64,000 nt of DNA from the IMG/VR virus record IMGVR_UViG_3300009129_000005, positions 1 through 64,000 of that record; one strand, given 5' to 3'. The stretch is from a virus. The notes beneath the pieces were generated by a model. It was given only the letters and a program-made list of their open reading frames with translations. It was not told where the DNA came from and searched no databases. Both the position numbers and the translations under genes were made by a program. Numbering within the stretch: the first letter of the stretch is position 1; each line of letters starts with the position of its first letter. Positions 1-64,000 of this stretch are shown here, piece after piece.

Positions 1-965
1 TCATCATATACTGGTTCTCTTTCTGTTAAAGGTACTGTTGGATCACCGCTGTTTTGTAACTTTGCTAATATTTCTGGTTCTAACAAATAATAAAAAATGT
101 CATTACCAGCGGCATCTACTGGATACCCTTTTAAACTATTATACAACGATTGTATACTAGCCGCATATTGTTGACTTTTTGCCAATGTTAAATCTGGATC
201 AACAGCCATACCAACACCAGTGTTTACTCTATCACTTGGTGCAAATATACTACCACCTGCAATTGTTGTTCCTTTAAAATTATTTTCAAATTTTATAAGA
301 TTTTCTATGTCTGATTTAAATGCTTTTAAGTCATTAGTAATACTTTGTTTTAGTGCTTCAGGCATGCCAAGTAAATTATTAAAATTATCACCTAATTGTT
401 TTAATAATCCACCTGTAAATAAATCTGGTTTAAAGTTTCCATCTGTACCAATACATCCACCAATATCACTGTCTGCTATTTTTCCTAGTGTATCTAGTAT
501 ATCTTTACCTGCACCTAAGAAACTACCCATCGAATCTTTTATAACATTTGGAATAGCACGTGGTACTACTGGTGTTCCACAAAAATTAATCATATTTGCA
601 ATAGCGGCAAATTCTGCTATTGCGGCATTTAGTCTTCCTAATACATTATCAATATTAGTATGTGCAATAAAATCATCAAGAGCTTTTTCTGCGTCTGCAA
701 GAGCTTCTTCTAACTCTTCTAAACCTGCAGGAATCTCCGGTATAAGTCTACCTAAGTTTATCTTTAGACATATTTGTAAATTTGGAAGTTTTATGCCATT
801 TCCAGCTAATAGCATACATATAATTTCTTTTAAACTATATGACTGAGTTTGAGCTATTACGGTACCTGTTTCTGGATCTATCTCAAACTTACCTGTAGGT
901 ATATCTACCTTAGTAGAATTAAGATAATCACTAGCATCTTTTATTTCGTCTACAAAATCACTCAT
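1..965 (-). CDS. Virion-associated protein of unknown family, C-terminus outside window
   Basis: An open minus-strand frame runs from ATG at 965 to the window edge without a stop, so at least 321 residues are present and the C-terminus is missing. It begins 1 nt after the stop of the PAAR gene and lies in the same operon. The sequence has acidic and helical stretches around residues 70-110 and a Gly/Asp-rich middle, with no catalytic motif that I recognise. Its position beside a spike-tip PAAR gene suggests a virion or baseplate component, which is inference. A plus-strand frame over the same bases is a shadow. Confidence 0.7.
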   Translation of the reverse strand, partial: MSDFVDEIKDASDYLNSTKVDIPTGKFEIDPETGTVIAQTQSYSLKEIICMLLAGNGIKLPNLQICLKINLGRLIPEIPAGLEELEEALADAEKALDDFIAHTNIDNVLGRLNAAIAEFAAIANMINFCGTPVVPRAIPNVIKDSMGSFLGAGKDILDTLGKIADSDIGGCIGTDGNFKPDLFTGGLLKQLGDNFNNLLGMPEALKQSITNDLKAFKSDIENLIKFENNFKGTTIAGGSIFAPSDRVNTGVGMAVDPDLTLAKSQQYAASIQSLYNSLKGYPVDAAGNDIFYYLLEPEILAKLQNSGDPTVPLTEREPVYD

Positions 966-966
966 G

Positions 967-1251
967 TTATTGTCCTATGTAAACATCTGGACTGCCCGAA
1001 GTAGCATCTGGTCCACAGTGTGGTGGAATTGGGCAATAATTGTCTGCATCTGCTGGATTTCCATTTAGTACTACTAATTTTCCACCTACAAATACATTTC
1101 TGCATTGTGCTTTTAAGGCACCATCGCCATGGTTGTTTGGATCACCATCTACGCTGATTGGTTGTGAATTGACAAACACGTTTTTATGTGCTGATGCTAT
1201 TGTTGATGCACCGCATTTACGTGAGTCTCCGTTTCTATGAACTTGTGGCAC
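967..1251 (-). CDS. PAAR-repeat tail spike tip protein (T4 gp5.4-like)
   Basis: A 94-aa protein that matches the PAAR family, which forms the sharp cone capping the gp5 central spike of contractile tails. It starts with PQVHRNGDS, contains spaced His/Cys residues (PPHCGPD near the C-terminus) of the kind that bind the metal ion at the tip, and has typical repeats such as FVNSQPISVDGDPNNHGDG and FVGGKLVVLNGNPADADN. The start is GTG at 1251, overlapping the upstream gene by 17 nt; this gives the usual short N-terminus of the family. There is no C-terminal toxin or binding extension, so it is a plain tip protein. Confidence 0.85.
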   Translation of the reverse strand: MPQVHRNGDSRKCGASTIASAHKNVFVNSQPISVDGDPNNHGDGALKAQCRNVFVGGKLVVLNGNPADADNYCPIPPHCGPDATSGSPDVYIGQ

Positions 1252-1540
1252 TTGCTATTGCTATTCCTGTACTTTGTTTAATATACATATCACTAGCATC
1301 TTTTGCTGATTTAACTATGCATATAACATTATTTATCTTCAGCTTTATCTTGGCTTCTGGATTAATTGTAAACATGTACGGTGCAAGTGCAACGCCTTTT
1401 TGAGCCGCGACTAGGATATAAGGCTTGACAACTGTAATGCTATCTCCAGTATCTTCATCTAATCGTGCAATCATTTCTTCTCCTGATGAAAGTTTTATAC
1501 TTACTATATCACCAGTTTTATATTGTTCTTCTATTAACAT
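1235..1540 (-). CDS. Small conserved phage protein, possibly Sm-like barrel
   Basis: A 101-aa protein from ATG 1540, ending 17 nt inside the PAAR gene. Its N-terminal half (GDIVSIKLSSGEEMIARLDE) has the alternating strand pattern of an Sm-like or small beta-barrel domain, and a second hydrophobic strand pair follows near residues 60-75. I do not recognise the family with certainty. The tight overlap with the spike-tip gene suggests shared late expression and possibly a baseplate or spike accessory role. Confidence 0.6.
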   Translation of the reverse strand: MLIEEQYKTGDIVSIKLSSGEEMIARLDEDTGDSITVVKPYILVAAQKGVALAPYMFTINPEAKIKLKINNVICIVKSAKDASDMYIKQSTGIAIASATSS

Positions 1541-1543
1541 ATA

Positions 1544-1774
1544 TTATGCTCCTGTATCTTTTATATACTGAACTAATTCGTGGTACCCACCTATCTTATT
1601 ATCATCAATGATGATTTGTGGGAACGTTCTAGCTCCAGGAAATGTTTCTAAAACATCTTCTCTTGTAAAATCTTTATCTAATTGTTTATATTCGTATTTG
1701 TATCCACGAGCTTCGCATAACTTCTTTGCGGCATCACAAAAACCACAAGATGTTTTTCCATAAATTATAATCAT
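1544..1774 (-). CDS. grx: Glutaredoxin
   Basis: A 76-aa glutaredoxin. It has a dithiol CGFC active site at about residues 10-13, a TFPQI cis-proline loop near residues 50-54 and a GGYHEL motif near residue 63 that binds glutathione. The ATG overlaps the nrdB stop codon (ATGA), so the two genes are translationally coupled. This fits its expected role of re-reducing ribonucleotide reductase during phage DNA synthesis. Confidence 0.93.
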   Translation of the reverse strand: MIIIYGKTSCGFCDAAKKLCEARGYKYEYKQLDKDFTREDVLETFPGARTFPQIIIDDNKIGGYHELVQYIKDTGA

Positions 1775-2898
1775 AAACTTAATCCTGAAAATGTCTCATC
1801 TGACACATCTTTTTTAACACCACCTATTACATAAGAACTAATTTCTGTTTCTTGTGGTGCTACTTGTACCTCTGCACCGCTAATCCATTTTTGTGTCCAT
1901 GGTAATGGGTTTGCTTGTGAAGTACTAAATGGACATTTTATGCCTAATGCTATCATACGCTTACAACAAATCCATTCAATATAATCACTTAACAACTGTG
2001 CATTAAGACCAATCATTGAGCCATCCTTAAACAAATAATCTGCCCATGCTTTTTCTTGTTCTACAGCATCAACAAACATTTTTGTTACATCATCTTTACA
2101 TTCTTCTGCAATCATTGCAAAATCTTTATCTTCTTTAGTTAATACTTTTGATAATAAGTATTGAGTACTTGCTAAATGTACATTTTCATCACGTGCAATA
2201 AACTTAATAATCTTTGCATTACCTTCCATTTTTTTAAGTTCTGCGAATGCCCATGAACATGCAAAACTAACATAAAATCGAATTCCCTCTAGTACATTAA
2301 CACTATTCATACATAACCAAACTTTTTTCTTTAACTCATATTTGCTAATTTTAATTTTTTTACCATTAACTTTATGTGTTCCTTCACCTAGTAATTGATA
2401 ATACATACTATATTCATTTAAATCATCATAGTATTTTGTAATATCATCTGCACAATCTAATATTTCTTTATTATTAGTAAGTTCGTCAAATATTTCTGTA
2501 GGATTTGAATAAATGTTACGAATAATATGTGTGTAACTGCGTGAATGAATTGTTTCACTAAATGTCCAAGTCATAATCCAATTTTCTATTTCTGGTAAAC
2601 TACAAATAGGACCAAACACTTCTACAGGTGCTCTACCTTGAACACTATCAAGCAAAATCTGTCTTTTCAGATTAGATGTAAAAATATGCTGTTCGTGCTC
2701 AGTAAGATTTTTAAAATCTGTAAAATCTTTATGACAATCAACTTCCTCTGGTCGCCAGAAGAAACCTAACTGTTTATCAGTTAGTTTATCAAATTGTTTA
2801 TATTTTACAGTATCGAATCGTTGAAATCCTAATTTTTCATCTACAAATGCATTTACTTCTGTATGATATTTTTCATTTTTTACATTTAAAACTGTCAT
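1771..2898 (-). CDS. nrdB: Ribonucleotide reductase class Ia, beta subunit
   Basis: A 375-aa protein, almost the same length as E. coli NrdB (376 aa), carrying the di-iron tyrosyl-radical cofactor that starts ribonucleotide reduction. Asp84, Glu115, His118 and radical Tyr122 fall at the E. coli numbers (SETIHSRSY segment), and the second helix pair carries DENVH near residue 238. It lies 12 nt downstream of nrdA and overlaps the glutaredoxin start. All key residues are present, so it should be functional. Confidence 0.97.
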   Translation of the reverse strand: MTVLNVKNEKYHTEVNAFVDEKLGFQRFDTVKYKQFDKLTDKQLGFFWRPEEVDCHKDFTDFKNLTEHEQHIFTSNLKRQILLDSVQGRAPVEVFGPICSLPEIENWIMTWTFSETIHSRSYTHIIRNIYSNPTEIFDELTNNKEILDCADDITKYYDDLNEYSMYYQLLGEGTHKVNGKKIKISKYELKKKVWLCMNSVNVLEGIRFYVSFACSWAFAELKKMEGNAKIIKFIARDENVHLASTQYLLSKVLTKEDKDFAMIAEECKDDVTKMFVDAVEQEKAWADYLFKDGSMIGLNAQLLSDYIEWICCKRMIALGIKCPFSTSQANPLPWTQKWISGAEVQVAPQETEISSYVIGGVKKDVSDETFSGLSL

Positions 2899-2910
2899 TT
2901 TCTATTTCTC

Positions 2911-5232
2911 TTAAATTACGCAACTTTCACAGTAGTCGTCATATTCTTCATCAGAGTCAAAACTTTCTCTACCTAATAACCCTTCTTTATTTTTCTTATC
3001 AAAATCTATTTCACCTTGCCCATCATATGTATTAAAATAGTATAATTGTTTTCCTCCATATTTATAAAACATAACAAGATGTTGAAGCATAATACTTAAT
3101 GGAATCTTTTCTTCATCATAAAATTCTGGGTTATAACTTGTATTAACACTAATTCCTTGATCTATATACTTTTGTAATACAGCCATAATCTTTAAATAGC
3201 CTTCTGGACTACGTTGCTCCCATAATAAATCATACTTATTCTTTAAACGTGGATATCCGGGTACTACTTGCTTTAAAACACCATGTTTGCTTTGTTTTAC
3301 ACTAACAAATGCACGTGGTGGTTCTACTCCATTAGTACTGTTACTTATTTGTGCTGATGTTTCAGCAGGCATAAGTGCCATTAATGTACTGTTGCGGATA
3401 CCTGTTTTTTTAAGTTGGTTACGTAAACTTTTCCACGGCATACGTTCTTTATGTGGTGAAAGTTCATCTAATTCTTTTTTATAAGTCATATTTGGAGTAA
3501 TACCATCGCCGTATTTTGTTTCATATACGCCATCTATATTACCTTTCTCAACTGCTAAATCCGCACTTGCTTTAATTAAGTAATAACTCCATGCTTCTGC
3601 CCATTCATCTACTAAGGCTAAACCTTTTGCATCAATGCCTTGATAATTTAAATCATTTTTTGCTAACCAAAATGCAAAATTAATAATTCCAATCCCTAAT
3701 GGTCGCCTTCTCATTGTACTAAGTTCTGCCGAAACTACAGGATAATTTTGATAATCAAGTAATTCATCTAATGCACGAACTGACAATCTGCATACACGTT
3801 CAAAATCACGTGGTGTTTTAACATTACCCCAATTAATAGCACTCAATGTACATAAACTAATTTCACCATTATTATCATTGAAAAAAGATAAAGGTTTAGT
3901 AGGTAAATTAATTTCACAACACAAATTGCTTTGTTTAATAGGTGCTACTTCTGGTTTAAATGCACCATGATCATTAGCATGATCAACGTTCATCAAATAT
4001 ATACGTCCTGTATTTTTACGTTCTTCCATAAACATACTGAATAGCTCTGCCGCAGGAATAACCCGTTGTCTAGTTACAGTTTCTTCTGCTTCTTCATATA
4101 ATTCTTTAAATTTATCTTGATCATCAAAAAAGGCTTCATATAAACCTGGTACATCACTAGGTGAGAACAATGTTATATCTCCTCCTGTAAGTAGTCTTTC
4201 ATACATAAGTTTGTTAAACTGTACACCATAATCCATATGTCGTACACGATTATCTTCTGTACCTTTATTGTTCTTTAATACAAGTAATTCTTCTACTTCG
4301 TAATGCCAAATTGGATAATATAATGTTGCCGCTCCACCACGAACACCACCTTGTGAACAAGATTTTACTGAACTTTGAAATAGTTTATAAAATGGAATAA
4401 CACCTGTATGACTAGCATCACCATTTCTGATTGGTGAGCCAATAGCACGAATACTACCAGCACCAATACCAATACCTGCTTTTTGAGAAACATACTTAAC
4501 AATAGCACTACTTGTAGCATTAATTGAATCTAAACTATCTTCAGTTTCAATTAATACACAACTACTAAATTGTCTTTGAGGTGTACGCAACCCAGCCATA
4601 ATAGGTGTAGGTAAACTAATATCAAAATTACTAATAGCATCGTAGTAATCTTTAACATACCTCATACGTGTTTCTTCTGGATATTTGCTGAATAATGTTG
4701 CCGCTATCATCATATATGCAACTTGTGGTGTTTCGTAAATTTCTCCTGTTACACGATTTTGTACTAAGTATTTTCCACGAAACTGTTCCATGCCAACATA
4801 TGTAATGTTTTCATCTCTATCGTGTTTAATATAATTGTTTAATTGATCAATTTCGTTTGCTGTATAATCATTAAAAAAGCTCTTATCATAGTATCCTAAC
4901 TTAACATTCTTTTTAGCAATTTTACTAAGATGAGGGGGGTTGAAAGATTGATAAACTATCTTTCGTAAATGATAGTTAATTAATCTACCTGCTACCCACT
5001 GATAGTTTGGGGTTTCTTCATTTATAAGATCTGCGGCCGCTTTAATTAGTGTTTCTTGAATATTTGAAGTTTCTATGCCATTATAAAACTGTAAGTGACT
5101 TTTTAATTCTACTTGACTTGCACTTACTCCTGTAACACCTTCACATGCATAAAAGACCACATTATGCATTTTTTCTAGATCCAGTTCTTCGCGAGATCCG
5201 TCACGTTTTACTATTGTAATATCTTTGCTCAT
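2911..5232 (-). CDS. nrdA: Ribonucleotide reductase class Ia, alpha subunit
   Basis: A 773-aa large subunit, collinear with E. coli NrdA throughout. An N-terminal ATP-cone (KRDGSREELDLEKMHNVVF, residues 9-27) indicates allosteric activity control. The catalytic region shows SSCVLIE, SNLCCEINLPTKPL and ISLCTLSA, which hold the active-site cysteines, and the C-terminal LYYFNT tyrosine pair is followed by a terminal CESCVI thiol-exchange tail. It is the first gene of an nrdA-nrdB-grx operon behind a strong sigma70-type promoter. It supplies dNTPs for phage replication. Confidence 0.97.
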   Translation of the reverse strand: MSKDITIVKRDGSREELDLEKMHNVVFYACEGVTGVSASQVELKSHLQFYNGIETSNIQETLIKAAADLINEETPNYQWVAGRLINYHLRKIVYQSFNPPHLSKIAKKNVKLGYYDKSFFNDYTANEIDQLNNYIKHDRDENITYVGMEQFRGKYLVQNRVTGEIYETPQVAYMMIAATLFSKYPEETRMRYVKDYYDAISNFDISLPTPIMAGLRTPQRQFSSCVLIETEDSLDSINATSSAIVKYVSQKAGIGIGAGSIRAIGSPIRNGDASHTGVIPFYKLFQSSVKSCSQGGVRGGAATLYYPIWHYEVEELLVLKNNKGTEDNRVRHMDYGVQFNKLMYERLLTGGDITLFSPSDVPGLYEAFFDDQDKFKELYEEAEETVTRQRVIPAAELFSMFMEERKNTGRIYLMNVDHANDHGAFKPEVAPIKQSNLCCEINLPTKPLSFFNDNNGEISLCTLSAINWGNVKTPRDFERVCRLSVRALDELLDYQNYPVVSAELSTMRRRPLGIGIINFAFWLAKNDLNYQGIDAKGLALVDEWAEAWSYYLIKASADLAVEKGNIDGVYETKYGDGITPNMTYKKELDELSPHKERMPWKSLRNQLKKTGIRNSTLMALMPAETSAQISNSTNGVEPPRAFVSVKQSKHGVLKQVVPGYPRLKNKYDLLWEQRSPEGYLKIMAVLQKYIDQGISVNTSYNPEFYDEEKIPLSIMLQHLVMFYKYGGKQLYYFNTYDGQGEIDFDKKNKEGLLGRESFDSDEEYDDYCESCVI

Positions 5233-5332
5233 TTATCATCCAATTTCTTTCGTTTATAGTTTAAAACTATTTTACCAAGGTACTATTAGTACATTGAATT
5301 CTTTTATTAAATCTTTATATTGATATATCATA

Positions 5333-5361
5333 ATTATAGTTTAGATTTTGCGTATCGTCAA
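5333..5361 (-). promoter_or_regulatory. Early sigma70-type promoter of nrdA
   Basis: On the minus strand: TTGACG (5361-5356), a 17-bp spacer, and TATAAT (5338-5333). The predicted start lies about 95 nt before the nrdA ATG, in the only sizeable gap of this region. It matches the other host-type promoters of the window, all with 17-bp spacers. Confidence 0.75.
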
Positions 5362-5406
5362 CCAAAACTATTAATTTTCTTTCATTGTTTTCCACAAGTA
5401 ATTAAA

Positions 5407-6192
5407 TTACTTAAATGACTTTTGAATATATGTAAATGTGTGTGCGTTAGTAGTGTCAGTTGTTGCAAAATTTAGTATAAATTTATCTGTACTATTATGA
5501 CTTAAACTAAAACTAACTGGTATAGATCCGGTACTAATATCATATGTATCTCTAATAGAACTTGTAGTAGGTACTCCACTATTATTATCTAGTAATATAC
5601 GTAATGTGCCATGCCTAGATGCTGGAGTTGAACCTGCGTGTGATAGTGTGTAATCAATCGTAACACTTTCTTTATTTTCACATAAAAATTCTACTCCTGT
5701 TGCTTGAGGAGTAGCTGATGCTGAGGCGGTAAACGTGAGAGTTTGTGCTGGATTTTGAAATGCTTCTGCTGTATATCCTATTTCTTTATTATACCAAAGA
5801 GAAAATGTATCTGCACTTACTGGAACTCTTGTAGTAACACCATCAATTGCTTTTAGTGGATGTGTAAAAGTTGCTTTTTGGTCAGAAAATGTAATGTTAG
5901 CACCTAAAATTTCTGTGACAGTGGACGTAACTGAATCAGTTACTGTAATACCATATGCTAAATCGGTAGTTGTAATTTCGTCTAAATCTACTGGTATACC
6001 TGCCGCTGACATAAATTCTACAATTGCTATAGTAGTAGTACTATTAGTTAAATCACATGAACCTGTAACAGGTTCTTGTCCAATAAACGTTTTTTGAAGA
6101 TCGGTCGCTAACCCTAATTCACCTGGTAGTAACTGTGGTAAAGCGGTAGACAAACCTTTTCTTGCTGTCATTCGTGCTGTAATTGTTGCCAT
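5407..6192 (-). CDS. Virion/tail appendage protein with fibre-type N-terminus
   Basis: A 261-aa protein from ATG 6192. The first ~35 residues (RKGLSTALPQLLPGELGLAT then KTFIG) match the short N-terminal module common at the start of phage tail-fibre and appendage proteins. The rest is Thr/Ser-rich and beta-predicted with no enzyme motif. A late box CATAAATAC sits 23 bp upstream. It is probably a late, virion-surface protein. The upstream neighbour (nuclease) is under an early promoter, so this gene is expressed separately. Confidence 0.65.
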   Translation of the reverse strand: MATITARMTARKGLSTALPQLLPGELGLATDLQKTFIGQEPVTGSCDLTNSTTTIAIVEFMSAAGIPVDLDEITTTDLAYGITVTDSVTSTVTEILGANITFSDQKATFTHPLKAIDGVTTRVPVSADTFSLWYNKEIGYTAEAFQNPAQTLTFTASASATPQATGVEFLCENKESVTIDYTLSHAGSTPASRHGTLRILLDNNSGVPTTSSIRDTYDISTGSIPVSFSLSHNSTDKFILNFATTDTTNAHTFTYIQKSFK

Positions 6193-6214
6193 ATTTGTTC
6201 TTCCTTATAATAAA

Positions 6215-6223
6215 GTATTTATG
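6215..6223 (-). promoter_or_regulatory. Late promoter box
   Basis: The minus strand reads CATAAATAC, a close match to the T4 late consensus TATAAATA, 23 bp upstream of the ATG at 6192. It overlaps the stop region of the upstream gene. Confidence 0.65.
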
Positions 6224-6908
6224 ATAAATTATAAAATTTCTCTAATCGTTGTGCCCATTTGTTTTCGTATTCTGGAAATTCATCTGGTCCACTTTCAAAC
6301 AGTTGCCATTGGCAGTCACCACTACACATAAAAATAGCGATACGGTCAATTGTAGTGCCATACATTTCATTATGTGCATTTGCATAAGCGGCACCTTGTA
6401 GGAAATAATCTTCAATCCATTCACGTCTTTTGGGTTTATTTGTTTGTTTAAAGTCCATAATAGTAGGCTCTCCTTTATACACACCAACTAAATCTGATGT
6501 ACCTGCATATAGCTCTTTTGCTACTAAATTTACTTCTGTACCCCATATTTCATCTATATCATTTTCAATATTCTCAACCACAACTTGTGCCATTGCTTTT
6601 GCTTGTCTATGAACTATATTATTACCTGGATTATAAGTTTCATACTCACCTAATGCCCAGTGTTCTAATATATTATGCATTACTGTTCCCCTATTAGCGG
6701 CTATTGATGTAATACGTTGGGCTTCTGCCTCACCTACACGCTTACGCCAGGCGGCAAGTCCAGCACGTTTTTCTGCTGGTAGAGTATTACTTAATATTGT
6801 TGTGACACTTGGAACTGGATCGCCCCATGGGTTTTGATATAGACGTTTTCCGTCTACACTAGTTCTTTTAAATTCTTGATAGGGGTAAGGGCTTTTAATG
6901 GTTGGCAT
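6219..6908 (-). CDS. PD-(D/E)XK exonuclease, RecB/Cas4-like
   Basis: A 229-aa nuclease of the PD-(D/E)XK superfamily. It shows an upstream His motif (MHNILEHW near residue 77), the catalytic GTSDLVG followed by PTIMDFKQTNK (D-x(n)-D-x-K core, about residues 137-156) and the downstream QGAAYA motif. Such nucleases occur in T4-like marine phages and process DNA ends in recombination or host DNA degradation. It is preceded by a strong promoter whose -10 lies 6 nt before ATG 6908, and no Shine-Dalgarno is visible, so the mRNA may be leaderless. Confidence 0.85.
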   Translation of the reverse strand: MPTIKSPYPYQEFKRTSVDGKRLYQNPWGDPVPSVTTILSNTLPAEKRAGLAAWRKRVGEAEAQRITSIAANRGTVMHNILEHWALGEYETYNPGNNIVHRQAKAMAQVVVENIENDIDEIWGTEVNLVAKELYAGTSDLVGVYKGEPTIMDFKQTNKPKRREWIEDYFLQGAAYANAHNEMYGTTIDRIAIFMCSGDCQWQLFESGPDEFPEYENKWAQRLEKFYNLS

Positions 6909-6914
6909 AGAACA

Positions 6915-6943
6915 ATTATACTACTATTATGATAAAATGTCAA
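6915..6943 (-). promoter_or_regulatory. Early promoter, predicted leaderless start
   Basis: TTGACA (6943-6938), 17-bp spacer, TATAAT (6920-6915) on the minus strand. The hexamer ends 6 nt before ATG 6908, so transcription should begin at or next to the A of the start codon. It overlaps the 3' end of the SGNH gene. Confidence 0.8.
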
Positions 6944-7685
6944 CGACTCTAGGCAGAATATAATTATCAAATACCCATTTATTAGCTGTTGGACTCCAGT
7001 GATCGTCTTCTGGTGAAATTGTAAGACCTGCTTCAAATAATATCTTGTTTTGCAGAACGACTGGTTCTTGTGGTGACTCGCGATTCTTATTCATCTGTTT
7101 ATGTATTCTTTCAGTAATATTAAATACTTGCCATAATCTCTGGTATGCACTATCTTCACTATCACCTGATAAATTTGGCTTCATTAATAACGAAAATTTT
7201 ACTATATGCTTAAAATTATAAAGTGAATGCATATTTTCATACCATTTCTCTTTATAATCTATATTTTGTTCTGACGCACCTTTATATTTTAATACGTCAT
7301 TGAAACTATTTTGTACACTAACTGGTATGTCTTTATCATTAAAATGACTAGTACTGATATGCAGTGAACCCCATGCTACATTTTCACAATTTAATGTAAA
7401 ATAATTATCATCAATAGTAGTTACAACAAAAGAATGTGGATCATCACCAGTCAAGTCCAGCACTCTATGAGGGAATGTTTTATTAATTAAGATAACATCT
7501 ATATTTCTTATTTTTGCATCAAGCAAACATATCTGATAAAAATCATATCCTCGTCCGCCTATTGCATAATTATAATATTGATGTTGTGGGAAATGTTTTG
7601 CTAAAAGATATGTCCAGTTATTCTTTCCTTGGCCAGCCTGATCATATGATGCGTAACTATCCCCTATGAATGCTACTTTAAGCAT
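6927..7685 (-). CDS. SGNH/GDSL-type hydrolase-like protein
   Basis: A 252-aa protein. It shows the block I motif FIGDSYASY (residues 6-14, nucleophile Ser in GDS), a Gly-rich IGGRGYD block near residue 43, and a C-terminal DDHWSPTANKW segment in which Asp and His fit the catalytic D-x-x-H block V. The family hydrolyses esters, including acetyl groups on surface polysaccharides, but the substrate cannot be read here. It lies 11 nt after speD. No signal peptide is evident, so it is either cytoplasmic or carried in the virion. Confidence 0.75.
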   Translation of the reverse strand: MLKVAFIGDSYASYDQAGQGKNNWTYLLAKHFPQHQYYNYAIGGRGYDFYQICLLDAKIRNIDVILINKTFPHRVLDLTGDDPHSFVVTTIDDNYFTLNCENVAWGSLHISTSHFNDKDIPVSVQNSFNDVLKYKGASEQNIDYKEKWYENMHSLYNFKHIVKFSLLMKPNLSGDSEDSAYQRLWQVFNITERIHKQMNKNRESPQEPVVLQNKILFEAGLTISPEDDHWSPTANKWVFDNYILPRVVDILS

Positions 7686-7696
7686 AATTTATAGTC

Positions 7697-8092
7697 CTAT
7701 CGTATTTTATTTTTTGCTTCTATTGTAGTTAAACTTTTTTCTCTATCTAAGAATTTATATTCCAATTTTACTGGTTCAAATTCTTCTTCAAGTAAATCAA
7801 ATATAGTTTGGGGATCAAATTCAGCACATGAATAAACGTCCATTTGCAGTAATCCTGGATTAACTTCATCCCATATATGAACAGCAATGTGAGAAGTTTC
7901 AATAATTACTACACCAGTTAATCCTTTATTTCCTGGTATATTAACGTATGCTGTAATGGGACCTTGGCATATGTCCATTTTTATTTCTTGTACTAATTTT
8001 ACTAGCCACGAATGTAACCATTTGGGGTCTGTGGGAGTTTTTCCTGTCTCTGCTCTTATGATGAGATGTTTATGTTTTATTATCTCAGCCAT
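7697..8092 (-). CDS. speD: S-adenosylmethionine decarboxylase family proenzyme (SpeD-like)
   Basis: A 131-aa pyruvoyl-dependent decarboxylase family protein. The self-cleavage motif is IETSHIAVH with Ser67 as the presumed pyruvoyl precursor, His72, and Cys89 in DVYSCAEFD; this matches the Ser63/His68/Cys83 arrangement of the bacterial class 1B enzyme. I chose ATG 8092 because the product then begins like the family (HKHLIIRAE) and follows the upstream TAA directly; an ATG at 8137 would overlap that gene by 44 nt. SpeD homologues occur in marine T4-like phages, and some phage SpeD-like proteins decarboxylate arginine or ornithine instead of AdoMet, so the substrate is uncertain. Confidence 0.85.
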   Translation of the reverse strand: MAEIIKHKHLIIRAETGKTPTDPKWLHSWLVKLVQEIKMDICQGPITAYVNIPGNKGLTGVVIIETSHIAVHIWDEVNPGLLQMDVYSCAEFDPQTIFDLLEEEFEPVKLEYKFLDREKSLTTIEAKNKIR

Positions 8093-8093
8093 T

Positions 8094-8711
8094 TTACCAA
8101 TAGATGTACCATTTAAACGTTCTATTAGTAGAAGCATTTGTTAATCTTTCGATTTTAAAACCTAAATCTGAAAAGTGTTTCATCACTTGTTCCATTTGGT
8201 TTTGAATAGCACGGTTTGTACTTGTACCTTGCCATACTGTATAATATTCTAAACTAGTAGGATCTGCTAAAGAGTATACTCCTGCTGTGAATCCTAAAGA
8301 AGCATTTGCTGTACCGGCCCCTATTTCATATGACCATGTAGGACCTGCACTATCTTCTATTGTTAAAACTAAGTAGCCACCAGCTTTTGATGCTGTTAGT
8401 CCGGTAACAGCGGCATCATTAATATCTGCAATAATTGCATTAAGTGATGTGCCAGTTGTTCCTAATGTTATTGTATTACCATCAAAGATAAATGTTTCGC
8501 CTACTGTTATTGTGGGGTTGCTTACTGTACCAGTTTTAGTAGCACTTGGTGTAGATACAGTCATTGTAGTGCCATCTGCAATTAATGCTTCAAATTTACC
8601 TAATCCGCTTTCTGTGATAACACTCTCCATGATAGTTTGTGTTTCTTTATACACAATCATATCCTGTGATGCTTTTGATCTTGCTTGTGATGCGTTTAAT
8701 CCTACACTCAT
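8094..8711 (-). CDS. Virion structural protein with flagellin-hook-IN-like repeat
   Basis: A 205-aa protein whose ATG overlaps the upstream stop (ATGA). The central part (SLNAIIADINDAAVTGL, then ASKAGGYLVLTIED, residues about 89-118) resembles the hook IN motif found in flagellar caps and phage appendage proteins. The remainder is Thr/Gly-rich beta. The C-terminus ends WYIYW. I infer a surface or neck virion protein; no assigned T4 equivalent is recognised. Confidence 0.65.
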   Translation of the reverse strand: MSVGLNASQARSKASQDMIVYKETQTIMESVITESGLGKFEALIADGTTMTVSTPSATKTGTVSNPTITVGETFIFDGNTITLGTTGTSLNAIIADINDAAVTGLTASKAGGYLVLTIEDSAGPTWSYEIGAGTANASLGFTAGVYSLADPTSLEYYTVWQGTSTNRAIQNQMEQVMKHFSDLGFKIERLTNASTNRTFKWYIYW

Positions 8712-9034
8712 TTGTCTAACTCTTTATCAACTTGCTTCTTAGCCATTGTTTTAACTTTTTTCTTCGATTTTTCTGGATCTACTTTATTTAAATTACTAGC
8801 ATCTAAACTTGATGTATTAAAATATACTATGCCGTCTTTGATATTATTAACAATTTTAAGATTAGTAATCTCATCAAACAACGATTCGTCGTCAACATCT
8901 ACACCCATTGCACTTAGTTCTTTAACTAATGCGTCAAGTGGAATGCTTTCGACTCCTTCACTACTTAATATCGATAATAGATCAATAACCTTTGAATCTA
9001 CTACTGAAATTTCGAAAAGATCAGCGTATCTCAT
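8708..9034 (-). CDS. Conserved small phage protein, unknown
   Basis: A 108-aa protein with a helical N-terminal two-thirds (MRYADLFEISVVDSKVIDLL) that has the alternating pattern of a small winged-helix-like fold, and a highly basic, lysine-rich C-terminus (SKKKVKTMAKKQ). It is coupled to its neighbours: 4 nt to the upstream stop and an ATGA overlap with the downstream gene. No family recognised. Confidence 0.6.
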   Translation of the reverse strand: MRYADLFEISVVDSKVIDLLSILSSEGVESIPLDALVKELSAMGVDVDDESLFDEITNLKIVNNIKDGIVYFNTSSLDASNLNKVDPEKSKKKVKTMAKKQVDKELDK

Positions 9035-9038
9035 TGCT

Positions 9039-9797
9039 TTACTTCTTTAATACCGCGAATGCTTGTTTTAAAACGTCTTTGTTAATTTTACCTTCAGCCT
9101 GTGCTTCTTTTACCATACTTAATGCTTTGAGATATTTGTCTTCTTTCATCTCTCTGCCTTCTTCGTCTGTTTCTGCACTTGCGGCATCTGCGCCTTCGAA
9201 ATCATCTGCAGGTGCGTCTAATTCAGCGTCCATGTCCATTTCTGGTTCCATTGGAGCATCCATAGGTTCTTCCATACCCATATCTGATTCTGGTGCTTGG
9301 CCTTGAGCTACTAAAACTGCATCGCTTACTTGTGCATTTGCTGATTTAACTGCTTCAAGTGCTGAACCAATTGCCGCTTCTGCTGATGCATTAAATGTAT
9401 CTGCTTCTGCTGTACCAACTTCTTCTTTCATTGCGTTAGTAATACTCATTAGTTCTTCTACTTGCATACTAGCTAAATTTTCAGCCATTTTTTGTAGTTC
9501 ATCTGCCATATTTTTTGCCGCTAAAAGGACTTCCGCTTGGTCTAATTCGCTTTCATTAACTGAATTCTCTGCCATAACTGTTTTTATACCTTCCAGAACT
9601 AGCAATAACTTCTGATATTGCTTATCATTTGCTTCTACACCACTTTCACGTAGTGCTTTAATTTTTTGTTCAGTAACTGTTTTTACTTTAGTTAACTTGG
9701 CATTGCCAGCACCAAAATTAAAACTTGTACCGAACACTTCTTTAAGTGTTGAATCTAATTTGTTCAGATTACTTACTTTTAATTGTTTTAATTCCAT
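9039..9797 (-). CDS. Acidic helical virion/scaffold-like protein
   Basis: A 252-aa protein, strongly helical and acidic. Residues about 85-165 are Ala/Glu-rich coiled-coil-like; residues about 168-215 form a low-complexity Met/Glu/Asp/Pro segment (MEEPMDAPMEPEMDMDAEL); a short helical C-terminus follows. This composition resembles phage internal scaffold or core proteins. A late box lies 33 bp upstream. The function is inferred from composition only. Confidence 0.6.
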   Translation of the reverse strand: MELKQLKVSNLNKLDSTLKEVFGTSFNFGAGNAKLTKVKTVTEQKIKALRESGVEANDKQYQKLLLVLEGIKTVMAENSVNESELDQAEVLLAAKNMADELQKMAENLASMQVEELMSITNAMKEEVGTAEADTFNASAEAAIGSALEAVKSANAQVSDAVLVAQGQAPESDMGMEEPMDAPMEPEMDMDAELDAPADDFEGADAASAETDEEGREMKEDKYLKALSMVKEAQAEGKINKDVLKQAFAVLKK

Positions 9798-9829
9798 ATC
9801 ATTACCCCACTAGAGTTTTATTATATATT

Positions 9830-9838
9830 GTATTTATG
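9830..9838 (-). promoter_or_regulatory. Late promoter box
   Basis: Minus strand CATAAATAC, 33 bp before the ATG at 9797. Confidence 0.65.
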
Positions 9839-9839
9839 C

Positions 9840-10436
9840 TTAAAGGGCCGATTTTATTTGGTTTTTGATGTCCTTCATCTTAGAAACCGCCGCACCTTGC
9901 TTTGCCATAGCTATATCTATCTTATTTTGTTCATTAAGTGTTCTACATTTTACTTTATAAGTAGCCGCTTCTTGCAATGCACTCACATATCTATTATCTA
10001 AATCTAGTAGTCTTTCAACCTTACTATCATTTTCAAACAATAAGCCTTTTACAACACCCATTGCTGTTTCAAATAATGATAGCTGTTCATGTATGACTTT
10101 GTTACCTTGCTTAATAGTATAAAATGTCTTTTTTATACCTGGAACAACTTGTGCTTTTTCTAACACAATTTCATAATCTTCTACTCTTACTGAATTACCT
10201 TTTTTATTCATTGCCGCTAATTCAATGTCGTCACGTGATTCTTTAATTATGTTTTTTGTAACTTTTGTTGTAGCCTCGTCAAGTTTCTGCAAAATCTCTA
10301 ACATACCCTGTGCGTTTTTACTAACACCTGCTAATTTTTTATTAACAGTAGGTTTGCTCTTTTCTTCACTTGGTTTTACTGATTCGTTAAGTTTGTTAAT
10401 GATATCCATCATTCCTTTTACTTCTTTTGTTGGCAT
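9840..10436 (-). CDS. Conserved phage protein, helical, unknown
   Basis: A 198-aa Lys-rich, mainly helical protein. Two similar short segments, MMDIINKLNES (residues 9-19) and MLEILQKLDEA (residues 44-54), look like an internal duplication. The middle (VLEKAQVVPGIKKTFYTIKQGNKVIHEQL) is a beta hairpin-like stretch. It sits inside the block of virion-associated genes; no family is recognised. Confidence 0.6.
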   Translation of the reverse strand: MPTKEVKGMMDIINKLNESVKPSEEKSKPTVNKKLAGVSKNAQGMLEILQKLDEATTKVTKNIIKESRDDIELAAMNKKGNSVRVEDYEIVLEKAQVVPGIKKTFYTIKQGNKVIHEQLSLFETAMGVVKGLLFENDSKVERLLDLDNRYVSALQEAATYKVKCRTLNEQNKIDIAMAKQGAAVSKMKDIKNQIKSAL

Positions 10437-10645
10437 TATATGCTCCCCTTCATTCGTTCAAAATAAACTTTATTATTCTCCACTATTTTTTTAACAATAT
10501 TTTTGTTAACTAAGTTTTGAATTAGGTATACTTCACGTTCTGATAAATCATCTTTACATGTACGTTCTAATAAATTTTCGTACATTTTACATTCGTGAAG
10601 TGAAATAAATGTTGGGATGCCGCCGGGTGTTTCAATACTTCTCAT
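10436..10645 (-). CDS. Small conserved phage protein, unknown
   Basis: A 69-aa protein overlapping the next gene's ATG region by 1 nt and starting 2 nt after the previous stop, so it is clearly part of the operon. It is helical with a possible winged-helix pattern (SEREVYLIQNLVNKNIVKKI then NNKVYFERM). The N-terminus RSIETPGGIPTFISLHE has no recognised motif. Confidence 0.6.
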   Translation of the reverse strand: MRSIETPGGIPTFISLHECKMYENLLERTCKDDLSEREVYLIQNLVNKNIVKKIVENNKVYFERMKGSI

Positions 10646-10647
10646 TG

Positions 10648-12864
10648 TTAACTACCCATCGCTAATTGTTTTAAGCGTTCAATTTCTTGTGCATTTATAC
10701 TGGCTTGTTCTGCATTGGCGTTCGCTTGATATGAGTTCTCTGCTCTTTCTATATCATCTGGATCTTCACTTCCAGCTCTTACTGCGCCTTGTCCTGTTGC
10801 TTGTATATTACTACCAGCTACTGTTTTATTTACTACTTTAGCATCTCTGTTCTGATCTTGTACTGTAATATTGTAGCGTCTATTTGCTACATTTGAATTC
10901 TGTTTGTTTATTGTTGCTCTACTAGGTTGTGCTGTAGATGATGAACCATATCCTAGCTCATTTATTTCATCTCTAAATTTATCATCTAACCATTCATCAA
11001 AATCTTCTGAATTCATAAAGTCTTGCCAAGTTTTAAATCTTTTTTGTATTTCTTTACTTGATGCCCACATACCTCTAGCCGCATCTGCTCTTGCGTCCTG
11101 TTTTGGTTGTTCATTTATTGATTCTTGTGGACCATCATAAAAACCTTTTAAGTCATCTTTCATATTGTCAGGAAGTGAGTCCCAATAAGTATCAACTAAT
11201 TCTTGTAATTCTCTTCCTCTTGGACCCCAAGCGTCCTGTTTTGGTTGTTCATAATTATCTTCTTCTGGTCCAAATGCATCAATTGGTCTATTTGGGAATT
11301 TTGTATCATCATCTTCTTTAACACTTTCACCATAAGGTGGTTGTGGAGCATCTGGGTTTGGATCATGTGCTGTATCTCTACGAACCTTATCTCCTCTAAT
11401 ATCTGGAATACCATGTCGCTCACTAGGATAATACCAATTAGAAATTACACCATCATACACAGATTCAAGTTTTTTCAACCATTCTTTTTGTTGATATGTT
11501 TCTTTTGATAGTTCATATAATTCTCTTATTGCTTCTAAAGTTTCTTGTGTTTTAGGATGAGCATATTTGCCTCTACCATCGTTCTCTGTTACATTGCCTT
11601 CTGAAAATGATCCTGTGTCGCCTTCAAGTCTTGCTAATACTTTTATTTGATCAGGTGTCATTGTTTTTGATCTTTCTAAATCATCACCTGATAACTTATG
11701 TTGGTATGGACCTTTTCCTTTACTAATATCTTCTCTTTCTAATTCGTTGTATAAGTCAGATCCTAAATTTTCACCATCTTTATAAATATCAAATTTTTCA
11801 TTGCCAATATAAACATGGTCATCACTAATTTGTACATCAAGATTCTCATCTCCAGTCATATAATGATAATAATCTTCAATTTGATCAAGTAGTCCATGCA
11901 TTGTAGGCGAAGACATTTCACCATTTGGTCCTGCATCTGTTGTATATACAGCTCCTGGATTTTCTTTAAGTCCTGCTAATTTTCTTATTCTTAATGTTGC
12001 TGGAGTCATTGTTGGATCATCTTCTACTAATGTGTAACCTTTTGCTATTAATTCTTGCCATTTTTTTGGATCAGAAGTTGAGTGACTATGCCAAACTCCA
12101 TCTTCATATTTTCCGTATCTTTTATTACCACGTTTCTTTTCTTCTTTACCCATCCAGTCGCCGGTTTTTGATCCAGTTTTGTATTTCTTATTCTTTGCCC
12201 AGCCTTCTTTTGAAAAAGGATCTACATCGTCTTTACCTTCAAAAGAAGGTCCACGAGTTAATGCTATCATATCTTCGTCAGCTATATACATATCCGTATC
12301 TGGATCATAATATTTGCCTTCTTTTGGATCGTAATAAACTGTTTTACCACTTCGTGTTGCAATAGGACCTTCTAGCCCATCACGTTCTTGATACTTTTCT
12401 GTATCAATTCGTGGTAACGTATGTTTTTTTGTTTTGTCTTTTGCTATATCTATTATTTCTTTAATTTCAACACCTTTCATTGGCATTTTTTTAGGTAATT
12501 GGTTCAATGGTACACTTCTACCCATTTTTCCTATTATGAAACCTTTTTTTCTAAATTCTTGAGCTCTGTTTTGAAGGTCTTGCATATAGTCTGTATAATA
12601 AACCTTAGCGTCACCACCTGGTTCACCATAAGTTAACATAAGTTTTTGATAATGGCCTACTGCTTCTGAGAAAGAACTTAAATCAATAATTTCTGAAAAT
12701 GCGTCATTGTCATCTGCTTTAATTGAGTTAATAAGTTTTAATGTTTCTGAAAATGATAAATTTTTTAATTGTTCAGAAATTTGATCTCTTGTTACTTCCA
12801 TACCAAACTTAACGTTTGCAAAGTCTATAACACTTTCAATTGTACTGTTATTTGTTACTTCCAT
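10648..12864 (-). CDS. Large virion-associated protein sharing a domain with the 1118-aa protein
   Basis: A 738-aa hydrophilic protein. Residues about 163-195 (GPIATRSGKTVYYDPKEG, then YYDPDTD) closely match residues 160-192 of the 1118-aa protein encoded at 29542-32898. A short RIRKLAGL motif lies near residue 300, comparable to RLKELSGI and RLKELAGV in that protein. The C-terminal ~130 residues are rich in Gln/Asn and are probably disordered or coiled. I infer a head or internal virion protein. The enzymatic function, if any, is unknown. Confidence 0.65.
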   Translation of the reverse strand: MEVTNNSTIESVIDFANVKFGMEVTRDQISEQLKNLSFSETLKLINSIKADDNDAFSEIIDLSSFSEAVGHYQKLMLTYGEPGGDAKVYYTDYMQDLQNRAQEFRKKGFIIGKMGRSVPLNQLPKKMPMKGVEIKEIIDIAKDKTKKHTLPRIDTEKYQERDGLEGPIATRSGKTVYYDPKEGKYYDPDTDMYIADEDMIALTRGPSFEGKDDVDPFSKEGWAKNKKYKTGSKTGDWMGKEEKKRGNKRYGKYEDGVWHSHSTSDPKKWQELIAKGYTLVEDDPTMTPATLRIRKLAGLKENPGAVYTTDAGPNGEMSSPTMHGLLDQIEDYYHYMTGDENLDVQISDDHVYIGNEKFDIYKDGENLGSDLYNELEREDISKGKGPYQHKLSGDDLERSKTMTPDQIKVLARLEGDTGSFSEGNVTENDGRGKYAHPKTQETLEAIRELYELSKETYQQKEWLKKLESVYDGVISNWYYPSERHGIPDIRGDKVRRDTAHDPNPDAPQPPYGESVKEDDDTKFPNRPIDAFGPEEDNYEQPKQDAWGPRGRELQELVDTYWDSLPDNMKDDLKGFYDGPQESINEQPKQDARADAARGMWASSKEIQKRFKTWQDFMNSEDFDEWLDDKFRDEINELGYGSSSTAQPSRATINKQNSNVANRRYNITVQDQNRDAKVVNKTVAGSNIQATGQGAVRAGSEDPDDIERAENSYQANANAEQASINAQEIERLKQLAMGS

Positions 12865-12871
12865 AATTACT

Positions 12872-13159
12872 CTACCCTCTAGCTTTATTTAGCCTTGCTA
12901 CAATACGACTTGCTGGACTTAATCGTTTTGTTCTTTGTGCTTTCTTCATCATACGAGCACCTTTTTGTGCTCTTGTTCTTCTCAATACAAATCTCTTTTT
13001 TAAGTTTATAGGAGCCGCACATTGCGATGGATTCTGTACTGGTCTGCCTTTACGTGGGCCTACTGTACAACGAAACGCTCTTATAACTTTCTTACCTCTT
13101 TTTCTAAAAATTACTTTTGCCTCTGAAACAACTGTATTGTATGATTCGTTTAAGAACAT
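12872..13159 (-). CDS. Small, highly basic protein, possibly DNA-associated or head core
   Basis: A 95-aa protein with very many Arg and Lys residues (IFRKRGKKVIRAFRC, KKRFVLRRTRAQKGARMMK) and two cysteines (RCTVGPRKGRPVQNPSQC). I chose ATG 13159, 7 nt after the previous stop, over an upstream in-frame TTG at 13180. The charge suggests binding to DNA or to an acidic scaffold. I do not recognise an assigned family. Confidence 0.65.
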   Translation of the reverse strand: MFLNESYNTVVSEAKVIFRKRGKKVIRAFRCTVGPRKGRPVQNPSQCAAPINLKKRFVLRRTRAQKGARMMKKAQRTKRLSPASRIVARLNKARG

Positions 13160-13166
13160 AATGTTA

Positions 13167-13454
13167 TTATCCACCACCAACCAACGTCGTAACTGTATTC
13201 TGATTTATTAGTAATAATACTACAGTTGAAAGCAACCCTGCAATCACTGTAGCCGCGGCGCCAATAACTAGTTTATTACTAGACAATGCACCTGCATGTT
13301 GTTTTTCTGCTAATTTTTTTACTTCATCTGTCAAAGTATCAACCTTATTCTCTAATCTGTTTAATTTTTCTTCTAACACGCGATATCTCTCCGCACATAA
13401 ATCTACATGTGCCTCTAGATTTTCACGCTCAAGTCTTGACTGGTTTATTGCCAT
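13167..13454 (-). CDS. Coiled-coil membrane protein, XhlA/holin-like architecture
   Basis: A 95-aa protein. Residues about 20-55 form a heptad coiled coil (VLEEKLNRLENKVDTLTDEV), followed by a single strongly hydrophobic segment at residues about 62-84 (LVIGAAATVIAGLLSTVVLL) and a short tail ending VGGG. This layout resembles hemolysin XhlA-type holin-associated proteins, but it is equally compatible with a virion-attached membrane anchor. Two tandem late boxes lie upstream. Confidence 0.65.
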   Translation of the reverse strand: MAINQSRLERENLEAHVDLCAERYRVLEEKLNRLENKVDTLTDEVKKLAEKQHAGALSSNKLVIGAAATVIAGLLSTVVLLLINQNTVTTLVGGG

Positions 13455-13525
13455 ATTTTGTTCTCACAATCTTTGACAGCGTCTTAAAAGAGCTGATTTA
13501 TAATAAGTACATCTTTGCACTTATA

Positions 13526-13543
13526 GTATTTATCGTATTTATA
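13526..13543 (-). promoter_or_regulatory. Two tandem late promoter boxes
   Basis: The minus strand carries TATAAATAC (13543-13535) directly followed by GATAAATAC (13534-13526), 71 bp upstream of the ATG at 13454. The first overlaps the end of the upstream gene. Confidence 0.65.
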
Positions 13544-13994
13544 TGTTTTCGCTGAATTTAAAGTATGTGTTTTTATTCACTGTCTTTGTATCTATGATTT
13601 CAGGATTGATAAGTGCTGTTTCATCTAAAGTTATATGAATTGGCATCGTATTAAAATCATTTTCTAACATATAAACACTATTATTCTCTTTTTTCCAAGC
13701 ATCTGCTGTTTCACTAGCAAATTTAAGAACCCATATATCATGCAAACCGGTAAAATTACTACCAAATTGATAGTTAGATAAATCTTTTGCACTTAATATA
13801 TCAACACTGCTTAACACAGGTTGAGATCTTAAACTTATACTTTGAATAAAAGTATTTAAATTTTGGGCTTGAAAAAATCCTTTAGCGTCTACTTTAGGAC
13901 TAACTACACCCGAATCTGTAATATCTATAAGTGTATACACTGTATAAAAATCCGTAGATCCTGTTAAAACTTCTACTGGTCTGCTTGTTCCCAT
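13539..13994 (-). CDS. Virion structural protein, unknown
   Basis: A 151-aa protein of mixed beta/alpha prediction (EVLTGSTDFYTVYTLIDITD, VDILSAKDLSNYQFGS). It lies between other virion-associated genes; no T4 counterpart is recognised. Its last codons overlap the late boxes of the next gene. Confidence 0.6.
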   Translation of the reverse strand: MGTSRPVEVLTGSTDFYTVYTLIDITDSGVVSPKVDAKGFFQAQNLNTFIQSISLRSQPVLSSVDILSAKDLSNYQFGSNFTGLHDIWVLKFASETADAWKKENNSVYMLENDFNTMPIHITLDETALINPEIIDTKTVNKNTYFKFSENI

Positions 13995-14019
13995 TTATTA
14001 TTCCATGCATATTAAAGAC

Positions 14020-14769
14020 CTACTTGAAGCCTCTTTTTTGGTCCATGCCAGTTAATTTACCAGCTGTATAACCTGCCGCAAAAGCTGCCGCTCCACGTGC
14101 AATACGTTTTCCAATGCTTTTCTTTTCTTGTGCTCCTACTTGTAAATTATTTTCTTCTGAATAGTTTTTAAACAATGGAGTTAAATCACTACGTCTAGCA
14201 TTTATTCTATAATGCTTATTCAATTGTGTAGCCGCTAACTGTTGTTGCATAGTGCTTAAATTATTCCAATCACCAACTAATCGTCTTGCCGCTTTTAATT
14301 TCGGATCCTGTATTGCTAAATTCTTTTCTAGTTTATAAAAAAATGCTCTTGCTTGACCTGAATTTACTTTTCCAGTTTCCAACATTTTTAAAAATTGTCT
14401 CATCTTAGGCTGATTTATTTTTACTTTAGCAAGTAATAACTTATCTGCTTCAGAATCTACTAACCCTTTAGGTTTTAAAAGTGCATGAAGTGTTTGATAT
14501 ACATCTGTTCCACTTGGACTAGGTCTACTAAATCCACCATACATACCTGTTCTACGTGCATACTGTTTTGCTACAGGAGCATACTTATAATCATTTGACA
14601 TAGCATAAAGACTCATCAGACCTACAAATAAATGATCTGTAAGAGATCTTGCACCAGCACCTGCTAATTGATGTTTTGTTTTAAACATACGAGCTTCACC
14701 GAGAGTTTGAATAAACTCTAATCCCTTTTTTACACTTTCTTCTGAATATTGTTCTACTATATCATTCAT
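14020..14769 (-). CDS. Conserved phage protein, helical, unknown
   Basis: A 249-aa basic, helical protein. The C-terminus has a short Ala/Gly-rich segment (RIARGAAAFAAGYTAGKL) too short and interrupted to be a firm membrane helix. Its ATG overlaps the stop of the upstream 65-aa gene. It probably belongs to the virion-associated set by position; no motif gives a function. Confidence 0.6.
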   Translation of the reverse strand: MNDIVEQYSEESVKKGLEFIQTLGEARMFKTKHQLAGAGARSLTDHLFVGLMSLYAMSNDYKYAPVAKQYARRTGMYGGFSRPSPSGTDVYQTLHALLKPKGLVDSEADKLLLAKVKINQPKMRQFLKMLETGKVNSGQARAFFYKLEKNLAIQDPKLKAARRLVGDWNNLSTMQQQLAATQLNKHYRINARRSDLTPLFKNYSEENNLQVGAQEKKSIGKRIARGAAAFAAGYTAGKLTGMDQKRGFK

Positions 14770-14963
14770 ATTTTCTTCTCACTTATAATTTTTTTACATG
14801 TATTTGTAGCAAAATTTTTAAACAATCCTGGCCAAAATGCATGAATAAAAACTGCACTTGCCGCTAGTTCCATACGATATGCAATACTTACCGCATGTTT
14901 AAAATGTTGCCAACGAGTCATTTCAGCTTCTTCTAGATGCTGTTTACTCGCCTTAGTATACAT
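14766..14963 (-). CDS. Small DUF6356-like membrane protein
   Basis: A 65-aa protein with the pattern EEAEMTRWQHFKHA, then a hydrophobic stretch ending VFIHAFWPGLFKNFA. This resembles a short family (DUF6356, as I recall it) defined by a conserved H-A-x-x-P-G-L-F core. One amphipathic or membrane helix is likely at residues 30-50. The start overlaps the upstream stop (TAATG). Function unknown. Confidence 0.6.
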   Translation of the reverse strand: MYTKASKQHLEEAEMTRWQHFKHAVSIAYRMELAASAVFIHAFWPGLFKNFATNTCKKIISEKKI

Positions 14964-16156
14964 TATCTTTGATTAGCCATATTAGCCGCTGTAAAGCCTG
15001 CTCTATTAACTAACTTAACATCTTTGTCTACTACATACCCTTCACCGCCTCTTTGGCCTGCTGTGTATGCTTCTATATCTGCTTTTTGTGAATCCAATGC
15101 TCTAATAACTTGATTCTTTACTTTTTTAATTCCTTTAATAAAATTAAATGTTGCATTAAATCCATCTATGTTCTTATTTACGTATTCGCCTAAACGTTGT
15201 TTTTTAGGAGCAGATAGTTTACTACCATCTACCCATTTCATAAAATCTGAACCTAGATTATCTAAACCACCTGTCTTAACTGATGAATTAATGTATGCAT
15301 ACAATATTTTACTAAAGTCTGCCATTTTTAATTCAGCAGGTACATTAAACAATTTATCAATTGCTCCTGCATTTTTACTTAGATAATCTTCTAATTCGTC
15401 TACGGCTGGAATATCTACACCTGGAGATTTTGTTACCATTACTGGAGGCATAATATAAGTTTGCCCACCTTGAAACTGGCTCATATCTACATTACTCTTT
15501 TCACCATCTAGCCCAATAGATTGATGTACTACTACACCTACGTCACTACTAGCTATCTTTTTACCAATATCACTGTCAGCCTTTACTGCATATGTTGTGG
15601 TGTTTGGTGTAAATGTTATTTTATTATCTTTTACCTGAGGTTTTGCTAACCAAAGTAAATCACCATGTACATATCCTCTAAAGTCTGCAGGTACAGTACC
15701 TTCTACTTTAGACCATATGTTTTTCATATTATTTGCAAATTCTTTACGATCTGGACTTGGTTTTTCAGTACCTCTACTTAACAGCATATTTGCTAACGCA
15801 TCAGCATTTGTAACTCTGCCATCGTATCCTTTTGCACCAAATCCACTTTTATCTGTAAGTACAAATTCACCTTTTTCGTTACGTCCAAAAATAACGGCTG
15901 GTGAGCCGTCCCATTTAATAGTAACTGAATTAGGTTGTTGTTCTATTTGATGTAATGTAGCAATGGCTTTTTTAGCACCTGCACTGCCTGCCTGGCCGTC
16001 TTGTCCCAGAATAAGATCTTCCAGATGCTGAATTCTAGCATTTTCATTTAGGTTTTTTGCTGTTGGAGTAAATAAACTTTTACCTTTTAATCTCCAGTTT
16101 CTTAAGATTCTTGGTTTACGTTTTTTAGTTCCTGCTAAAATATCTTCTATTTTCAT
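14963..16156 (-). CDS. Putative nucleotidyltransferase/nucleic-acid ligase-fold protein (DUF6267-like)
   Basis: A 397-aa protein with a motif series resembling the DNA/RNA ligase-capping superfamily: KWDGSP at 81-86 (motif I K-x-D-G, Lys81 the candidate AMP-accepting lysine), GYVHGDLLW at 161-169 (motif III-like), GEGYVV at 371-376 (motif IV E-G-x-V) and VKLVN at 380-384 (motif V-like Lys). I recall similar phage proteins under the label DUF6267. Activity is inference; the whole set and its order are what support it. ATGA overlap with the upstream gene. Confidence 0.65.
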   Translation of the reverse strand: MKIEDILAGTKKRKPRILRNWRLKGKSLFTPTAKNLNENARIQHLEDLILGQDGQAGSAGAKKAIATLHQIEQQPNSVTIKWDGSPAVIFGRNEKGEFVLTDKSGFGAKGYDGRVTNADALANMLLSRGTEKPSPDRKEFANNMKNIWSKVEGTVPADFRGYVHGDLLWLAKPQVKDNKITFTPNTTTYAVKADSDIGKKIASSDVGVVVHQSIGLDGEKSNVDMSQFQGGQTYIMPPVMVTKSPGVDIPAVDELEDYLSKNAGAIDKLFNVPAELKMADFSKILYAYINSSVKTGGLDNLGSDFMKWVDGSKLSAPKKQRLGEYVNKNIDGFNATFNFIKGIKKVKNQVIRALDSQKADIEAYTAGQRGGEGYVVDKDVKLVNRAGFTAANMANQR

Positions 16157-16401
16157 CTAGGTCTCCGAATCTTTTTAACACCTCTGTTAAAACGTTCTGG
16201 GTCCCTATTTTTAATACTTAACATGATACGTTTAGTAAGATCTTGAGCTGTATCGTCGTCATAATTAGATTCTATCATTTCTAATATGTTAATAATACTA
16301 CTAATAGCATTGTTACCTTTGCTTTCTAGTATAGCAGTCTTGTCTTTTTTCGGTGCTAAAGAGTTAATTTCCTCTAATAAGCTACGAGTACGTTTTTTCA
16401 T
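16153..16401 (-). CDS. Small conserved phage protein
   Basis: An 82-aa basic helical protein ending in DPERFNRGVKKIRRPR. It is coupled by ATGA overlap to the ligase-motif gene downstream and preceded by a late box 33 bp from its ATG. No function can be read from the sequence. Confidence 0.65.
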   Translation of the reverse strand: MKKRTRSLLEEINSLAPKKDKTAILESKGNNAISSIINILEMIESNYDDDTAQDLTKRIMLSIKNRDPERFNRGVKKIRRPR

Positions 16402-16433
16402 GTCTATATTCTCCGGTAATAGTTACCTATATA

Positions 16434-16442
16434 GTATTTATC
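16434..16442 (-). promoter_or_regulatory. Late promoter box
   Basis: Minus strand GATAAATAC, 33 bp before the ATG at 16401, separating this late block from the early helicase gene upstream. Confidence 0.7.
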
Positions 16443-17844
16443 AACTATTACTTCTTTTTAGCATACTGCGTAATTTATCATGTCCCTCTATTGTATTATC
16501 TACAATACTATTTTCTGCAATATTTTTTTCTTGATGTGTTATTTTGTTCTTTGCTTTAATTTTTTCAAACATAGCACTAGGTCCTTGCATTGAAGTTCCT
16601 TTATCCTCGTCATCTAAATCACTTATACGCAATCCCGATATATCAAATTTTAAGTCTACTTTTTGTCCTACACCACTACTACTACGTGTTTTCATAAATT
16701 GTACTTGATAACGCCCACGTTCACGCATTGCTTGACTTGTAAATATGCCAATTACATTATCTGCTGTTTGTACTTTACTTAAACCACCTGCAATATGAGA
16801 ATGATCAAACTCTACTTCTTCTACTGCTGATCTATTTAATTGAGATGCTGTAGCAAACAATATATCATGTTCCAATGCAAAATTACGCATTTCTTCTGAT
16901 ACAAACTTATCTTTAATATATAAATCACTTGGATTTACCCTACTTTGAGCTGGCATCATAAGATCTAAATAGTCAACACATACTGCATCTATTTTAATTT
17001 CATTTTTAACTTCGTATTCACGCAAATAACTAGTAACACTATTAATTGTAATACCATTAGGAAGTTGTACAATTTGCAATTTACCAGCCTTTTTGCCTTT
17101 CATTCGTACTTTTAAATCTACGTCATCTTTATTTTTAAATACTTCACGTGTATTGTATCCAGTAATCATACTATCTAATCGCATACTAGATAATTCTTCA
17201 CTAAGTTCTAAAGTAATATAAACAACATTTAATCCAGCAACCGACCAGTTAAGTGCTAAGTTCTGCAAGAATAAACTTTTACCACCACCAGATGGTGCGG
17301 CAAATATGTTTAGTTCTCCTCTATTAAATCCACCATATAATTTATTATCAATGTCTCTCCAACCTGTACTTTGTGCTCCTCGTTGATTACGAACACGTTC
17401 AATACGCTCTGCTGGTGATTCCCAATAATCAGTACCCATATGTTTAGCAAGACCAATTTGAACTGCTTCTTTAATTTTTCGTTCAACTGGCCCGTAGTCA
17501 CCCTTTTCAAGCAAATCAGCACTTGCTAAAATTGCCGCTTCTAATGCTTTGTGTTTACAAAATGTTTCAAACTCATCTATAAACCATGTTTGATGCCTAT
17601 TATCAACATCTTTAAGTTTTTGTAACTCTAAACCAGTTGTTGCTTTAATTTGTTCTAATGTAGGTAATGCACTATAACCAGACGCATGTTCTTGTATAAA
17701 TTCTACACCTTTTCGTAATTCTCTATCAAAATACGATGAATCTATAATTCCATTAACTCGAGAAAATAAATCTTTATCTTGAGCTAAAAATTCAACAAAC
17801 AATCGTTGTAAGTCTAGGTTATATTCTTTAATTTGTTCTTTCAT
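16441..17844 (-). CDS. 41: Replicative DNA helicase, DnaB-family (T4 gp41)
   Basis: A 467-aa hexameric helicase. The N-terminal ~150 residues are the DnaB-like helical domain. The RecA-like motor has Walker A APSGGGKSLF near residue 185, ITLELSEE (helicase motif 1a-like) and Walker B IDAVCVDYLD. The start is ATG 17844, which overlaps the primase stop (ATGA); an upstream TTG at 17850 is unlikely. Gene order primase-helicase gives coupled expression of the primosome, and a separate promoter sits inside the primase gene. Confidence 0.93.
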   Translation of the reverse strand: MKEQIKEYNLDLQRLFVEFLAQDKDLFSRVNGIIDSSYFDRELRKGVEFIQEHASGYSALPTLEQIKATTGLELQKLKDVDNRHQTWFIDEFETFCKHKALEAAILASADLLEKGDYGPVERKIKEAVQIGLAKHMGTDYWESPAERIERVRNQRGAQSTGWRDIDNKLYGGFNRGELNIFAAPSGGGKSLFLQNLALNWSVAGLNVVYITLELSEELSSMRLDSMITGYNTREVFKNKDDVDLKVRMKGKKAGKLQIVQLPNGITINSVTSYLREYEVKNEIKIDAVCVDYLDLMMPAQSRVNPSDLYIKDKFVSEEMRNFALEHDILFATASQLNRSAVEEVEFDHSHIAGGLSKVQTADNVIGIFTSQAMRERGRYQVQFMKTRSSSGVGQKVDLKFDISGLRISDLDDEDKGTSMQGPSAMFEKIKAKNKITHQEKNIAENSIVDNTIEGHDKLRSMLKRSNS

Positions 17845-18854
17845 TTGCAATACTTTCTCATTAATAATTCGATCTTTGTTGGATTTCGTTCAGCACTATT
17901 TATAATACTCTTTATTGTATACAATCTTCCGTATTTTGTCAAGGCATCTGATGCATCTTTTGCATCTTTCCATTCTGGAAAAGAAACATTCCATCCATGC
18001 TTTATTGCCGCCTTGCACATTAACTTACCTGCTTCATCTGCGTCAGGTAATACAATAATACGTTTATTTAAACTATGCAATATGTCTGCTTGATCATCAT
18101 TTATATTGTTACTGCCTATTGCACAACCATCTGTTACTATTGCATCAAGTTGTCCTTCAGACACAATAACAACTTCTTTGTTATGTGTTTGTCTATCTAA
18201 GCCATACACAAAATCACTTTTAGGTTGCTGATTATAGTATTTAGGCATTTTTTCAGGAATGTTATCTCCTGCCCATCGTGCTGTATAACCAACTACTTTA
18301 CTTTTATATGTAAAGGGTAATATAAATCTTTTATTAACTCTACCTTGTTGTTTACTTGGACTCCACATAAACCTATCATCAGTAATATCAAACCCACGAT
18401 CAGTTAAATATGTTGCCGCCGCTGTCCAATCTGCATCTGGGTTAGTAAATTCCATAAACGGTTTAGCATCTTTTGGTAATTCTTTTTCATCCCAATCAAT
18501 AACTAAATTTTTACGCCTTTTAGTTTTTATTAATAACGTTGCTACATCTTGTTCACGTAATAATTCAAGTTGTATACGTTGTATATCAGCTTCATCTGCA
18601 CCCAATGCTGTTAGTAATTGCTTTAATCTTAATGATATTCTACTTTGTGGACTCCAACCTGTTTTAAAATTACAATTAAAACAATTATACTGAAATTTTT
18701 CTTCATCAAAATGAAAACCACCTCTACCTTTTGTGTCCGGTCTACTTTGACCATTTCTTACACACATTGGACAGTTACCACTAATCCAACCACTAGGATT
18801 AGATCGCCAGTTAGTAGGAACCAGGGCTCTGACGTAATTATTCATTAAAGTCAT
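17841..18854 (-). CDS. 61: DNA primase (T4 gp61)
   Basis: A 337-aa primase. Residues about 26-62 form a zinc-binding domain (CPMCVRNG then YNCFNCNF, two CxxC pairs). A TOPRIM domain follows, with VVIVSEGQLDAI (catalytic Glu) near residue 210 and IIVLPDADEAG near residue 246. It precedes and overlaps the helicase gene. The promoter -10 is 6 nt before ATG 18854 and there is no Shine-Dalgarno, so translation may be leaderless; an alternative ATG at 18845 is in frame. Confidence 0.93.
   Translation of the reverse strand: MTLMNNYVRALVPTNWRSNPSGWISGNCPMCVRNGQSRPDTKGRGGFHFDEEKFQYNCFNCNFKTGWSPQSRISLRLKQLLTALGADEADIQRIQLELLREQDVATLLIKTKRRKNLVIDWDEKELPKDAKPFMEFTNPDADWTAAATYLTDRGFDITDDRFMWSPSKQQGRVNKRFILPFTYKSKVVGYTARWAGDNIPEKMPKYYNQQPKSDFVYGLDRQTHNKEVVIVSEGQLDAIVTDGCAIGSNNINDDQADILHSLNKRIIVLPDADEAGKLMCKAAIKHGWNVSFPEWKDAKDASDALTKYGRLYTIKSIINSAERNPTKIELLMRKYCK
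17914..17942 (-). promoter_or_regulatory. Internal early promoter for gp41
   Basis: Inside the primase coding region: TTGACA (17942-17937), 17-bp spacer, TACAAT (17919-17914) on the minus strand. The predicted start is about 60 nt before the helicase ATG. The same spacing as intergenic early promoters makes chance less likely. Confidence 0.6.
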
Positions 18855-18860
18855 GTGTAT

Positions 18861-18889
18861 ATATTACACTCTAACTATGATTTTGTCAA
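18861..18889 (-). promoter_or_regulatory. Early promoter of primase, predicted leaderless start
   Basis: TTGACA (18889-18884), 17-bp spacer, TAATAT (18866-18861) on the minus strand. It ends 6 nt before ATG 18854. The -35 lies within the end of the upstream late gene. Confidence 0.75.
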
Positions 18890-19697
18890 GTGTTCCTGCG
18901 GCTTGTGTATGTTTTGTTCTGATGTGATGAACGTTTGTTCTAAATGTCCAAGGATCAATGCCTGTGTGAGCTGTATATGGATAAAATGGTTGTGTATATG
19001 AACCTAATGTAATAATAAACCAGTCAGATTCTACTGGATTCTCACTTAAAGCACCTTCTACCCAAAAGTTACCCGTATACCCTGTTCCATATACTGCTAA
19101 TGTAACAAGCCCATTTGGTTTATTATAATAGCCTGTTGCTTTTAAGGCACTGCTATAATAGTATGTGTCTGATCCAACTACTTGTGTAGTAAACGTATCA
19201 TTTATTTGTGTGGTAAGTGGCAATGCATCGCCTTCTTCAGAACATTCAACTGTAAAGTTAGGACGCATATTTAAATCACAAAACAACGGTAATACTAATC
19301 CTGTATCACTTGTATAACTGAATACAAGATCATATAGTCCTTGTGAAAATAATGCACTTTCGCCTACTGTTAATACAACTCTAATACTACCAGTATCATA
19401 ATCAGTTATGATTGCTTTTTTACTTACTACTGTTGACCTATCTAATCTACTAATAAAAGATGCATTAACTGTAACACCTTGTAACATTATTGGTTTTCTA
19501 TCTTGATTTTTTACAAAAAAGAAAAACTGAGAATCAAACCCACGAAATAATTTTAAAAATCTGTAATTAAGTGGACTATTTACTGATGTGCCTCTAGCAC
19601 TGGCGTATTTTCCTAGTCCAGGTGCTGACCCGTGGTCTTCTAATGTGTATAAATCACCTACTTGGTTGATATTATATGTTGATCCGTAATTTGACAT
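18864..19697 (-). CDS. Virion structural protein, unknown
   Basis: A 277-aa beta-rich protein with an aromatic-rich start and middle (YNINQVGDLYTLEDHGSAPG, RGFDSQFFFFVKN). The layout (N-terminal short motif, then Ig-like strand pattern) suits a neck, tail or baseplate structural protein. It has its own late box and is flanked by replication genes, so it is a late gene embedded in an early region. I do not recognise a T4 equivalent. Confidence 0.65.
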   Translation of the reverse strand: MSNYGSTYNINQVGDLYTLEDHGSAPGLGKYASARGTSVNSPLNYRFLKLFRGFDSQFFFFVKNQDRKPIMLQGVTVNASFISRLDRSTVVSKKAIITDYDTGSIRVVLTVGESALFSQGLYDLVFSYTSDTGLVLPLFCDLNMRPNFTVECSEEGDALPLTTQINDTFTTQVVGSDTYYYSSALKATGYYNKPNGLVTLAVYGTGYTGNFWVEGALSENPVESDWFIITLGSYTQPFYPYTAHTGIDPWTFRTNVHHIRTKHTQAAGTLDKIIVRV

Positions 19698-19715
19698 GCG
19701 TTACACTCCTGTAAA

Positions 19716-19724
19716 GTATTTATC
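19716..19724 (-). promoter_or_regulatory. Late promoter box
   Basis: Minus strand GATAAATAC, 19 bp before the ATG at 19697. Confidence 0.7.
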
Positions 19725-19760
19725 AAAATTTCCCAAAAATTATTTGGCTAAATAGAAGTA

Positions 19761-20132
19761 ATGCAGACGAAACATCAGAAACTACTAGACGAATATCCAT
19801 TTTTAACCGTTATTGAATATGCAGGCAAAGAGTATCTTGGCGTAGTCCAGAATATAGATAGTCACGTAGCCAGTGTATATATCTACGAGCGTCTTAGACA
19901 TAAAGAAGAACGAATTAGATTTTTACAATTAGGTGAAGAATGGTGGTGGGAAACAAATAGAAAATTACCTATTAATATTGCATTAATTAATAGATGGGAC
20001 TTTGCTTATTGTGTTATGAGTTTTAATGTAAAACAAATGGAAATAGTAGCAGGACCAGAAGTTAGATTAAGTAACAGCATCACTAAACGTATCAAACGTA
20101 GAAGTATTAACCTTGTAAAGAAAAACCCTTAG
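19761..20132 (+). CDS. Plus-strand conserved phage protein, unknown
   Basis: A 123-aa protein, isolated on the plus strand between minus-strand genes. It is aromatic and basic with a beta-rich start (FLTVIEYAGKEYLGVVQNID) and a RWDFAYCVMSFN segment; the C-terminus is Lys/Arg-rich. No family is recognised. Its last 26 nt overlap antisense with the 3' end of the DnaE-like gene. A late-like GCTAAATAG lies 5 nt before ATG and no Shine-Dalgarno is seen. Confidence 0.65.
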   Translation: MQTKHQKLLDEYPFLTVIEYAGKEYLGVVQNIDSHVASVYIYERLRHKEERIRFLQLGEEWWWETNRKLPINIALINRWDFAYCVMSFNVKQMEIVAGPEVRLSNSITKRIKRRSINLVKKNP

Positions 20133-20691
20133 CCAACATATTTAACTGCAACACTATAGCCATTGCATAAGCATGGGCGTGTGCTTTCTTAAAGAAATAT
20201 TCGTCCTTAACAGGCTTTACCCAAACATCATTATTAATTGTATCCCAATCCTTACCTATTAAATGTCTTTTAGCAGGTCTAATGATTGCTAAAACCGCGG
20301 CTAATTGTGCTACACTTTTTGGTTTCATTTTACTAACAATATTAAAATGTTTATGTATATGAAAACATTGTTCAACTACTTCTTTATGCTCTAACAATTC
20401 CCACATAGGTTCTTTATTTAATAATTCAACTAACTGTTTTTTAGATTTAATATGTTTATATAAACTAACATTAAGAACATCTATCTTAAAGTAACCCATG
20501 CTTTCTGCTTCTTTATGATCTATTGTACTAAGTCCTGTGAATGGATTACTTGGAATGTCATGAAAGTAAACACCAGTATTATGTTTTACTTGTTTGTTTT
20601 CTCTAGCAATCATTGCTGGTGTACCTTTAATTATTTTTAATAACTTATCTCTATCTGCTATATCAATATCAATATCTGTGTTTACTATCAT
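20107..20691 (-). CDS. Stand-alone DnaE (DNA polymerase III alpha) fragment
   Basis: A 194-aa protein that aligns by eye with a stretch of bacterial DnaE: GYFKIDVLNVSLYKHI matches the G-x-x-K-x-D-x-L-G-L region, KPKSVAQLAAVLAIIRPA matches the segment ending A-L-x-R-P-G, and FFKKAHAHAYAMAI matches the F-N-K-S-H-A-x-A-Y-A helix. The polymerase catalytic aspartates upstream of this part and the tau- and clamp-binding C-terminus are not present. It sits in the replication gene block next to gp62. It cannot be a polymerase alone; a DNA- or nucleotide-binding accessory or decoy role is possible. Confidence 0.75.
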   Translation of the reverse strand: MIVNTDIDIDIADRDKLLKIIKGTPAMIARENKQVKHNTGVYFHDIPSNPFTGLSTIDHKEAESMGYFKIDVLNVSLYKHIKSKKQLVELLNKEPMWELLEHKEVVEQCFHIHKHFNIVSKMKPKSVAQLAAVLAIIRPAKRHLIGKDWDTINNDVWVKPVKDEYFFKKAHAHAYAMAIVLQLNMLAKGFSLQG

Positions 20692-20770
20692 CTTGGATCC
20701 TCATCATTCATTTTGTGAAGCAAATATAATGGTATAATGTAACAACATAATACAAGAAGTATGGATTCTA

Positions 20771-21442
20771 TCATATTCCTGCCTGCTCCAATATTCTTTC
20801 TACCCACTTACTATCCTGTGGATTTACAGTCATTGTACGTTGCCAATAACCTGTTTCCAAATAATCAGTTATCATTTTTAACTGTTCATCATTTAGGCTA
20901 TCAATTAACCTTTGTGCTTCTTTACTATTAAATAAAACCCATGGTGATATTTTTCCACTACATATATGAAACACTGCTAAATTGGCTGGTACATCATTAA
21001 AATACTGACTGTAGTGTGTATTATTTTCTTCTGCCCATTCTTGTAAAAATATAATTGTACGTTCTACACCTCTATCAACTGATTCTGTTTTTAAACGATC
21101 TTTCATCCAACTTGCAAACATACTATCCTTACTCCAATTATCAAGTTTTATTTGATTCCTTATAAGCCATGTTGCATAACCCGGTACATCGTCAATACCA
21201 ATATCACGACAATAATAGCCAAATTTACAAAAACTAATGTAATATTGACTCTTCGCAAATTCTTCATACGTTTTGTCATTTTTTGTATTTGTTCCTATCT
21301 TATAAAATAACTGATATGCTCTAAAACCAAGTTGTACATGTCTTTGATCTTTTTGCATAAACCTGCGTTTCTGCTCACACATATGAACTGATAATGTGCT
21401 TTCTTTTTTAAAAATTTTTGAGCAATAATCACACTTATACAT
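20771..21442 (-). CDS. Zinc-finger protein in replication operon, unknown
   Basis: A 223-aa protein starting with a C2HC zinc finger (Cys4, Cys7, His20, Cys22 in CDYCSKIFKKESTLSVHMC). The rest is helical with many aromatics (YYISFCKFGYYCRDIGIDD) and no other recognised motif. It begins 1 nt after the gp62 stop. Operon position with the clamp loader and UvsW suggests a replication or repair accessory; the family is common enough in T4-like marine phages to look real, but I cannot name it. Confidence 0.7.
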   Translation of the reverse strand: MYKCDYCSKIFKKESTLSVHMCEQKRRFMQKDQRHVQLGFRAYQLFYKIGTNTKNDKTYEEFAKSQYYISFCKFGYYCRDIGIDDVPGYATWLIRNQIKLDNWSKDSMFASWMKDRLKTESVDRGVERTIIFLQEWAEENNTHYSQYFNDVPANLAVFHICSGKISPWVLFNSKEAQRLIDSLNDEQLKMITDYLETGYWQRTMTVNPQDSKWVERILEQAGI

Positions 21443-21443
21443 C

Positions 21444-21902
21444 TTATTTCTTCAACAATTCTTTAATTTGTTTTTTATTCATTCCATGTTCCTCAAATAA
21501 TTCAACAAAGTCATCTTTTGTTTTAGTACTAATGAATATTTCAACTTCATCATCATTTAAATGACTGTAATTCTCTATAACCCACTTCTGTACTTTACTT
21601 TGTTTCATTGCTTTGCCTGGTGCTATCCAAGGATGAAACGTAGTTTTACCTAAACCAACTAACTGCATTAATTGATATTGCAATTGTGGATGTTGACGTA
21701 ATTTGTTAAAATGTACATTAACTACCTCATTTGTCCATTCTAAATAATGTTCTGCAAACATTTTACTACCTGCACTACTAGTATAACGCATAAGCAACCA
21801 AATTCCAAGTTTTTTCTTTTCTTCTTCGGTAAGACTATCATACCAACCTCTATCTTTGGTATCAATAGATCTCATCTCTTCTTTAATGTTTAGTTTGCTC
21901 AT
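21444..21902 (-). CDS. 62: Sliding clamp loader small subunit (T4 gp62)
   Basis: A 152-aa protein. GWYDSLTEEEKKKLGIWLLM, then RYTSS, HYLEWTNEVVN and KTTFHPWIAPG match the marine T4-like gp62 family that, with gp44, loads the gp45 clamp. I chose ATG 21902, which overlaps the upstream stop as ATGA, over an ORF extension to 21950. The partner gp44 is not in the window. Confidence 0.8.
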   Translation of the reverse strand: MSKLNIKEEMRSIDTKDRGWYDSLTEEEKKKLGIWLLMRYTSSAGSKMFAEHYLEWTNEVVNVHFNKLRQHPQLQYQLMQLVGLGKTTFHPWIAPGKAMKQSKVQKWVIENYSHLNDDEVEIFISTKTKDDFVELFEEHGMNKKQIKELLKK

Positions 21903-22117
21903 AATATAATTACTTCTCCTTCGGTCTCGATCCAAACCTTTGCTCCACATGGTAGTGGCTTGTCTGGTCTATATACAACTTTAGAAGGACCTTTAAGAAT
22001 GACTTCATGCCCATACGTGTTTTCTTTGTACGTCTTGCAAGTAAGTACAGGTTCTCTTTCACCCGTTTTAGCATTCCTTTTAATAATATGTTGATTGACA
22101 TGTATCTTAGTTTTCAT
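21899..22117 (-). CDS. Small conserved phage protein, unknown
   Basis: A 72-aa basic protein (KTKIHVNQHIIKRN, HEVILKGPSKVVY) that is beta-rich. Start ATG 22117 overlaps the upstream stop (TAATG) and its own stop overlaps gp62, so it is a coupled member of the uvsW-gp62 operon. Function unknown. Confidence 0.7.
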   Translation of the reverse strand: MKTKIHVNQHIIKRNAKTGEREPVLTCKTYKENTYGHEVILKGPSKVVYRPDKPLPCGAKVWIETEGEVIIL

Positions 22118-22617
22118 TACCAAAGTTCACTAATATCTAATACCTCTGGCAATTTATTAGCCTCTTTTACAAATAATACACAAGGAGGATTTTCTCCACC
22201 ATGTAATGGAACGTTTAATAAATGCCCAAATTTTAATTTAGGTGCATACCATTTTACATCTGTGTATATGTTAGTAATATTAACATCTAAATACTTAGGC
22301 GTAAACCCTGTCATTGGATTAAATGCAAATACACTAAACCCTCTATCATTTAAACTCATTAAACTTACTACTTCTGGATCACCTACGTCTGGATCACAAA
22401 TAACTACACTCCAATCCAACGGCATAGTAATTGAATGTTTTCCTATTTGTAATACTGCCGCAGGTGCATAAAAACTTTCTAAAAATACCAATGGAATAAA
22501 GTAATAATCAATGTGTCCTGGATTGCTGTAATCTAAAATACTATATCGCAAGTCTTCTACTGTATCAGGTATATCATCAAGCTCATACGTCTTATTTTCA
22601 ACGGTTAATATCTTCAT
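22117..22617 (-). CDS. Conserved phage protein in uvsW operon, unknown
   Basis: A 166-aa protein with a beta-rich N-terminus (MKILTVENKTYELDDI) and a Pro/aromatic-rich middle (ITMPLDWSVVICDPDVGDPE). It lies 9 nt after uvsW, keeping the order uvsW, this gene, a 72-aa gene and gp62. There is no catalytic motif that I recognise. Confidence 0.65.
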   Translation of the reverse strand: MKILTVENKTYELDDIPDTVEDLRYSILDYSNPGHIDYYFIPLVFLESFYAPAAVLQIGKHSITMPLDWSVVICDPDVGDPEVVSLMSLNDRGFSVFAFNPMTGFTPKYLDVNITNIYTDVKWYAPKLKFGHLLNVPLHGGENPPCVLFVKEANKLPEVLDISELW

Positions 22618-22626
22618 GTCTTTTCC

Positions 22627-24078
22627 TTATTGCCAATCTACTTTGTCAATAGTAAATGGATAATTCGCTTCTTTGTAAAATTTCTTACGTTGTGTAAGAT
22701 GTCTTTTACTAAATTTTGCTGAACTAGTAATATCCCATATTTGAACATTATCTTTATCTTCAGCTCTTCTTATTCCACGACCAATGCTTTGAATAACTCT
22801 AACAAAACTTTTGCCAGGCTCAATGAGCACTAAATTAAAAATACGTGGAATGTTAATACCTACTGCCGCAACTCCATATGTTGCTACAACAATTTGATTA
22901 GTTCCTTCGTTAATATCATCATAATGATCTCTACGATCAGTTGTTTTCATTGACCCACTAACAAAGTTAGCATGTGGTAGATTAGTACAAATTAATCCAC
23001 CTGCTTTAATTCTATCTACTAAGACAAGTGTATTACCTGATTGAGATATTTTATCAATTAATCCACTTATATGCTTCATACGTTCTTTATTAGTAGTAAG
23101 ATACGTTAACTCACTTTGATAATTATTGTATTCAGCAAATTCTTTTAACTGAATTACATTAACATGACATTGACTAAGTACATCTATTTCTTGTAATTTA
23201 CTTGCACTAAGTTTATTAGTTACTTCACCTAGACATGCCTGTAAACTAACTTTTTCATGATCTGCTTTTGGAATTGTTCCTGTAAGTCCCCAACGAATTG
23301 GTACATTTGCAAATTCCTTTGTTAATAAGTCTTTGAGTACATCTGCTTTAGCCTGATGTACTTCATCTACTATAACACAAACTACGTCATCTGTAAAGTC
23401 CTGTAAACTAAGATCACTAAGTCCATCTCGGAATCTTTTTCTAATACTGTTTAAACTCTGCCACGTGCAGATAGTATGGGTCCGTCCTATATCTTTCTTG
23501 TCGCCAAAGTAAACGCCGACATCTAGTCCTAAATTCGCGTAATCGTCAGAAGTTTGCCGAACCAAGTCTTTATTTGGTACAATAACAATTGACCTTCCAT
23601 ACTTTTCTGCACGTTCAGAGAGTGCGGCCGTAATAAGTGTTTTACCTGCTCCTGTAGCAATTTCTTGCAAACAATGAGGTGTATTTAAAAATTTGTTAAT
23701 ACATTCAATTTGATAATCACGTAATGTAATCTTTTCACCAGCTAATTGGTGTTTTTTCGGCCATACTTTATGTTGAAATGTTGTTTCATCTACATGAGCA
23801 AACCGAAAATCATATACATTTCTAAGGTCATTAACATCTATTTCATAACCTTGATTCATTATAATGGGTAATACTCGATCAAGTAGATTAGTGTAAGTTA
23901 TCCCGCCAACTGTAAAATAGCTCGTACACCCATCCCATCTACCTAATTTATATGCTGGTACATGAAATGCATACGGAAGAAAGAACTTTAATTCTTTCTC
24001 ACATTTTCTACGGGTGGTGATATCTAAACCTTCTACTTTACAATTTACTTCATCTCTTAAAGTAATTTTACATTTCAT
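22627..24078 (-). CDS. uvsW: RNA-DNA/DNA helicase UvsW
   Basis: A 483-aa superfamily 2 helicase. The N-terminal ~110 residues match the UvsW DNA-binding domain. Motor motifs are ATGAGKT at 141-147, VIVDEVHQAKA (DEVH box), GLTGTIPKAD (motif III) and the C-terminal QSIGRGIRR (motif VI). UvsW unwinds R-loops and branched DNA and switches T4 from origin- to recombination-dependent replication. It has its own early promoter and a clear Shine-Dalgarno (AAGGAT). Confidence 0.93.
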   Translation of the reverse strand: MKCKITLRDEVNCKVEGLDITTRRKCEKELKFFLPYAFHVPAYKLGRWDGCTSYFTVGGITYTNLLDRVLPIIMNQGYEIDVNDLRNVYDFRFAHVDETTFQHKVWPKKHQLAGEKITLRDYQIECINKFLNTPHCLQEIATGAGKTLITAALSERAEKYGRSIVIVPNKDLVRQTSDDYANLGLDVGVYFGDKKDIGRTHTICTWQSLNSIRKRFRDGLSDLSLQDFTDDVVCVIVDEVHQAKADVLKDLLTKEFANVPIRWGLTGTIPKADHEKVSLQACLGEVTNKLSASKLQEIDVLSQCHVNVIQLKEFAEYNNYQSELTYLTTNKERMKHISGLIDKISQSGNTLVLVDRIKAGGLICTNLPHANFVSGSMKTTDRRDHYDDINEGTNQIVVATYGVAAVGINIPRIFNLVLIEPGKSFVRVIQSIGRGIRRAEDKDNVQIWDITSSAKFSKRHLTQRKKFYKEANYPFTIDKVDWQ

Positions 24079-24104
24079 AAAAGTTTATATCCTTTAGTAG
24101 TTAT

Positions 24105-24133
24105 ATAATACACTATAGTATAAGAAAAGTCAA
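24105..24133 (-). promoter_or_regulatory. Early promoter of uvsW
   Basis: TTGACT (24133-24128), 17-bp spacer, TATTAT (24110-24105) on the minus strand, leaving a ~20-nt leader with a ribosome-binding site. Confidence 0.7.
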
Positions 24134-24156
24134 TAGCTATCACAAATATTTAGCCA

Positions 24157-24182
24157 TAAAAAAAGCCCTTTCGGGCTTTTTT
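24157..24182. terminator. Bidirectional intrinsic terminator
   Basis: Perfect 8-bp stem AAAAGCCC/GGGCTTTT with loop TTTC and A/T tracts on both sides. It ends the AAA-ATPase transcript before the uvsW promoter. Confidence 0.9.
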
Positions 24183-24199
24183 CTAAAATTTATTTTTTG

Positions 24200-25066
24200 T
24201 TATGCTCTTCGCATACAAGTAACTTCAGCAGTTCGTTTCCACTTACTACCACCAAAACTCTTTTTTAAGTCTGCAAGTTTAGTTACCATACGTAAACTAA
24301 TTTCTCTCATCTTATCTTTATTATCAAACATAAAACCTAAAATATCAGCTTCTTCTTCAGAAGTAAATTGATATTCATTAAGCATACCATCTGCAACAAT
24401 CTGCTTACATCTTAAAATCTTTTCACGTGTAGTATCTAATGTTAGATCTAAATAATGACATCTTGACATGATTGCCGCTAAGTGATCTTTAATTTTACCA
24501 CGTACATTGTCAAATTTAAGATTGGTAATAAAAATAACTGAACCATTAAATTCAAATTGATCTGGAATTCCTTCCCTACGTAATAATGAACTATCTGTAT
24601 TCCAACATAATTTTCTTTTCTTACATGAATCAAGTGCCGCTTTAAGTAAGTTAAGCGATGTTTCATCATATAATACTGTATCACAGTCATCTAATACTAG
24701 TACACTATTTGAATCTGAATTATTAAAAAGTACCTTGTACAAACCAATTGCACTAGAAGCACCTTTAACAGTTTCAAATCTTGTTTTCTTACTAGCAAGA
24801 ACGTCAAACAAACTATTTTTTTCTAATACTTGTTCAACACCAAATGATTTACCAACTCCTGGAGGGCCTGTTACAACCATTCCACGAACAACACCATCAA
24901 TTGAGGCTTGGGTCATTTCATCTAAAATCATAAAACGCTCTCTCATTCTTTCTATGATCTGAGCGTCTGTTTCGTTTGGATTATCCTTCACATTATTGGG
25001 AAGAACTTCTACAATTGTCTCGCCTTTACGATTTTTACGAGCTCTTTTTAATTCCATACGTGCCAT
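24200..25066 (-). CDS. AAA-family ATPase
   Basis: A 288-aa P-loop ATPase. Walker A GPPGVGKS is at 67-74, Walker B VLVLDDCD near 122-128, and a sensor-1-like FITNL near 178. A Lys/Arg-rich N-terminus precedes the ATPase core. It could be a remodelling or loading ATPase acting on phage or host replication; it is not gp44-like enough to call a clamp loader. It is the single gene of a transcription unit with one of the two identical palindrome-bearing early promoters and a strong terminator. Confidence 0.8.
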   Translation of the reverse strand: MARMELKRARKNRKGETIVEVLPNNVKDNPNETDAQIIERMRERFMILDEMTQASIDGVVRGMVVTGPPGVGKSFGVEQVLEKNSLFDVLASKKTRFETVKGASSAIGLYKVLFNNSDSNSVLVLDDCDTVLYDETSLNLLKAALDSCKKRKLCWNTDSSLLRREGIPDQFEFNGSVIFITNLKFDNVRGKIKDHLAAIMSRCHYLDLTLDTTREKILRCKQIVADGMLNEYQFTSEEEADILGFMFDNKDKMREISLRMVTKLADLKKSFGGSKWKRTAEVTCMRRA

Positions 25067-25080
25067 TTATTGACTCCTTC

Positions 25081-25128
25081 TTTTATTAACTATACTTATA
25101 GTATACAGTAAGACGTCTTACTTGTCAA
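25081..25128 (-). promoter_or_regulatory. Early promoter with palindromic operator, copy A
   Basis: TTGACA (25128-25123), 17-bp spacer, TATACT (25105-25100) on the minus strand. The spacer contains the perfect 16-bp palindrome AGTAAGACGTCTTACT (25107-25122). The whole 48-bp block is identical to 48247-48294. A second dyad TATAC-TTATA-GTATA overlaps the -10. The layout suggests a dimeric repressor or activator site between -35 and -10. Confidence 0.85.
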
Positions 25129-25190
25129 CCTATTATACCGTCTTTTTTCACTTTTTTTGCTGGTGTAAGTCATTGATATTATTAAGTTTT

Positions 25191-25346
25191 TCATTCATCT
25201 GGCGAATTATATGAAATAACATACCATTTGATACCTAATTCTTCACAAATTTTAAGTATTTCTGGCAATTCTTCGCTCTGAAAATCATGTGTGATGTAGT
25301 TATTATATGCTTTGTAACAAATTATTCTCATTATTCCATTATTCAT
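25191..25346 (-). CDS. Small protein, unknown
   Basis: A 51-aa candidate (IMRIICYKAYNNYITHDF, then ELPEILKICEELGIKWYVIS) with a compact alpha/beta pattern that looks like real protein. The upstream in-frame ATG at 25376 would place translation across a GGGCCC hairpin, so ATG 25346 is preferred; ATG 25331 is another option. No good ribosome-binding site. Moderately sure that it is expressed. Confidence 0.5.
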   Translation of the reverse strand: MNNGIMRIICYKAYNNYITHDFQSEELPEILKICEELGIKWYVISYNSPDE

Positions 25347-25350
25347 AGAA

Positions 25351-25376
25351 TTGGGCCCAATATAAAATGGGCCCAA
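25351..25376 (-). terminator. GC-rich hairpin, probable terminator or attenuator
   Basis: A 9-bp stem TTGGGCCCA/TGGGCCCAA with an 8-nt loop, just after the stop of the 86-aa gene. The T tract on the minus strand is short (TTCT), so it may be an attenuator or RNA-end stabiliser rather than a strong terminator. Confidence 0.6.
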
Positions 25377-25397
25377 TAATGTGCTTTTAACAAGCGA

Positions 25398-25658
25398 TTA
25401 GTAAGTTACTCTTTTTTTAGCAATTGCATACTCGTTAGCATTTCTACCAACACAGCCATCTTCAACTGCTACTGCTTTTACATTAAAACCTTCTTCTCTT
25501 AATTCAGAAAGTCTTGCACCCGGAGATGCAATGTCTAATTTATCTCTTAAATCATCCATTGTAAAAGTTTTGCCGTTTCCCCAAAATTTAGCGAGGATTC
25601 TTTGATTTTGAGTACCTTCTTTAAAAAATCTAGTACCCACTTTGTTTTTCTTTGGCAT
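25398..25658 (-). CDS. Small basic winged-helix-like protein
   Basis: An 86-aa protein. NQRILAKFWGNGKTFTMDDL, then ASPGARLSELREEGFNVKAV has the H-T-H-wing pattern of a winged helix, in which the second helix (ASPGARLSELRE) would be the recognition helix. Start ATG 25658 has a strong GGAG ribosome-binding site; an upstream ATG at 25688 lacks one. It has its own early promoter. It is a candidate regulator, possibly of the palindromic promoters nearby; this is inference. Confidence 0.65.
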   Translation of the reverse strand: MPKKNKVGTRFFKEGTQNQRILAKFWGNGKTFTMDDLRDKLDIASPGARLSELREEGFNVKAVAVEDGCVGRNANEYAIAKKRVTY

Positions 25659-25709
25659 TTTAACTCCTTTATTATTAATTAATAACAATTAATGTTATTC
25701 TTAAGTTAT

Positions 25710-25738
25710 AATATATACTATGAATTAAATATTGTCAA
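25710..25738 (-). promoter_or_regulatory. Early promoter of the winged-helix gene
   Basis: TTGACA (25738-25733), 17-bp spacer, TATATT (25715-25710) on the minus strand, giving a ~45-nt leader with a good ribosome-binding site. This one lacks the AGTAAGACGTCTTACT palindrome. Confidence 0.7.
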
Positions 25739-25752
25739 CCTTTAAAAAACCC

Positions 25753-26496
25753 TTATATTTCAAGGATTTTTACCCTATTAACCATGGTTTCTTTGGCATT
25801 TGTGTACTTGGATAGCTCATGTTTATTAACAGTACCACGGATTTTAATGGTTTTATTAGAAATAATATCACTAATATCTGGTTGATCTCTCCACCAAAAC
25901 TTAATAATGTCTTTTTTAGCATAAACTGTAGTAATCATATATATGTCACTAGTTTGAATATACTTAACATCTAGTACTTTTACACTCAGATCGTATCTTT
26001 TGCTTTTTTCACCAAAATATTGACTACTATGCTTTAATGAAGCCATACTATCTTCTACTTCTTCACGTTTTTTATCAATACTTACACTATGAGGCAAACT
26101 AGCAATAATGCTTATAGCAAATTTATTAACATCTACGTCATTTAATACTTTTGCAACATTTTGCTCAAAATTGTTAAGATTATTAGTCATTTTCTTAAGC
26201 ATTAACTTACCATTAATACTATCAATAAGAGTATTAGCCTCATCATATTGTTCTTGTGTGAATTTATGCTTTGTATCTAAATATTGTGCCATTATGACAG
26301 TTTTGTTGTCAAATGTCTCTATAGGGTCGATATCTGGATTACTGTTATCCGTATATCCTTGCCCAGATCTGATAAAACCTTGTTTATTATATACCGCGAT
26401 AGCGGCACACATTACATCAGTAACTGTAGCATTAGGAAAAGGCATTTTTTTAGTCATTTTAGACTCCACTGGTATTATTAAATCACTATCAAACAT
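25753..26496 (-). CDS. Early protein with OB-fold-like C-terminus, unknown
   Basis: A 247-aa protein. The middle is helical (NNLNNFEQNVAKVLNDVDVN), and the C-terminal ~60 residues (TIKIRGTVNKHELSKY, then KETMVNRVKI) resemble the G-T-V-K-x-H ... T-x-L-x-R-V segment seen in several phage early proteins with an OB-like fold. It lies under a promoter with a near-copy of the shared operator and just after uvsX-uvsY-like genes. Function unknown. Confidence 0.65.
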   Translation of the reverse strand: MFDSDLIIPVESKMTKKMPFPNATVTDVMCAAIAVYNKQGFIRSGQGYTDNSNPDIDPIETFDNKTVIMAQYLDTKHKFTQEQYDEANTLIDSINGKLMLKKMTNNLNNFEQNVAKVLNDVDVNKFAISIIASLPHSVSIDKKREEVEDSMASLKHSSQYFGEKSKRYDLSVKVLDVKYIQTSDIYMITTVYAKKDIIKFWWRDQPDISDIISNKTIKIRGTVNKHELSKYTNAKETMVNRVKILEI

Positions 26497-26510
26497 TTAT
26501 TTATAAGTAT

Positions 26511-26539
26511 ATTATATGGTAAGATGTCTTACTTGTCAA
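26511..26539 (-). promoter_or_regulatory. Early promoter with degenerate palindromic operator, copy C
   Basis: TTGACA (26539-26534), 17-bp spacer, TATAAT (26516-26511) on the minus strand. Spacer arms GTAAGA/TCTTAC match copies A and B, with TG instead of CG at the plus-strand centre. The -10 is only 14 nt before ATG 26496, so the leader would be about 8 nt. Confidence 0.75.
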
Positions 26540-26544
26540 CCGAT

Positions 26545-27003
26545 TTATAGTGAAATATCTTCTAATCCTGCGGCTCTGAGCTTCACAATGTTGTTTATTT
26601 GGAACTGTTTTGCTTCTAATGCTTTAATAACCCCTATATATTTGTTTCTTACTAGACTAAAATCATTAATAAGATACTGTAAATCTACAACTTCTTGCTC
26701 ACCATCTACAAATTTATCTGCATCACGTGAACTAAGTGCTTTGTTATAATTTTCTAAAAACTTACGAAATATTTTGGCTCGTAATTTACGCATTTCTATA
26801 TTAAGAAACTCAAGTATTGCTTCAACTTCTTGTAGCTGATTAAACCTATGTTCAACGATACCAGGCATATCTCTGCTTTGCTTTTCCAATATGCCTTTCA
26901 TACTACATTCATATCGAGCTTCATCTATTTGTTTCTCATAATGAGCTATAGCGTCAACTATATCTCCCAAATTTGCCGTTACTTTACGATACCAAACACT
27001 CAT
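26545..27003 (-). CDS. uvsY: UvsY-like recombination mediator
   Basis: A 152-aa helical protein. The C-terminus IKALEAKQFQINNIVKLRAA parallels the end of T4 UvsY (I-K-S-R-G-F-A-I-K-H-I-Q-D-M-R-A), and the central lysine/arginine-rich helix pair matches in layout and spacing, with a length close to T4 UvsY (137 aa). UvsY loads UvsX onto gp32-covered single strands. Its place two genes after uvsX supports the call. The similarity is distant, so the identity is probable, not certain. Confidence 0.65.
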   Translation of the reverse strand: MSVWYRKVTANLGDIVDAIAHYEKQIDEARYECSMKGILEKQSRDMPGIVEHRFNQLQEVEAILEFLNIEMRKLRAKIFRKFLENYNKALSSRDADKFVDGEQEVVDLQYLINDFSLVRNKYIGVIKALEAKQFQINNIVKLRAAGLEDISL

Positions 27004-27263
27004 TAGTAATTCATTTCCTCATTATCTTCGTCATCAAAAAACTCTTCGCCTTCTTCCATTTCAAAGTGTTGATCTATTGCATCACTTAAATATTCACAAT
27101 GATCTGCTATTTCTTTATAAGCCAATTTAATATCAAATCCATAGTCAATCATATGATTTAAAGTTTTACGAGCCCATTCGGGCTTGTCTTTTTCTGCCAT
27201 AAAATCTTGGGCTTCATCATATAAATTAAATATAAACTCAAAATCACCATCAGTCAGATTCAT
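27003..27263 (-). CDS. Small acidic protein between uvsX and uvsY-like gene
   Basis: An 86-aa acidic protein (HFEMEEGEEFFDDEDNEEMNY at the C-terminus, shown here in part by its character: 21 residues rich in Glu/Asp). ATG 27263 has a strong GGAGG ribosome-binding site and overlaps the uvsX end by 14 nt; an upstream start at 27314 is not supported. The acidic tail could mimic DNA or bind a basic partner. Function unknown. Confidence 0.65.
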   Translation of the reverse strand: MNLTDGDFEFIFNLYDEAQDFMAEKDKPEWARKTLNHMIDYGFDIKLAYKEIADHCEYLSDAIDQHFEMEEGEEFFDDEDNEEMNY

Positions 27264-28353
27264 ACATTTCCTCCGTTTCTTTATTGTATTCGGAACCATC
27301 TGAATCTTGTACATCTTGCGGTTGTTTATCCCATTCCTTCATCATAAGATCTAAACAACTATCTTCATTCTTATCCCATGCTTTGCGAAATTTTGTAATA
27401 ACATCACCTGTTACAGGACTTGTATATTCTAAACGATTACCTGTTTTCTTTAAAACACCTTTTGCTTCAAAGAAAATTGTTAGTCCACTGTATGGACTCA
27501 TACCTGTTTCGTACGGTATTTCAACTTGCACACTTTCAAATGGTTTTGAATAACGTGTTTTCATTACTTTACACGCCGCCCTTATACCATGTACTTGTGA
27601 AGTTTTGTTTCCATCTGCATCTACTTTTAATTTAAGTTTCTTCATTGCAATAACAATGCTACTTGCATAGATAAATCCTTGTCCGCCTGATATTTTATCA
27701 TCTGGATCAAACATATCTTGTGATGCATATGTATGATTTGTAGCCATTAATCCTATATTATGCTGTCCAAACATATTAACAGTATTACGAACTAATGCTG
27801 TAAGTGCCTTAGGTTTACGACCCATATCACCTTTTAAATCACCTTTATTAAACTGATCTACATCAGTAGGTGTTAATAACATTCCTAATGAATCAACTAC
27901 AAATAATACTTTAGGACGTTCTTCGTTGTCCTTATCTTCATATTCTGCTCTGTAATCTTTCATAAAGTCACTAATTGTTTTAGCAACATCATCAATCATA
28001 CTCATGTTTAGTTTTAGTATTTTTTCAGGTGAAGTGTCTACATTCAGTGCTTTTAGCCATCTTTCATCAAGTGCATTTTCACTATCAATTAAAATAACGA
28101 AAATACCTTGATCTTGTGCGGCTTTAACCACGTTGCCAGCGGCAACAAATGATTTACCTGATCCTGATTCACCTGCTAATACTGTTACCTTACCTAGTGG
28201 AATGCCTTTATTAAAGTCATCACTGATAAGTTTATTAAGTGTGTAATTTCCTGTACTGATCCAAGTATCTGGGTCGTTGAATCCAACGCTTAACCCAGGA
28301 ACACTTTTAGTAATACTTTTTCGGAATTTACTTACATCAAATGGTCTTGCCAT
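27250..28353 (-). CDS. uvsX: RecA-like recombinase UvsX
   Basis: A 367-aa RecA-family strand-exchange protein. Walker A GESGSGKS is at 61-68, Walker B VLFVVDSLG near 150, and loop region SGGQGFIYASS near 222. The C-terminus is acidic, as in T4 UvsX. It lies directly downstream of gp32, its single-strand partner, with a strong hairpin between the two genes, so its expression may depend on read-through. Confidence 0.95.
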   Translation of the reverse strand: MARPFDVSKFRKSITKSVPGLSVGFNDPDTWISTGNYTLNKLISDDFNKGIPLGKVTVLAGESGSGKSFVAAGNVVKAAQDQGIFVILIDSENALDERWLKALNVDTSPEKILKLNMSMIDDVAKTISDFMKDYRAEYEDKDNEERPKVLFVVDSLGMLLTPTDVDQFNKGDLKGDMGRKPKALTALVRNTVNMFGQHNIGLMATNHTYASQDMFDPDDKISGGQGFIYASSIVIAMKKLKLKVDADGNKTSQVHGIRAACKVMKTRYSKPFESVQVEIPYETGMSPYSGLTIFFEAKGVLKKTGNRLEYTSPVTGDVITKFRKAWDKNEDSCLDLMMKEWDKQPQDVQDSDGSEYNKETEEMYESD

Positions 28354-28370
28354 AGTTTTCTCCTTCTAAT

Positions 28371-28393
28371 AGTGGGGGATTAATTCCCCCACT
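28371..28393 (-). terminator. Strong hairpin between gp32 and uvsX
   Basis: A 9-bp GC-rich stem AGTGGGGGA/TCCCCCACT with a 5-nt loop, 12 nt after the gp32 stop. There is no long T run on the minus strand, so it may act as a partial terminator or protect the gp32 mRNA 3' end, giving more gp32 than UvsX. Confidence 0.7.
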
Positions 28394-28405
28394 AATTTAT
28401 ATTAC

Positions 28406-29419
28406 TTATTGTTTTCTATTTCTAATAGCTGTCAATATGTCCTGAGCACTCGGTGTGTCAGCAACAGATGCAGGTTGAGCAGTAGCAGTAGCCATTTCTG
28501 GTTCTTTTGCTGGTGCTGTTGTTGCTTCTGCAACAGGTGCCGCCTCAACGGTAGCCTCTGGTGCTGTTGTTGCTTCTGGTGTTGCCGCTTTTGCTACTTT
28601 AGATGCAGGTTTTGCTCCTGTTGTAGCTGGTGCGTCTACACCAAATGGTCTATAGTAAGAACCAAAACGAGCTGGGTCATACAATTGTCCATCAACACTT
28701 GCTTCGAACATTTCAAAAATAGCATTTAGATGTTCTGCATCTGGTTTCTTAGGAAGGAAGTCATTTAGATTATGCAGACCATGTTTTGCAATTGCATCAC
28801 GTTCTGCTTGATCTAGACTACGTTCTCTACGAGCCCAATTAGATGTTGAATAGTCAGCATATTGACCTTTGGTAGATTTTTTAATTGTAAAATCTGTACC
28901 TGCTTCATAGTCAGTTGGAATTTCCTGAAATTCAGGATCCATAAGTGCTGAACTTATAATTTTATAAATTTGAGGTGAAATAACAAAACGTCTAATAGGA
29001 TTTTCAGGAACTGTGTCCTCCTGTAATTCGCTTTGTGTTACAAAACCCTGGAAGATATAAGAACGTTTCTTCCAATATTTTCGACCCATGTCTTCCATAG
29101 TAGGGTCTTTAAACCAAGGACGAATCTCTGCGTGAACAGGACATTGTTCGCCCCACATTTCAACGCATGGAACTTGTACTGTTACAGGTTTAGTTTCGTC
29201 TTGACCTTTTACACCTGGAAAACTCAAACGAATCATTTGACGTTCTTTCCAAAAGAACGTATTACCTTCGTCTGCGTCTGGAAGGAAACGTAGTGTTGCA
29301 CTAGTTCCTTCTGGAATATTCCAATGTGTGAAAATGGCGTTATCGCCAGTTGTGTTGGAGCTTGAGCTCCTTGATTCCTGTGCTTGTAGTTTTGCACGGA
29401 TTTCTGCTAAAGATGCCAT
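28406..29419 (-). CDS. 32: Single-stranded DNA-binding protein (T4 gp32)
   Basis: A 337-aa ssDNA-binding protein. The N-terminal basic region is followed by the core with the metal-site segment VPCVEMWGEQCPVHAEI (Cys85, Cys93, His96) and YWKKRSYIFQGFV. The C-terminal ~70 residues are Ala/Pro/Glu-rich and disordered, replacing the acidic tail of T4 gp32, and end QDILTAIRNRKQ. It coats ssDNA and organises the replication and recombination proteins. It has its own early promoter with a 69-nt leader. Confidence 0.93.
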   Translation of the reverse strand: MASLAEIRAKLQAQESRSSSSNTTGDNAIFTHWNIPEGTSATLRFLPDADEGNTFFWKERQMIRLSFPGVKGQDETKPVTVQVPCVEMWGEQCPVHAEIRPWFKDPTMEDMGRKYWKKRSYIFQGFVTQSELQEDTVPENPIRRFVISPQIYKIISSALMDPEFQEIPTDYEAGTDFTIKKSTKGQYADYSTSNWARRERSLDQAERDAIAKHGLHNLNDFLPKKPDAEHLNAIFEMFEASVDGQLYDPARFGSYYRPFGVDAPATTGAKPASKVAKAATPEATTAPEATVEAAPVAEATTAPAKEPEMATATAQPASVADTPSAQDILTAIRNRKQ

Positions 29420-29494
29420 AATGTTTCTCCTTTATTAGCCTTTAATAGTTTTTCGTGTAATCTTCTGATTACTTTTGCCTTTAGTTGCCTATAC

Positions 29495-29523
29495 AGTATA
29501 CAGTTTATAGTACTTACTGTCAA
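29495..29523 (-). promoter_or_regulatory. Early promoter of gp32
   Basis: TTGACA (29523-29518), 17-bp spacer, TATACT (29500-29495) on the minus strand. The spacer carries the GTAAG half-site of the palindrome but not the full dyad. Confidence 0.8.
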
Positions 29524-29541
29524 GTACTTTTTTGAAGAAAA

Positions 29542-32500
29542 TTATGAAACTTTTCTTCGTAAACCAGTTAATATCGTTTCAGCAATGTTTTCAGTTTCAA
29601 CTTCTTTTTCTTTTGCTGGTACTTTATTCTTCTGATCCAAGTATTTTACAATCTTAGCCATCATAATAACATGCTGATTTGGCAAGTTATACAATTCACT
29701 AGATATTTGACTTAGTAAATTAAATACTTCGTCATTTTTACTATTCATTGCGAGATAAGATAACATTGACACTAACTTAGCCATTGCACCCTGTTCACCT
29801 GAGTATTTAATTGGATCTTCATTGTCAGGATGTTCAGGATCATTTGGATCAATGTTAAGCTGAAAATCTTCCTTGTCTTTAATCATATCGTATACACGAT
29901 TGATATTAGTTTTAGTTAGATCTGTCATGCTATCTTTCTCTTTTACAATACGGGCTACTGTTTCTAAGACCGCATCCATATTCGCAGTCTTAAATGTATT
30001 GTACATGAACTTGTCAGTTATGTCAACCGCTTCTTTATCATTTTCTTCTACAATCGCAGTAGATTGAGCCTGATAGGCGTTATAACCTCTAGAAGTTTGT
30101 AAACGTTTAACTGTACTCTTAAATTCTTTTAATTTCTCTTTAATAGTTTCAACGATATTTTCATTTCCTTCGTTAACTAATTTGTGTGAACGCACATGTC
30201 TCAAAAATTGAGTACATTGCGACACTTCTTCAGATAATTTTATAATTGATTCACCAATTGCATCATATGGTGTCCCACCATGGCTTACATGATTGGCCAT
30301 AGCTCTTGCACCTTGTAAATATTTAAATGGGAATCTAAATCTTTCACCAGCACTATTTTCTACAAATAATGCTTTAATATTTCTACTTCTTGCACCGCGT
30401 TTTTCTTCATTTACAGCCGCTGAGTGCCTAATAATAAGTTTAGTTGCCTCAGGTAATTGTATATAACTTGTCTTAATACTTCCTGTTGCACGTGAATACC
30501 CTTCCATAATTATTTTATGGTTTTTATCATTTTTGTCATGAACATCTGCTACAATAGCATCACCAAATCTAGATAAAACTACTATATCACTTGATTCAAC
30601 TAGAGTTATTTCACTTGGGTCAAACTCTTCATCTTCTTGTTCTTCTGTTGCACCTTGTACAAGATGACCTGGAACATAACCTGCTCTATCAAGCATATCT
30701 TGTGGAGTATAAGTAACACTACCTTCTCTGTTAATAGTATCAACTGCTTCTTGAGCAAAACCCATATAATCTTCTTCTTGTGAGAAGAACCAACTCATAA
30801 AGTCTTTGAAACTTACTTTTAATTCGCCAGCTTCAGTAACTGTTTCTTCACCATAAAGACCACGCCTCTCATCTCTACGACGCTGTAATTCTTCATATTC
30901 TGACTCGTCTTTGTCTTCTTCGTCATCACCATAAAGACCGTGCTTCACATCTCTACGATGCTGTTCTTTTTCATCTTCGTCTTGTTCTGTTTTATTACTT
31001 TCAAACATTTTTGAGTAATCTGATGAGTATTCTGCAATATTTTCACCTGGGAATAACACGTTAAATAATGCAGGGTCTTTTGATATTGAAACCTGGAAAT
31101 AATATATCAAACTATCTCTGTCTTGAGTATCCATATAGTCTGGTTGCATCATATCTACAACATCCATATCGCCAGCATCCATCATATCATCTAGATGATT
31201 AACAAATTCTTCACCTTCATCTGGATAATCTTCTGGATCATAATCAGTATGTTTTATTATTGCCGCTCTAACATTTTTAATGTGTGGTAAAAGTTGAGCG
31301 TGTGTAACATCATCTCTACCAGCTTCAATAATCTTCTGGCGTTCGCCATCTTTGACTGGCCTTATTTCAAAGGCATTTTCTCTCCATTTACCTGAGTCTC
31401 TATATTTTTGAACAATTTTCTCTGCATCATCATATGTGACCCATCCTTGATGTACTTTAGCACCAGCAATCCAAACACCGTATTGCTTCTCTTCTTCTAC
31501 TAACTTAACACCTGCTAATTCTTTTAATCTTCCAACTGCTTCTTTCATATCATATGCTTCCAAGTGTGCTACACCTGATGCCTGCATACCTTGTTCACTC
31601 CATTTAACATCTCTACCGACAATTTTACTAATACCGGCTTCAAATCCTTTATCTGTATAAATTTCCCAAGGACCATTATGTTCAACGTGTACTTCATACC
31701 ATCCATCATCGTGCTGTTCAACTGTAATATCTCCAACTGTTACATGATCTGCTTCCCACATTTCATCTTCAAGCCAAATACTATCACCTGCTAATTCAAC
31801 ATCTTTATTTACTTTTATTGTTTTATGGCCTTCGCCTGCTTTTGTATTAAATTCTGTTAATTCTTCTTCTGTTGATTCTGAATTAAAAATATTCTTATCA
31901 CCTATTTCGTTATTAGTTTTGCCATCACGTGGAACTTCAGTAGGTTCACCATCTGGAATTTTACTTACGTCAAACTCACCTGCTGGTGAATCATCACCTC
32001 GTTGACGTTTAAGATCTGGATCTCTTGGATCCATACGTCTAAACGGATGAGGACCTTGCTCTAGAGCAAAGTCAGGATACATTTCAACTGCTTTAGCATA
32101 AATGTCTGGATGATCATTTTTTAGTTTAGTCTTGTGTTCTGTATTTGCTTCATCAGTTAATCCTGCCATACGAGATTCCATATCGCCTGCCCACATTTCA
32201 AGTGACCATTGTTCTTTATCTTTATCAAGTTGCGGGTGCATACTTGCAAGACCATATTTTGGAACTGGAGCTGAGCCTTCAATATCTGCACCTTGTGGTG
32301 GCATTTCTGCTTCGTTCCATTCATCATATGTAAGTACTTTGCCTGTATCACCGTCTGAATAGTTTCCTTCTCCTGGATTATAATAAATTACACGACCCGA
32401 ATGAGTCGCAATAGGACCATACTGCTTTTTATTTGCTGGATATTTTTTTGGATCTGGCTCTGGCAAACTGCGATCCCAATTTACATTTCGTCTGCTTCGA

Positions 32501-32898
32501 TATTCAGTAAGTTCTTTTTCTTCGGTTTTAATACCTGATAGTTCTTTTAATCTAGTTATTAATTCACCTTCTTCGTTTACTACATCGTGAGCAAAGTCTT
32601 TTGGTTCAATATTTTTATCAAATTTTCTAATGTTATATTCTGCCATTGCATTATGTCCTGCTTTCTTAATACTATCTAATAAATCTTTATGTTCATTAAA
32701 GTTAAAACTAGCTCCTGCCTGTACAACTAGTTCAGTTAGATCATCCTCTTCTCTTATTGTAACTAAAAAATCCTTATCGTAAGCATAAAATCTAGCTGAA
32801 CGCTCAGGATCTAGTGTTTTGTTTCCTGCTGGATCAAACAATTTTAATTTAATGTTTGCTCCTTTGAGAATGTTAAAAATTTCTTGCGATAGTTGCAT
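29542..32898 (-). CDS. Very large virion-associated protein (1118 aa)
   Basis: A 1118-aa hydrophilic, acidic protein. The N-terminus (LKLFDPAGNKTLDPERSARF, then an F-D-K-N-I-E-P-K-D-F-A segment near 93-103) resembles a domain I have seen in T4-like marine phage virion proteins. Residues 160-192 share a domain with the 738-aa protein at 10648. Motifs RLKELSGI (116-123) and RLKELAGV (about residue 455) recur, and GLYGDDEED/GLYGEE repeats lie near 650-680. The C-terminal ~250 residues are helical. Late box upstream. I infer a head or internal structural protein; no enzyme motif found. Confidence 0.7.
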   Translation of the reverse strand: MQLSQEIFNILKGANIKLKLFDPAGNKTLDPERSARFYAYDKDFLVTIREEDDLTELVVQAGASFNFNEHKDLLDSIKKAGHNAMAEYNIRKFDKNIEPKDFAHDVVNEEGELITRLKELSGIKTEEKELTEYRSRRNVNWDRSLPEPDPKKYPANKKQYGPIATHSGRVIYYNPGEGNYSDGDTGKVLTYDEWNEAEMPPQGADIEGSAPVPKYGLASMHPQLDKDKEQWSLEMWAGDMESRMAGLTDEANTEHKTKLKNDHPDIYAKAVEMYPDFALEQGPHPFRRMDPRDPDLKRQRGDDSPAGEFDVSKIPDGEPTEVPRDGKTNNEIGDKNIFNSESTEEELTEFNTKAGEGHKTIKVNKDVELAGDSIWLEDEMWEADHVTVGDITVEQHDDGWYEVHVEHNGPWEIYTDKGFEAGISKIVGRDVKWSEQGMQASGVAHLEAYDMKEAVGRLKELAGVKLVEEEKQYGVWIAGAKVHQGWVTYDDAEKIVQKYRDSGKWRENAFEIRPVKDGERQKIIEAGRDDVTHAQLLPHIKNVRAAIIKHTDYDPEDYPDEGEEFVNHLDDMMDAGDMDVVDMMQPDYMDTQDRDSLIYYFQVSISKDPALFNVLFPGENIAEYSSDYSKMFESNKTEQDEDEKEQHRRDVKHGLYGDDEEDKDESEYEELQRRRDERRGLYGEETVTEAGELKVSFKDFMSWFFSQEEDYMGFAQEAVDTINREGSVTYTPQDMLDRAGYVPGHLVQGATEEQEDEEFDPSEITLVESSDIVVLSRFGDAIVADVHDKNDKNHKIIMEGYSRATGSIKTSYIQLPEATKLIIRHSAAVNEEKRGARSRNIKALFVENSAGERFRFPFKYLQGARAMANHVSHGGTPYDAIGESIIKLSEEVSQCTQFLRHVRSHKLVNEGNENIVETIKEKLKEFKSTVKRLQTSRGYNAYQAQSTAIVEENDKEAVDITDKFMYNTFKTANMDAVLETVARIVKEKDSMTDLTKTNINRVYDMIKDKEDFQLNIDPNDPEHPDNEDPIKYSGEQGAMAKLVSMLSYLAMNSKNDEVFNLLSQISSELYNLPNQHVIMMAKIVKYLDQKNKVPAKEKEVETENIAETILTGLRRKVS

Positions 32899-32915
32899 TA
32901 TAGTATTCCTTTAAT

Positions 32916-32924
32916 GTATTTATC
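32916..32924 (-). promoter_or_regulatory. Late promoter box
   Basis: Minus strand GATAAATAC, 18 bp before the ATG at 32898. Confidence 0.7.
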
Positions 32925-32939
32925 AAGATGCATTGAAAA

Positions 32940-33155
32940 TTACTTTCTTTTGAAGCCTTTATACCGCTTATGAAACTGCTCTACACGACCTTCAGTATCC
33001 ATAATTCTAGTTTTACCTGTAAAAAACGGATGACATTTTGAACATACATCTAATTTCATTGTTTCTTTATTAAGAGTTGACCGAGTTTCGAACGTAGCAC
33101 CGCATTGGCATACAACAGCAATGGTCTTGTATTGAGGATGGATATTCTTCTGCAC
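32940..33155 (-). CDS. rpmE: Ribosomal protein bL31
   Basis: A 71-aa protein matching bacterial L31 along its length: NIHPQYKTIAVVCQCGATF, then TRSTLNKE, LDVCSKCHPFFTGKTRI and EGRVEQFHKRYKGF. It is the zinc-binding form: Cys16, Cys18, Cys38 and Cys41 are all present. Start is GTG 33155 with a GGAGA site about 8 nt upstream. It lies 28 nt after the terminase gp17 gene and carries its own late box. It could incorporate into host ribosomes during late infection. Confidence 0.93.
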   Translation of the reverse strand: MQKNIHPQYKTIAVVCQCGATFETRSTLNKETMKLDVCSKCHPFFTGKTRIMDTEGRVEQFHKRYKGFKRK

Positions 33156-33176
33156 TCATCTTGTCTCCGATATACA

Positions 33177-33185
33177 CTATTTATT
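33177..33185 (-). promoter_or_regulatory. Late promoter box for bL31
   Basis: Minus strand AATAAATAG, 22 bp before the GTG at 33155, overlapping the terminase stop codon. Confidence 0.5.
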
Positions 33186-34740
33186 ATAATAAACTAAAAG
33201 GCATTGGTTCCATGCCATCGGAATCTTCAAAATCATCATTTAAATAATCAAATGCTTCTTCTTCATATTTAGATACTTCCATACTCATACGTACAATTAA
33301 ATTAACTGCCATTACAAGGTCATCTGTTTCACCAGATTTTGCAGAATAACTATTACCTTTTGCTATAAATGTTTTTAATTCTCTTAATAATGGTTTACTT
33401 GCTACTTCTAATTTTTCTGTTTCTACCCAATGTTTTAACTTTGCACAAGCAGATATTTTGGCTTTGTGTGTAGTAGTAAACCCTCTTCTATAGCGTTTAG
33501 CATTACCATGTTGCCTTGTTTCAGTTAAAAATGTTCCTGGAAAATTTTCTTCGCCTTGTTCTTCTACAACAACTAATGCGGCTTCACCTAAGGTATTGTT
33601 CTCTACACTGTAGTAAATTTCACAATCACCGTTAGATTCAGTATCAATATGTTGTGCTATTTCTCGCAAAATTTTTATCTGTCCTTGTACAGTTGTTCTA
33701 TTGTGCATCCATTCTGCTATTTGTTTCATACCTGGCATACTATATACTTGTATAGCACTATTATCTCCACCTGTACCTAAACTAGGATCAAGTCCTATCA
33801 TATACAATTTACCTTTAGCAACTGGCGAATACCAGCGTACCTGTCCAGATATAGCGTATGGATCACGTGCTTTCATATTAGCAAGTTTAATACTATCAAT
33901 TAATGTTTCATCATACGCAATAAATTCACATTTATGTTCACGTCTAAATCTTTCTTCACCTATTTTACCATATTCAAGATCTGCCCATTCTTGATCTCTT
34001 TCTGGATGTCTTTCCCATGTAGCTAGATAATGTGCAAATCCATTTACGCCAGTATCTGTTTCAATACCATATTCATCAATGTTTTTATTCGCATCTCGCC
34101 AAATTTGTGCAAACTGATCATCATCCATATTAGGTGTGCTTGTAATAATACATTTACCACCTGTTGCTAATGTGGGAGACAGTGAAGTCCAAAATTCTTT
34201 TGCTACATTTGGACGGACAAATGCAAACTCGTCTAAATATGCTAATGAGATACTTAAACCTCTTCCTGTATTTTCTGTTGTACTTTGTGCAATAATACGT
34301 GAACCATTATCAAACTCTAAACTACCTTTGTTGTATGCTGTTACACCAGCACGTATATAATCTGGTAATGTTTCGTATGAGAATCGTACACGTTGCATAA
34401 TTTCTGATGCACCTGCATATTTGTGTGCCGCTACTAATATAGTTTGATCTGGATTAAACATTGCATACCATAGCAAATATCCTGCCGCACAAGTTGACTT
34501 ACCCATTTGTCGTGCCAGCATATTAATACTGTATCTATTGTTGTGATATACGTCAACTAATTCGTCTTGAAAGTCATATAAATCAAATCTTAACCTGCCT
34601 TTTACAGGATGTTGAATATAACAATGCTTACTCATAAAGTATTTGGGATCATCTGCACATCTAGCAAGTTCTAAAAGTTGCTCTTCTGTGTACTTTTCTC
34701 TTCTATACGGAGTTTTTGTTAATTTAGTATCTACTGACAT
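33184..34740 (-). CDS. 17: Terminase large subunit (T4 gp17)
   Basis: A 518-aa packaging motor. The ATPase domain has ARQMGKST at 76-83 (Walker A), LAYLDEFAF (Walker B with catalytic Glu) and ITSTPN (coupling motif). The C-terminal RNase H-like nuclease begins with MIGLDPSLGTGGD (first catalytic Asp). The start is ATG 34740, overlapping the upstream stop (TAATG) and preceded by GGAG; an upstream start at 34761 is not needed. Length is slightly shorter than T4 gp17 (610 aa). Confidence 0.95.
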   Translation of the reverse strand: MSVDTKLTKTPYRREKYTEEQLLELARCADDPKYFMSKHCYIQHPVKGRLRFDLYDFQDELVDVYHNNRYSINMLARQMGKSTCAAGYLLWYAMFNPDQTILVAAHKYAGASEIMQRVRFSYETLPDYIRAGVTAYNKGSLEFDNGSRIIAQSTTENTGRGLSISLAYLDEFAFVRPNVAKEFWTSLSPTLATGGKCIITSTPNMDDDQFAQIWRDANKNIDEYGIETDTGVNGFAHYLATWERHPERDQEWADLEYGKIGEERFRREHKCEFIAYDETLIDSIKLANMKARDPYAISGQVRWYSPVAKGKLYMIGLDPSLGTGGDNSAIQVYSMPGMKQIAEWMHNRTTVQGQIKILREIAQHIDTESNGDCEIYYSVENNTLGEAALVVVEEQGEENFPGTFLTETRQHGNAKRYRRGFTTTHKAKISACAKLKHWVETEKLEVASKPLLRELKTFIAKGNSYSAKSGETDDLVMAVNLIVRMSMEVSKYEEEAFDYLNDDFEDSDGMEPMPFSLL

Positions 34741-35435
34741 TAATATCTCCCAAACGCCCATTCACGTTCTTTACACCACCAACATTTTTTACAATGTGTA
34801 ACCATTTTATCAGGTTGATCTGTATTTTCTTCAGCATGTTGTTCACAACTTCTTGTATATGGAAATAATTCTTCTATCATATTAAAATGCTCATATAAAT
34901 GTGCTACCATACGTTTATCAACTGCCATAAGTGGCGTCCAACGTGTAATTCCTGGTACATATTCCTTTAATATAAGTCTACCATGTCCTGGATCACGTGG
35001 TTTATGTCTATTATTTATAGTATCAAACTTAACATCTAACGGAGGATTTTGTGTAGTACCATGTAATGTAAAGGTTATACCATGCAAATCTTGTTGCATT
35101 TTTTCTGTATCATCAAGTTCTGATCTAATTTGATCGGTACTATAAAATGTATAATGACTTTTAATTAGTTTTGTTCCTGTGAGCTGGAGTACTCTATTAA
35201 GTACTCTAGTACTCCAGTTAGCGTTATACCACCCCTTAATAGGGTTAGCAGACGTTATAACATGCAGTTCTGCCTCTGGTATATATTGCTCACAGTATTG
35301 GATTAGCATCAATAATAATATGGCACTATCTGCACCACCTGAGATGTTAATACAAATCTTGTTATGAGGCTTTGGTACTGTAAATTCTATATTCTGACCG
35401 AAATTATCCGTATATGTTTCAATAGGCCTTTTCAT
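34740..35435 (-). CDS. PP-loop ATPase, QueC/PAPS-reductase-like
   Basis: A 231-aa enzyme of the PP-loop adenylating family. The signature ISGGADSAILLL has SGGADS at 32-37, a basic substrate loop follows, and the C-terminal C-x(n)-H-C-K-K-C-W-W-C cluster resembles the zinc site of QueC-type 7-cyano-7-deazaguanine synthases. It sits between the small and large terminase genes and is coupled to gp17 by TAATG. Substrate unknown: nucleobase or DNA modification, or tRNA modification, are possible. TATAAATAG lies just before its ATG. Confidence 0.75.
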   Translation of the reverse strand: MKRPIETYTDNFGQNIEFTVPKPHNKICINISGGADSAILLLMLIQYCEQYIPEAELHVITSANPIKGWYNANWSTRVLNRVLQLTGTKLIKSHYTFYSTDQIRSELDDTEKMQQDLHGITFTLHGTTQNPPLDVKFDTINNRHKPRDPGHGRLILKEYVPGITRWTPLMAVDKRMVAHLYEHFNMIEELFPYTRSCEQHAEENTDQPDKMVTHCKKCWWCKEREWAFGRY

Positions 35436-35439
35436 ATTA

Positions 35440-35448
35440 CTATTTATA
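35440..35448 (-). promoter_or_regulatory. Late box directly at the start of the PP-loop gene
   Basis: Minus strand TATAAATAG, an exact match to the T4 late consensus. Transcription would begin at or next to the A of ATG 35435 (6th base after the octamer), predicting a leaderless late mRNA. Confidence 0.5.
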
Positions 35449-35453
35449 AAGAA

Positions 35454-35485
35454 AAACGGCGTAGTTAATTAAAACCACACCGTTT
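35454..35485 (-). terminator. Intrinsic terminator downstream of scaffold-like gene
   Basis: A 13-bp stem with two G-U pairs, AAACGGTGTGGTT/AACTACGCCGTTT, followed by T-rich sequence on the minus strand. It separates the 293-aa gene from the PP-loop gene. Confidence 0.75.
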
Positions 35486-35514
35486 AATTTTCACCTGGGA
35501 GGAAACGTGAACTT

Positions 35515-36396
35515 TTATTTTTCTTTTGACTTTTTGTATGCTTCTCTAATTTCTTCAACTGTATGTTCTTTTAAGCCTACTTTGAAATTTTCTGCATCTA
35601 AATACTTCTTCAAACTTAGGTTAACGCTTTGTGCAAAATTTTCGTATGGTTCACCATGTGATGTAGCTTCATCTTCAGCCGCACCTTCTGGTGTATTTGC
35701 CCATTCATTTAATTTTGTTTGAATTAATTCTTCGCTTAAACCTGCATTTCTAAGTAATGTAATTAATTGAGTTGTGTCCATTGTTGGAGCCTCCTCTATT
35801 TTTTCTTCTGTAACTGCATTGCATCCACAACTGCATTCTGGACCACAATTACAATCTGAACCATGCCCACATGAACAGTCTTCAGTTATAGTTTCTTCTT
35901 TCATTGCTTTTTTAATTGCTTTGTCTTTAGCTGCCATGTAATCATCTGAATCAATATCACCGTCTTTATCGTGATCTTTTTTCTTACCTTCTTCTACTGG
36001 CTCTTCTGCTACCATGTCTACAGGAGTTTTATTTGTTATTTTTTTCTTTTTACTTAACTGTTCTGTTTTAATTTCTTCTTCTGCTGGTGCTTCTTCTGCT
36101 GGTGCTTCTACACTCTCTTCAGCATGTCCGCCTTCTGGCATATCGTGGTTTCTACGGAAATTTTCAACAAATTCTGTTATATCTTGTCCGCTCATCCAAC
36201 GTGCCATTTCATCAACTAAAATATTATCTTCAAGACCTAATTCGTCTTGTAAATCATATAATGGTTGAGAAAATTCACCAACTGCTTCTTTTGTTACTGG
36301 TACTTCTTTTAATTCTCTTTCTGCTGGAACTTGGCTTTGAGCATCATTGTCTATGCCGTGTCTAGCAAGGGTTAATATTCTGTCTAAATCACTCAT
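35515..36396 (-). CDS. Scaffold-like protein with EF-hand-like loop and metallothionein-like Cys cluster
   Basis: A 293-aa acidic protein between gp16 and gp17. Residues ~95-135 are Glu/Ala/Lys-rich. An EF-hand/dockerin-like calcium loop (DKDGDIDSDDY) is at 143-153. A compact Cys-rich cluster at 174-192 (CSCGHGSDCNCGPECSCGC: seven Cys plus His178) looks like a small metallothionein. Helical flanks include an N-terminal RILTLARHGI and a C-terminal FAQSVNLSLKKYL. No phage family explains all parts. Probably virion or core protein by composition and location. Confidence 0.7.
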   Translation of the reverse strand: MSDLDRILTLARHGIDNDAQSQVPAERELKEVPVTKEAVGEFSQPLYDLQDELGLEDNILVDEMARWMSGQDITEFVENFRRNHDMPEGGHAEESVEAPAEEAPAEEEIKTEQLSKKKKITNKTPVDMVAEEPVEEGKKKDHDKDGDIDSDDYMAAKDKAIKKAMKEETITEDCSCGHGSDCNCGPECSCGCNAVTEEKIEEAPTMDTTQLITLLRNAGLSEELIQTKLNEWANTPEGAAEDEATSHGEPYENFAQSVNLSLKKYLDAENFKVGLKEHTVEEIREAYKKSKEK

Positions 36397-36889
36397 TGCC
36401 TTTTTCCTTTTCTTTTTCTTTCTTAATTTTCATTAATTCTTTAATGAAACTGTTATTATATTCGTCACCGTAATGATCTTCTGCTTTAACTTTTTCAGCA
36501 TCTTTATACTCACCATCAGCTAAAACGCTTTTTACATCTTCACTTTGTGGTGGAATATTTTCATTTGGTTCGTGAGCGCCGTGTACTTTAAGTACGCCAT
36601 CTGTTAATCCAAGCATATTACGGATATCATTTTGTATTTGCCAACCGCTGGCAATTCTATCCGTTTCAAATTCATGTGTATAAACTTCATATCCTTTGTG
36701 ATTTGGGAAATCACGTGGAGCACTTTGTAAAATTGTTTTCTTGGCAGCACCGAGTCCTTTTGAGTCGTATTTACCGAGGTGCTTCTCAATGCGATCACAT
36801 TGTTCATCAGTTAAATCGTGTATTGTTTTAATACTAAATTTCCACGACTTATTCGATTCTTTTAAATATTCTGAAAATAGTTTTTTCAT
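36389..36889 (-). CDS. Conserved morphogenesis-region protein, unknown
   Basis: A 166-aa basic alpha/beta protein. The N-terminus MKKLFSEYLKES then SIKTIHDLTDEQCDRIEKHL and TILQSAPRDFPNHKGYEVY resemble short proteins found beside terminase genes in T4-like marine phages. The C-terminus is Lys/Glu-rich. Start is 22 nt after gp16, with a late box. The function is unknown. Confidence 0.65.
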   Translation of the reverse strand: MKKLFSEYLKESNKSWKFSIKTIHDLTDEQCDRIEKHLGKYDSKGLGAAKKTILQSAPRDFPNHKGYEVYTHEFETDRIASGWQIQNDIRNMLGLTDGVLKVHGAHEPNENIPPQSEDVKSVLADGEYKDAEKVKAEDHYGDEYNNSFIKELMKIKKEKEKEKGNE

Positions 36890-36910
36890 TGCGGTTCTCT
36901 CCTATTAATA

Positions 36911-36919
36911 CTATTTATC
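36911..36919 (-). promoter_or_regulatory. Late promoter box
   Basis: Minus strand GATAAATAG, 22 bp before the ATG at 36889, overlapping the end of gp16. Confidence 0.7.
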
Positions 36920-37453
36920 TTTTTCGTCTAAATTTTTCATAATTTCTGCTAACATAGCAGTTCTATCGCCTACAATATGTCCTTCTGTGTCTACTTCATC
37001 ACCAATTTCATGTTTTTTGCCGGCTACATACGCATCAATCTTCTGACTATCCTTTTCAAGTCTAGCTTGACGCATTTGTAATTCAATCATTTTCATCTTT
37101 TTATCCATTTTAGCCTGCTTTGCTTGTAAAGCTGCCGCTATCATTTTTGCCGCACTATCAAATATAGGTGCCGCATGTCGATCTTCTACATTTTTACCCA
37201 AATCAACTAAATCTTCAAATGTATCCATGGCTTTATTAGCATATGCATCCATTTCTCTATCAAGCTCTGCTAATCCTTCAACTGTTGGTAAAGCCGCTTG
37301 AGCTCTATCTACCATACTCATTTCTTTTTCTATAGTAGCAATTTCCTGTTTTGCTTCTTCAGTTGTGGGTTCTTTTGATTTTTCTTCTTCCTGTTCAGGA
37401 AGTAATTCTTCTAAATCAGGTAAATTTAATTCTTCTTCTAATTTTTTTGTCAT
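36911..37453 (-). CDS. 16: Terminase small subunit (T4 gp16)
   Basis: A 180-aa protein with the gp16 layout: an acidic N-terminus, a central helix pair (MDTFEDLVDLGKNVEDRHAA, then AAKMIAAALQAKQAKMDKKM) and a helical tail. Small terminases form rings that recognise DNA and stimulate gp17. ATG 37453 overlaps the gp4 stop (ATGA). gp17 is three genes downstream, not adjacent as in T4. Confidence 0.8.
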   Translation of the reverse strand: MTKKLEEELNLPDLEELLPEQEEEKSKEPTTEEAKQEIATIEKEMSMVDRAQAALPTVEGLAELDREMDAYANKAMDTFEDLVDLGKNVEDRHAAPIFDSAAKMIAAALQAKQAKMDKKMKMIELQMRQARLEKDSQKIDAYVAGKKHEIGDEVDTEGHIVGDRTAMLAEIMKNLDEKDK

Positions 37454-37896
37454 TTTCTTTTCTTTTTAGAGTTTTGAGGTTTATTGAATATTTGTTTTTC
37501 AGTTATAACCCTAAAACTCATGCCTTGTTGTTTACACCATGCATTTGCCGCTGCCCATTTAGCATGATTAACTACTGCTGACGCTTTTTGTTGTTGTGTT
37601 CTTGCTTCATTTAATGTTTGGCTCGCTGGTTTAATCTCAACCATTTCAGCGTGGTTTTGTCCTTTTTTATCCTTATACACTAATAATAAATCAGGAACAT
37701 AAGTAGTTTTCCTTCCAGTAAGTGGATTTTTATAAGGTATTCTATGTGTTTCACTACCCCAACCTAATATAGCTGGATGATTATCACACATACGAAATAC
37801 GGCTAATTCCCACCCACTTCTGTAATGTGGTATTCTTTTACCTAAGTATTTATCAGGGTTAGTAAGGGTGTATTTTCCGCTTTGAAATTTAGGCAT
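37450..37896 (-). CDS. 4: Head completion nuclease-like protein (T4 gp4)
   Basis: A 148-aa protein of the gp4 (gp50/65) family, with a TnsA-like PD-(D/E)XK fold: YRSGWELAVFRMCDNHP, ILGWGSETHRIPY, TYVPDLLL and EMVEIKPASQ (D...E-x-K). gp4 completes filled heads before tail joining in T4. It lies 2 nt after the second tube gene and overlaps gp16. Confidence 0.9.
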   Translation of the reverse strand: MPKFQSGKYTLTNPDKYLGKRIPHYRSGWELAVFRMCDNHPAILGWGSETHRIPYKNPLTGRKTTYVPDLLLVYKDKKGQNHAEMVEIKPASQTLNEARTQQQKASAVVNHAKWAAANAWCKQQGMSFRVITEKQIFNKPQNSKKKRK

Positions 37897-37898
37897 TT

Positions 37899-38876
37899 TT
37901 AATCCTTAAATAATTCAGGATTGTTTTCTTTTGATACCATATATTGTTGTCCGTCAAGTGTAACAATTTTATTTTCGCCCAATACAAATTTAGCATCTGT
38001 CACTTTATTTGCGTCTATAGCAATTGCGGCCATTTCTGCATCACGAGCCGCGGCATCTGTACTAGTTATACCTTGAGCTCTTATTATTTGTGCATCTTCT
38101 AAAACTTGATAAGTTGGATATTTTATTAGCTCTGCTTTGTTTGATTCCATTTTTGTTGCACCATTTTCTAAAATATTCAGCATCTTTTCAGAAGTAGTTT
38201 CATAAGTACCAGATGTATCAGAAAACTCTTCTACATGATTTAATTCTTCTAAAGCATTCAGCATCTTTTCAGAAGTAGCTTCACGTTGAGTGATGTCACT
38301 AAGTATTCTATATCCTTCATAATTAAATGACACTCTGAATACTGTAGGACTACTATCTGAATAGTCTAACGTATCAGCATCTGCGTTTGCAATAAATGGA
38401 TGGAAAATTTCAATTTCGTTTGATAAAATGACTTTTTTGCCTTCTTTAGCATCAATTCTTTTAATAATCATTGATTTTATATAATGACCATCAGCTGGAA
38501 CTTCAATACCTTTTGCGCCAAGTAACCAACTAGCATAATCATCGTCATTCATTGGACCGGCAACATAATGCCTTGCGTAATCTTTTAGAAATTTTTCAAA
38601 TTCAGCATCTTTATTATCATATGCTGTAAGTGTTATAGGAGTATAATCTATTCCTGTTTGGACTACATGTTTGTGATTATATCTGTTGATTGTTTGTGTT
38701 CTATACACAAACGATGGCATTTGTACATTGGCTATACGTGTAAGATCAACTGATCCGACTATTGTGTTTAAACTGACTGTAAAGGAAAATTTATTCCTTG
38801 GAATAGCAGTCATCACACCTTTAGTAAGACCCTGTCGATAATTTACATATGCTTGATCACCTAAACCTAAAGACAT
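37899..38876 (-). CDS. Second tail tube-type protein (gp19-like/gp54-like)
   Basis: A 325-aa protein whose first ~200 residues have the tube-protein fold pattern (NKFSFTVSLNTIVGSVDLTR, VVQTGIDYTPITLTAYDNKD), as in gp19 and the gp54 C-terminal domain. The extra C-terminal part has an internal repeat EATSEKMLNALEEL/ETTSEKMLNILENG (about residues 198-238). It could cap or initiate the tube. It follows gp19 by 19 nt. Confidence 0.7.
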   Translation of the reverse strand: MSLGLGDQAYVNYRQGLTKGVMTAIPRNKFSFTVSLNTIVGSVDLTRIANVQMPSFVYRTQTINRYNHKHVVQTGIDYTPITLTAYDNKDAEFEKFLKDYARHYVAGPMNDDDYASWLLGAKGIEVPADGHYIKSMIIKRIDAKEGKKVILSNEIEIFHPFIANADADTLDYSDSSPTVFRVSFNYEGYRILSDITQREATSEKMLNALEELNHVEEFSDTSGTYETTSEKMLNILENGATKMESNKAELIKYPTYQVLEDAQIIRAQGITSTDAAARDAEMAAIAIDANKVTDAKFVLGENKIVTLDGQQYMVSKENNPELFKD

Positions 38877-38895
38877 TACTGACCTCCTAGCCTAC

Positions 38896-39507
38896 TTAGC
38901 TAGTAGCACCAGTTTCGCCTGCGTCGCTACTTGCACTTCCGTCTGATAATACATCTTTAGTATCAACTTCGTGTGCCGCGTGATCGTAACGTAATGTTAA
39001 TGTAACTTGAACCATATTACTATCTGCGTAGTTTAAATCACCATATTGTATGCCACTAATAAAGCAACCCATTAGTGACCACTTATCAAATGTAGTTGGA
39101 GCATCTGCCGCTCCATTAGCACCATCTAATGTTTCAATAGTAGTTTCAAATTTATATGCACTTCCAGCAATAGAACTTGCTTGATCTGCATGATCAACTT
39201 GTTTATTTAATTGTGCTCCTAATTGTTTGATAACATTTGAATTCATATCATCACGGAATACAATTGTTACTGGTTCCCAGGTATGTTTACCTGCTAGATA
39301 CATTTTTGAGTTGTAAGAATCAACTACAACTTCTTCATGTGTTAAATTTGGGCGTGAAGCACTAATAACGTTCTGTGTCATTTCAGATTTTAGCGTTCCA
39401 TCACCAATATTGTTGAAGCTCACCCTAAAACGATATTGCAGTTTAGGCATCAAAGTCGTGCCAGCTGAACTGTCTGTTGGGACTCCAAAATTTGTAATTA
39501 CAGCCAT
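38896..39507 (-). CDS. 19: Tail tube protein (T4 gp19)
   Basis: A 203-aa protein matching gp19: MAVITNFGVPTDSSAG start, PKLQYRFRVSFNNIG, HTWEPVTIVFRDD and a C-terminal NMVQVTLTLRYDHAAH strand. It forms the inner tube of the contractile tail. It lies downstream of the sheath gene, separated by a terminator-like hairpin, and has a late box. Confidence 0.93.
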   Translation of the reverse strand: MAVITNFGVPTDSSAGTTLMPKLQYRFRVSFNNIGDGTLKSEMTQNVISASRPNLTHEEVVVDSYNSKMYLAGKHTWEPVTIVFRDDMNSNVIKQLGAQLNKQVDHADQASSIAGSAYKFETTIETLDGANGAADAPTTFDKWSLMGCFISGIQYGDLNYADSNMVQVTLTLRYDHAAHEVDTKDVLSDGSASSDAGETGATS

Positions 39508-39551
39508 TTGTTTTTCTCCTATAATACTATATTGTAGTATTCTGTTATATT

Positions 39552-39560
39552 GTATTTATC
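39552..39560 (-). promoter_or_regulatory. Late promoter box for gp19
   Basis: Minus strand GATAAATAC, 45 bp before the ATG at 39507. Confidence 0.7.
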
Positions 39561-39603
39561 AAATCAATGATGAAAATTAACAATCTCCCAAATTTACCAC
39601 ATT

Positions 39604-39634
39604 AAAGGCTACTATATCTCTATAGTAGCCCTTT
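39604..39634 (-). terminator. Hairpin between gp18 and gp19
   Basis: A 10-bp stem GGCTACTATA/TATAGTAGCC with loop TCTC. T tracts are short on both sides; it probably attenuates transcription between sheath and tube or marks an mRNA end before the gp19 late box. Confidence 0.7.
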
Positions 39635-39656
39635 TATGTATAATTAAATTAAAATA

Positions 39657-42104
39657 TTAAGCTAATTCGCCAGTATTTACAATTCTAATTGGAATGTAAA
39701 TGAATTCTGCTGATTTAGTTGGCTCAATTGCCACATCAACATAAAATTCATTAGCATCTATTCTTGCCGCTGTATTGTTTGTTTCATCACATACAACTGC
39801 AAAGTCGTAAACACCACGTTGTTGCATAATATTTGATAAAAATCCATCAAATGTTGCTTTAGCGTTTGCACGAGTTCCTGCGTCATTAGTTTCAAATAAG
39901 TAAGGTCTTGCAATAACTGCAAAACGTTCTCTTAAATAAGCCGTAAGTCTTGCAACGTTAACTCTGTCTAATGCTGATGCTGAGGCGTGCATTGACTTTT
40001 GTCCAAATACTACAACGCCATCTGAAGGGAATTTAGCAATTGGATTAAGTTTTTGTGCATACATTGCATCTCTAGATCCTTGAGTTAATGATAGTTTAAC
40101 AAACTCATTTTCAGTATTCAAATAACCAACGTTAGTTGCATTTTGTACAACACCACGTGTTAAGCCTGCTGGTGCAAACCATTGGTATGATGCATTATCA
40201 CTGTAAGCATATGTATACAATGCTATGTGTGATGCTGGTGCAACAACATTATCACCCGTTGCTGGGTTAGTTGTTAATGCATGTGGATAATAAACAGCAC
40301 TATAAGTATTTGCTGTTACTAGTCCAACTTCACCATTTTCTGTTGCAGTTGTACCTTGTTTCCAAGCTACTGCTTCAGTTGCATTTAAACGGAATGGAGC
40401 GTCAACAATAATAAATGCTGTTTCGTCTCTGTCTGCGTTTAATGTTACCATTTCATCATATAACTCTGTATAACTTGGAGCCGCAATTAAACGGAATGCT
40501 ACAGTATCTTCACGTAGTTCTGCAACTGCCGCTGATGCCTGCATAGCTGTTGTAACAACTCTACGCTGACCTAATCTACCAAATGAACCTGAGCCATTTG
40601 CTTGATTACTAGCTTTGTTACGCCATTTCCAAGTTGTTGATAATGTTGAATCATATTCTCTAACAGTTCCGCCTGAACGACACATATTAATACCTGTCAT
40701 TCCTACTGGATGTGTAAGTGGATTTGGAGCACCTGCTAATAGAGTTGCTTCAAACGTGTCTGCAGTTGTATCATTAGCTGTAATATCGCCAAATGTAACA
40801 CCTGCCGCTGTAGTTTGATCTGCGTTGTCTTTAACAACCCATGCTGTACCGTTATGTCTGTAAATTACAGGATAACCACTTGCATCTGTATCAACCCAAT
40901 AGTCGCCGTCTGCTAATGCCGCACCGCCAGTATCTGTAGTTGGTGCTGTTGTTGTGTATTGTACATCTGCGGCTCTTTTCCATTTTTGTACTCCTGAATC
41001 AGCTTCTACTTCGTAGACTGCTAATTCGTTTACATCTGGATCATACCAAAGTGTACCAGTTACTGGTGCACCAGATGGTTGTGTTGTCGAAACTGACATT
41101 ACAAAACCGCCTGTTGCTACTGTGGCATCTGTTGCAATATTGTCCCAATCAGATTGTACACTATCATAACGTTTTAATACAATTTTACCACTTGTACCGT
41201 TTTGTGCATCATGGTCTAACCAAATGTCTCCATCTGAGAAAGAACGTGCTGTTGCTAATGTTCCGTCAGCAAATACGTCTGCTGTAGTTCCTGCTGGTGT
41301 ACCGTTTTGTGCATATACAGGAGCTTTCTTTACGAATGCACCTGCTACGTCTGTAAATAATTGTGGGTCAATTACAAATCCGCCTGGAGTTGTAGTTTTA
41401 ATCCAAACATCACCACCTGTTGGTGAAGTTGGTGCTGTATAATGTGCTGACCAGTTAACATCGTCTGAGAACCCATTGTCTAATAGATCCCAAGCACCTG
41501 ATACACCTTTATAATAATAAAATGCTGTTTCAGTTGCACTGTTAACTATTTCAACTAGGTAATTGCCGTTAACTACTGTGGCCGTTGCCGCGCCTGCTGT
41601 AGTTACAACTTCAACTGTTGGAGTTTTTTCTAACCAAGCACCGTTAGTATATTCGTTTATACCAAATGTAGCACCTGTTGGATTTATCCAATATGTGTTA
41701 TTTGCAGGGTCACCTGTTGGTGCCGCTGACTGAGGTCTAAGTTGTGATAAGTTCACGTCAGCACGTACTATGTACGCCGCTGCACTTTGACCTAAAAATG
41801 AATATGCTGCCAATAATCCGTATTCATTTGTTTCGTCACCTTGTTGAACTGTACCACCTACTTTATGAAAATCGCAATTTCCAAAGTATTGTGTTAGTTC
41901 ACGTTGTGAAGTAACTAGAATAGGTTTGTTTGAATTCGCAGACTTCGTATATTTTGCAATGCCGTCTGATTCAGTTAGGGTTGGATCAACCTTGTCCTCA
42001 CCAGTAGCAATGAATAACATAGGAACTGTACCCGCTCCGCCAGGACCGTATACTGATTCGTCTGTTACTGAAACCTGTACGCCAGGTGAAGTAAGATTTG
42101 CCAT
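39657..42104 (-). CDS. 18: Tail sheath protein (T4 gp18) with inserted beta modules
   Basis: An 815-aa contractile sheath subunit, longer than T4 gp18 (659 aa). The N-terminus LTSPGVQVSVTDESVYG and the C-terminal core (PHALTTNPATGDNVVAPASH, SASALDRVNVARLTAYLRER, VDVAIEPTKSAEFIYIPIRI) are typical. Residues about 125-430 hold about five Trp-containing beta modules (NTYWI 137, GDVWI 231, GDIWLD 292, GTLWYD 350, GDYWVD 400). These probably decorate the tail exterior. Late box 49 bp upstream. Confidence 0.95.
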   Translation of the reverse strand: MANLTSPGVQVSVTDESVYGPGGAGTVPMLFIATGEDKVDPTLTESDGIAKYTKSANSNKPILVTSQRELTQYFGNCDFHKVGGTVQQGDETNEYGLLAAYSFLGQSAAAYIVRADVNLSQLRPQSAAPTGDPANNTYWINPTGATFGINEYTNGAWLEKTPTVEVVTTAGAATATVVNGNYLVEIVNSATETAFYYYKGVSGAWDLLDNGFSDDVNWSAHYTAPTSPTGGDVWIKTTTPGGFVIDPQLFTDVAGAFVKKAPVYAQNGTPAGTTADVFADGTLATARSFSDGDIWLDHDAQNGTSGKIVLKRYDSVQSDWDNIATDATVATGGFVMSVSTTQPSGAPVTGTLWYDPDVNELAVYEVEADSGVQKWKRAADVQYTTTAPTTDTGGAALADGDYWVDTDASGYPVIYRHNGTAWVVKDNADQTTAAGVTFGDITANDTTADTFEATLLAGAPNPLTHPVGMTGINMCRSGGTVREYDSTLSTTWKWRNKASNQANGSGSFGRLGQRRVVTTAMQASAAVAELREDTVAFRLIAAPSYTELYDEMVTLNADRDETAFIIVDAPFRLNATEAVAWKQGTTATENGEVGLVTANTYSAVYYPHALTTNPATGDNVVAPASHIALYTYAYSDNASYQWFAPAGLTRGVVQNATNVGYLNTENEFVKLSLTQGSRDAMYAQKLNPIAKFPSDGVVVFGQKSMHASASALDRVNVARLTAYLRERFAVIARPYLFETNDAGTRANAKATFDGFLSNIMQQRGVYDFAVVCDETNNTAARIDANEFYVDVAIEPTKSAEFIYIPIRIVNTGELA

Positions 42105-42152
42105 GTTAAGCTCCTTTTCTGATATAGACTAATGCCTAAATTTACTATATAT

Positions 42153-42161
42153 GTATTTATT
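42153..42161 (-). promoter_or_regulatory. Late promoter box for gp18
   Basis: Minus strand AATAAATAC, 49 bp before the ATG at 42104. Confidence 0.6.
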
Positions 42162-42196
42162 TAGATTTGTTTAAATCAGCGGTTTATAGAGTTAAC

Positions 42197-44416
42197 TTAG
42201 TTGTTAATATGGCCTATATTTATCAAAAGTTGCTCAAAACTTTCAATAATGCACCTTTCGAATCCTTTGCCCCAAAGCCCATGAACAATCATATGAATTC
42301 TATTTTCTGTTCCATTATGAAGCACTGAATGTTTTCTTCCTATATCAATGCCACGTACCTCTCCTGGTTGCCATGGAATTAGTCCAGCATCTTCTAATGC
42401 AAACTGTACTCCTGGTGGATTACTTAACGAAACATTAAAAGCCGCTATGCTTCTTGTGTCAAAATCTTGATGTGGTTTAATATACCCGCCTGGTTCTATT
42501 AACATAAACCTAACTCTGTGAAATTCATCAAATGGAAATTTATTTTTTAACCAATCTACTGTAACTGGACAATCTTTTGCTATACTTGTCCAATCATATG
42601 GAGCACTATTTTCTTTGGTATCAATTCCTTCTTCTATATAATAATTTGCAGGTTGTGTTCTATCTACATCTTGTCCATGAATTACAATACTGCTCCAGCC
42701 TGGATTCCAACCTCCTCTATGTTTAACATATCGTCCTAAAAATTGTTCTGCTTCTGCTGTCATTTCTTTATATGGTACTGGAATATTTAAAAGTAAACTT
42801 GGAGTATTGCTATGATGAACAATCCAGTCACAATATTGTGGTATTAAACTATTATCTTCTTTCCATTTTTTAAACTTCTCATCAGGAAGTTTTAAATCTT
42901 GATAGTGTGTTTTTTCACAACATTTATTAATAAACTGTTTTACTATCTTTAAATTACGTATATAAAGTTTATTGTCTACTTGTTCTGTTTTAGCATTTTT
43001 ATTCCACTTTAATAGCTTCATTGGATTTGTTTCTGGAATATCAGAAAATTTAACTATTTCACAATCGTCTATCCAATTTAGCATAGGAGTACATTGACCT
43101 GCGCCACGTGCCGCATATACTAATATATTATTATTTTTTGATACTTCTTTTAATTGAATTAAAATATCATTACACAATTGCCATCTTTGCTGTAGGCTAT
43201 AATAAAATGATGTAGGCATATAATGAAATATATTACTTAAATGTAAATAAGTAACTTTATCTTGTGTTAAATCGTTTGTTATGTCTTCAAAATGCTCTGG
43301 GTTAAGAATATCTATATTTCTATAATGAACATTTATATGAGGAAGTATTTCATTTACCCATCTTTGAAATCCTTCTAATTCTTTTATAACTCTATCAGCA
43401 TCTTCTATTTTATTATAACCTCTCCATTCAACAGAATTATCCTTTAGCATTTCTTTAGCAAAATTAAAATAATCACTACCGTCCCATTCTTTTATTATCT
43501 TTTTTGTAAATTTAAGGGCAGTTCTTGAACAATCATACGCAACAATAGTATCATTTTTTTGTAAATTTAATTTAAATGCAAATATAAGTGTACTAAGTCC
43601 AGCGGCAGGTGTTATTATTTGCTGAAACTTTTTATCCCATTTAGGAAAAGTATGTTCACTTCTGTAATCAATTAGCTCTTCTAAATTAGGTAATGTTTCA
43701 GTATTAGCAATGAAAAATACATCTGTTTCTAATTGTTCTAAAAGTTCGCCACGATGTCTAGGACCATCATCATCAACTTCTGCATATGCATAATATTTTG
43801 TTACTCTTACTTTTTTAGGCCAAGACATGATTGTTTGACCATCTTCTATTAATGCTCTTACTAAATTCCAGCCTTCTCTTTTTCCTGAATATGTTCTTAA
43901 TTGTTTGCCTGGTGCTACCCAATGAGGAGTATATTCATCATGATGATTTTCTTTACTACGAATAGGTTCTATTGTTTCAAATGATTCAGGGTCCCATTCA
44001 CCCCATTCGGGAAATCCAGCATCAGCCCACCAATTAAGATCAATTAAAAATGTTTGTGGATGAATTCTATAATAAGTTTCATTATGATCTAGTATGTGCC
44101 CAACAAACTTAGCATCACTATTATCATTATAAAACTTTATAAATTCAGTGTGAAATTTATCATCACGAGGCATACATCCTTGTTTGAAAACAAGTATTTT
44201 TGAAAACCCATTATTGTATGCTTGTTTTAATAAATCAGATATAGTATCACTAGCAAAAGATTGCCAAATAAAATTAGACATTTCAACTGACCAATAGTCA
44301 GTTAAATTTCTTGTATAACCTTTAGCAAAGTCATCTTTAATGTCATTATTATATAACCAACCTAATGTTAATTCTTTTGATTTATTTTTGGATTGCCACC
44401 ATTCTTCATTAAACAT
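42197..44416 (-). CDS. Multidomain protein with C-terminal 2OG-Fe(II) oxygenase
   Basis: A 739-aa protein with three visible parts. The N-terminal ~170 residues (SKILVFKQGCMPRDD, YYRIHPQTFLIDLNWW) resemble a glycosyltransferase-like module found in marine phages. The middle (ITPAAGLSTLIF ~ 268, TIVAYDCS ~ 293) looks like a Rossmann SAM-binding domain. The C-terminus is an aspartyl/asparaginyl-hydroxylase-type oxygenase: PHQDFD 648-653 (H649, D651), RKHSVLHNGTENR 694-706 (His696 or His700, Arg706). Substrate unknown; late box upstream. The fusion and the middle assignment are inference. Confidence 0.7.
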   Translation of the reverse strand: MFNEEWWQSKNKSKELTLGWLYNNDIKDDFAKGYTRNLTDYWSVEMSNFIWQSFASDTISDLLKQAYNNGFSKILVFKQGCMPRDDKFHTEFIKFYNDNSDAKFVGHILDHNETYYRIHPQTFLIDLNWWADAGFPEWGEWDPESFETIEPIRSKENHHDEYTPHWVAPGKQLRTYSGKREGWNLVRALIEDGQTIMSWPKKVRVTKYYAYAEVDDDGPRHRGELLEQLETDVFFIANTETLPNLEELIDYRSEHTFPKWDKKFQQIITPAAGLSTLIFAFKLNLQKNDTIVAYDCSRTALKFTKKIIKEWDGSDYFNFAKEMLKDNSVEWRGYNKIEDADRVIKELEGFQRWVNEILPHINVHYRNIDILNPEHFEDITNDLTQDKVTYLHLSNIFHYMPTSFYYSLQQRWQLCNDILIQLKEVSKNNNILVYAARGAGQCTPMLNWIDDCEIVKFSDIPETNPMKLLKWNKNAKTEQVDNKLYIRNLKIVKQFINKCCEKTHYQDLKLPDEKFKKWKEDNSLIPQYCDWIVHHSNTPSLLLNIPVPYKEMTAEAEQFLGRYVKHRGGWNPGWSSIVIHGQDVDRTQPANYYIEEGIDTKENSAPYDWTSIAKDCPVTVDWLKNKFPFDEFHRVRFMLIEPGGYIKPHQDFDTRSIAAFNVSLSNPPGVQFALEDAGLIPWQPGEVRGIDIGRKHSVLHNGTENRIHMIVHGLWGKGFERCIIESFEQLLINIGHINN

Positions 44417-44440
44417 ATAATGTCCTTTACAACAGTATAT

Positions 44441-44449
44441 ATATTTATC
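44441..44449 (-). promoter_or_regulatory. Late promoter box
   Basis: Minus strand GATAAATAT, 25 bp before the ATG at 44416, overlapping the end of the dNMP kinase gene. Confidence 0.65.
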
Positions 44450-45086
44450 TGACTATTTTGTCTAGGGTATGTTTTCTGAGTTCTTCAAGTGTAGATGTGT
44501 TTAAAAGTTCAATATCAAATTTCCAGCCTGCCCAACTCCATTCACTTTTGTGTACTTCTGGATGTCTAGCCTTCATTCCATCTACAATATGCATTGGCTT
44601 TTTTGAAACTTTTGCTTCATTAAGAATAGATGCGTTGTTCCACCATTCTGGTTTATCATATCGCCATACAACTGCTGTTTTTCCGCCGAGATTTTTAATA
44701 GCTTGAAGTTCATTAAAAAATCTGCAATCACTTATAACAACACTTTTTTCTGTACTTACAATTTGACGTTCACAAGCGGCAACCCATATATCAGGATGAA
44801 AGTGCGTTCTTAATGCATCTGTACCTACTTGTTGTAATGCAAGACGTGGAGTAAAATTTGGAATTTTTAAACGAGTGGCCCACCATTCATCAACTGTTTC
44901 TCTCCATACTCTGCCTTCTGCGGTGTTGCCTTCTAATAGTATTCTATCCCATCCAAATATATTAGCACATGCATCTTTTAATACACCTGCAAAACTAACT
45001 CTTTCAAATCCTTCTTCAATTAAGAATCCTGCCGCTGTATCTTTTCCGTGCCCTATAAGTCCACATATACCAATTATTTGTTTCAT
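44445..45086 (-). CDS. 1: Deoxynucleoside monophosphate kinase (T4 gp1-like)
   Basis: A 213-aa P-loop kinase. Walker A GLIGHGKDTAAGF is at residues 9-21, and the acceptor-site region TPRLALQQVGTDALR and VVISDCRFFNEL match gp1-type dNMP kinases, which make dNDPs from dNMPs for phage DNA synthesis. Early promoter; its -10 is 6 nt before ATG 45086 and there is no Shine-Dalgarno, so a leaderless mRNA is predicted. Confidence 0.88.
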   Translation of the reverse strand: MKQIIGICGLIGHGKDTAAGFLIEEGFERVSFAGVLKDACANIFGWDRILLEGNTAEGRVWRETVDEWWATRLKIPNFTPRLALQQVGTDALRTHFHPDIWVAACERQIVSTEKSVVISDCRFFNELQAIKNLGGKTAVVWRYDKPEWWNNASILNEAKVSKKPMHIVDGMKARHPEVHKSEWSWAGWKFDIELLNTSTLEELRKHTLDKIVR

Positions 45087-45092
45087 GTACGT

Positions 45093-45121
45093 ATTATACT
45101 AAATTATTACTAAAGTGTCAA
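45093..45121 (-). promoter_or_regulatory. Early promoter of dNMP kinase, predicted leaderless start
   Basis: TTGACA (45121-45116), 17-bp spacer, TATAAT (45098-45093) on the minus strand. The hexamer ends 6 nt before the ATG. Confidence 0.85.
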
Positions 45122-45426
45122 GTTCTTCTTTTGCTTAGATTCTGCATATGTTGTAATAGTTGTTCCCAAGTAACTTCCTTTTTTGGTTTTTTAAAGCCTT
45201 CAGGATTAATTTTTTTAAACTTAAGATTATAAGTTTTAGGTTTAGGTTGGTCAGGTTGTGTACATTGTTTACATCTACAATGATCACAAACTTTTATTTC
45301 TCTATACTCACCGCCATCTACTTCATAGTCTTGTTCTGTAACATAACGAGGATTGCCGCAGTGAGAACCTGTGCCACAATTTTGACAATAGGTGTTAGAA
45401 AATGAGTGAATTGTGTTTGGGTACAT
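45118..45426 (-). CDS. Cysteine-rich zinc-binding-like protein
   Basis: A 102-aa protein with seven cysteines: YCQNCGTGSHC (14, 17, 23) and CDHCRCKQC (47, 50, 52, 55), spaced like a zinc ribbon. The C-terminal half is basic (KKPKKEVTWEQLLQHMQ). It lies 1 nt after the neck-protein gene and its last codons overlap the dNMP-kinase promoter. The role is unknown. Confidence 0.65.
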   Translation of the reverse strand: MYPNTIHSFSNTYCQNCGTGSHCGNPRYVTEQDYEVDGGEYREIKVCDHCRCKQCTQPDQPKPKTYNLKFKKINPEGFKKPKKEVTWEQLLQHMQNLSKRRT

Positions 45427-45427
45427 A

Positions 45428-46165
45428 TTATCCGATTACAAAACCAAGTCCAACACTTCCGTCATTGTATAATGTTAATTCTGTTTCTAAGTTAGTGATG
45501 TCGGTCATAGCGTCTTGACGTAATTGATCTGCATTCATTGTAGTTCCGCCTTGTGGCCCTGCAATTTGTGTAAACTTACCACGTGCTTCTGCCAACATTA
45601 ATTTAGCATGTGCGAACGCATAATCCTTTATCCAAGGACCAGCGTAAGTATCTGCTAATAAACTCTCAGTTGGTCTGTAATTATAACAATGCAAAACTGC
45701 ATTATCATCTGCTTTAATTTTTCTTTGTAGGATTAATCTCTTATCTTGTGGGCGCCAAGTAAATAAAAGTTCAGCACCAAATAGTCTACCCATTGCTTCT
45801 CTATTTTGCTGTAAGAAATCAAAAGATGTTAATCCACCAGATCTAGTGCTACCTAAAAGGTATGTATTAAGATATGCGGCTTGAAACGGTTCTATGTCAT
45901 TTCCTGTTCCACTACTTACACCAGTTGTACGTCTATAAATATCTCTTACTTCCATTACTTCTTCTGGTAATGTATATTCATTTTGACCTTCTAATATTTC
46001 TAAAATAATGAAACTTTCTTCTACTGCATTTTCTGCACGTTGTCTATATTTTTGAAGTGCTTTATCAGCGGCAAGTTCATAATGTTCTGGATCGAGTTCG
46101 ACATCGATCATTCCGCCGCCTAGGCGTAGTTCTATTTCTTTTTGAAGTTTATTCAATTGAGCCAT
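45428..46165 (-). CDS. Neck/head-completion protein, gp13-like
   Basis: A 245-aa protein. The N-terminal pattern RLGGGMIDVELDPEHYELA, then KALQKYRQRAENAVEES and a YTLPEEVMEVRDIYRR strand matches the pattern I associate with marine T4-like gp13 neck proteins. The C-terminus is helical. gp13 completes heads together with gp14. The assignment rests on pattern and on nearby gp14/gp15. Late box 20 bp upstream. Confidence 0.6.
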   Translation of the reverse strand: MAQLNKLQKEIELRLGGGMIDVELDPEHYELAADKALQKYRQRAENAVEESFIILEILEGQNEYTLPEEVMEVRDIYRRTTGVSSGTGNDIEPFQAAYLNTYLLGSTRSGGLTSFDFLQQNREAMGRLFGAELLFTWRPQDKRLILQRKIKADDNAVLHCYNYRPTESLLADTYAGPWIKDYAFAHAKLMLAEARGKFTQIAGPQGGTTMNADQLRQDAMTDITNLETELTLYNDGSVGLGFVIG

Positions 46166-46184
46166 TATTTAATTCTCCTACTAT

Positions 46185-46193
46185 GTATTTATC
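46185..46193 (-). promoter_or_regulatory. Late promoter box
   Basis: Minus strand GATAAATAC, 20 bp before the ATG at 46165. Confidence 0.7.
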
Positions 46194-46199
46194 ACAGTA

Positions 46200-47492
46200 T
46201 CACTTATTGAAGGCGGCTATTAGGATGATCTCTCCATTAACACGTCCATTTAGTTTAGTTTCTGTTGTTTTTAACGATTGAAACAACTTTTCTGTTTTAG
46301 CTCTTGTGGCTTTTTTAATTTGAGGTAAGAACTCAGCTGGTTTACGTACTGTTCGTTGTAAACTCTTTCCTTCATCAAATCCTTTTATTGTGGTTCCTTT
46401 TACATTAAGTCCACTACCTTCACGTTTTAATCCCATAGGGTCAACATTACGAGCATAATACAGCCCGATCTTGCGGTTTTTAGTGTTAAAAACCACCAGT
46501 ATTCGCGAGTAAATAATGTCTGCTGGTAAGATGCTAGCCAAACCATATTCGGTGTCTGTTTGCTTAAATTTGAGCTTCTTAACAATGGCTTCTGGGCTTC
46601 TAATTCGTACTTTACGTGGCTTACGATTTGCTTTACTTTCTGCCGCAAGTATATCACATGCATCTACTATTTTTCTATATACTTCAAGACATGCTTTATG
46701 TTGTACAGGAGTCATATGACTATATCCTTCTTCCAACTGTAAACGCCAATCATCTTTATCTTCTTTTGATACTTTTGTAAGAAGTTCTACAAATTCATTT
46801 ACATTATCTATATATAAATTACGAATAATACGCGAATGTGCTTGTTTTACTCCTGCTTGTCGAAGCATACTAACTGGTTTAAAGTCTTTAACTGTTTTAG
46901 GATTATACCCATTATCAATCCAATCTTCAAGCCAACATTCAATATCATCAGTCATTTGATATGCGGCACGATGTAGTAATTCTTGAATAGTAGGCTTGCG
47001 ATTGTTTTCTTTATTTTTTGCTAATTGTTTTGCAAGTGCTTCTGCTTTTTCTACATGAACTTTGCCATCTTCAATTGCGGCTTTAATATTCTTGTTAATA
47101 AATTCTGTATGAGGCTTCGGAGTTCCCATTGTACCAGCAAGACTCTCCCAATATCTATTATGTGCTTCATGTACATCTGGACATCCCATAGTAAGCATTC
47201 TGCAATAATATCCTAATGTAGAGCTAATAGAAGATCCTGTAGATGCCTTAGCACATCTTACATCATATTTACTATATCCATTTTCCAACATCCAATCATA
47301 TGCATATCCATGCAAAATTGCCGCTTTATAATTTCTATAATAATAATCAGTTGCACCTGATAACTTACGATGCATTTCTTCGCCAGACCATTCACTAGCA
47401 CCTTCCCAACTAGGATCTTTTAAATCGCCAGCACGAATTCTCCTGGAAGGTCTTGTGGGTTTTTTTCGTTTAATACCTTTAAGTAAGGCCAT
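46200..47492 (-). CDS. Conserved phage protein, basic, unknown
   Basis: A 430-aa basic protein. The N-terminus is Lys/Arg/Pro-rich (KGIKRKKPTRPSRRIRAGDL), the middle has an aromatic helical region (YDWMLENGYSKYDVR, GYYCRMLTMG), and a C-terminal beta region (ADIIYSRILVVFNTKNRKIG). It is preceded by a terminator and a weak late-like box (GATAACTAC, 47522-47514), so it is probably late. I do not recognise a family. Confidence 0.65.
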   Translation of the reverse strand: MALLKGIKRKKPTRPSRRIRAGDLKDPSWEGASEWSGEEMHRKLSGATDYYYRNYKAAILHGYAYDWMLENGYSKYDVRCAKASTGSSISSTLGYYCRMLTMGCPDVHEAHNRYWESLAGTMGTPKPHTEFINKNIKAAIEDGKVHVEKAEALAKQLAKNKENNRKPTIQELLHRAAYQMTDDIECWLEDWIDNGYNPKTVKDFKPVSMLRQAGVKQAHSRIIRNLYIDNVNEFVELLTKVSKEDKDDWRLQLEEGYSHMTPVQHKACLEVYRKIVDACDILAAESKANRKPRKVRIRSPEAIVKKLKFKQTDTEYGLASILPADIIYSRILVVFNTKNRKIGLYYARNVDPMGLKREGSGLNVKGTTIKGFDEGKSLQRTVRKPAEFLPQIKKATRAKTEKLFQSLKTTETKLNGRVNGEIILIAAFNK

Positions 47493-47513
47493 TTTTTTCT
47501 CCGTGGTATTTTT

Positions 47514-47522
47514 GTAGTTATC
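47514..47522 (-). promoter_or_regulatory. Weak late promoter-like box
   Basis: Minus strand GATAACTAC, one mismatch to GATAAATAC, 21 bp before the ATG at 47492 and just after a terminator. Tentative. Confidence 0.4.
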
Positions 47523-47534
47523 AATAAGAAGAAA

Positions 47535-47555
47535 AATTCGCTAGTTTAGCGAATT
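47535..47555 (-). terminator. Intrinsic terminator of the YodL-like early operon
   Basis: Perfect 9-bp stem AATTCGCTA/TAGCGAATT with a 3-nt loop, followed on the minus strand by TTTTTCTTCTT. It ends the two-gene early operon. Confidence 0.85.
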
Positions 47556-47593
47556 AATCTCAATCAAAAACAAGTTTACAACGAAAATGGATT

Positions 47594-47959
47594 TTAGTCA
47601 ACCTTTGCGAAACCACGACTAGCAACAACGTGCTTAATTCCGTCTGGGCCTTCTACAACATCAGCAACACTAAGGCTATGCATTTTAGTTAACCTTTCAA
47701 TGTTTTCTTCTGGACCCATGTTTCCAACATGAAACACATCTTCAAGTCCATCAGCAGTGATATTAGCAACGTGTGTGTAATAACCTTTATCAAAAGCATC
47801 TTTGGCTAATGCACCAATGTTATCAGCAAAATTCATATCCAATTTTGCTTTATGATGAGGAACACTGTTATGTCCTTTGTCATTAATCATATCAACATCT
47901 GCTTTTGAAAGTTGTATTTGGTAAATTTTATATGTTTTATTTAATTCGTTACTTCTCAT
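47594..47959 (-). CDS. YodL-like early protein
   Basis: A 121-aa protein with a YodL-family pattern: N-terminal YKIYQIQLSKADVD and C-terminal LTKMHSLSVADVVEG, then VASRGFAKV (the H-S-L-S-x-x-D-V-V core of the family, often part of polyvalent or anti-restriction proteins in mobile elements). ATG 47959 overlaps the upstream stop (TAATG) and has a GGAG site; an extended ORF start at 48010 is not supported. It is the second gene of an early operon controlled by operator copy B. Confidence 0.7.
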   Translation of the reverse strand: MRSNELNKTYKIYQIQLSKADVDMINDKGHNSVPHHKAKLDMNFADNIGALAKDAFDKGYYTHVANITADGLEDVFHVGNMGPEENIERLTKMHSLSVADVVEGPDGIKHVVASRGFAKVD

Positions 47960-48231
47960 TATAATGCTCCTTGTTTTGATTTCCAAGTTTCCATAACAGT
48001 TGTATACCAACTTGGGTTAGTGTCTTTAAGAATTGTTAATGGTGCTTTGCCTTCTTTCATAGCCGCTGTATAACTTTCTACAGTATGACTAGTAAGAAGT
48101 TCTTTAAGGAACTTAGCTTTAGTAAAAGGCCCACCATGTTTAAAACGTGCAATAAAAATGTCACGTTCACCGTTTTCTAGGTTATATGTTAAATACCCAC
48201 CAAAATAACTAAATTTCTCTTTTTTAAACAT
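47959..48231 (-). CDS. Early protein of unknown function
   Basis: A 90-aa basic protein (FKKEKFSYFGGYLTYNLENG; FTKAKFLKELLTSHTVESY) of compact alpha/beta type. It is the first gene downstream of the palindrome-bearing promoter copy B, so probably expressed immediately after infection. Function unknown; host takeover or anti-defence is plausible from its position only. Confidence 0.65.
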   Translation of the reverse strand: MFKKEKFSYFGGYLTYNLENGERDIFIARFKHGGPFTKAKFLKELLTSHTVESYTAAMKEGKAPLTILKDTNPSWYTTVMETWKSKQGAL

Positions 48232-48246
48232 ATTTCTAACTCCCTT

Positions 48247-48294
48247 TTTTATTAACTATACTTATAGTATACAGTAAGACGTCTTACTTGTCAA
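48247..48294 (-). promoter_or_regulatory. Early promoter with palindromic operator, copy B
   Basis: TTGACA (48294-48289), 17-bp spacer, TATACT (48271-48266) on the minus strand. The spacer holds the 16-bp palindrome AGTAAGACGTCTTACT (48273-48288). The 48-bp block is identical to 25081-25128, 23 kb away. Confidence 0.85.
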
Positions 48295-48310
48295 GTTTTT
48301 CTGCCATAAA

Positions 48311-48345
48311 AAAATCCTTATAAATCAATGACTTACAAGGATTTT
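48311..48345. terminator. Bidirectional terminator-like hairpin
   Basis: Stem AAAATCCTT/AAGGATTTT extended by 3 bp after one mismatch, flanked by A and T runs on both sides. It lies between sbmA and the early operon promoter. Confidence 0.8.
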
Positions 48346-48362
48346 TAATTTTTTTTGAAAAT

Positions 48363-48394
48363 AATACCCGAAAATCGTTAAATTATCGGGTATT
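48363..48394 (-). terminator. Intrinsic terminator of the sbmA-like gene
   Basis: 9-bp stem AATACCCGA/TCGGGTATT with a 14-nt loop, directly after the sbmA-like stop, then ATTATTTT on the minus strand. Confidence 0.75.
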
Positions 48395-48399
48395 TTTGG

Positions 48400-49374
48400 T
48401 TATTCCATTTTTTTGATCTTGTCTTCAAATTCACGTAAACGTTTGTATACACTAGCCAACTCAATAATAGTAGGCCATGCTTTAAACAAATATTGAAGTG
48501 ATCCTTCAACACGTCCGAATGCACGTAAAATCTGTTGCATTACACCTAAAGTCATAACTCCTGCAATAATTGCAGGTGCTAAGAAGATGTATCCTGCTAA
48601 CACGTTAGCCTGCAAGTATGCAAGTCGTCCTATGTTAAAATACAAATATCTTAAATAACTCTTATAATGAATTTTTCTTACACCATCAAACAGCTCTTCT
48701 AAAGACTTTGGTCTTGTAGTTCCATCGTCCTCTGCAATAACAAGTATTTTTCGATAAGCCGCTTCTTTCTTCTGTAGATCATATTCAATGCCTACAAGTC
48801 TTAGTAACCATGCTAGTACAATCATTAAAACTGTACCACCTACAGCCCAAATGAGTGCACCAGATACTAATCCATATTCCCAATCGCCGAACCATAATAT
48901 TGGAATACCAACACTTAGACCCATTAATAGTGGGAAGAATTCTACAAGTACCATGACACTCTCAATTAAAGCAGTGCCGAGTCCTTCCATAATTCTACTG
49001 AATTTTATTGTATCTTCTTGTACACGTTGAGCCGCACCTTCAATAGTACGTGCTTTATCGTATACAGCATGATACCATTCAACCATACTGGCACGCCAAC
49101 GGAATAAAAAGTGTGCAGTTAAGAAGCTGGTAGCTAATCCTAACACAATCCATAACACCGCTAACTTACCGAAACTGGCTAAACTTCCCCAATAGTCGGC
49201 CGCTGTAATAGCATTTGGGGATCCTAATGCTGTTTGAATCATATCATAGAAACCGCCAAACCAATGGTTAATTTGAACATCGATTTGAACTGATAACCAT
49301 AAAGATGATAAAATTACGGCTGAACCAAGATAGGCCCAAAGAGCCCATTTCTTAGATTTGAAAAAATTAAACAT
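48400..49374 (-). CDS. sbmA: SbmA/BacA-family peptide transporter
   Basis: A 324-aa inner-membrane protein matching E. coli SbmA over most of its length: NHWFGGFYDMIQTALGSP near 36-53, the signature RTIEGAAQRVQEDTIKF near 108-124 and YFNIGRLAYLQ near 247. Five or six membrane helices are visible. SbmA and BacA import antimicrobial peptides and other peptides using the proton gradient. The product is about 80 residues shorter than E. coli SbmA (406 aa): it begins at the second helix of that protein. It is a single-gene unit with AAGGA upstream, flanked by terminators. Confidence 0.93.
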   Translation of the reverse strand: MFNFFKSKKWALWAYLGSAVILSSLWLSVQIDVQINHWFGGFYDMIQTALGSPNAITAADYWGSLASFGKLAVLWIVLGLATSFLTAHFLFRWRASMVEWYHAVYDKARTIEGAAQRVQEDTIKFSRIMEGLGTALIESVMVLVEFFPLLMGLSVGIPILWFGDWEYGLVSGALIWAVGGTVLMIVLAWLLRLVGIEYDLQKKEAAYRKILVIAEDDGTTRPKSLEELFDGVRKIHYKSYLRYLYFNIGRLAYLQANVLAGYIFLAPAIIAGVMTLGVMQQILRAFGRVEGSLQYLFKAWPTIIELASVYKRLREFEDKIKKME

Positions 49375-49455
49375 AATATTTTCCTTATATAATGCAGAGT
49401 TACTAATAATGTTATCTCAGTTCGTACTCTATATCAGCGTTAACTGCATACATAA

Positions 49456-49464
49456 CTATTTAGC
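49456..49464 (-). promoter_or_regulatory. Late-like box upstream of sbmA
   Basis: Minus strand GCTAAATAG, two changes from GATAAATAC, 81 bp before the ATG at 49374. No host-type promoter was found for this gene. Tentative. Confidence 0.35.
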
Positions 49465-49493
49465 CTATATAAGAATATATAATGATAAAGAAG

Positions 49494-49502
49494 GATAAAT
49501 AC
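49494..49502 (+). promoter_or_regulatory. Late promoter box for the plus-strand cassette
   Basis: GATAAATAC on the plus strand, 20 bp before ATG 49523. The same motif in the opposite orientation supports it as a real late box. Confidence 0.75.
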
Positions 49503-49522
49503 AATATAACAAGGAAAACCAC

Positions 49523-50590
49523 ATGCCAAGACTAAGTTTATATAAAGGTTATAAAAGTAACGACTATACATTTATGGATAGAGCTATCCGTGAACAATTT
49601 GATATAGGCGGAACAGGTGTTCATGTACATAAGTACCTAGGACCTTTACCACAATCAAAAAATACAGATGCAAGTGAACCAAACTATGGCAGTGGTTTAG
49701 AAATAGATAACATAACTGGTGAAGAAATTAATCCAGAAGGATTAATTGATGAAACTAATGTACAAGACCTATTGTTTATGGAAAATAGAGATCGTAAATA
49801 CGATCCAGATATTTTTGATTTACGTGGTGTATATAATGTAAGTGATAACGACTTTGATTTAACACAATTTGGTTTGTTTTTAACAAACGATACATTGTTT
49901 ATTAGTTTTCATATTAACGATATGGTAGAGAGATTAGGTCGTAGACTTATGCCCGGTGATGTAATAGAATTACCACATTTACGTGATGAGTTATTACTTA
50001 CTAATGACAAAGAAGCTATTAATAAGTTTTATGTAGTACAAGATGCCGCTAGGGGAAGTGAAGGTTTTTCCCAAACATGGTATCCACATATTTGGCGTGT
50101 TAAAGTAGCACCATTAACAGATACACAAGAATACGCAGATATACTTGGTACTGCTAGTGATCCAGATAGTCTTAAAAACGATCTTAGTTCTTATAAAACA
50201 GAACTTAATATTAGTAATGCTATTGTAAGAAGTGCAGAAGAAGCTAATCCAAATAATTTACCGTTAGCAGATCATTTATTTGGTCAAGAAGATACTAGCA
50301 AAACATATGAACACGGTGAAGTATTACAACAAGGTGATCAGTTTCCTACAGAACCAAACGAAGGTGAGTATTTTGTAAGAACAGATTTTACTCCTAATAG
50401 ATTATTTGTAAGACGTGGAAGTAAATGGCATAGACTATATGATAATATTACTGATCAAACTTGGAGTGATACAACATATAATGCTAGTCAATTTATTAAC
50501 AATGATGCTACAACAATTATTGACAATAAAGAAGTTCCAGAAAAACAACCTCTATCTAAAGTTATTAAACCAAAAAGTGATTTTGAATAA
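49523..50590 (+). CDS. 14: Neck protein, gp14-like
   Basis: A 355-aa protein. The central region (DLTQFGLFLTNDTLFISFHI, then RRLMPGDVIELPHLRD) parallels the T4 gp14 segment with its E-G-D-L-I-Y-F-P pattern. The C-terminus carries a beta module (PNEGEYFVRTDFTPNRLFVR, then KWHRLYD) like those in gp18. It precedes gp15 and overlaps its start by 1 nt. In T4 the order is 13-14-15; here 14-15 are inverted as a plus-strand cassette. Confidence 0.7.
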   Translation: MPRLSLYKGYKSNDYTFMDRAIREQFDIGGTGVHVHKYLGPLPQSKNTDASEPNYGSGLEIDNITGEEINPEGLIDETNVQDLLFMENRDRKYDPDIFDLRGVYNVSDNDFDLTQFGLFLTNDTLFISFHINDMVERLGRRLMPGDVIELPHLRDELLLTNDKEAINKFYVVQDAARGSEGFSQTWYPHIWRVKVAPLTDTQEYADILGTASDPDSLKNDLSSYKTELNISNAIVRSAEEANPNNLPLADHLFGQEDTSKTYEHGEVLQQGDQFPTEPNEGEYFVRTDFTPNRLFVRRGSKWHRLYDNITDQTWSDTTYNASQFINNDATTIIDNKEVPEKQPLSKVIKPKSDFE

Positions 50591-51948
50591 TGGCACAACA
50601 ATATTTTTACGATAAACAAATTCGCAGATACATTCAACAGTTTATAAGACTGTTTAGTGGATTTAGTGTACAAATGGGAAAGAACGATAATGATCTCCCC
50701 ATATACCAACAAGTACCTGTACGTTATGGTGACATTAATCGTATGGCGGCACACATAACAAGAGAGAACAGTGAGAACATTGTTAATACTGTTCCATTTA
50801 TAAGTTGTTATGTAACATCATTAGATATGTTTGCTGAAAGACGAACATATCAAGATCATGTTGATAAAGTACAAGTCAATGAAAAGAAATATGATGAAAC
50901 TACTGGAAAATATACTAACGAACTAGGCAACCAATATACTGTTGAAAGATACGCACCTGTTCCTTATATGTTAGTAATGAACTGTGATATTTGGACATCA
51001 AATACAGATCAAAAGTTACAATTAATGGAACAAATCTTAGTATTGTTTAATCCAACATTAGATATTAGAACTAACAACAGTCCAGTTGATTGGACTGCTT
51101 TAAGTCATGTAGAATTAACAAATACATCATGGAGTACTAGAAGTGTAGGATCAAGCATTGATGATATTATTGATGTAGCCACATTAACTTTTAATATTCC
51201 AGTGTATATTACTCCTCCTGCAAAATTAAAACAGCAAAAACTTATTCATACTATTATTAGTGAATTATATAGTTTAGATGATGTTGACTTAGAAAACTTT
51301 AAAGAAAATAAAACATTTGATACATCAACATTAAAATATACTGTTGTAACATACAAAGATAAAAAAGCAAAATATCTAAATGGTAATTTACAAATACTAA
51401 ATGACAAGGGAACAAATCTAGACGACGATGGAGTAGTATTAGAATGGGATAAAGTATTGTTACCATTTGGTGTATTAAGAAATGGAATAAGTCAATTAAG
51501 ACTTAGAAAAGGTAGTGATATAGATGATGATTCAAACGATATAATTGGAAGACTAGAAGAACACCCATCTGATCCTAACCTTCTTAAAGTTACAATAGAC
51601 AATTCAACATTACCAACAAATACACTAACGGCCATTGATGCTGTTGTAGATCCTGCTAAAAATTATCCAGGTGATGGAAGTGTTCCAGCCGCAGTTACAG
51701 GGCAACGTTATATTATATTAAACAATGCTCCTATAAATGCTTTATGGACTAGCGTAGTTGCTAACAAAAATGATATTATAGAATACAACGGTTCAACTTG
51801 GACTGTTAGTTTTGATAGCTCTACAATAAGTGATACACAATACGTAACAAATGTTTCATCCGATGACCAACTTGAATGGAATAGCAAAGAATGGATTAAC
51901 AGTTATGAAGGCATATATAATTCAGGTTACTGGCGAATATATCTCTAA
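50590..51948 (+). CDS. 15: Tail completion/sheath stabiliser protein (T4 gp15)
   Basis: A 452-aa protein with a gp15 N-terminal domain: QQYFYDKQIRRYIQQFIRLF, VPVRYGDINRMAAH and QLMEQILVLFNPTL follow the T4 gp15 order. It caps the finished tail tube and sheath. It is longer than T4 gp15 (272 aa) because of a C-terminal extension of beta modules (about residues 250-452). The TAATG overlap with gp14 suggests translational coupling. Confidence 0.85.
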   Translation: MAQQYFYDKQIRRYIQQFIRLFSGFSVQMGKNDNDLPIYQQVPVRYGDINRMAAHITRENSENIVNTVPFISCYVTSLDMFAERRTYQDHVDKVQVNEKKYDETTGKYTNELGNQYTVERYAPVPYMLVMNCDIWTSNTDQKLQLMEQILVLFNPTLDIRTNNSPVDWTALSHVELTNTSWSTRSVGSSIDDIIDVATLTFNIPVYITPPAKLKQQKLIHTIISELYSLDDVDLENFKENKTFDTSTLKYTVVTYKDKKAKYLNGNLQILNDKGTNLDDDGVVLEWDKVLLPFGVLRNGISQLRLRKGSDIDDDSNDIIGRLEEHPSDPNLLKVTIDNSTLPTNTLTAIDAVVDPAKNYPGDGSVPAAVTGQRYIILNNAPINALWTSVVANKNDIIEYNGSTWTVSFDSSTISDTQYVTNVSSDDQLEWNSKEWINSYEGIYNSGYWRIYL

Positions 51949-51957
51949 TTTTTTAAT

Positions 51958-52389
51958 ATGATAATAGCGAGCGGTTGCATTTTTTTAAGCATAGACACTG
52001 GCAGAGTAATGCTACAGCAAAGAAGTGGTGCAGTTAATCATCCTAGAACGTGGGGATTTTTTGGTGGTAAGGGTGAAGAAAATGAACGACCTATTGAAAC
52101 TTTATATAGAGAAATGGAAGAAGAAATAGGATTAGTACCTTCTATTGATAAAGTTATTCCTATAAACAAATTTACTAGCCCTAATAAAAAATTTATATAT
52201 AATAGCTTCGTTGTTACTGTAGATGATGAATTTATTCCTGTACTTAATAACGAAAGCGATGGCTACTGTTGGGTTAAAATAGGAAATTGGCCTAGACCAT
52301 TACACCCTGGTGCAAAAATACAATTTAATTCAAAACAGTTTGTTAAAAAACTTAAAACTGTACACGCACAACAAATAAAGAAAAAATAA
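51958..52389 (+). CDS. Nudix hydrolase
   Basis: A 143-aa Nudix enzyme. A perfect Nudix box G-x5-E-x7-REMEEEIGL spans Gly37 to Leu59. The family hydrolyses nucleoside diphosphates linked to another group (NTP sanitation, ADP-ribose, mRNA caps). The substrate cannot be read from the box. It is the last gene of the plus-strand cassette, 9 nt after gp15, so probably a late gene. Confidence 0.9.
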   Translation: MIIASGCIFLSIDTGRVMLQQRSGAVNHPRTWGFFGGKGEENERPIETLYREMEEEIGLVPSIDKVIPINKFTSPNKKFIYNSFVVTVDDEFIPVLNNESDGYCWVKIGNWPRPLHPGAKIQFNSKQFVKKLKTVHAQQIKKK

Positions 52390-52390
52390 T

Positions 52391-52666
52391 TTAATTATTT
52401 TCTTTCATAAAGACTTTATATTCTTCAACTTTATCTTTGTTTAAACATGCAAGTCTAACTAATGAAACTGGTTTATTTTTAATTACATCTTCAAATTCTT
52501 GCAATACTTCTATTTTATGTTCTTTTCCAAACGTTGGATCAGATATCATTGACAAGCACGAAGATGCACTTGGATATAAACTATCCTCATTAATATGATA
52601 TAAGTATTGGTATTTGTTTGTGCTACTGTTGAACATCACTATCATAGCGATAATAAAATAATTCAT
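52391..52666 (-). CDS. Small putative exported or membrane protein
   Basis: A 91-aa protein with a short hydrophobic N-terminus (NYFIIAMIVMF) that may be a signal peptide or anchor, followed by a polar domain with two cysteines (SSCLSMISD, RLACLNKD). It starts 1 nt after the glycosyltransferase-like gene's end region on the same strand. Unknown function. Confidence 0.55.
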   Translation of the reverse strand: MNYFIIAMIVMFNSSTNKYQYLYHINEDSLYPSASSCLSMISDPTFGKEHKIEVLQEFEDVIKNKPVSLVRLACLNKDKVEEYKVFMKENN

Positions 52667-53755
52667 TTACTCAGTTATTCGCTTTTTCATACTAGCAACA
52701 AACTGTTCACGTAACCATTCATAATCATTAATTTTATTTAATTCTTCTGGGTTATCTTTATGTTCTATACCGTATGCTTTACCTTCTAATGCACCTTTAA
52801 TACAATAACGTCCAAAACGTCCACCATTATCAATTGTACACCATGCTTCTAATCTTGCATCTGTTTCTTCTTGTTTTTGGTTAGGGTTTACAGAACTTGC
52901 TAACTTAACACATTCACGAAATGCACTACGCCATGTTCTATATGGATCTTTATTAAATCGAGTAATATTTGATATATCACTTACTGGTTGATAAAATGCT
53001 GAACCTGTTGTATAATCTGGCAATTCATGTCCTAATGAAAGTAATTGTTCTTTTGGAAATAACTTAACACCACCATAACCATATTCTAAATCGTTAATTG
53101 GGTTTCTTGCACTCCATACAAAAGTTGTATTTTTTCTACTACTCATTGGTGGAATATAATCAAAACTAAAATGTCCTGTTATATCTGCATCAGCGTCAAC
53201 AATATAAACCATTTCTGTTTTTGCTAATTCACCTGCACGTTTATGTGCATTGCCAATACCTTCAACATTTTTTACGTGTTGAGCATCTTTAAATCTATTT
53301 CTTAATTTTTGGAAATTTTCATCTGCTTCAGCTTCATGAAAACTAATCATGAATACATCAAATTCTGCTACATGATAACTTGATACAAGTTTGTTTTGTA
53401 CTGTTCCATGTGACATACTGTTTGTAGGAACTAATTGAATGTCTCCCCAACTAACTGGTCTGTTAGTTCGTTTAACTACTCTAGGAAATGTATGAATAAA
53501 ATTCTTACCCATATCACTAGGTCTATATTGCCATGAAAACGTTGGATTTACTTCAATTTCATCAAATACTATCCAAGCCATATCATGTTCATCTTTATAT
53601 TTAGATGCTAACTCTAGTAACGCTTCTTCGTCCGTTAATTTTATAGGTGTTTTAATAATTGGATATGAATCAAACATAAACTTTTTCAATCTATCCCAAG
53701 GTGTTACAACACTTTGTCCTTGGAAATCTTTTCTTGTATTAATTAAATTAATCAT
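52667..53755 (-). CDS. Glycosyltransferase-like protein
   Basis: A 362-aa protein. YIVDADADITGHFSF near residue 187 gives a D-x-D motif of GT-A enzymes, and GNAHKRAGELAKTEMVYIVD around residues 169-188 fits the nucleotide-sugar fold. The start ATG 53755 overlaps the upstream gene by 8 nt; a GTG at 53782 is less likely. Probably modifies a virion or host surface glycan or DNA; substrate unknown. Confidence 0.7.
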   Translation of the reverse strand: MINLINTRKDFQGQSVVTPWDRLKKFMFDSYPIIKTPIKLTDEEALLELASKYKDEHDMAWIVFDEIEVNPTFSWQYRPSDMGKNFIHTFPRVVKRTNRPVSWGDIQLVPTNSMSHGTVQNKLVSSYHVAEFDVFMISFHEAEADENFQKLRNRFKDAQHVKNVEGIGNAHKRAGELAKTEMVYIVDADADITGHFSFDYIPPMSSRKNTTFVWSARNPINDLEYGYGGVKLFPKEQLLSLGHELPDYTTGSAFYQPVSDISNITRFNKDPYRTWRSAFRECVKLASSVNPNQKQEETDARLEAWCTIDNGGRFGRYCIKGALEGKAYGIEHKDNPEELNKINDYEWLREQFVASMKKRITE

Positions 53756-54398
53756 TGCAATCGTCCTTAATTGTATATGCACGTGTTCCTATGTGTGCAA
53801 TTCTGTCACTTAACTCGTGACTAATATTTACTTCGTATCCATTGTCGTTAGCAAGGCTACAAAAGTATATATCTTCTCCTACTAAATTAGTATAATCTTT
53901 GCTATACTCAATCTTGTAATGAGGTCGAGAAATATTTTCGTATACTTCTCTTTTAACTAACATCATTCCACTTCCTACTGCCCAAACTTTTTCAATTCCT
54001 TTTCCTGAAAAAACTCTACTATCTAAATCATTTTTACTTTTAAAGGCAACCGGCCTATGTGGTGGAACTCTTGTTGAATAATTTCCTGCTATAATGTCTT
54101 TATCAGCTGCCAATAATATATTTAATGTATCTACTGGAAACTGCATATCTGCATCTATCCACATTATATGTGTGCATTTTGTATCTAGTGCTTGATCAAC
54201 TAACTGTTGTCTTTGCATTGCTACTTCACTGCCCATATTAAAATGCAATGAAGTTATGAGTCCAGTTTCACCACACTTTTTTTGAAGCATGGCTAAACTG
54301 TACGCAAAAACCGCTGTAACTTGATTCTGCACAGGAACACAAATTGCTACATCTGCGGAATTATTCTTTTTATAATAATGGTTTGTTGTACTGACCAT
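53748..54398 (-). CDS. GT-A glycosyltransferase family 2-like
   Basis: A 216-aa protein with ADVAICVPVQNQVTAVFA at the N-terminus (strand and loop of GT2), MWIDADMQFPVDTL (D-x-D-like metal site) and LVGEDIYFCSLA (acceptor ED motif). It forms a pair with the next gene, with an 8-nt overlap. Probably works in the same glycan pathway. Confidence 0.8.
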   Translation of the reverse strand: MVSTTNHYYKKNNSADVAICVPVQNQVTAVFAYSLAMLQKKCGETGLITSLHFNMGSEVAMQRQQLVDQALDTKCTHIMWIDADMQFPVDTLNILLAADKDIIAGNYSTRVPPHRPVAFKSKNDLDSRVFSGKGIEKVWAVGSGMMLVKREVYENISRPHYKIEYSKDYTNLVGEDIYFCSLANDNGYEVNISHELSDRIAHIGTRAYTIKDDCND

Positions 54399-54401
54399 TA
54401 A

Positions 54402-54824
54402 TTACTTTTCAGAAGCGAGTTCTGATTGTAGTTCTGCTTCAATTTGCTGAACTTCGTAATTAAGTTGTTTAGCTATTGATGTAGCCGATTTAACACATGC
54501 GGCAAACGCCTCATCTTCTAAGGCTACCATGTAATTCATGTGTTCTGGTTGTACTTTACCAATTGTTAAAATATCAATCGCCGCTAATTTTGCTAAACGA
54601 TTTACCCAATATTCTTCTTCTGAAGAATCAATATCAGCCAATAATGCGTCTACATCATGTTCTGCACTAAAGTCTTTATAAATATCTTCTAGAATTTGAA
54701 GATCAGGGTGTTTTTGTTCTCGAGCCTGCATAAGCTCTTGGGTTAATACTTGTGCTTTCCTCGCTGGTGTTGGGTGAGCGCCAAGTACAAACGTTTCAAT
54801 TTCAAAACGTGTTCTAATACTCAT
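54402..54824 (-). CDS. Conserved phage protein, helical
   Basis: A 140-aa helical protein with the conserved-looking start SIRTRFEIETFVLGAHPTPA, and YWVNRLAKLAAIDILTIGK near residue 72. It is common in T4-like marine phages by appearance but without assigned function. Late box upstream, entangled with a terminator. Confidence 0.65.
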   Translation of the reverse strand: MSIRTRFEIETFVLGAHPTPARKAQVLTQELMQAREQKHPDLQILEDIYKDFSAEHDVDALLADIDSSEEEYWVNRLAKLAAIDILTIGKVQPEHMNYMVALEDEAFAACVKSATSIAKQLNYEVQQIEAELQSELASEK

Positions 54825-54864
54825 TGTATATTTTCTCCTGTGTCTTTATTTTATTGTATAATAA

Positions 54865-54887
54865 CAACGCTGTCATTGACAGCGTTG
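54865..54887 (-). terminator. Terminator overlapping the late promoter start site
   Basis: Perfect 10-bp stem CAACGCTGTC/GACAGCGTTG with a 3-nt loop. The predicted start of the late box at 54888-54896 falls within the first arm (minus strand), so only read-through RNA can form the full hairpin. Confidence 0.75.
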
Positions 54888-54896
54888 CTATTTATG
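54888..54896 (-). promoter_or_regulatory. Late promoter box
   Basis: Minus strand CATAAATAG, 63 bp before the ATG at 54824. Confidence 0.6.
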
Positions 54897-54915
54897 TTAT
54901 TCGTATGACTAACTA

Positions 54916-55101
54916 TTAACCGTCTGCTCCAGTCGGATTAGGATTCTGCCATCCACCGAAAGTTGCTGATAATTTAATATTTGTTGTTACTGATGGTGAA
55001 ATGTAGTTACCAAGTGTACTCATAGAAATTGTTCCACTAAGTCCAAAGTAGTTACGTACTTGTCCCATTGTAATAGTTGCGCCTGTTGCTGGTAATGCCA
55101 T
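54916..55101 (-). CDS. Very small virion-like protein
   Basis: A 61-aa protein (ATGATITMGQVRNYFGLSG, then ISMSTLGNYISP) with a pattern seen in short phage appendage proteins. It has its own late box and terminator, so it is a single-gene unit. Probably a minor virion protein. Confidence 0.65.
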   Translation of the reverse strand: MALPATGATITMGQVRNYFGLSGTISMSTLGNYISPSVTTNIKLSATFGGWQNPNPTGADG

Positions 55102-55157
55102 AATTTGACTCCTTGCGTGTAATTATCGATAAATGCACTGCATATTGCATTGCAATT

Positions 55158-55166
55158 ATATTTATC
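55158..55166 (-). promoter_or_regulatory. Late promoter box
   Basis: Minus strand GATAAATAT, 57 bp before the ATG at 55101. Confidence 0.6.
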
Positions 55167-55195
55167 TAAATGCCCTCAGAGCATATAGTAGTATA

Positions 55196-56311
55196 TTATT
55201 CTTTATTTTGGTTTTCTTTTAAGTCTGTTAGTTGTTTTTGTAAACCTTCTATAATTCCTTGTTGCTCTTTAATTGCTTCAATTAATAAACCTGTTATATT
55301 TCCATATGCTACAGATTTCATTCCTTCGCTATCAGTATGAACTACTTCTGGAAAAAATTCTTCTACTTCTTGTGCTATAACACCTGTACTATGTCTTCCA
55401 TCTTTCTCAAAGTTTACACCTCTTAAACAATTAACTAGATCTATAGGATTATTAATTGTTTCTATATTTCTTTTTAATCTCTTATCTGAGTATGCTGTAA
55501 TATCACCAGTCGCTGTAAAACTACCAGTGTATGAACCACTCATTTCAAATTCTGTAGTATTTAATGTTAGTCCATTACCTGCTGTATATGTTGTGTTGCC
55601 TGTGTCAACATAGTTACTAGCATGAATAGTTCCAGCAGATGCGGCTGTCCAATCTATATGTTCGTTAGCAACAAAATCTGAAAATCCATCATGTGTTAAT
55701 GCTGAAATTGCTGATGTACGTGCTGTTGTTTCTGCACCAATTAAATTAGTTATTGTTGTACTGAAATTAGCATCATCGCCTAACGCCGCGGCTAATTCAT
55801 TTAATGTATCCAATGCACCTGGTGCTGAATCTATCAATGCATCAATTTTTAATTGTGCTCTAGCATCTGCTCTAGCATTAGTAAAATATAAATTACTTGC
55901 TTCTGCTATATCATCTGTGTCTAAAGATCCTGTTCCTGATGTTACTGCTGAATTTACATATGCTTCATATGCAGTTGTAATTGAGGCTGTTTGTGCTGTA
56001 TCTGCCGCCGCAAATTCTGTACGAATTAACGCACGATCTGTTGTAGCTGCCGCTGTTATAGTTGAAAGTGCTGATACTGCTCTAGCGTCTGTAAAGAATA
56101 TGTTAGTTGAGCCTTCTGTTAAGTTATCTGTGTTTATTGATGATTCCATAGCATCTTGTACAACTACATTTTTTAATGTAATCGTGCCGCCACTATGCGT
56201 TAACACATCTACGCCATTAATTTGTAACTTATCTAGATCACTACTAGTTGAAATACCCGCACCAGCGTCTGTATCTGATATTACTTTATCTGTTCCTATA
56301 TAGAAAGCCAT
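55196..56311 (-). CDS. Tail fibre with S74 intramolecular chaperone
   Basis: A 371-aa fibre. The shaft has repeats such as NTDNLTEGSTNIFFTDAR and ASNLYFTNARADARA. The last ~100 residues are a Peptidase_S74 autoprocessing chaperone (ITAYSDKRLKRNIETI with the cleavage Ser/Lys pair; STGVIAQEVEEFFPEVVHT; SVAYGNITGLLIEAI). The chaperone trimerises the fibre and then cuts itself off. Paralogue of the gene at 58709. Confidence 0.9.
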   Translation of the reverse strand: MAFYIGTDKVISDTDAGAGISTSSDLDKLQINGVDVLTHSGGTITLKNVVVQDAMESSINTDNLTEGSTNIFFTDARAVSALSTITAAATTDRALIRTEFAAADTAQTASITTAYEAYVNSAVTSGTGSLDTDDIAEASNLYFTNARADARAQLKIDALIDSAPGALDTLNELAAALGDDANFSTTITNLIGAETTARTSAISALTHDGFSDFVANEHIDWTAASAGTIHASNYVDTGNTTYTAGNGLTLNTTEFEMSGSYTGSFTATGDITAYSDKRLKRNIETINNPIDLVNCLRGVNFEKDGRHSTGVIAQEVEEFFPEVVHTDSEGMKSVAYGNITGLLIEAIKEQQGIIEGLQKQLTDLKENQNKE

Positions 56312-56334
56312 AACTTTTCTCCATTGTTATTAAT

Positions 56335-56343
56335 GTATTTATC
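56335..56343 (-). promoter_or_regulatory. Late promoter box
   Basis: Minus strand GATAAATAC, 24 bp before the ATG at 56311. Confidence 0.7.
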
Positions 56344-56353
56344 ATAAATTATA

Positions 56354-56695
56354 TTAATATCCAGGAGATTCAACCCAGCCTAGACTGTTATCACCTTGAT
56401 AAACTGATTCAACCCAAACATAAGTTTTACCATCTGTTGGATATGTTATAGGTGGTTGCCAATCATGATTATCATCTAATGTCCATGAATCATGTGGCTG
56501 AGGCCTAACAAATACTTCATTTGTTTTATCCCAAGTAAAGCCTATATCGGCTTTTTGTTTTCTAAAGTTATTATTATAACTATATTGTACCCAACGAAAC
56601 TCATCACCTCTTACACCAGTGTTAATAAAATCTTTTTCAGCAACGATTAGTTCTGTGACAATATTGTTATTATCTATTTTTGCAAAATGTGACAT
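56354..56695 (-). CDS. Tail-fibre-region accessory protein
   Basis: A 113-aa protein with HFAKIDNNNIVTELIVAEKD at the N-terminus and many Trp residues (WDKTNEVFVRPQPHDSW, YVWVESVYQGDNSLGW). Such short proteins accompany tail fibres in marine phages, as chaperone or distal tip part. ATG overlaps the upstream stop (TAATG). Confidence 0.7.
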   Translation of the reverse strand: MSHFAKIDNNNIVTELIVAEKDFINTGVRGDEFRWVQYSYNNNFRKQKADIGFTWDKTNEVFVRPQPHDSWTLDDNHDWQPPITYPTDGKTYVWVESVYQGDNSLGWVESPGY

Positions 56696-58617
56696 TATGT
56701 TTCATACCTTATAATTACAATTCCAGAGCCGCCGGCACCGCCATTACCATTACCGTGAGCGCCACCACCTCCTCCACCGCCAGTATTAGCACCGCCATTA
56801 CCTGCTGTAGCAGTACTGCTGGCACCATTACCACCTGCGTTTCTTGCTGTACCACCACCGGTACCACCACTAGAAGATTCAGCAGATCCGCCTCCTCCTC
56901 CGCCTTCGCCGCCGTTGCCGGCCGCGGAACACATACCGCCGCCTCCGCCGCCACCTGCATAAAAGTATCCGTTTCCATCTAAATTCCATAGTTCGCCACC
57001 ACCGCCACCGCCAGATGGGCCACCTTGAGCTCCATCTCCACCGACAGCCGCTTTACCGCCACCGCCTCCTGCCGCGTGGCATCCTGTTTGGTTTCCGTTA
57101 CCACCATTATTACCTTGACCTGCTGTACCTTGACCTGGCGTACCAGATGATGCTCCTGTACTATGTCCTTCACCACCACCTGAACCACCAGCGGCGCCTG
57201 TACCATATCCTGATCCGCCACCGCCTCCACCAATTGCTGTAGCAATGCTTCCAAAAGAAGTGTTGCCACCATTACCTGCTACACCATTTGTATGTGTAGA
57301 ACCCGAGCCGCCACCGCCAATAGATATTACGTGAGCTCCTGTACTAATAGTATAATTTGTTGCTGTTAACATACCACCAGCACCACCGCCACCACCAATG
57401 TGGCTTCCTCCGCCACCTCCGCCTGCGACAACTAGGTAATCAATAGGACCTCCTGTTGTAACAGTAAATGTTCCTGATGATGTAAATGTGTGCATAGTAT
57501 AACTTCCATATGTTGATGTAGTGCCACCCGATGCTGAACCACCCCATCCGCCATATAAATCTCCTTCGCCCTCTCCTATATTACTCCAAATATTATTATT
57601 AGTTGTAGCATCGGTACAAACATAAGATTCACCAGAAGAAGAATTAATCCAAAGATGTCCTACTGCTGATGGGTTAGCTGTTATAGTTGGGTCTGAAGAT
57701 GATACTGTAGCATCTGTTAAACTAGCAAGTGTTGATGAACCTGATGATATACCTGTTAAGGCAGAACCATCTCCAGTAAATGCTGTTGCACTTACGGTTC
57801 CTGATACAGTTACACCAGAAGCAGTTGTTTCAATTTTCTTAGAGTTGTCGTAATATAAATCTACAGAGCCATTTACATCTGCTCTGATAAGAACTTCACT
57901 ACTAGCTTCGTTTACTACATAAAAGTTACCATTAGTTCTCAATGCTAAATTACCAGTACCTTTATCTTTTATTATGCTATCAGAACCATCATGATAAATA
58001 TTAAAATCATCACCAGTACCCATTTGTATTATACCATTATCAGCAAGAATAATTTCATTAGCACCCATATTAAGATTGCCTGACATAGTTCCGCCAGTTG
58101 TCATTAATGCACCAGATGATGTTACATTTGCTGTATCAGTTACGTCTGCTAAAGTCTCAATAGTATCTAATTTATTCTTTAATGTATTTGTAAAGTTATT
58201 TTGAGTTAATCCGCCGTCACCTACTGAATATGTAGTATCTGTGTAATTACTAGCATGTATAGTACCTGCTGATGCTTGTGCCCAATCAACAATACCAGAA
58301 ATATTAGTTAAAGCAGAACCATCTCCAACAAATGAAGTTGCTGTAACTGTACCTGCTGTAAGATTACCTTTAACAAGACTTAAATCTGTGGCATCAACAC
58401 TATTAACTGAGGTTGATCCTAAACTAATTGAATTTATTAAAAGAAACTCATCTGTACTGCTATCTTTAACAAGACCTGCATATGATGTAGCTCCTATTTT
58501 ACCTAAAAATCCAACATCAACCGCAGATGATCCGTCTTTGTTCAGTATAAGAAGTGGGTCAGTAAACCCAACCTCTGTACTTATTATGTTAGTTGATTGT
58601 ATTCCTCTAAAAGCCAT
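56695..58617 (-). CDS. Tail fibre/adhesin with glycine-rich C-terminal domain
   Basis: A 640-aa fibre. The N-terminal ~340 residues carry fibre repeats and predicted beta strands. The C-terminal ~230 residues are a Gly-rich adhesin domain (GGGGGSHIGGGGGAGG; GGEGGGGGGSAESSS) closing with GSGIVIIRYET. Gly-rich domains form sandwich tips in phage adhesins and vary to change host recognition. GC-rich compared with flanks due to Gly codons. Late box upstream. Confidence 0.88.
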   Translation of the reverse strand: MAFRGIQSTNIISTEVGFTDPLLILNKDGSSAVDVGFLGKIGATSYAGLVKDSSTDEFLLINSISLGSTSVNSVDATDLSLVKGNLTAGTVTATSFVGDGSALTNISGIVDWAQASAGTIHASNYTDTTYSVGDGGLTQNNFTNTLKNKLDTIETLADVTDTANVTSSGALMTTGGTMSGNLNMGANEIILADNGIIQMGTGDDFNIYHDGSDSIIKDKGTGNLALRTNGNFYVVNEASSEVLIRADVNGSVDLYYDNSKKIETTASGVTVSGTVSATAFTGDGSALTGISSGSSTLASLTDATVSSSDPTITANPSAVGHLWINSSSGESYVCTDATTNNNIWSNIGEGEGDLYGGWGGSASGGTTSTYGSYTMHTFTSSGTFTVTTGGPIDYLVVAGGGGGGSHIGGGGGAGGMLTATNYTISTGAHVISIGGGGSGSTHTNGVAGNGGNTSFGSIATAIGGGGGGSGYGTGAAGGSGGGEGHSTGASSGTPGQGTAGQGNNGGNGNQTGCHAAGGGGGKAAVGGDGAQGGPSGGGGGGELWNLDGNGYFYAGGGGGGGMCSAAGNGGEGGGGGGSAESSSGGTGGGTARNAGGNGASSTATAGNGGANTGGGGGGGAHGNGNGGAGGSGIVIIRYET

Positions 58618-58640
58618 TTGCTATTCCTTTAATTATAATA

Positions 58641-58649
58641 GTATTTATC
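58641..58649 (-). promoter_or_regulatory. Late promoter box
   Basis: Minus strand GATAAATAC, 24 bp before the ATG at 58617, directly after a strong terminator. Confidence 0.75.
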
Positions 58650-58663
58650 GAATAGCCATAAAA

Positions 58664-58687
58664 AAGCAGGGTATTTCTACCCTGCTT
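58664..58687. terminator. Strong intrinsic terminator
   Basis: Perfect 10-bp stem AAGCAGGGTA/TACCCTGCTT with loop TTTC, followed on the minus strand by TTTTTAT. It ends the fibre gene at 58709. Confidence 0.92.
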
Positions 58688-58708
58688 GATTATTTTGTAA
58701 TTAAATAA

Positions 58709-59983
58709 TTACTTAGCTTTAAGTTCTGCTACTTGTGCTGAAAGTTCTTTAACAGCTTCAATTAATAGACCTGTAATGTTACCATAAGCAACACTCTTAA
58801 GTCCGTTAACGTCTGTATGAACCGCTTCTGGAAGTACTGCTTCAAGTTCATGAGCCACAACACCTGTTGAGGTTGAACCATCTTCAATACGATCAAAAGT
58901 TACACCACGGATTGCTTCAACTCTACCTAATGCACCGTCAATTACTTGAATATTAGTTTTCAAGCTCTCATCGGAATAAGCAGTAATGTCACCAGTTGCT
59001 GTGAAGCTACCAGTATATGAACCACTCATTAAGAACTCAGTACCACTTAACGTCATACCGTTGCCGGCTGTGTAAGTTGTATTTGCATCATTTGCATCTG
59101 CATAGTTTTGAGCCGCTGTTTGAGCCGCTGCAATTGCCGCTGTTACTGATGCCGCATAGTTTGCGTCGTCACCTAATGCTGCCGCTAGTTCGTTCAACGT
59201 ATCCAGTGTACCTGGAGCTGAATCTACTAGGTTAGCTACTGAAGTATCAGTGTAAGCATTTGCTGTTGTAACTGCGTCTGCTTCAGCTGTATCTGCGTAA
59301 GTTTGTGCAGAAGCTAACGTTGCCGCGTCGCCTGCTGCCCATGCAGTATTTTGTGCTGTAGCAAGAGCTGTATTAGCCGCTGCCGCTGTTGCTTCTGCCG
59401 CCGCTTGTGCCGCATTTGCTTTAGAAGTTGCATCTGCCGCCGCTGTAGCAATTGCGTCTGCTTCTGCAGTATCTGCATAAGACTGTAACGAAGTTGTTTG
59501 AGCTGTATCAGCCGCTAACCACGCCGCATTAACTGCTAGGTCTGCGTTTGTTGCGAATGCCTGAGCATTTGCTTGAGCTGTATCTGCTTTGGTAGTTGCA
59601 TCTGCCGCTGCTGTTGTAACAGTTGCCGCATCTCCCGACGTAATAGCTGCCGCATTAACAGCATCCGCCGCATCTACGTATGTAGTTGCCGCTTTTGTGC
59701 CAATACTTGCAGTGATTGTTGCCGAAAAGTTTGCATCATCGCCTAGTGCTGCCGCAAGTTCGTTGAGTGTATCTAACGTACCTGGAGCTGAATCTACTAA
59801 ACTTGCAATCTCAGCATCGACATAACCTTTACTTGCACCATCGCTACTTGCTGTTGCCGCTGCAACATTTAGGATTTTATTACCATCCATATCAATTGTG
59901 CCGCCCATTGTCAAGTTAGCTAATAGCTCAGAAGCATCGTCAGTTTTAAAACCACCGTCAATTATAAATTTTCTTTGTGCCAT
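58709..59983 (-). CDS. Alanine-rich tail fibre with S74 chaperone
   Basis: A 424-aa fibre. The middle (about residues 90-290) is an Ala/Asp-rich helical or coiled-coil shaft (AQAFATNADLAVNAAWLAAD; ATAAADATSKANAAQAAAEA). The C-terminus is an S74 chaperone (ITAYSDESLKTNIQVIDG; STGVVAHELEAVLPEAVHT). It shares the block NELAAALGDDANF with the 371-aa fibre at 55196. Probably arose by duplication of a fibre module. Confidence 0.9.
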   Translation of the reverse strand: MAQRKFIIDGGFKTDDASELLANLTMGGTIDMDGNKILNVAAATASSDGASKGYVDAEIASLVDSAPGTLDTLNELAAALGDDANFSATITASIGTKAATTYVDAADAVNAAAITSGDAATVTTAAADATTKADTAQANAQAFATNADLAVNAAWLAADTAQTTSLQSYADTAEADAIATAAADATSKANAAQAAAEATAAAANTALATAQNTAWAAGDAATLASAQTYADTAEADAVTTANAYTDTSVANLVDSAPGTLDTLNELAAALGDDANYAASVTAAIAAAQTAAQNYADANDANTTYTAGNGMTLSGTEFLMSGSYTGSFTATGDITAYSDESLKTNIQVIDGALGRVEAIRGVTFDRIEDGSTSTGVVAHELEAVLPEAVHTDVNGLKSVAYGNITGLLIEAVKELSAQVAELKAK

Positions 59984-60008
59984 TTTATTGACTCCTTCTT
60001 AATTTAGA

Positions 60009-62630
60009 TTACACATCAATGTAAGTTGCGATAACTTTCACTGTTGCTGATCCTGTTGTTGGTGTATACTGTAGTAGAACATCACTGCCCGACATAGTAA
60101 CACTTGCATCACCAATTAAGTCTGCTCCGGTATAAACCATTGCGTACTCAGTGATGTATGCAGTCGTACCATCGTGTACAACTAATGCTTCTCTTGATTC
60201 GTAGTTACCTGCACCGTCGTCAACTTGCATGATATATTTTGCTGAACGGTATGTACCGCCTGCAAAAGTATCAATTGTAGTTGCACCTGTTACTGCAACG
60301 TCAGATCCTTGTACATACGCCTTAACGTCTGTGCCCGCGATTTGAGTTGATGTTACAGAACCTGCCTGTAATACTGGTACTGAAGCTACTGCTGGGTTAA
60401 TTACAACCGCCTGCGTTCCTGTTGGAATGTTTGACGTAAATGTAATTGATGAACCAGTAATAGTATAGTGAGTTGTTGGATCTTGAATAACACCACCTAC
60501 AAACACATAAGCATGGCTTTGTGAGCCTGTGAAGCCTAGTGCGTAAGTTGCTACTCCTGAACCGTTTATTACTACACGATTCTGACTGCCCCAAACAACT
60601 ACTGCTGGATCTACAAGTTCCATCGCTGTTGCGCCGGAATTAACTTGTAAAACGTAATCAGCTTTTGCTGTAAATGTATTATCAGTTACGTCAGTTAGCT
60701 CTAATAGAGCTGCCGCCGCATCACCAACTATCCATTCGCTGCCATCATGCTTTAAGAACTTACCTGAAGCTGCACCTGTTGTGTCAACATCTGCAAGATC
60801 TCCAACGCCTGCTAAAGCAATACGTGCATCTGCTACTGTGATTCCACGTGCAGTTGTCCAATATAAATTTGAAGCTTCTGCAACGTCGTCAGTATCTAAT
60901 GCTGAGATTGTGTTGTTAATTGTTGTAACTTGACCATCTACGTATGTTTTGTTAGCCGCATCACCGCCTGCTGCCGGAGCTGCAAGACCTGTAATTGAGT
61001 TTGAACCCATTGCAATGTTGCCAGTCATTGTACCACCAGCTAAAGCTAGTTTCGTTGCTAGATTTGTTGTCATTGTACCTGCGAAGTTAGCGTCATCATT
61101 TAATGATGCGGCTAGTTCGTTCAATGTATCTAGAGCCGCTGGTGCCGCGTCAATAACCGCTGCAACTTGAGCATCTACATATGTTTCTGTAGCATATGAG
61201 TTTGTACCTAAGTACGATGCAACACGTGCATCTGTGTAGTATAAGTTACCTGAACCTTCTGTTAGGTCATCAGTATCTTTTGTAGCAAGACGTGCATCAA
61301 AGTTAGCGTCTTTGTATGTTACTACACCGAACGCACCAGTAGTTGAGTTATAAGTTAAATCACCTGTTGCCGAAAGGGCACCACGTGCTAACGCCTCAAT
61401 TGCTGAGTTTGTACGCTCTGTATAAGACATAACACCAGTTGTTGCATTATATGCCAACGAACCGGATGCACTTATTGAGCTACGTGCTCTTGCTGTTGTA
61501 AAGTACAAGTTTGTACCTTCACTTAAATCATCAGTATCTAATGCCGCAATACCCGCATTAAAGTCTGCTGTATCAAAGTGATCAGCTGTTGTAAATGATG
61601 AGCTTCCACCATCCCAAACGATTGTGTTACCGCCTGCGATTCCTGAAATATCAACATCTGAAAGATCACCAACCGATGCTCCAGCAATAACTGCGTTTGC
61701 ACGAGCATTTGTAAAGTATAAGTTGCTTGAACCTTCTGATAAATCGTCTGAATCAGCTGCTGCTAACTTTGTATCAAACGCCGCATTTGCACGAGCGTCT
61801 GTGTAGTATAGGTTTGTTGAACCTTCTGATAAATCATCAGTGTCAGCCGCTGCAATTGCTGTATTGAAACGTGCTTGTGTCCAATATAGGTTGCTTGAAC
61901 CTTCTGATAAATCGTCAGTGTCGTGGTTAGCAATTGATGAAACTGTACCAGTTACTGTACCAGTTATGCTACCAAGAAATGAACCTGATGTGTATAGGTT
62001 TTCTGCACCTATTGACCATCTGTCATTTGTTTCGTCCCAGATAAACGACTTGTCGCCATCTGATCCACGCTCAACTGTAATACCTGCGTCTATTGTACCC
62101 GTTGTTGCGTCTTTGTTTAATACAAGGATGTTATCAGAAATTTCAACTGTAGTTGAGTTAACTGATGTAGTTGTACCTTGAACTGTTAAGTCACCACCAA
62201 CAATCATGTTACCAGAAGTTGTCACGGTAGCTGATGTGATGTCATCTGTTGTTAATGTACCGTCAACTGCTACGTTGTTAAACGTAACGTTGTCTGTAGT
62301 AGCAACAGCCTGACCAATTGAGATAGCTCCACCTGCAACAGCAACACCTGTGCCGCCTGTTACATAGCCGTCTACTGAAGTACGCACACGTGCGTCTGTA
62401 AAGTAAACATTGGTAGAACCTTCACTTAAATTATCAGTATCATAAGAACCAATTAGATTAGCTGAGGTGATTTTTTTCAAAGCACCGTTTGCTGAATCAT
62501 GAACCATTAATTCGTCTGCTCCAATAAGTGATGTAACAGCTGAGTGGCCTGAAACTGCTGTAACGTCTAGCTTGGCTGTGATAACTGCCTGATCCGCAAG
62601 AGCAGGAGTTTTAATTTGTCTAAAAGCCAT
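60009..62630 (-). CDS. Large tail fibre protein
   Basis: An 873-aa fibre. About eight copies of a ~25-aa repeat with core DTDDLSEGSTNLYYTDARA (and variants ASNLYWTTARG, SSNLYFTNARA) run along residues ~60-620. The C-terminal ~200 residues form a distinct tip domain (GDLIGDASVTMSGSDVLLQY near the end). ATG 62630 has a GGAGA site; the extended start at 62648 is not needed. Confidence 0.88.
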   Translation of the reverse strand: MAFRQIKTPALADQAVITAKLDVTAVSGHSAVTSLIGADELMVHDSANGALKKITSANLIGSYDTDNLSEGSTNVYFTDARVRTSVDGYVTGGTGVAVAGGAISIGQAVATTDNVTFNNVAVDGTLTTDDITSATVTTSGNMIVGGDLTVQGTTTSVNSTTVEISDNILVLNKDATTGTIDAGITVERGSDGDKSFIWDETNDRWSIGAENLYTSGSFLGSITGTVTGTVSSIANHDTDDLSEGSSNLYWTQARFNTAIAAADTDDLSEGSTNLYYTDARANAAFDTKLAAADSDDLSEGSSNLYFTNARANAVIAGASVGDLSDVDISGIAGGNTIVWDGGSSSFTTADHFDTADFNAGIAALDTDDLSEGTNLYFTTARARSSISASGSLAYNATTGVMSYTERTNSAIEALARGALSATGDLTYNSTTGAFGVVTYKDANFDARLATKDTDDLTEGSGNLYYTDARVASYLGTNSYATETYVDAQVAAVIDAAPAALDTLNELAASLNDDANFAGTMTTNLATKLALAGGTMTGNIAMGSNSITGLAAPAAGGDAANKTYVDGQVTTINNTISALDTDDVAEASNLYWTTARGITVADARIALAGVGDLADVDTTGAASGKFLKHDGSEWIVGDAAAALLELTDVTDNTFTAKADYVLQVNSGATAMELVDPAVVVWGSQNRVVINGSGVATYALGFTGSQSHAYVFVGGVIQDPTTHYTITGSSITFTSNIPTGTQAVVINPAVASVPVLQAGSVTSTQIAGTDVKAYVQGSDVAVTGATTIDTFAGGTYRSAKYIMQVDDGAGNYESREALVVHDGTTAYITEYAMVYTGADLIGDASVTMSGSDVLLQYTPTTGSATVKVIATYIDV

Positions 62631-62639
62631 ATAGATTTC

Positions 62640-62850
62640 TCCAATCAAATATATTTGATTTCCCTATAATCTATATAAGGAAAAGGTTAAGTGTGGTATA
62701 TGAACTCCACATTTAACACTACGCAAGTATGAGTAAAATTCTTTTCTTATAAACATACTTACGTTACACAGGTCGTAAAACCTTGTGCAAGTGTATTTAC
62801 CTATATTTGAGTGGAATTAACTTATTTGAGAACTAGGATTTTAAAAAAAT
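62640..62850. other. Structured intergenic region between fibre genes
   Basis: About 200 bp without a gene. It holds an 11-bp stem hairpin GTTAAGTGTGG/CCACATTTAAC (62686-62717, one G-U), an AAGTATG/CATACTT pair (about 62726-62760) and a CACAGGT/ACCTTGTG hairpin (about 62767-62787). No ORF or promoter of either class is clear. It could be a 5' leader of the 873-aa fibre mRNA or a small RNA. Confidence 0.45.
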
Positions 62851-62872
62851 ATTTCCCTAGATTGGGAAATAT
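62841..62872 (-). terminator. Intrinsic terminator overlapping the fibre-gene stop
   Basis: 9-bp stem ATATTTCCC/GGGAAATAT with a 6-nt loop, followed by TTTTTTT on the minus strand (62848-62841 region). It overlaps the stop codon of the partial gene. Confidence 0.85.
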
Positions 62873-64000
62873 CTAAAGTCAACTGTAGCACTATTTGCTG
62901 GTGCAGTTGACATTGTTAGTGTCGAGCCTAGTATACTATATTCTGATGGTTGCAATATTAATCCATCGACTATAACTAACATACTATGAACAGTATGTCC
63001 TGATTGTATAGTATATTGTGTAGTACTATTGTTTCCGGTATACTGGTCACTAGTATATATCAAATCTAAGTGTTGGTTTTCTACAGAGTTATTTACTAAA
63101 CTTACATTTGTTGCATTCGGATATCTATACTTAACATATATGTTATCATCAATAGCAGGAGTTTCATTAAATGTTAATGTAGTTCCGGCTAATGAATAAA
63201 TGCTTGGACGTTGCAAAACGTCATTTACATAAACGTCAATTGATTCTTCATCTGCTGGTGAATCTGTTAATGTAAAGTCTACAGTTGATCCATCACCTGT
63301 AAAGTCTTGAGAAGTAGGAATAGAGTTAGATGTAATACTATTATTTGTAAATGAGAAGTTACCATTACCATCTGTTTGTAATACTTGTCCAACTGTACCA
63401 TCAGCTATGCCAAGGTCTAATAAATCACTAATATCACTAGCAATTGTTATACCTTGTGAACCTGGAGTAGTAACCGGAGTAATTGTAATGTTATTACCAG
63501 CACGTATATCAATTTCATCAACACCTGACGCAACAATATCAGTTGCTGTTGTATCTGTTGCAGTATCATAGACATGCCACGTTTTAAATGTTGACTCAAG
63601 TTTTACTGTTACTGTACCGTCTGCATTGTCTGTAAGTGCAAACCCACCGTCTACGTCAAATTTTAATCCTGTTACATTTGATACTGATACATTTGATACT
63701 GGGTCATTAATTTCACTAACTGTAAGTTGTTGAGCTACTAAGGCCGCGTTTGTTGCTAAGTCTGCCGTCTGGAATGACGAAACAATTTCTGTTAATGAAT
63801 CTAATGTTGCTGGATCTGTATTTGATAGTATGTCATCTATTTGCGATTGTAAGTTGCTTATAGCACTACTTGAACTTACTCCAAATAGTCCAGTATATGT
63901 AGCACCTGTAATATAAACACTTTTACCAGTAAAGTTTACACCATTAGGTAAGTTATCACCAATAAAGTTTAATACACCACTTTGATAATCAAAGAACCAT
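62857..64000 (-). CDS. Tail fibre protein, N-terminus outside window
   Basis: A frame open from 64000 down to the TAG at 62857, at least 381 residues. The segment DLGIADGTVGQVLQTDGNG and repeats such as TGDGSTVDFTLTDSPADEES and PAIDDNIYVKYRYPNATNVS are typical of T4-like marine phage fibres. An in-frame TTG at 63216 is not a start; reading continues upstream without stop. First gene of the fibre block in transcription order here. Confidence 0.85.
   Translation of the reverse strand, partial: WFFDYQSGVLNFIGDNLPNGVNFTGKSVYITGATYTGLFGVSSSSAISNLQSQIDDILSNTDPATLDSLTEIVSSFQTADLATNAALVAQQLTVSEINDPVSNVSVSNVTGLKFDVDGGFALTDNADGTVTVKLESTFKTWHVYDTATDTTATDIVASGVDEIDIRAGNNITITPVTTPGSQGITIASDISDLLDLGIADGTVGQVLQTDGNGNFSFTNNSITSNSIPTSQDFTGDGSTVDFTLTDSPADEESIDVYVNDVLQRPSIYSLAGTTLTFNETPAIDDNIYVKYRYPNATNVSLVNNSVENQHLDLIYTSDQYTGNNSTTQYTIQSGHTVHSMLVIVDGLILQPSEYSILGSTLTMSTAPANSATVDFRYFPI

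Follow-up and report, generated by a model that had tools for sequence, protein, structure and literature searches.

Does a T4-like phage express part of its genes from mRNAs that begin directly with the start codon? The question arose in the window, the whole stretch of 64,000 nucleotides analysed here (bases 1–64000 of a 123,388-base IMG/VR virus record, genome label G000), where three early genes have the −10 hexamer of their predicted promoter only 6 nt away from the ATG. Bacterial leaderless ('TA-led') genes have been surveyed in BMC Genomics 2011 (PMC3160421) and leaderless translation has been reviewed (PMC9031893). No close isolate of the phage was found; its primase and deoxynucleoside monophosphate (dNMP) kinase have their nearest counterparts in jumbo T4-like phages, PA5oct among them, and the group showing the geometry described here is T4-like, mostly uncultured and apparently marine. 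G000 carries a gene for a gp55-like late sigma factor at 83535–84449 (phrog_12791, E = 3.5e-91; phrog_234).

Methods

Relatives of each of the three early genes were collected from IMG/VR, their upstream sequences were aligned at the start codon, and distinct sequences were counted. The gap, i.e., the number of nucleotides between the promoter element (−10 hexamer or late box) and the ATG, was surveyed in the window genome and 10 relatives using strict early promoters and late boxes of the form NATAAATA, with ORFs called by a simple length rule. In addition, IMG/VR was scanned for the pattern TTGACA-17-TATAAT-6-ATG, blind to gene content, and the ORFs among the matches listed were recorded.

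Results

Three predicted leaderless early genes

All three genes lie on the minus strand. The exonuclease (phrog_298, 6219–6908) is preceded by TTGACA (6943–6938), 17 nt, TATAAT (6920–6915) and 6 nt before the ATG at 6908, and this promoter (6909–6943) overlaps the 3′ end of ORF 6927–7685. The DNA primase (Toprim_2/phrog_47, 17841–18854) has TTGACA (18889–18884), 17 nt, TAATAT (18866–18861) and again 6 nt before the ATG at 18854, the whole promoter (18855–18889) being placed within the C-terminal codons and the stop of ORF 18864–19697. The dNMP kinase (PF21448/phrog_139, 44445–45086) has TTGACA (45121–45116), 17 nt, TATAAT (45098–45093) and 6 nt before the ATG at 45086 (promoter 45087–45121). 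The coordinates thus match exactly the claim of the initial annotation that the −10 ends 6 nt before the ATG, and the upstream sequences bear out that a Shine-Dalgarno (SD) is absent in all three (3/3). For the primase, an automatic score preferred TGTAAT as the −10 (spacer 15 nt, gap 8 nt); this candidate was rejected, as all relatives keep TAnnnT with 17 and 6 nt but do not keep the alternative. Misread start codons were also ruled out: in the window the three frames are closed by in-frame stops 3–4 codons upstream of the ATG, and the exonuclease and kinase N-termini align residue for residue with SD-led orthologs that begin at the same residue, so the annotated starts are right.

The window genome alone holds three early and two late cases in total, with 3/11 of its strict early promoters at gap 6. 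The promoter survey suggested at the outset does find the pattern here, but within this single genome it is only suggestive, and the weight of the pattern comes from the relatives.

Conservation of the 6-nt gap

Comparison of the spacing with relatives, named in the initial annotation as able to overturn its proposal, found the gap conserved while the neighbouring letters diverge. The 6-nt gap was kept in 75 of 107 distinct upstream sequences pooled over the three genes (primase 15/15, exonuclease 39/50, kinase 21/42), the start codon was ATG in all 75, and the spacer was 17 nt except in 4/75 sequences with 16 or 18 nt. Mean pairwise identity was 0.96–1.0 in the −35, 0.36–0.74 in the spacer and 0.41–0.48 in the discriminator. 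The other sequences (n = 32) were SD-led in 26 cases, some with TTG or GTG starts, and lacked an SD in six (three kinase, three exonuclease), where the gap was 7 or 5 or the start was unclear. Besides its 21 leaderless upstream sequences, the kinase accounts for 18 SD-led ones and two at gap 7 (L050 and L065); gap 7 also occurs in the uvsW of G021 and the exonuclease of L139, and gap 5 in the exonuclease of L169.

Within the upstream gene that contains the primase promoter, a Leu/Val/Ile codon varies, always ending in TT, and is followed by GAC in 17/17 sequences, yet GAC makes up only 26% of the Asp codons in the window genome. Amino acid swaps around a fixed TT-GAC speak for selection at the DNA rather than at the protein level, which indicates that the primase promoter is selected as DNA inside a coding region.

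Promoter-to-ATG distances in 11 genomes

Both distance distributions were bimodal in the 11 genomes: early promoters lay exactly 6 nt or 16–40 nt from the ATG, and late boxes exactly 5 nt or 16–40 nt, the longer distances being accompanied by an SD in each case. Early gap 6 held 41 annotated-gene ATGs against 0–7 at any other gap < 16 (its neighbours, gaps 5 and 7, held 4 and 1), while late gap 5 held 59 against 0–6 (6 at gap 4 and 5 at gap 6). When families were counted once, early gap 6 still held 11 and late gap 5 held 44, compared with at most 6 at other gaps < 16. Raw matches numbered 46 at early gap 6 and 70 at late gap 5, versus ~4 and ~19 in shuffled genomes, and the reversed-pattern control returned 1 versus 63 matches (early) and 13 versus 113 (late). 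The gap-6 and gap-5 counts are far beyond chance. An SD match of ≥ 4 nt was present in 2/37 early and 7/59 late leaderless genes, compared with 109/135 and 159/194 leadered ones. The first T of the T4-type late box is variable in the window's clade, as in other T4-like phages.

Predicted leaderless late genes

The PP-loop (QueC-like) gene (34740–35435, minus strand), for which the same arrangement with a late promoter had been proposed, has the T4-type late promoter TATAAATA at 35448–35441, 5 nt before the ATG at 35435 (promoter and gap together 35436–35448). Eight relatives with 72–100% protein identity share the identical geometry, so this proposal was borne out, and the same eight carry the hairpin found 5′ of the promoter, which in the window is terminator-like, has a T run and occupies 35452–35484 (minus strand), directly upstream. 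On the plus strand, the late box GCTAAATA (19747–19754) is followed by 6 nt and gene 19761–20132 (phrog_11637); relatives have 6 or 8 nt. Such gaps would leave a leader of ~1–3 nt, making this gene near-leaderless rather than identical, in line with its first description as close to the arrangement.

Among the products of other predicted late leaderless genes are a baseplate-wedge-like protein, a head-tail adaptor and virion structural proteins, as well as a radical SAM protein and one resembling polynucleotide kinase. In G001 (114,162–114,193) and G004 (31,869–31,907), overlapping back-to-back late boxes face two divergent genes, both predicted leaderless, whose start codons are only ~26 to 33 bp apart.

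Position of the transcription start

Four independent lines agree in supporting the A of the ATG as +1. T4 late boxes have been placed at −13 to −6 (PMC1524935), and by this measure a late gap of 5 puts +1 on that A. The leadered promoters of these phages, in which the ATG has no influence, give corresponding positions, with a purine at position 7 after the −10 in 74% of the early ones (C in 1%) and an A-rich stretch beginning at position 6 after the late box. The base before the ATG is a pyrimidine in 92% of early and 96% of late leaderless genes versus 59% of leadered genes, a bias that fits +1 at the A because a pyrimidine/purine transcription initiator is expected. Start codons (ATG:GTG:TTG) were distributed 41:1:0 in early and 59:2:0 in late leaderless genes; leaderless translation favours AUG, with GUG and UUG being poor in E. 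coli and Caulobacter (PMC9031893). The rarity of SD matches in these genes belongs to the same line. From these sequence features we infer the actual 5′ ends as well as translation from a 5′-terminal AUG.

Gene content and packing

The 20 annotated ORFs sampled among the listed matches to TTGACA-17-TATAAT-6-ATG include a helicase, primases, a clamp loader and a NAD-dependent ligase, together with thymidylate synthase, dCMP deaminases and exonucleases; a DNA/nucleotide-metabolism PHROG was found in 0/10 sampled leadered early genes. A same-strand gene ended ≤ 40 nt from the ATG in 74% of early leaderless versus 4% of early leadered genes. This effect is absent in late genes (40% leaderless, 41% leadered), so tight packing cannot be a general reason for the leaderless state.

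Switching between leaderless and leadered states

The UvsW-like helicase (22627–24078, minus strand), initially cited as a gene with a real leader, is leadered in the window, where TTGACT-17-TATTAT is followed by a 26-nt leader with AAAGGA (24079–24133, minus strand). It is leaderless in most relatives, among them the two closest, G001 and G002 (89% and 87% identical), which have TTGACT-17-TATTAT-6-ATG; compared with them, the window carries ~20 extra nt with AAAGGA downstream of the −10. The description accordingly holds for the window and fails for its nearest relatives. As most relatives are leaderless at uvsW, a leader gained in the lineage of the window phage is the simpler reading of these sequences. 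The kinase, the exonuclease, the head-tail adaptor and others also switch state between groups of relatives.

Further observations

A palindrome (GTAAGACGTCTTAC-like) occupies the −35/−10 spacer of 25/139 leadered and 0/37 leaderless early promoters, with examples at 25128, 48294 and 26539 of the window (minus strand) and in relatives; it looks like a candidate operator, to which a regulator of the phage or of the host might bind. Gene 25753–26496 (minus strand, upstream region 26496–26539) has a strong early promoter at a 14-nt gap and no SD; with a predicted leader of ~8 nt it falls outside both classes, and its true start may lie elsewhere.

A full-length phage IF3 gene (IF3_N and IF3_C) adjoins a phage bS21 gene as an infC-rpsU pair in G002 (56,398–57,200; L336:16398–17200) and also in G004, G008, G009, G011, G018 and G021; the pair was not found in the G000 record, which may be a fragment. 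IF3 and bS21 both act where start sites are chosen. Phage IF3 has already been annotated in RaK2-like jumbo phages, and its pairing with bS21 may be less known. IF3 was considered as a general cause of leaderless use and rejected because its presence does not track such use: G006, HTVC008M and PA5oct have genes with leaderless geometry without IF3, and in RaK2, although RaK2-like phages annotate IF3, late boxes were not enriched at this gap (1 match versus 2 in the control). When the relatives' phage bS21 was used for a host search, the single protein gave no match and the alignment gave remote matches only.

Discussion

The reading we favour, with a probability of roughly 0.86, is that these genes are expressed as leaderless mRNAs, in which transcription would start on the A of the ATG and the ribosome would start at the 5′-terminal AUG without SD pairing. 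In early genes a host-type sigma-70 RNA polymerase would initiate on this A, and in late genes a polymerase with the phage gp55-like late sigma factor would do so, given that the gap equals the distance from element to +1 in both cases (6 nt after the −10 hexamer, 5 nt after the late box). The initial suggestion of a distinct translation mode for a subset of genes is supported by the conserved spacing, the AUG-only starts of the aligned early orthologs and the loss of the SD in the leaderless class, and spacing kept across diverged phages points to a possibly deliberate second way to begin protein synthesis.

Transcription start choice can vary by 1–2 nt, and very short leaders (1–5 nt), read by SD-independent binding or 70S scanning instead of from a strictly 5′-terminal AUG, would account for the few orthologs at gap 5, 7 or 8 and for gene 19761 with its 6 or 8 nt after the late box. 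We hold this to be improbable, as a loose requirement would not yield peaks as sharp as 41 against 4 and 1, or 59 against 6 and 5, and would leave unexplained both the −1 pyrimidine bias and the different optimal gaps of two promoter types. Even less credible is that the promoters are incidental and translation of these genes is coupled to that of the preceding gene on a polycistronic read-through mRNA: early cases do mostly sit close behind a same-strand gene, but the SD is missing precisely where coupling would profit from one, the promoter letters alone are conserved while all around them changes (synonymous positions included), a terminator-like hairpin precedes the PP-loop gene, and some late leaderless genes belong to divergent pairs that have no upstream gene.

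Leaderless mRNAs being the preferred reading, a separate matter is why they would be used. In early genes, a leaderless start would let the full promoter fit in the end of a co-directional upstream gene, and replication genes would be made only from their own promoter, since read-through mRNA lacking an SD should give no translation of them; we offer promoter packing and read-through insulation as a reason with less confidence than the leaderless state itself. It is doubtful that the genes form a regulated translation class that insulates early replication functions, in which the infC-rpsU (IF3-bS21) pair of some members could shift the balance between SD-led and leaderless initiation in the course of infection. 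A real possibility, somewhat short of even odds, is that the leaderless state serves no regulatory purpose, the host tolerating such mRNA while drift through deletion and compaction drops leaders; this accepts leaderless expression and competes with the proposed reason only. Orthologs that switch in both directions (uvsW, kinase, exonuclease, head-tail adaptor) and late leaderless genes packed no tighter than leadered ones suit drift, whereas the predominance of DNA-replication and nucleotide genes among sampled early leaderless genes, against none in ten leadered ones, and the leaderless state of primase, exonuclease and kinase across long divergence do not.

Should 5′-end mapping confirm these starts, two modes of translation initiation, sorted by gene, operate side by side in a T4-like group that is apparently abundant, and the switching among orthologs, once between close relatives, offers natural experiments on the retention and loss of leaders. 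For annotation, an ATG at gap 6 from a sigma-70 −10 or gap 5 from a late box is very likely a true start.

The lambda cI mRNA from PRM is the classic leaderless phage mRNA and starts on the A of its AUG. It is mentioned in both PMC9031893 and PMC3160421; it comes from a temperate phage and concerns a single regulatory gene, whereas the T4-like phages studied here show a conserved set that covers replication as well as late genes. Leaderless mRNA is thus already known, while a conserved class spanning both T4-like promoter types was not found in the open-licence papers searched, nor did any of these describe leaderless genes for pelagiphages or for T4-like phages; in a paper on the marine T4-like phage Melnitz (PMC9004378) the word "leaderless" occurs only inside a cited title.

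Early gap-6 enrichment was seen in none of T4, PA5oct and HTVC008M. The late class uses the same box as T4 late promoters (TATAAATA, gp55; PMC1524935) and the window genome encodes a gp55-like sigma factor; unlike the window's clade and HTVC008M, T4 shows no gap-5 case among its 30 late boxes that lie ≤ 40 nt from the ATG of a gene. PA5oct, which infects P. aeruginosa PAO1, has three late gap-5 candidates (144973+, 180264− and 144688−). Pelagibacter phage HTVC008M (host Ca. Pelagibacter ubique HTCC1062) has eight, for instance at 31119+ and 49747+, sharing a baseplate-wedge-like family with the window genome's gene at 89955, but in contrast to the window's clade it has no early gap-6 gene, its early exonuclease being leadered (gap 31) and its primase at gap 11. 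Early promoters of HTVC008M (NC_020484.1) cluster 7–12 nt from the ATG, unlike those of the window's clade, possibly as a third, short-leader arrangement or through a different promoter geometry. Bacterial TA-led genes resemble the present ones in several respects: TAnnnT lies ~12 bp ahead of an AUG start codon, an SD is missing, and orthologs switch between the leaderless and the SD-led state; the survey of those genes covered cellular genomes, whereas the present cases come from lytic T4-like phages with a strict −35/−10/gap geometry and include a second class driven by a phage late promoter.
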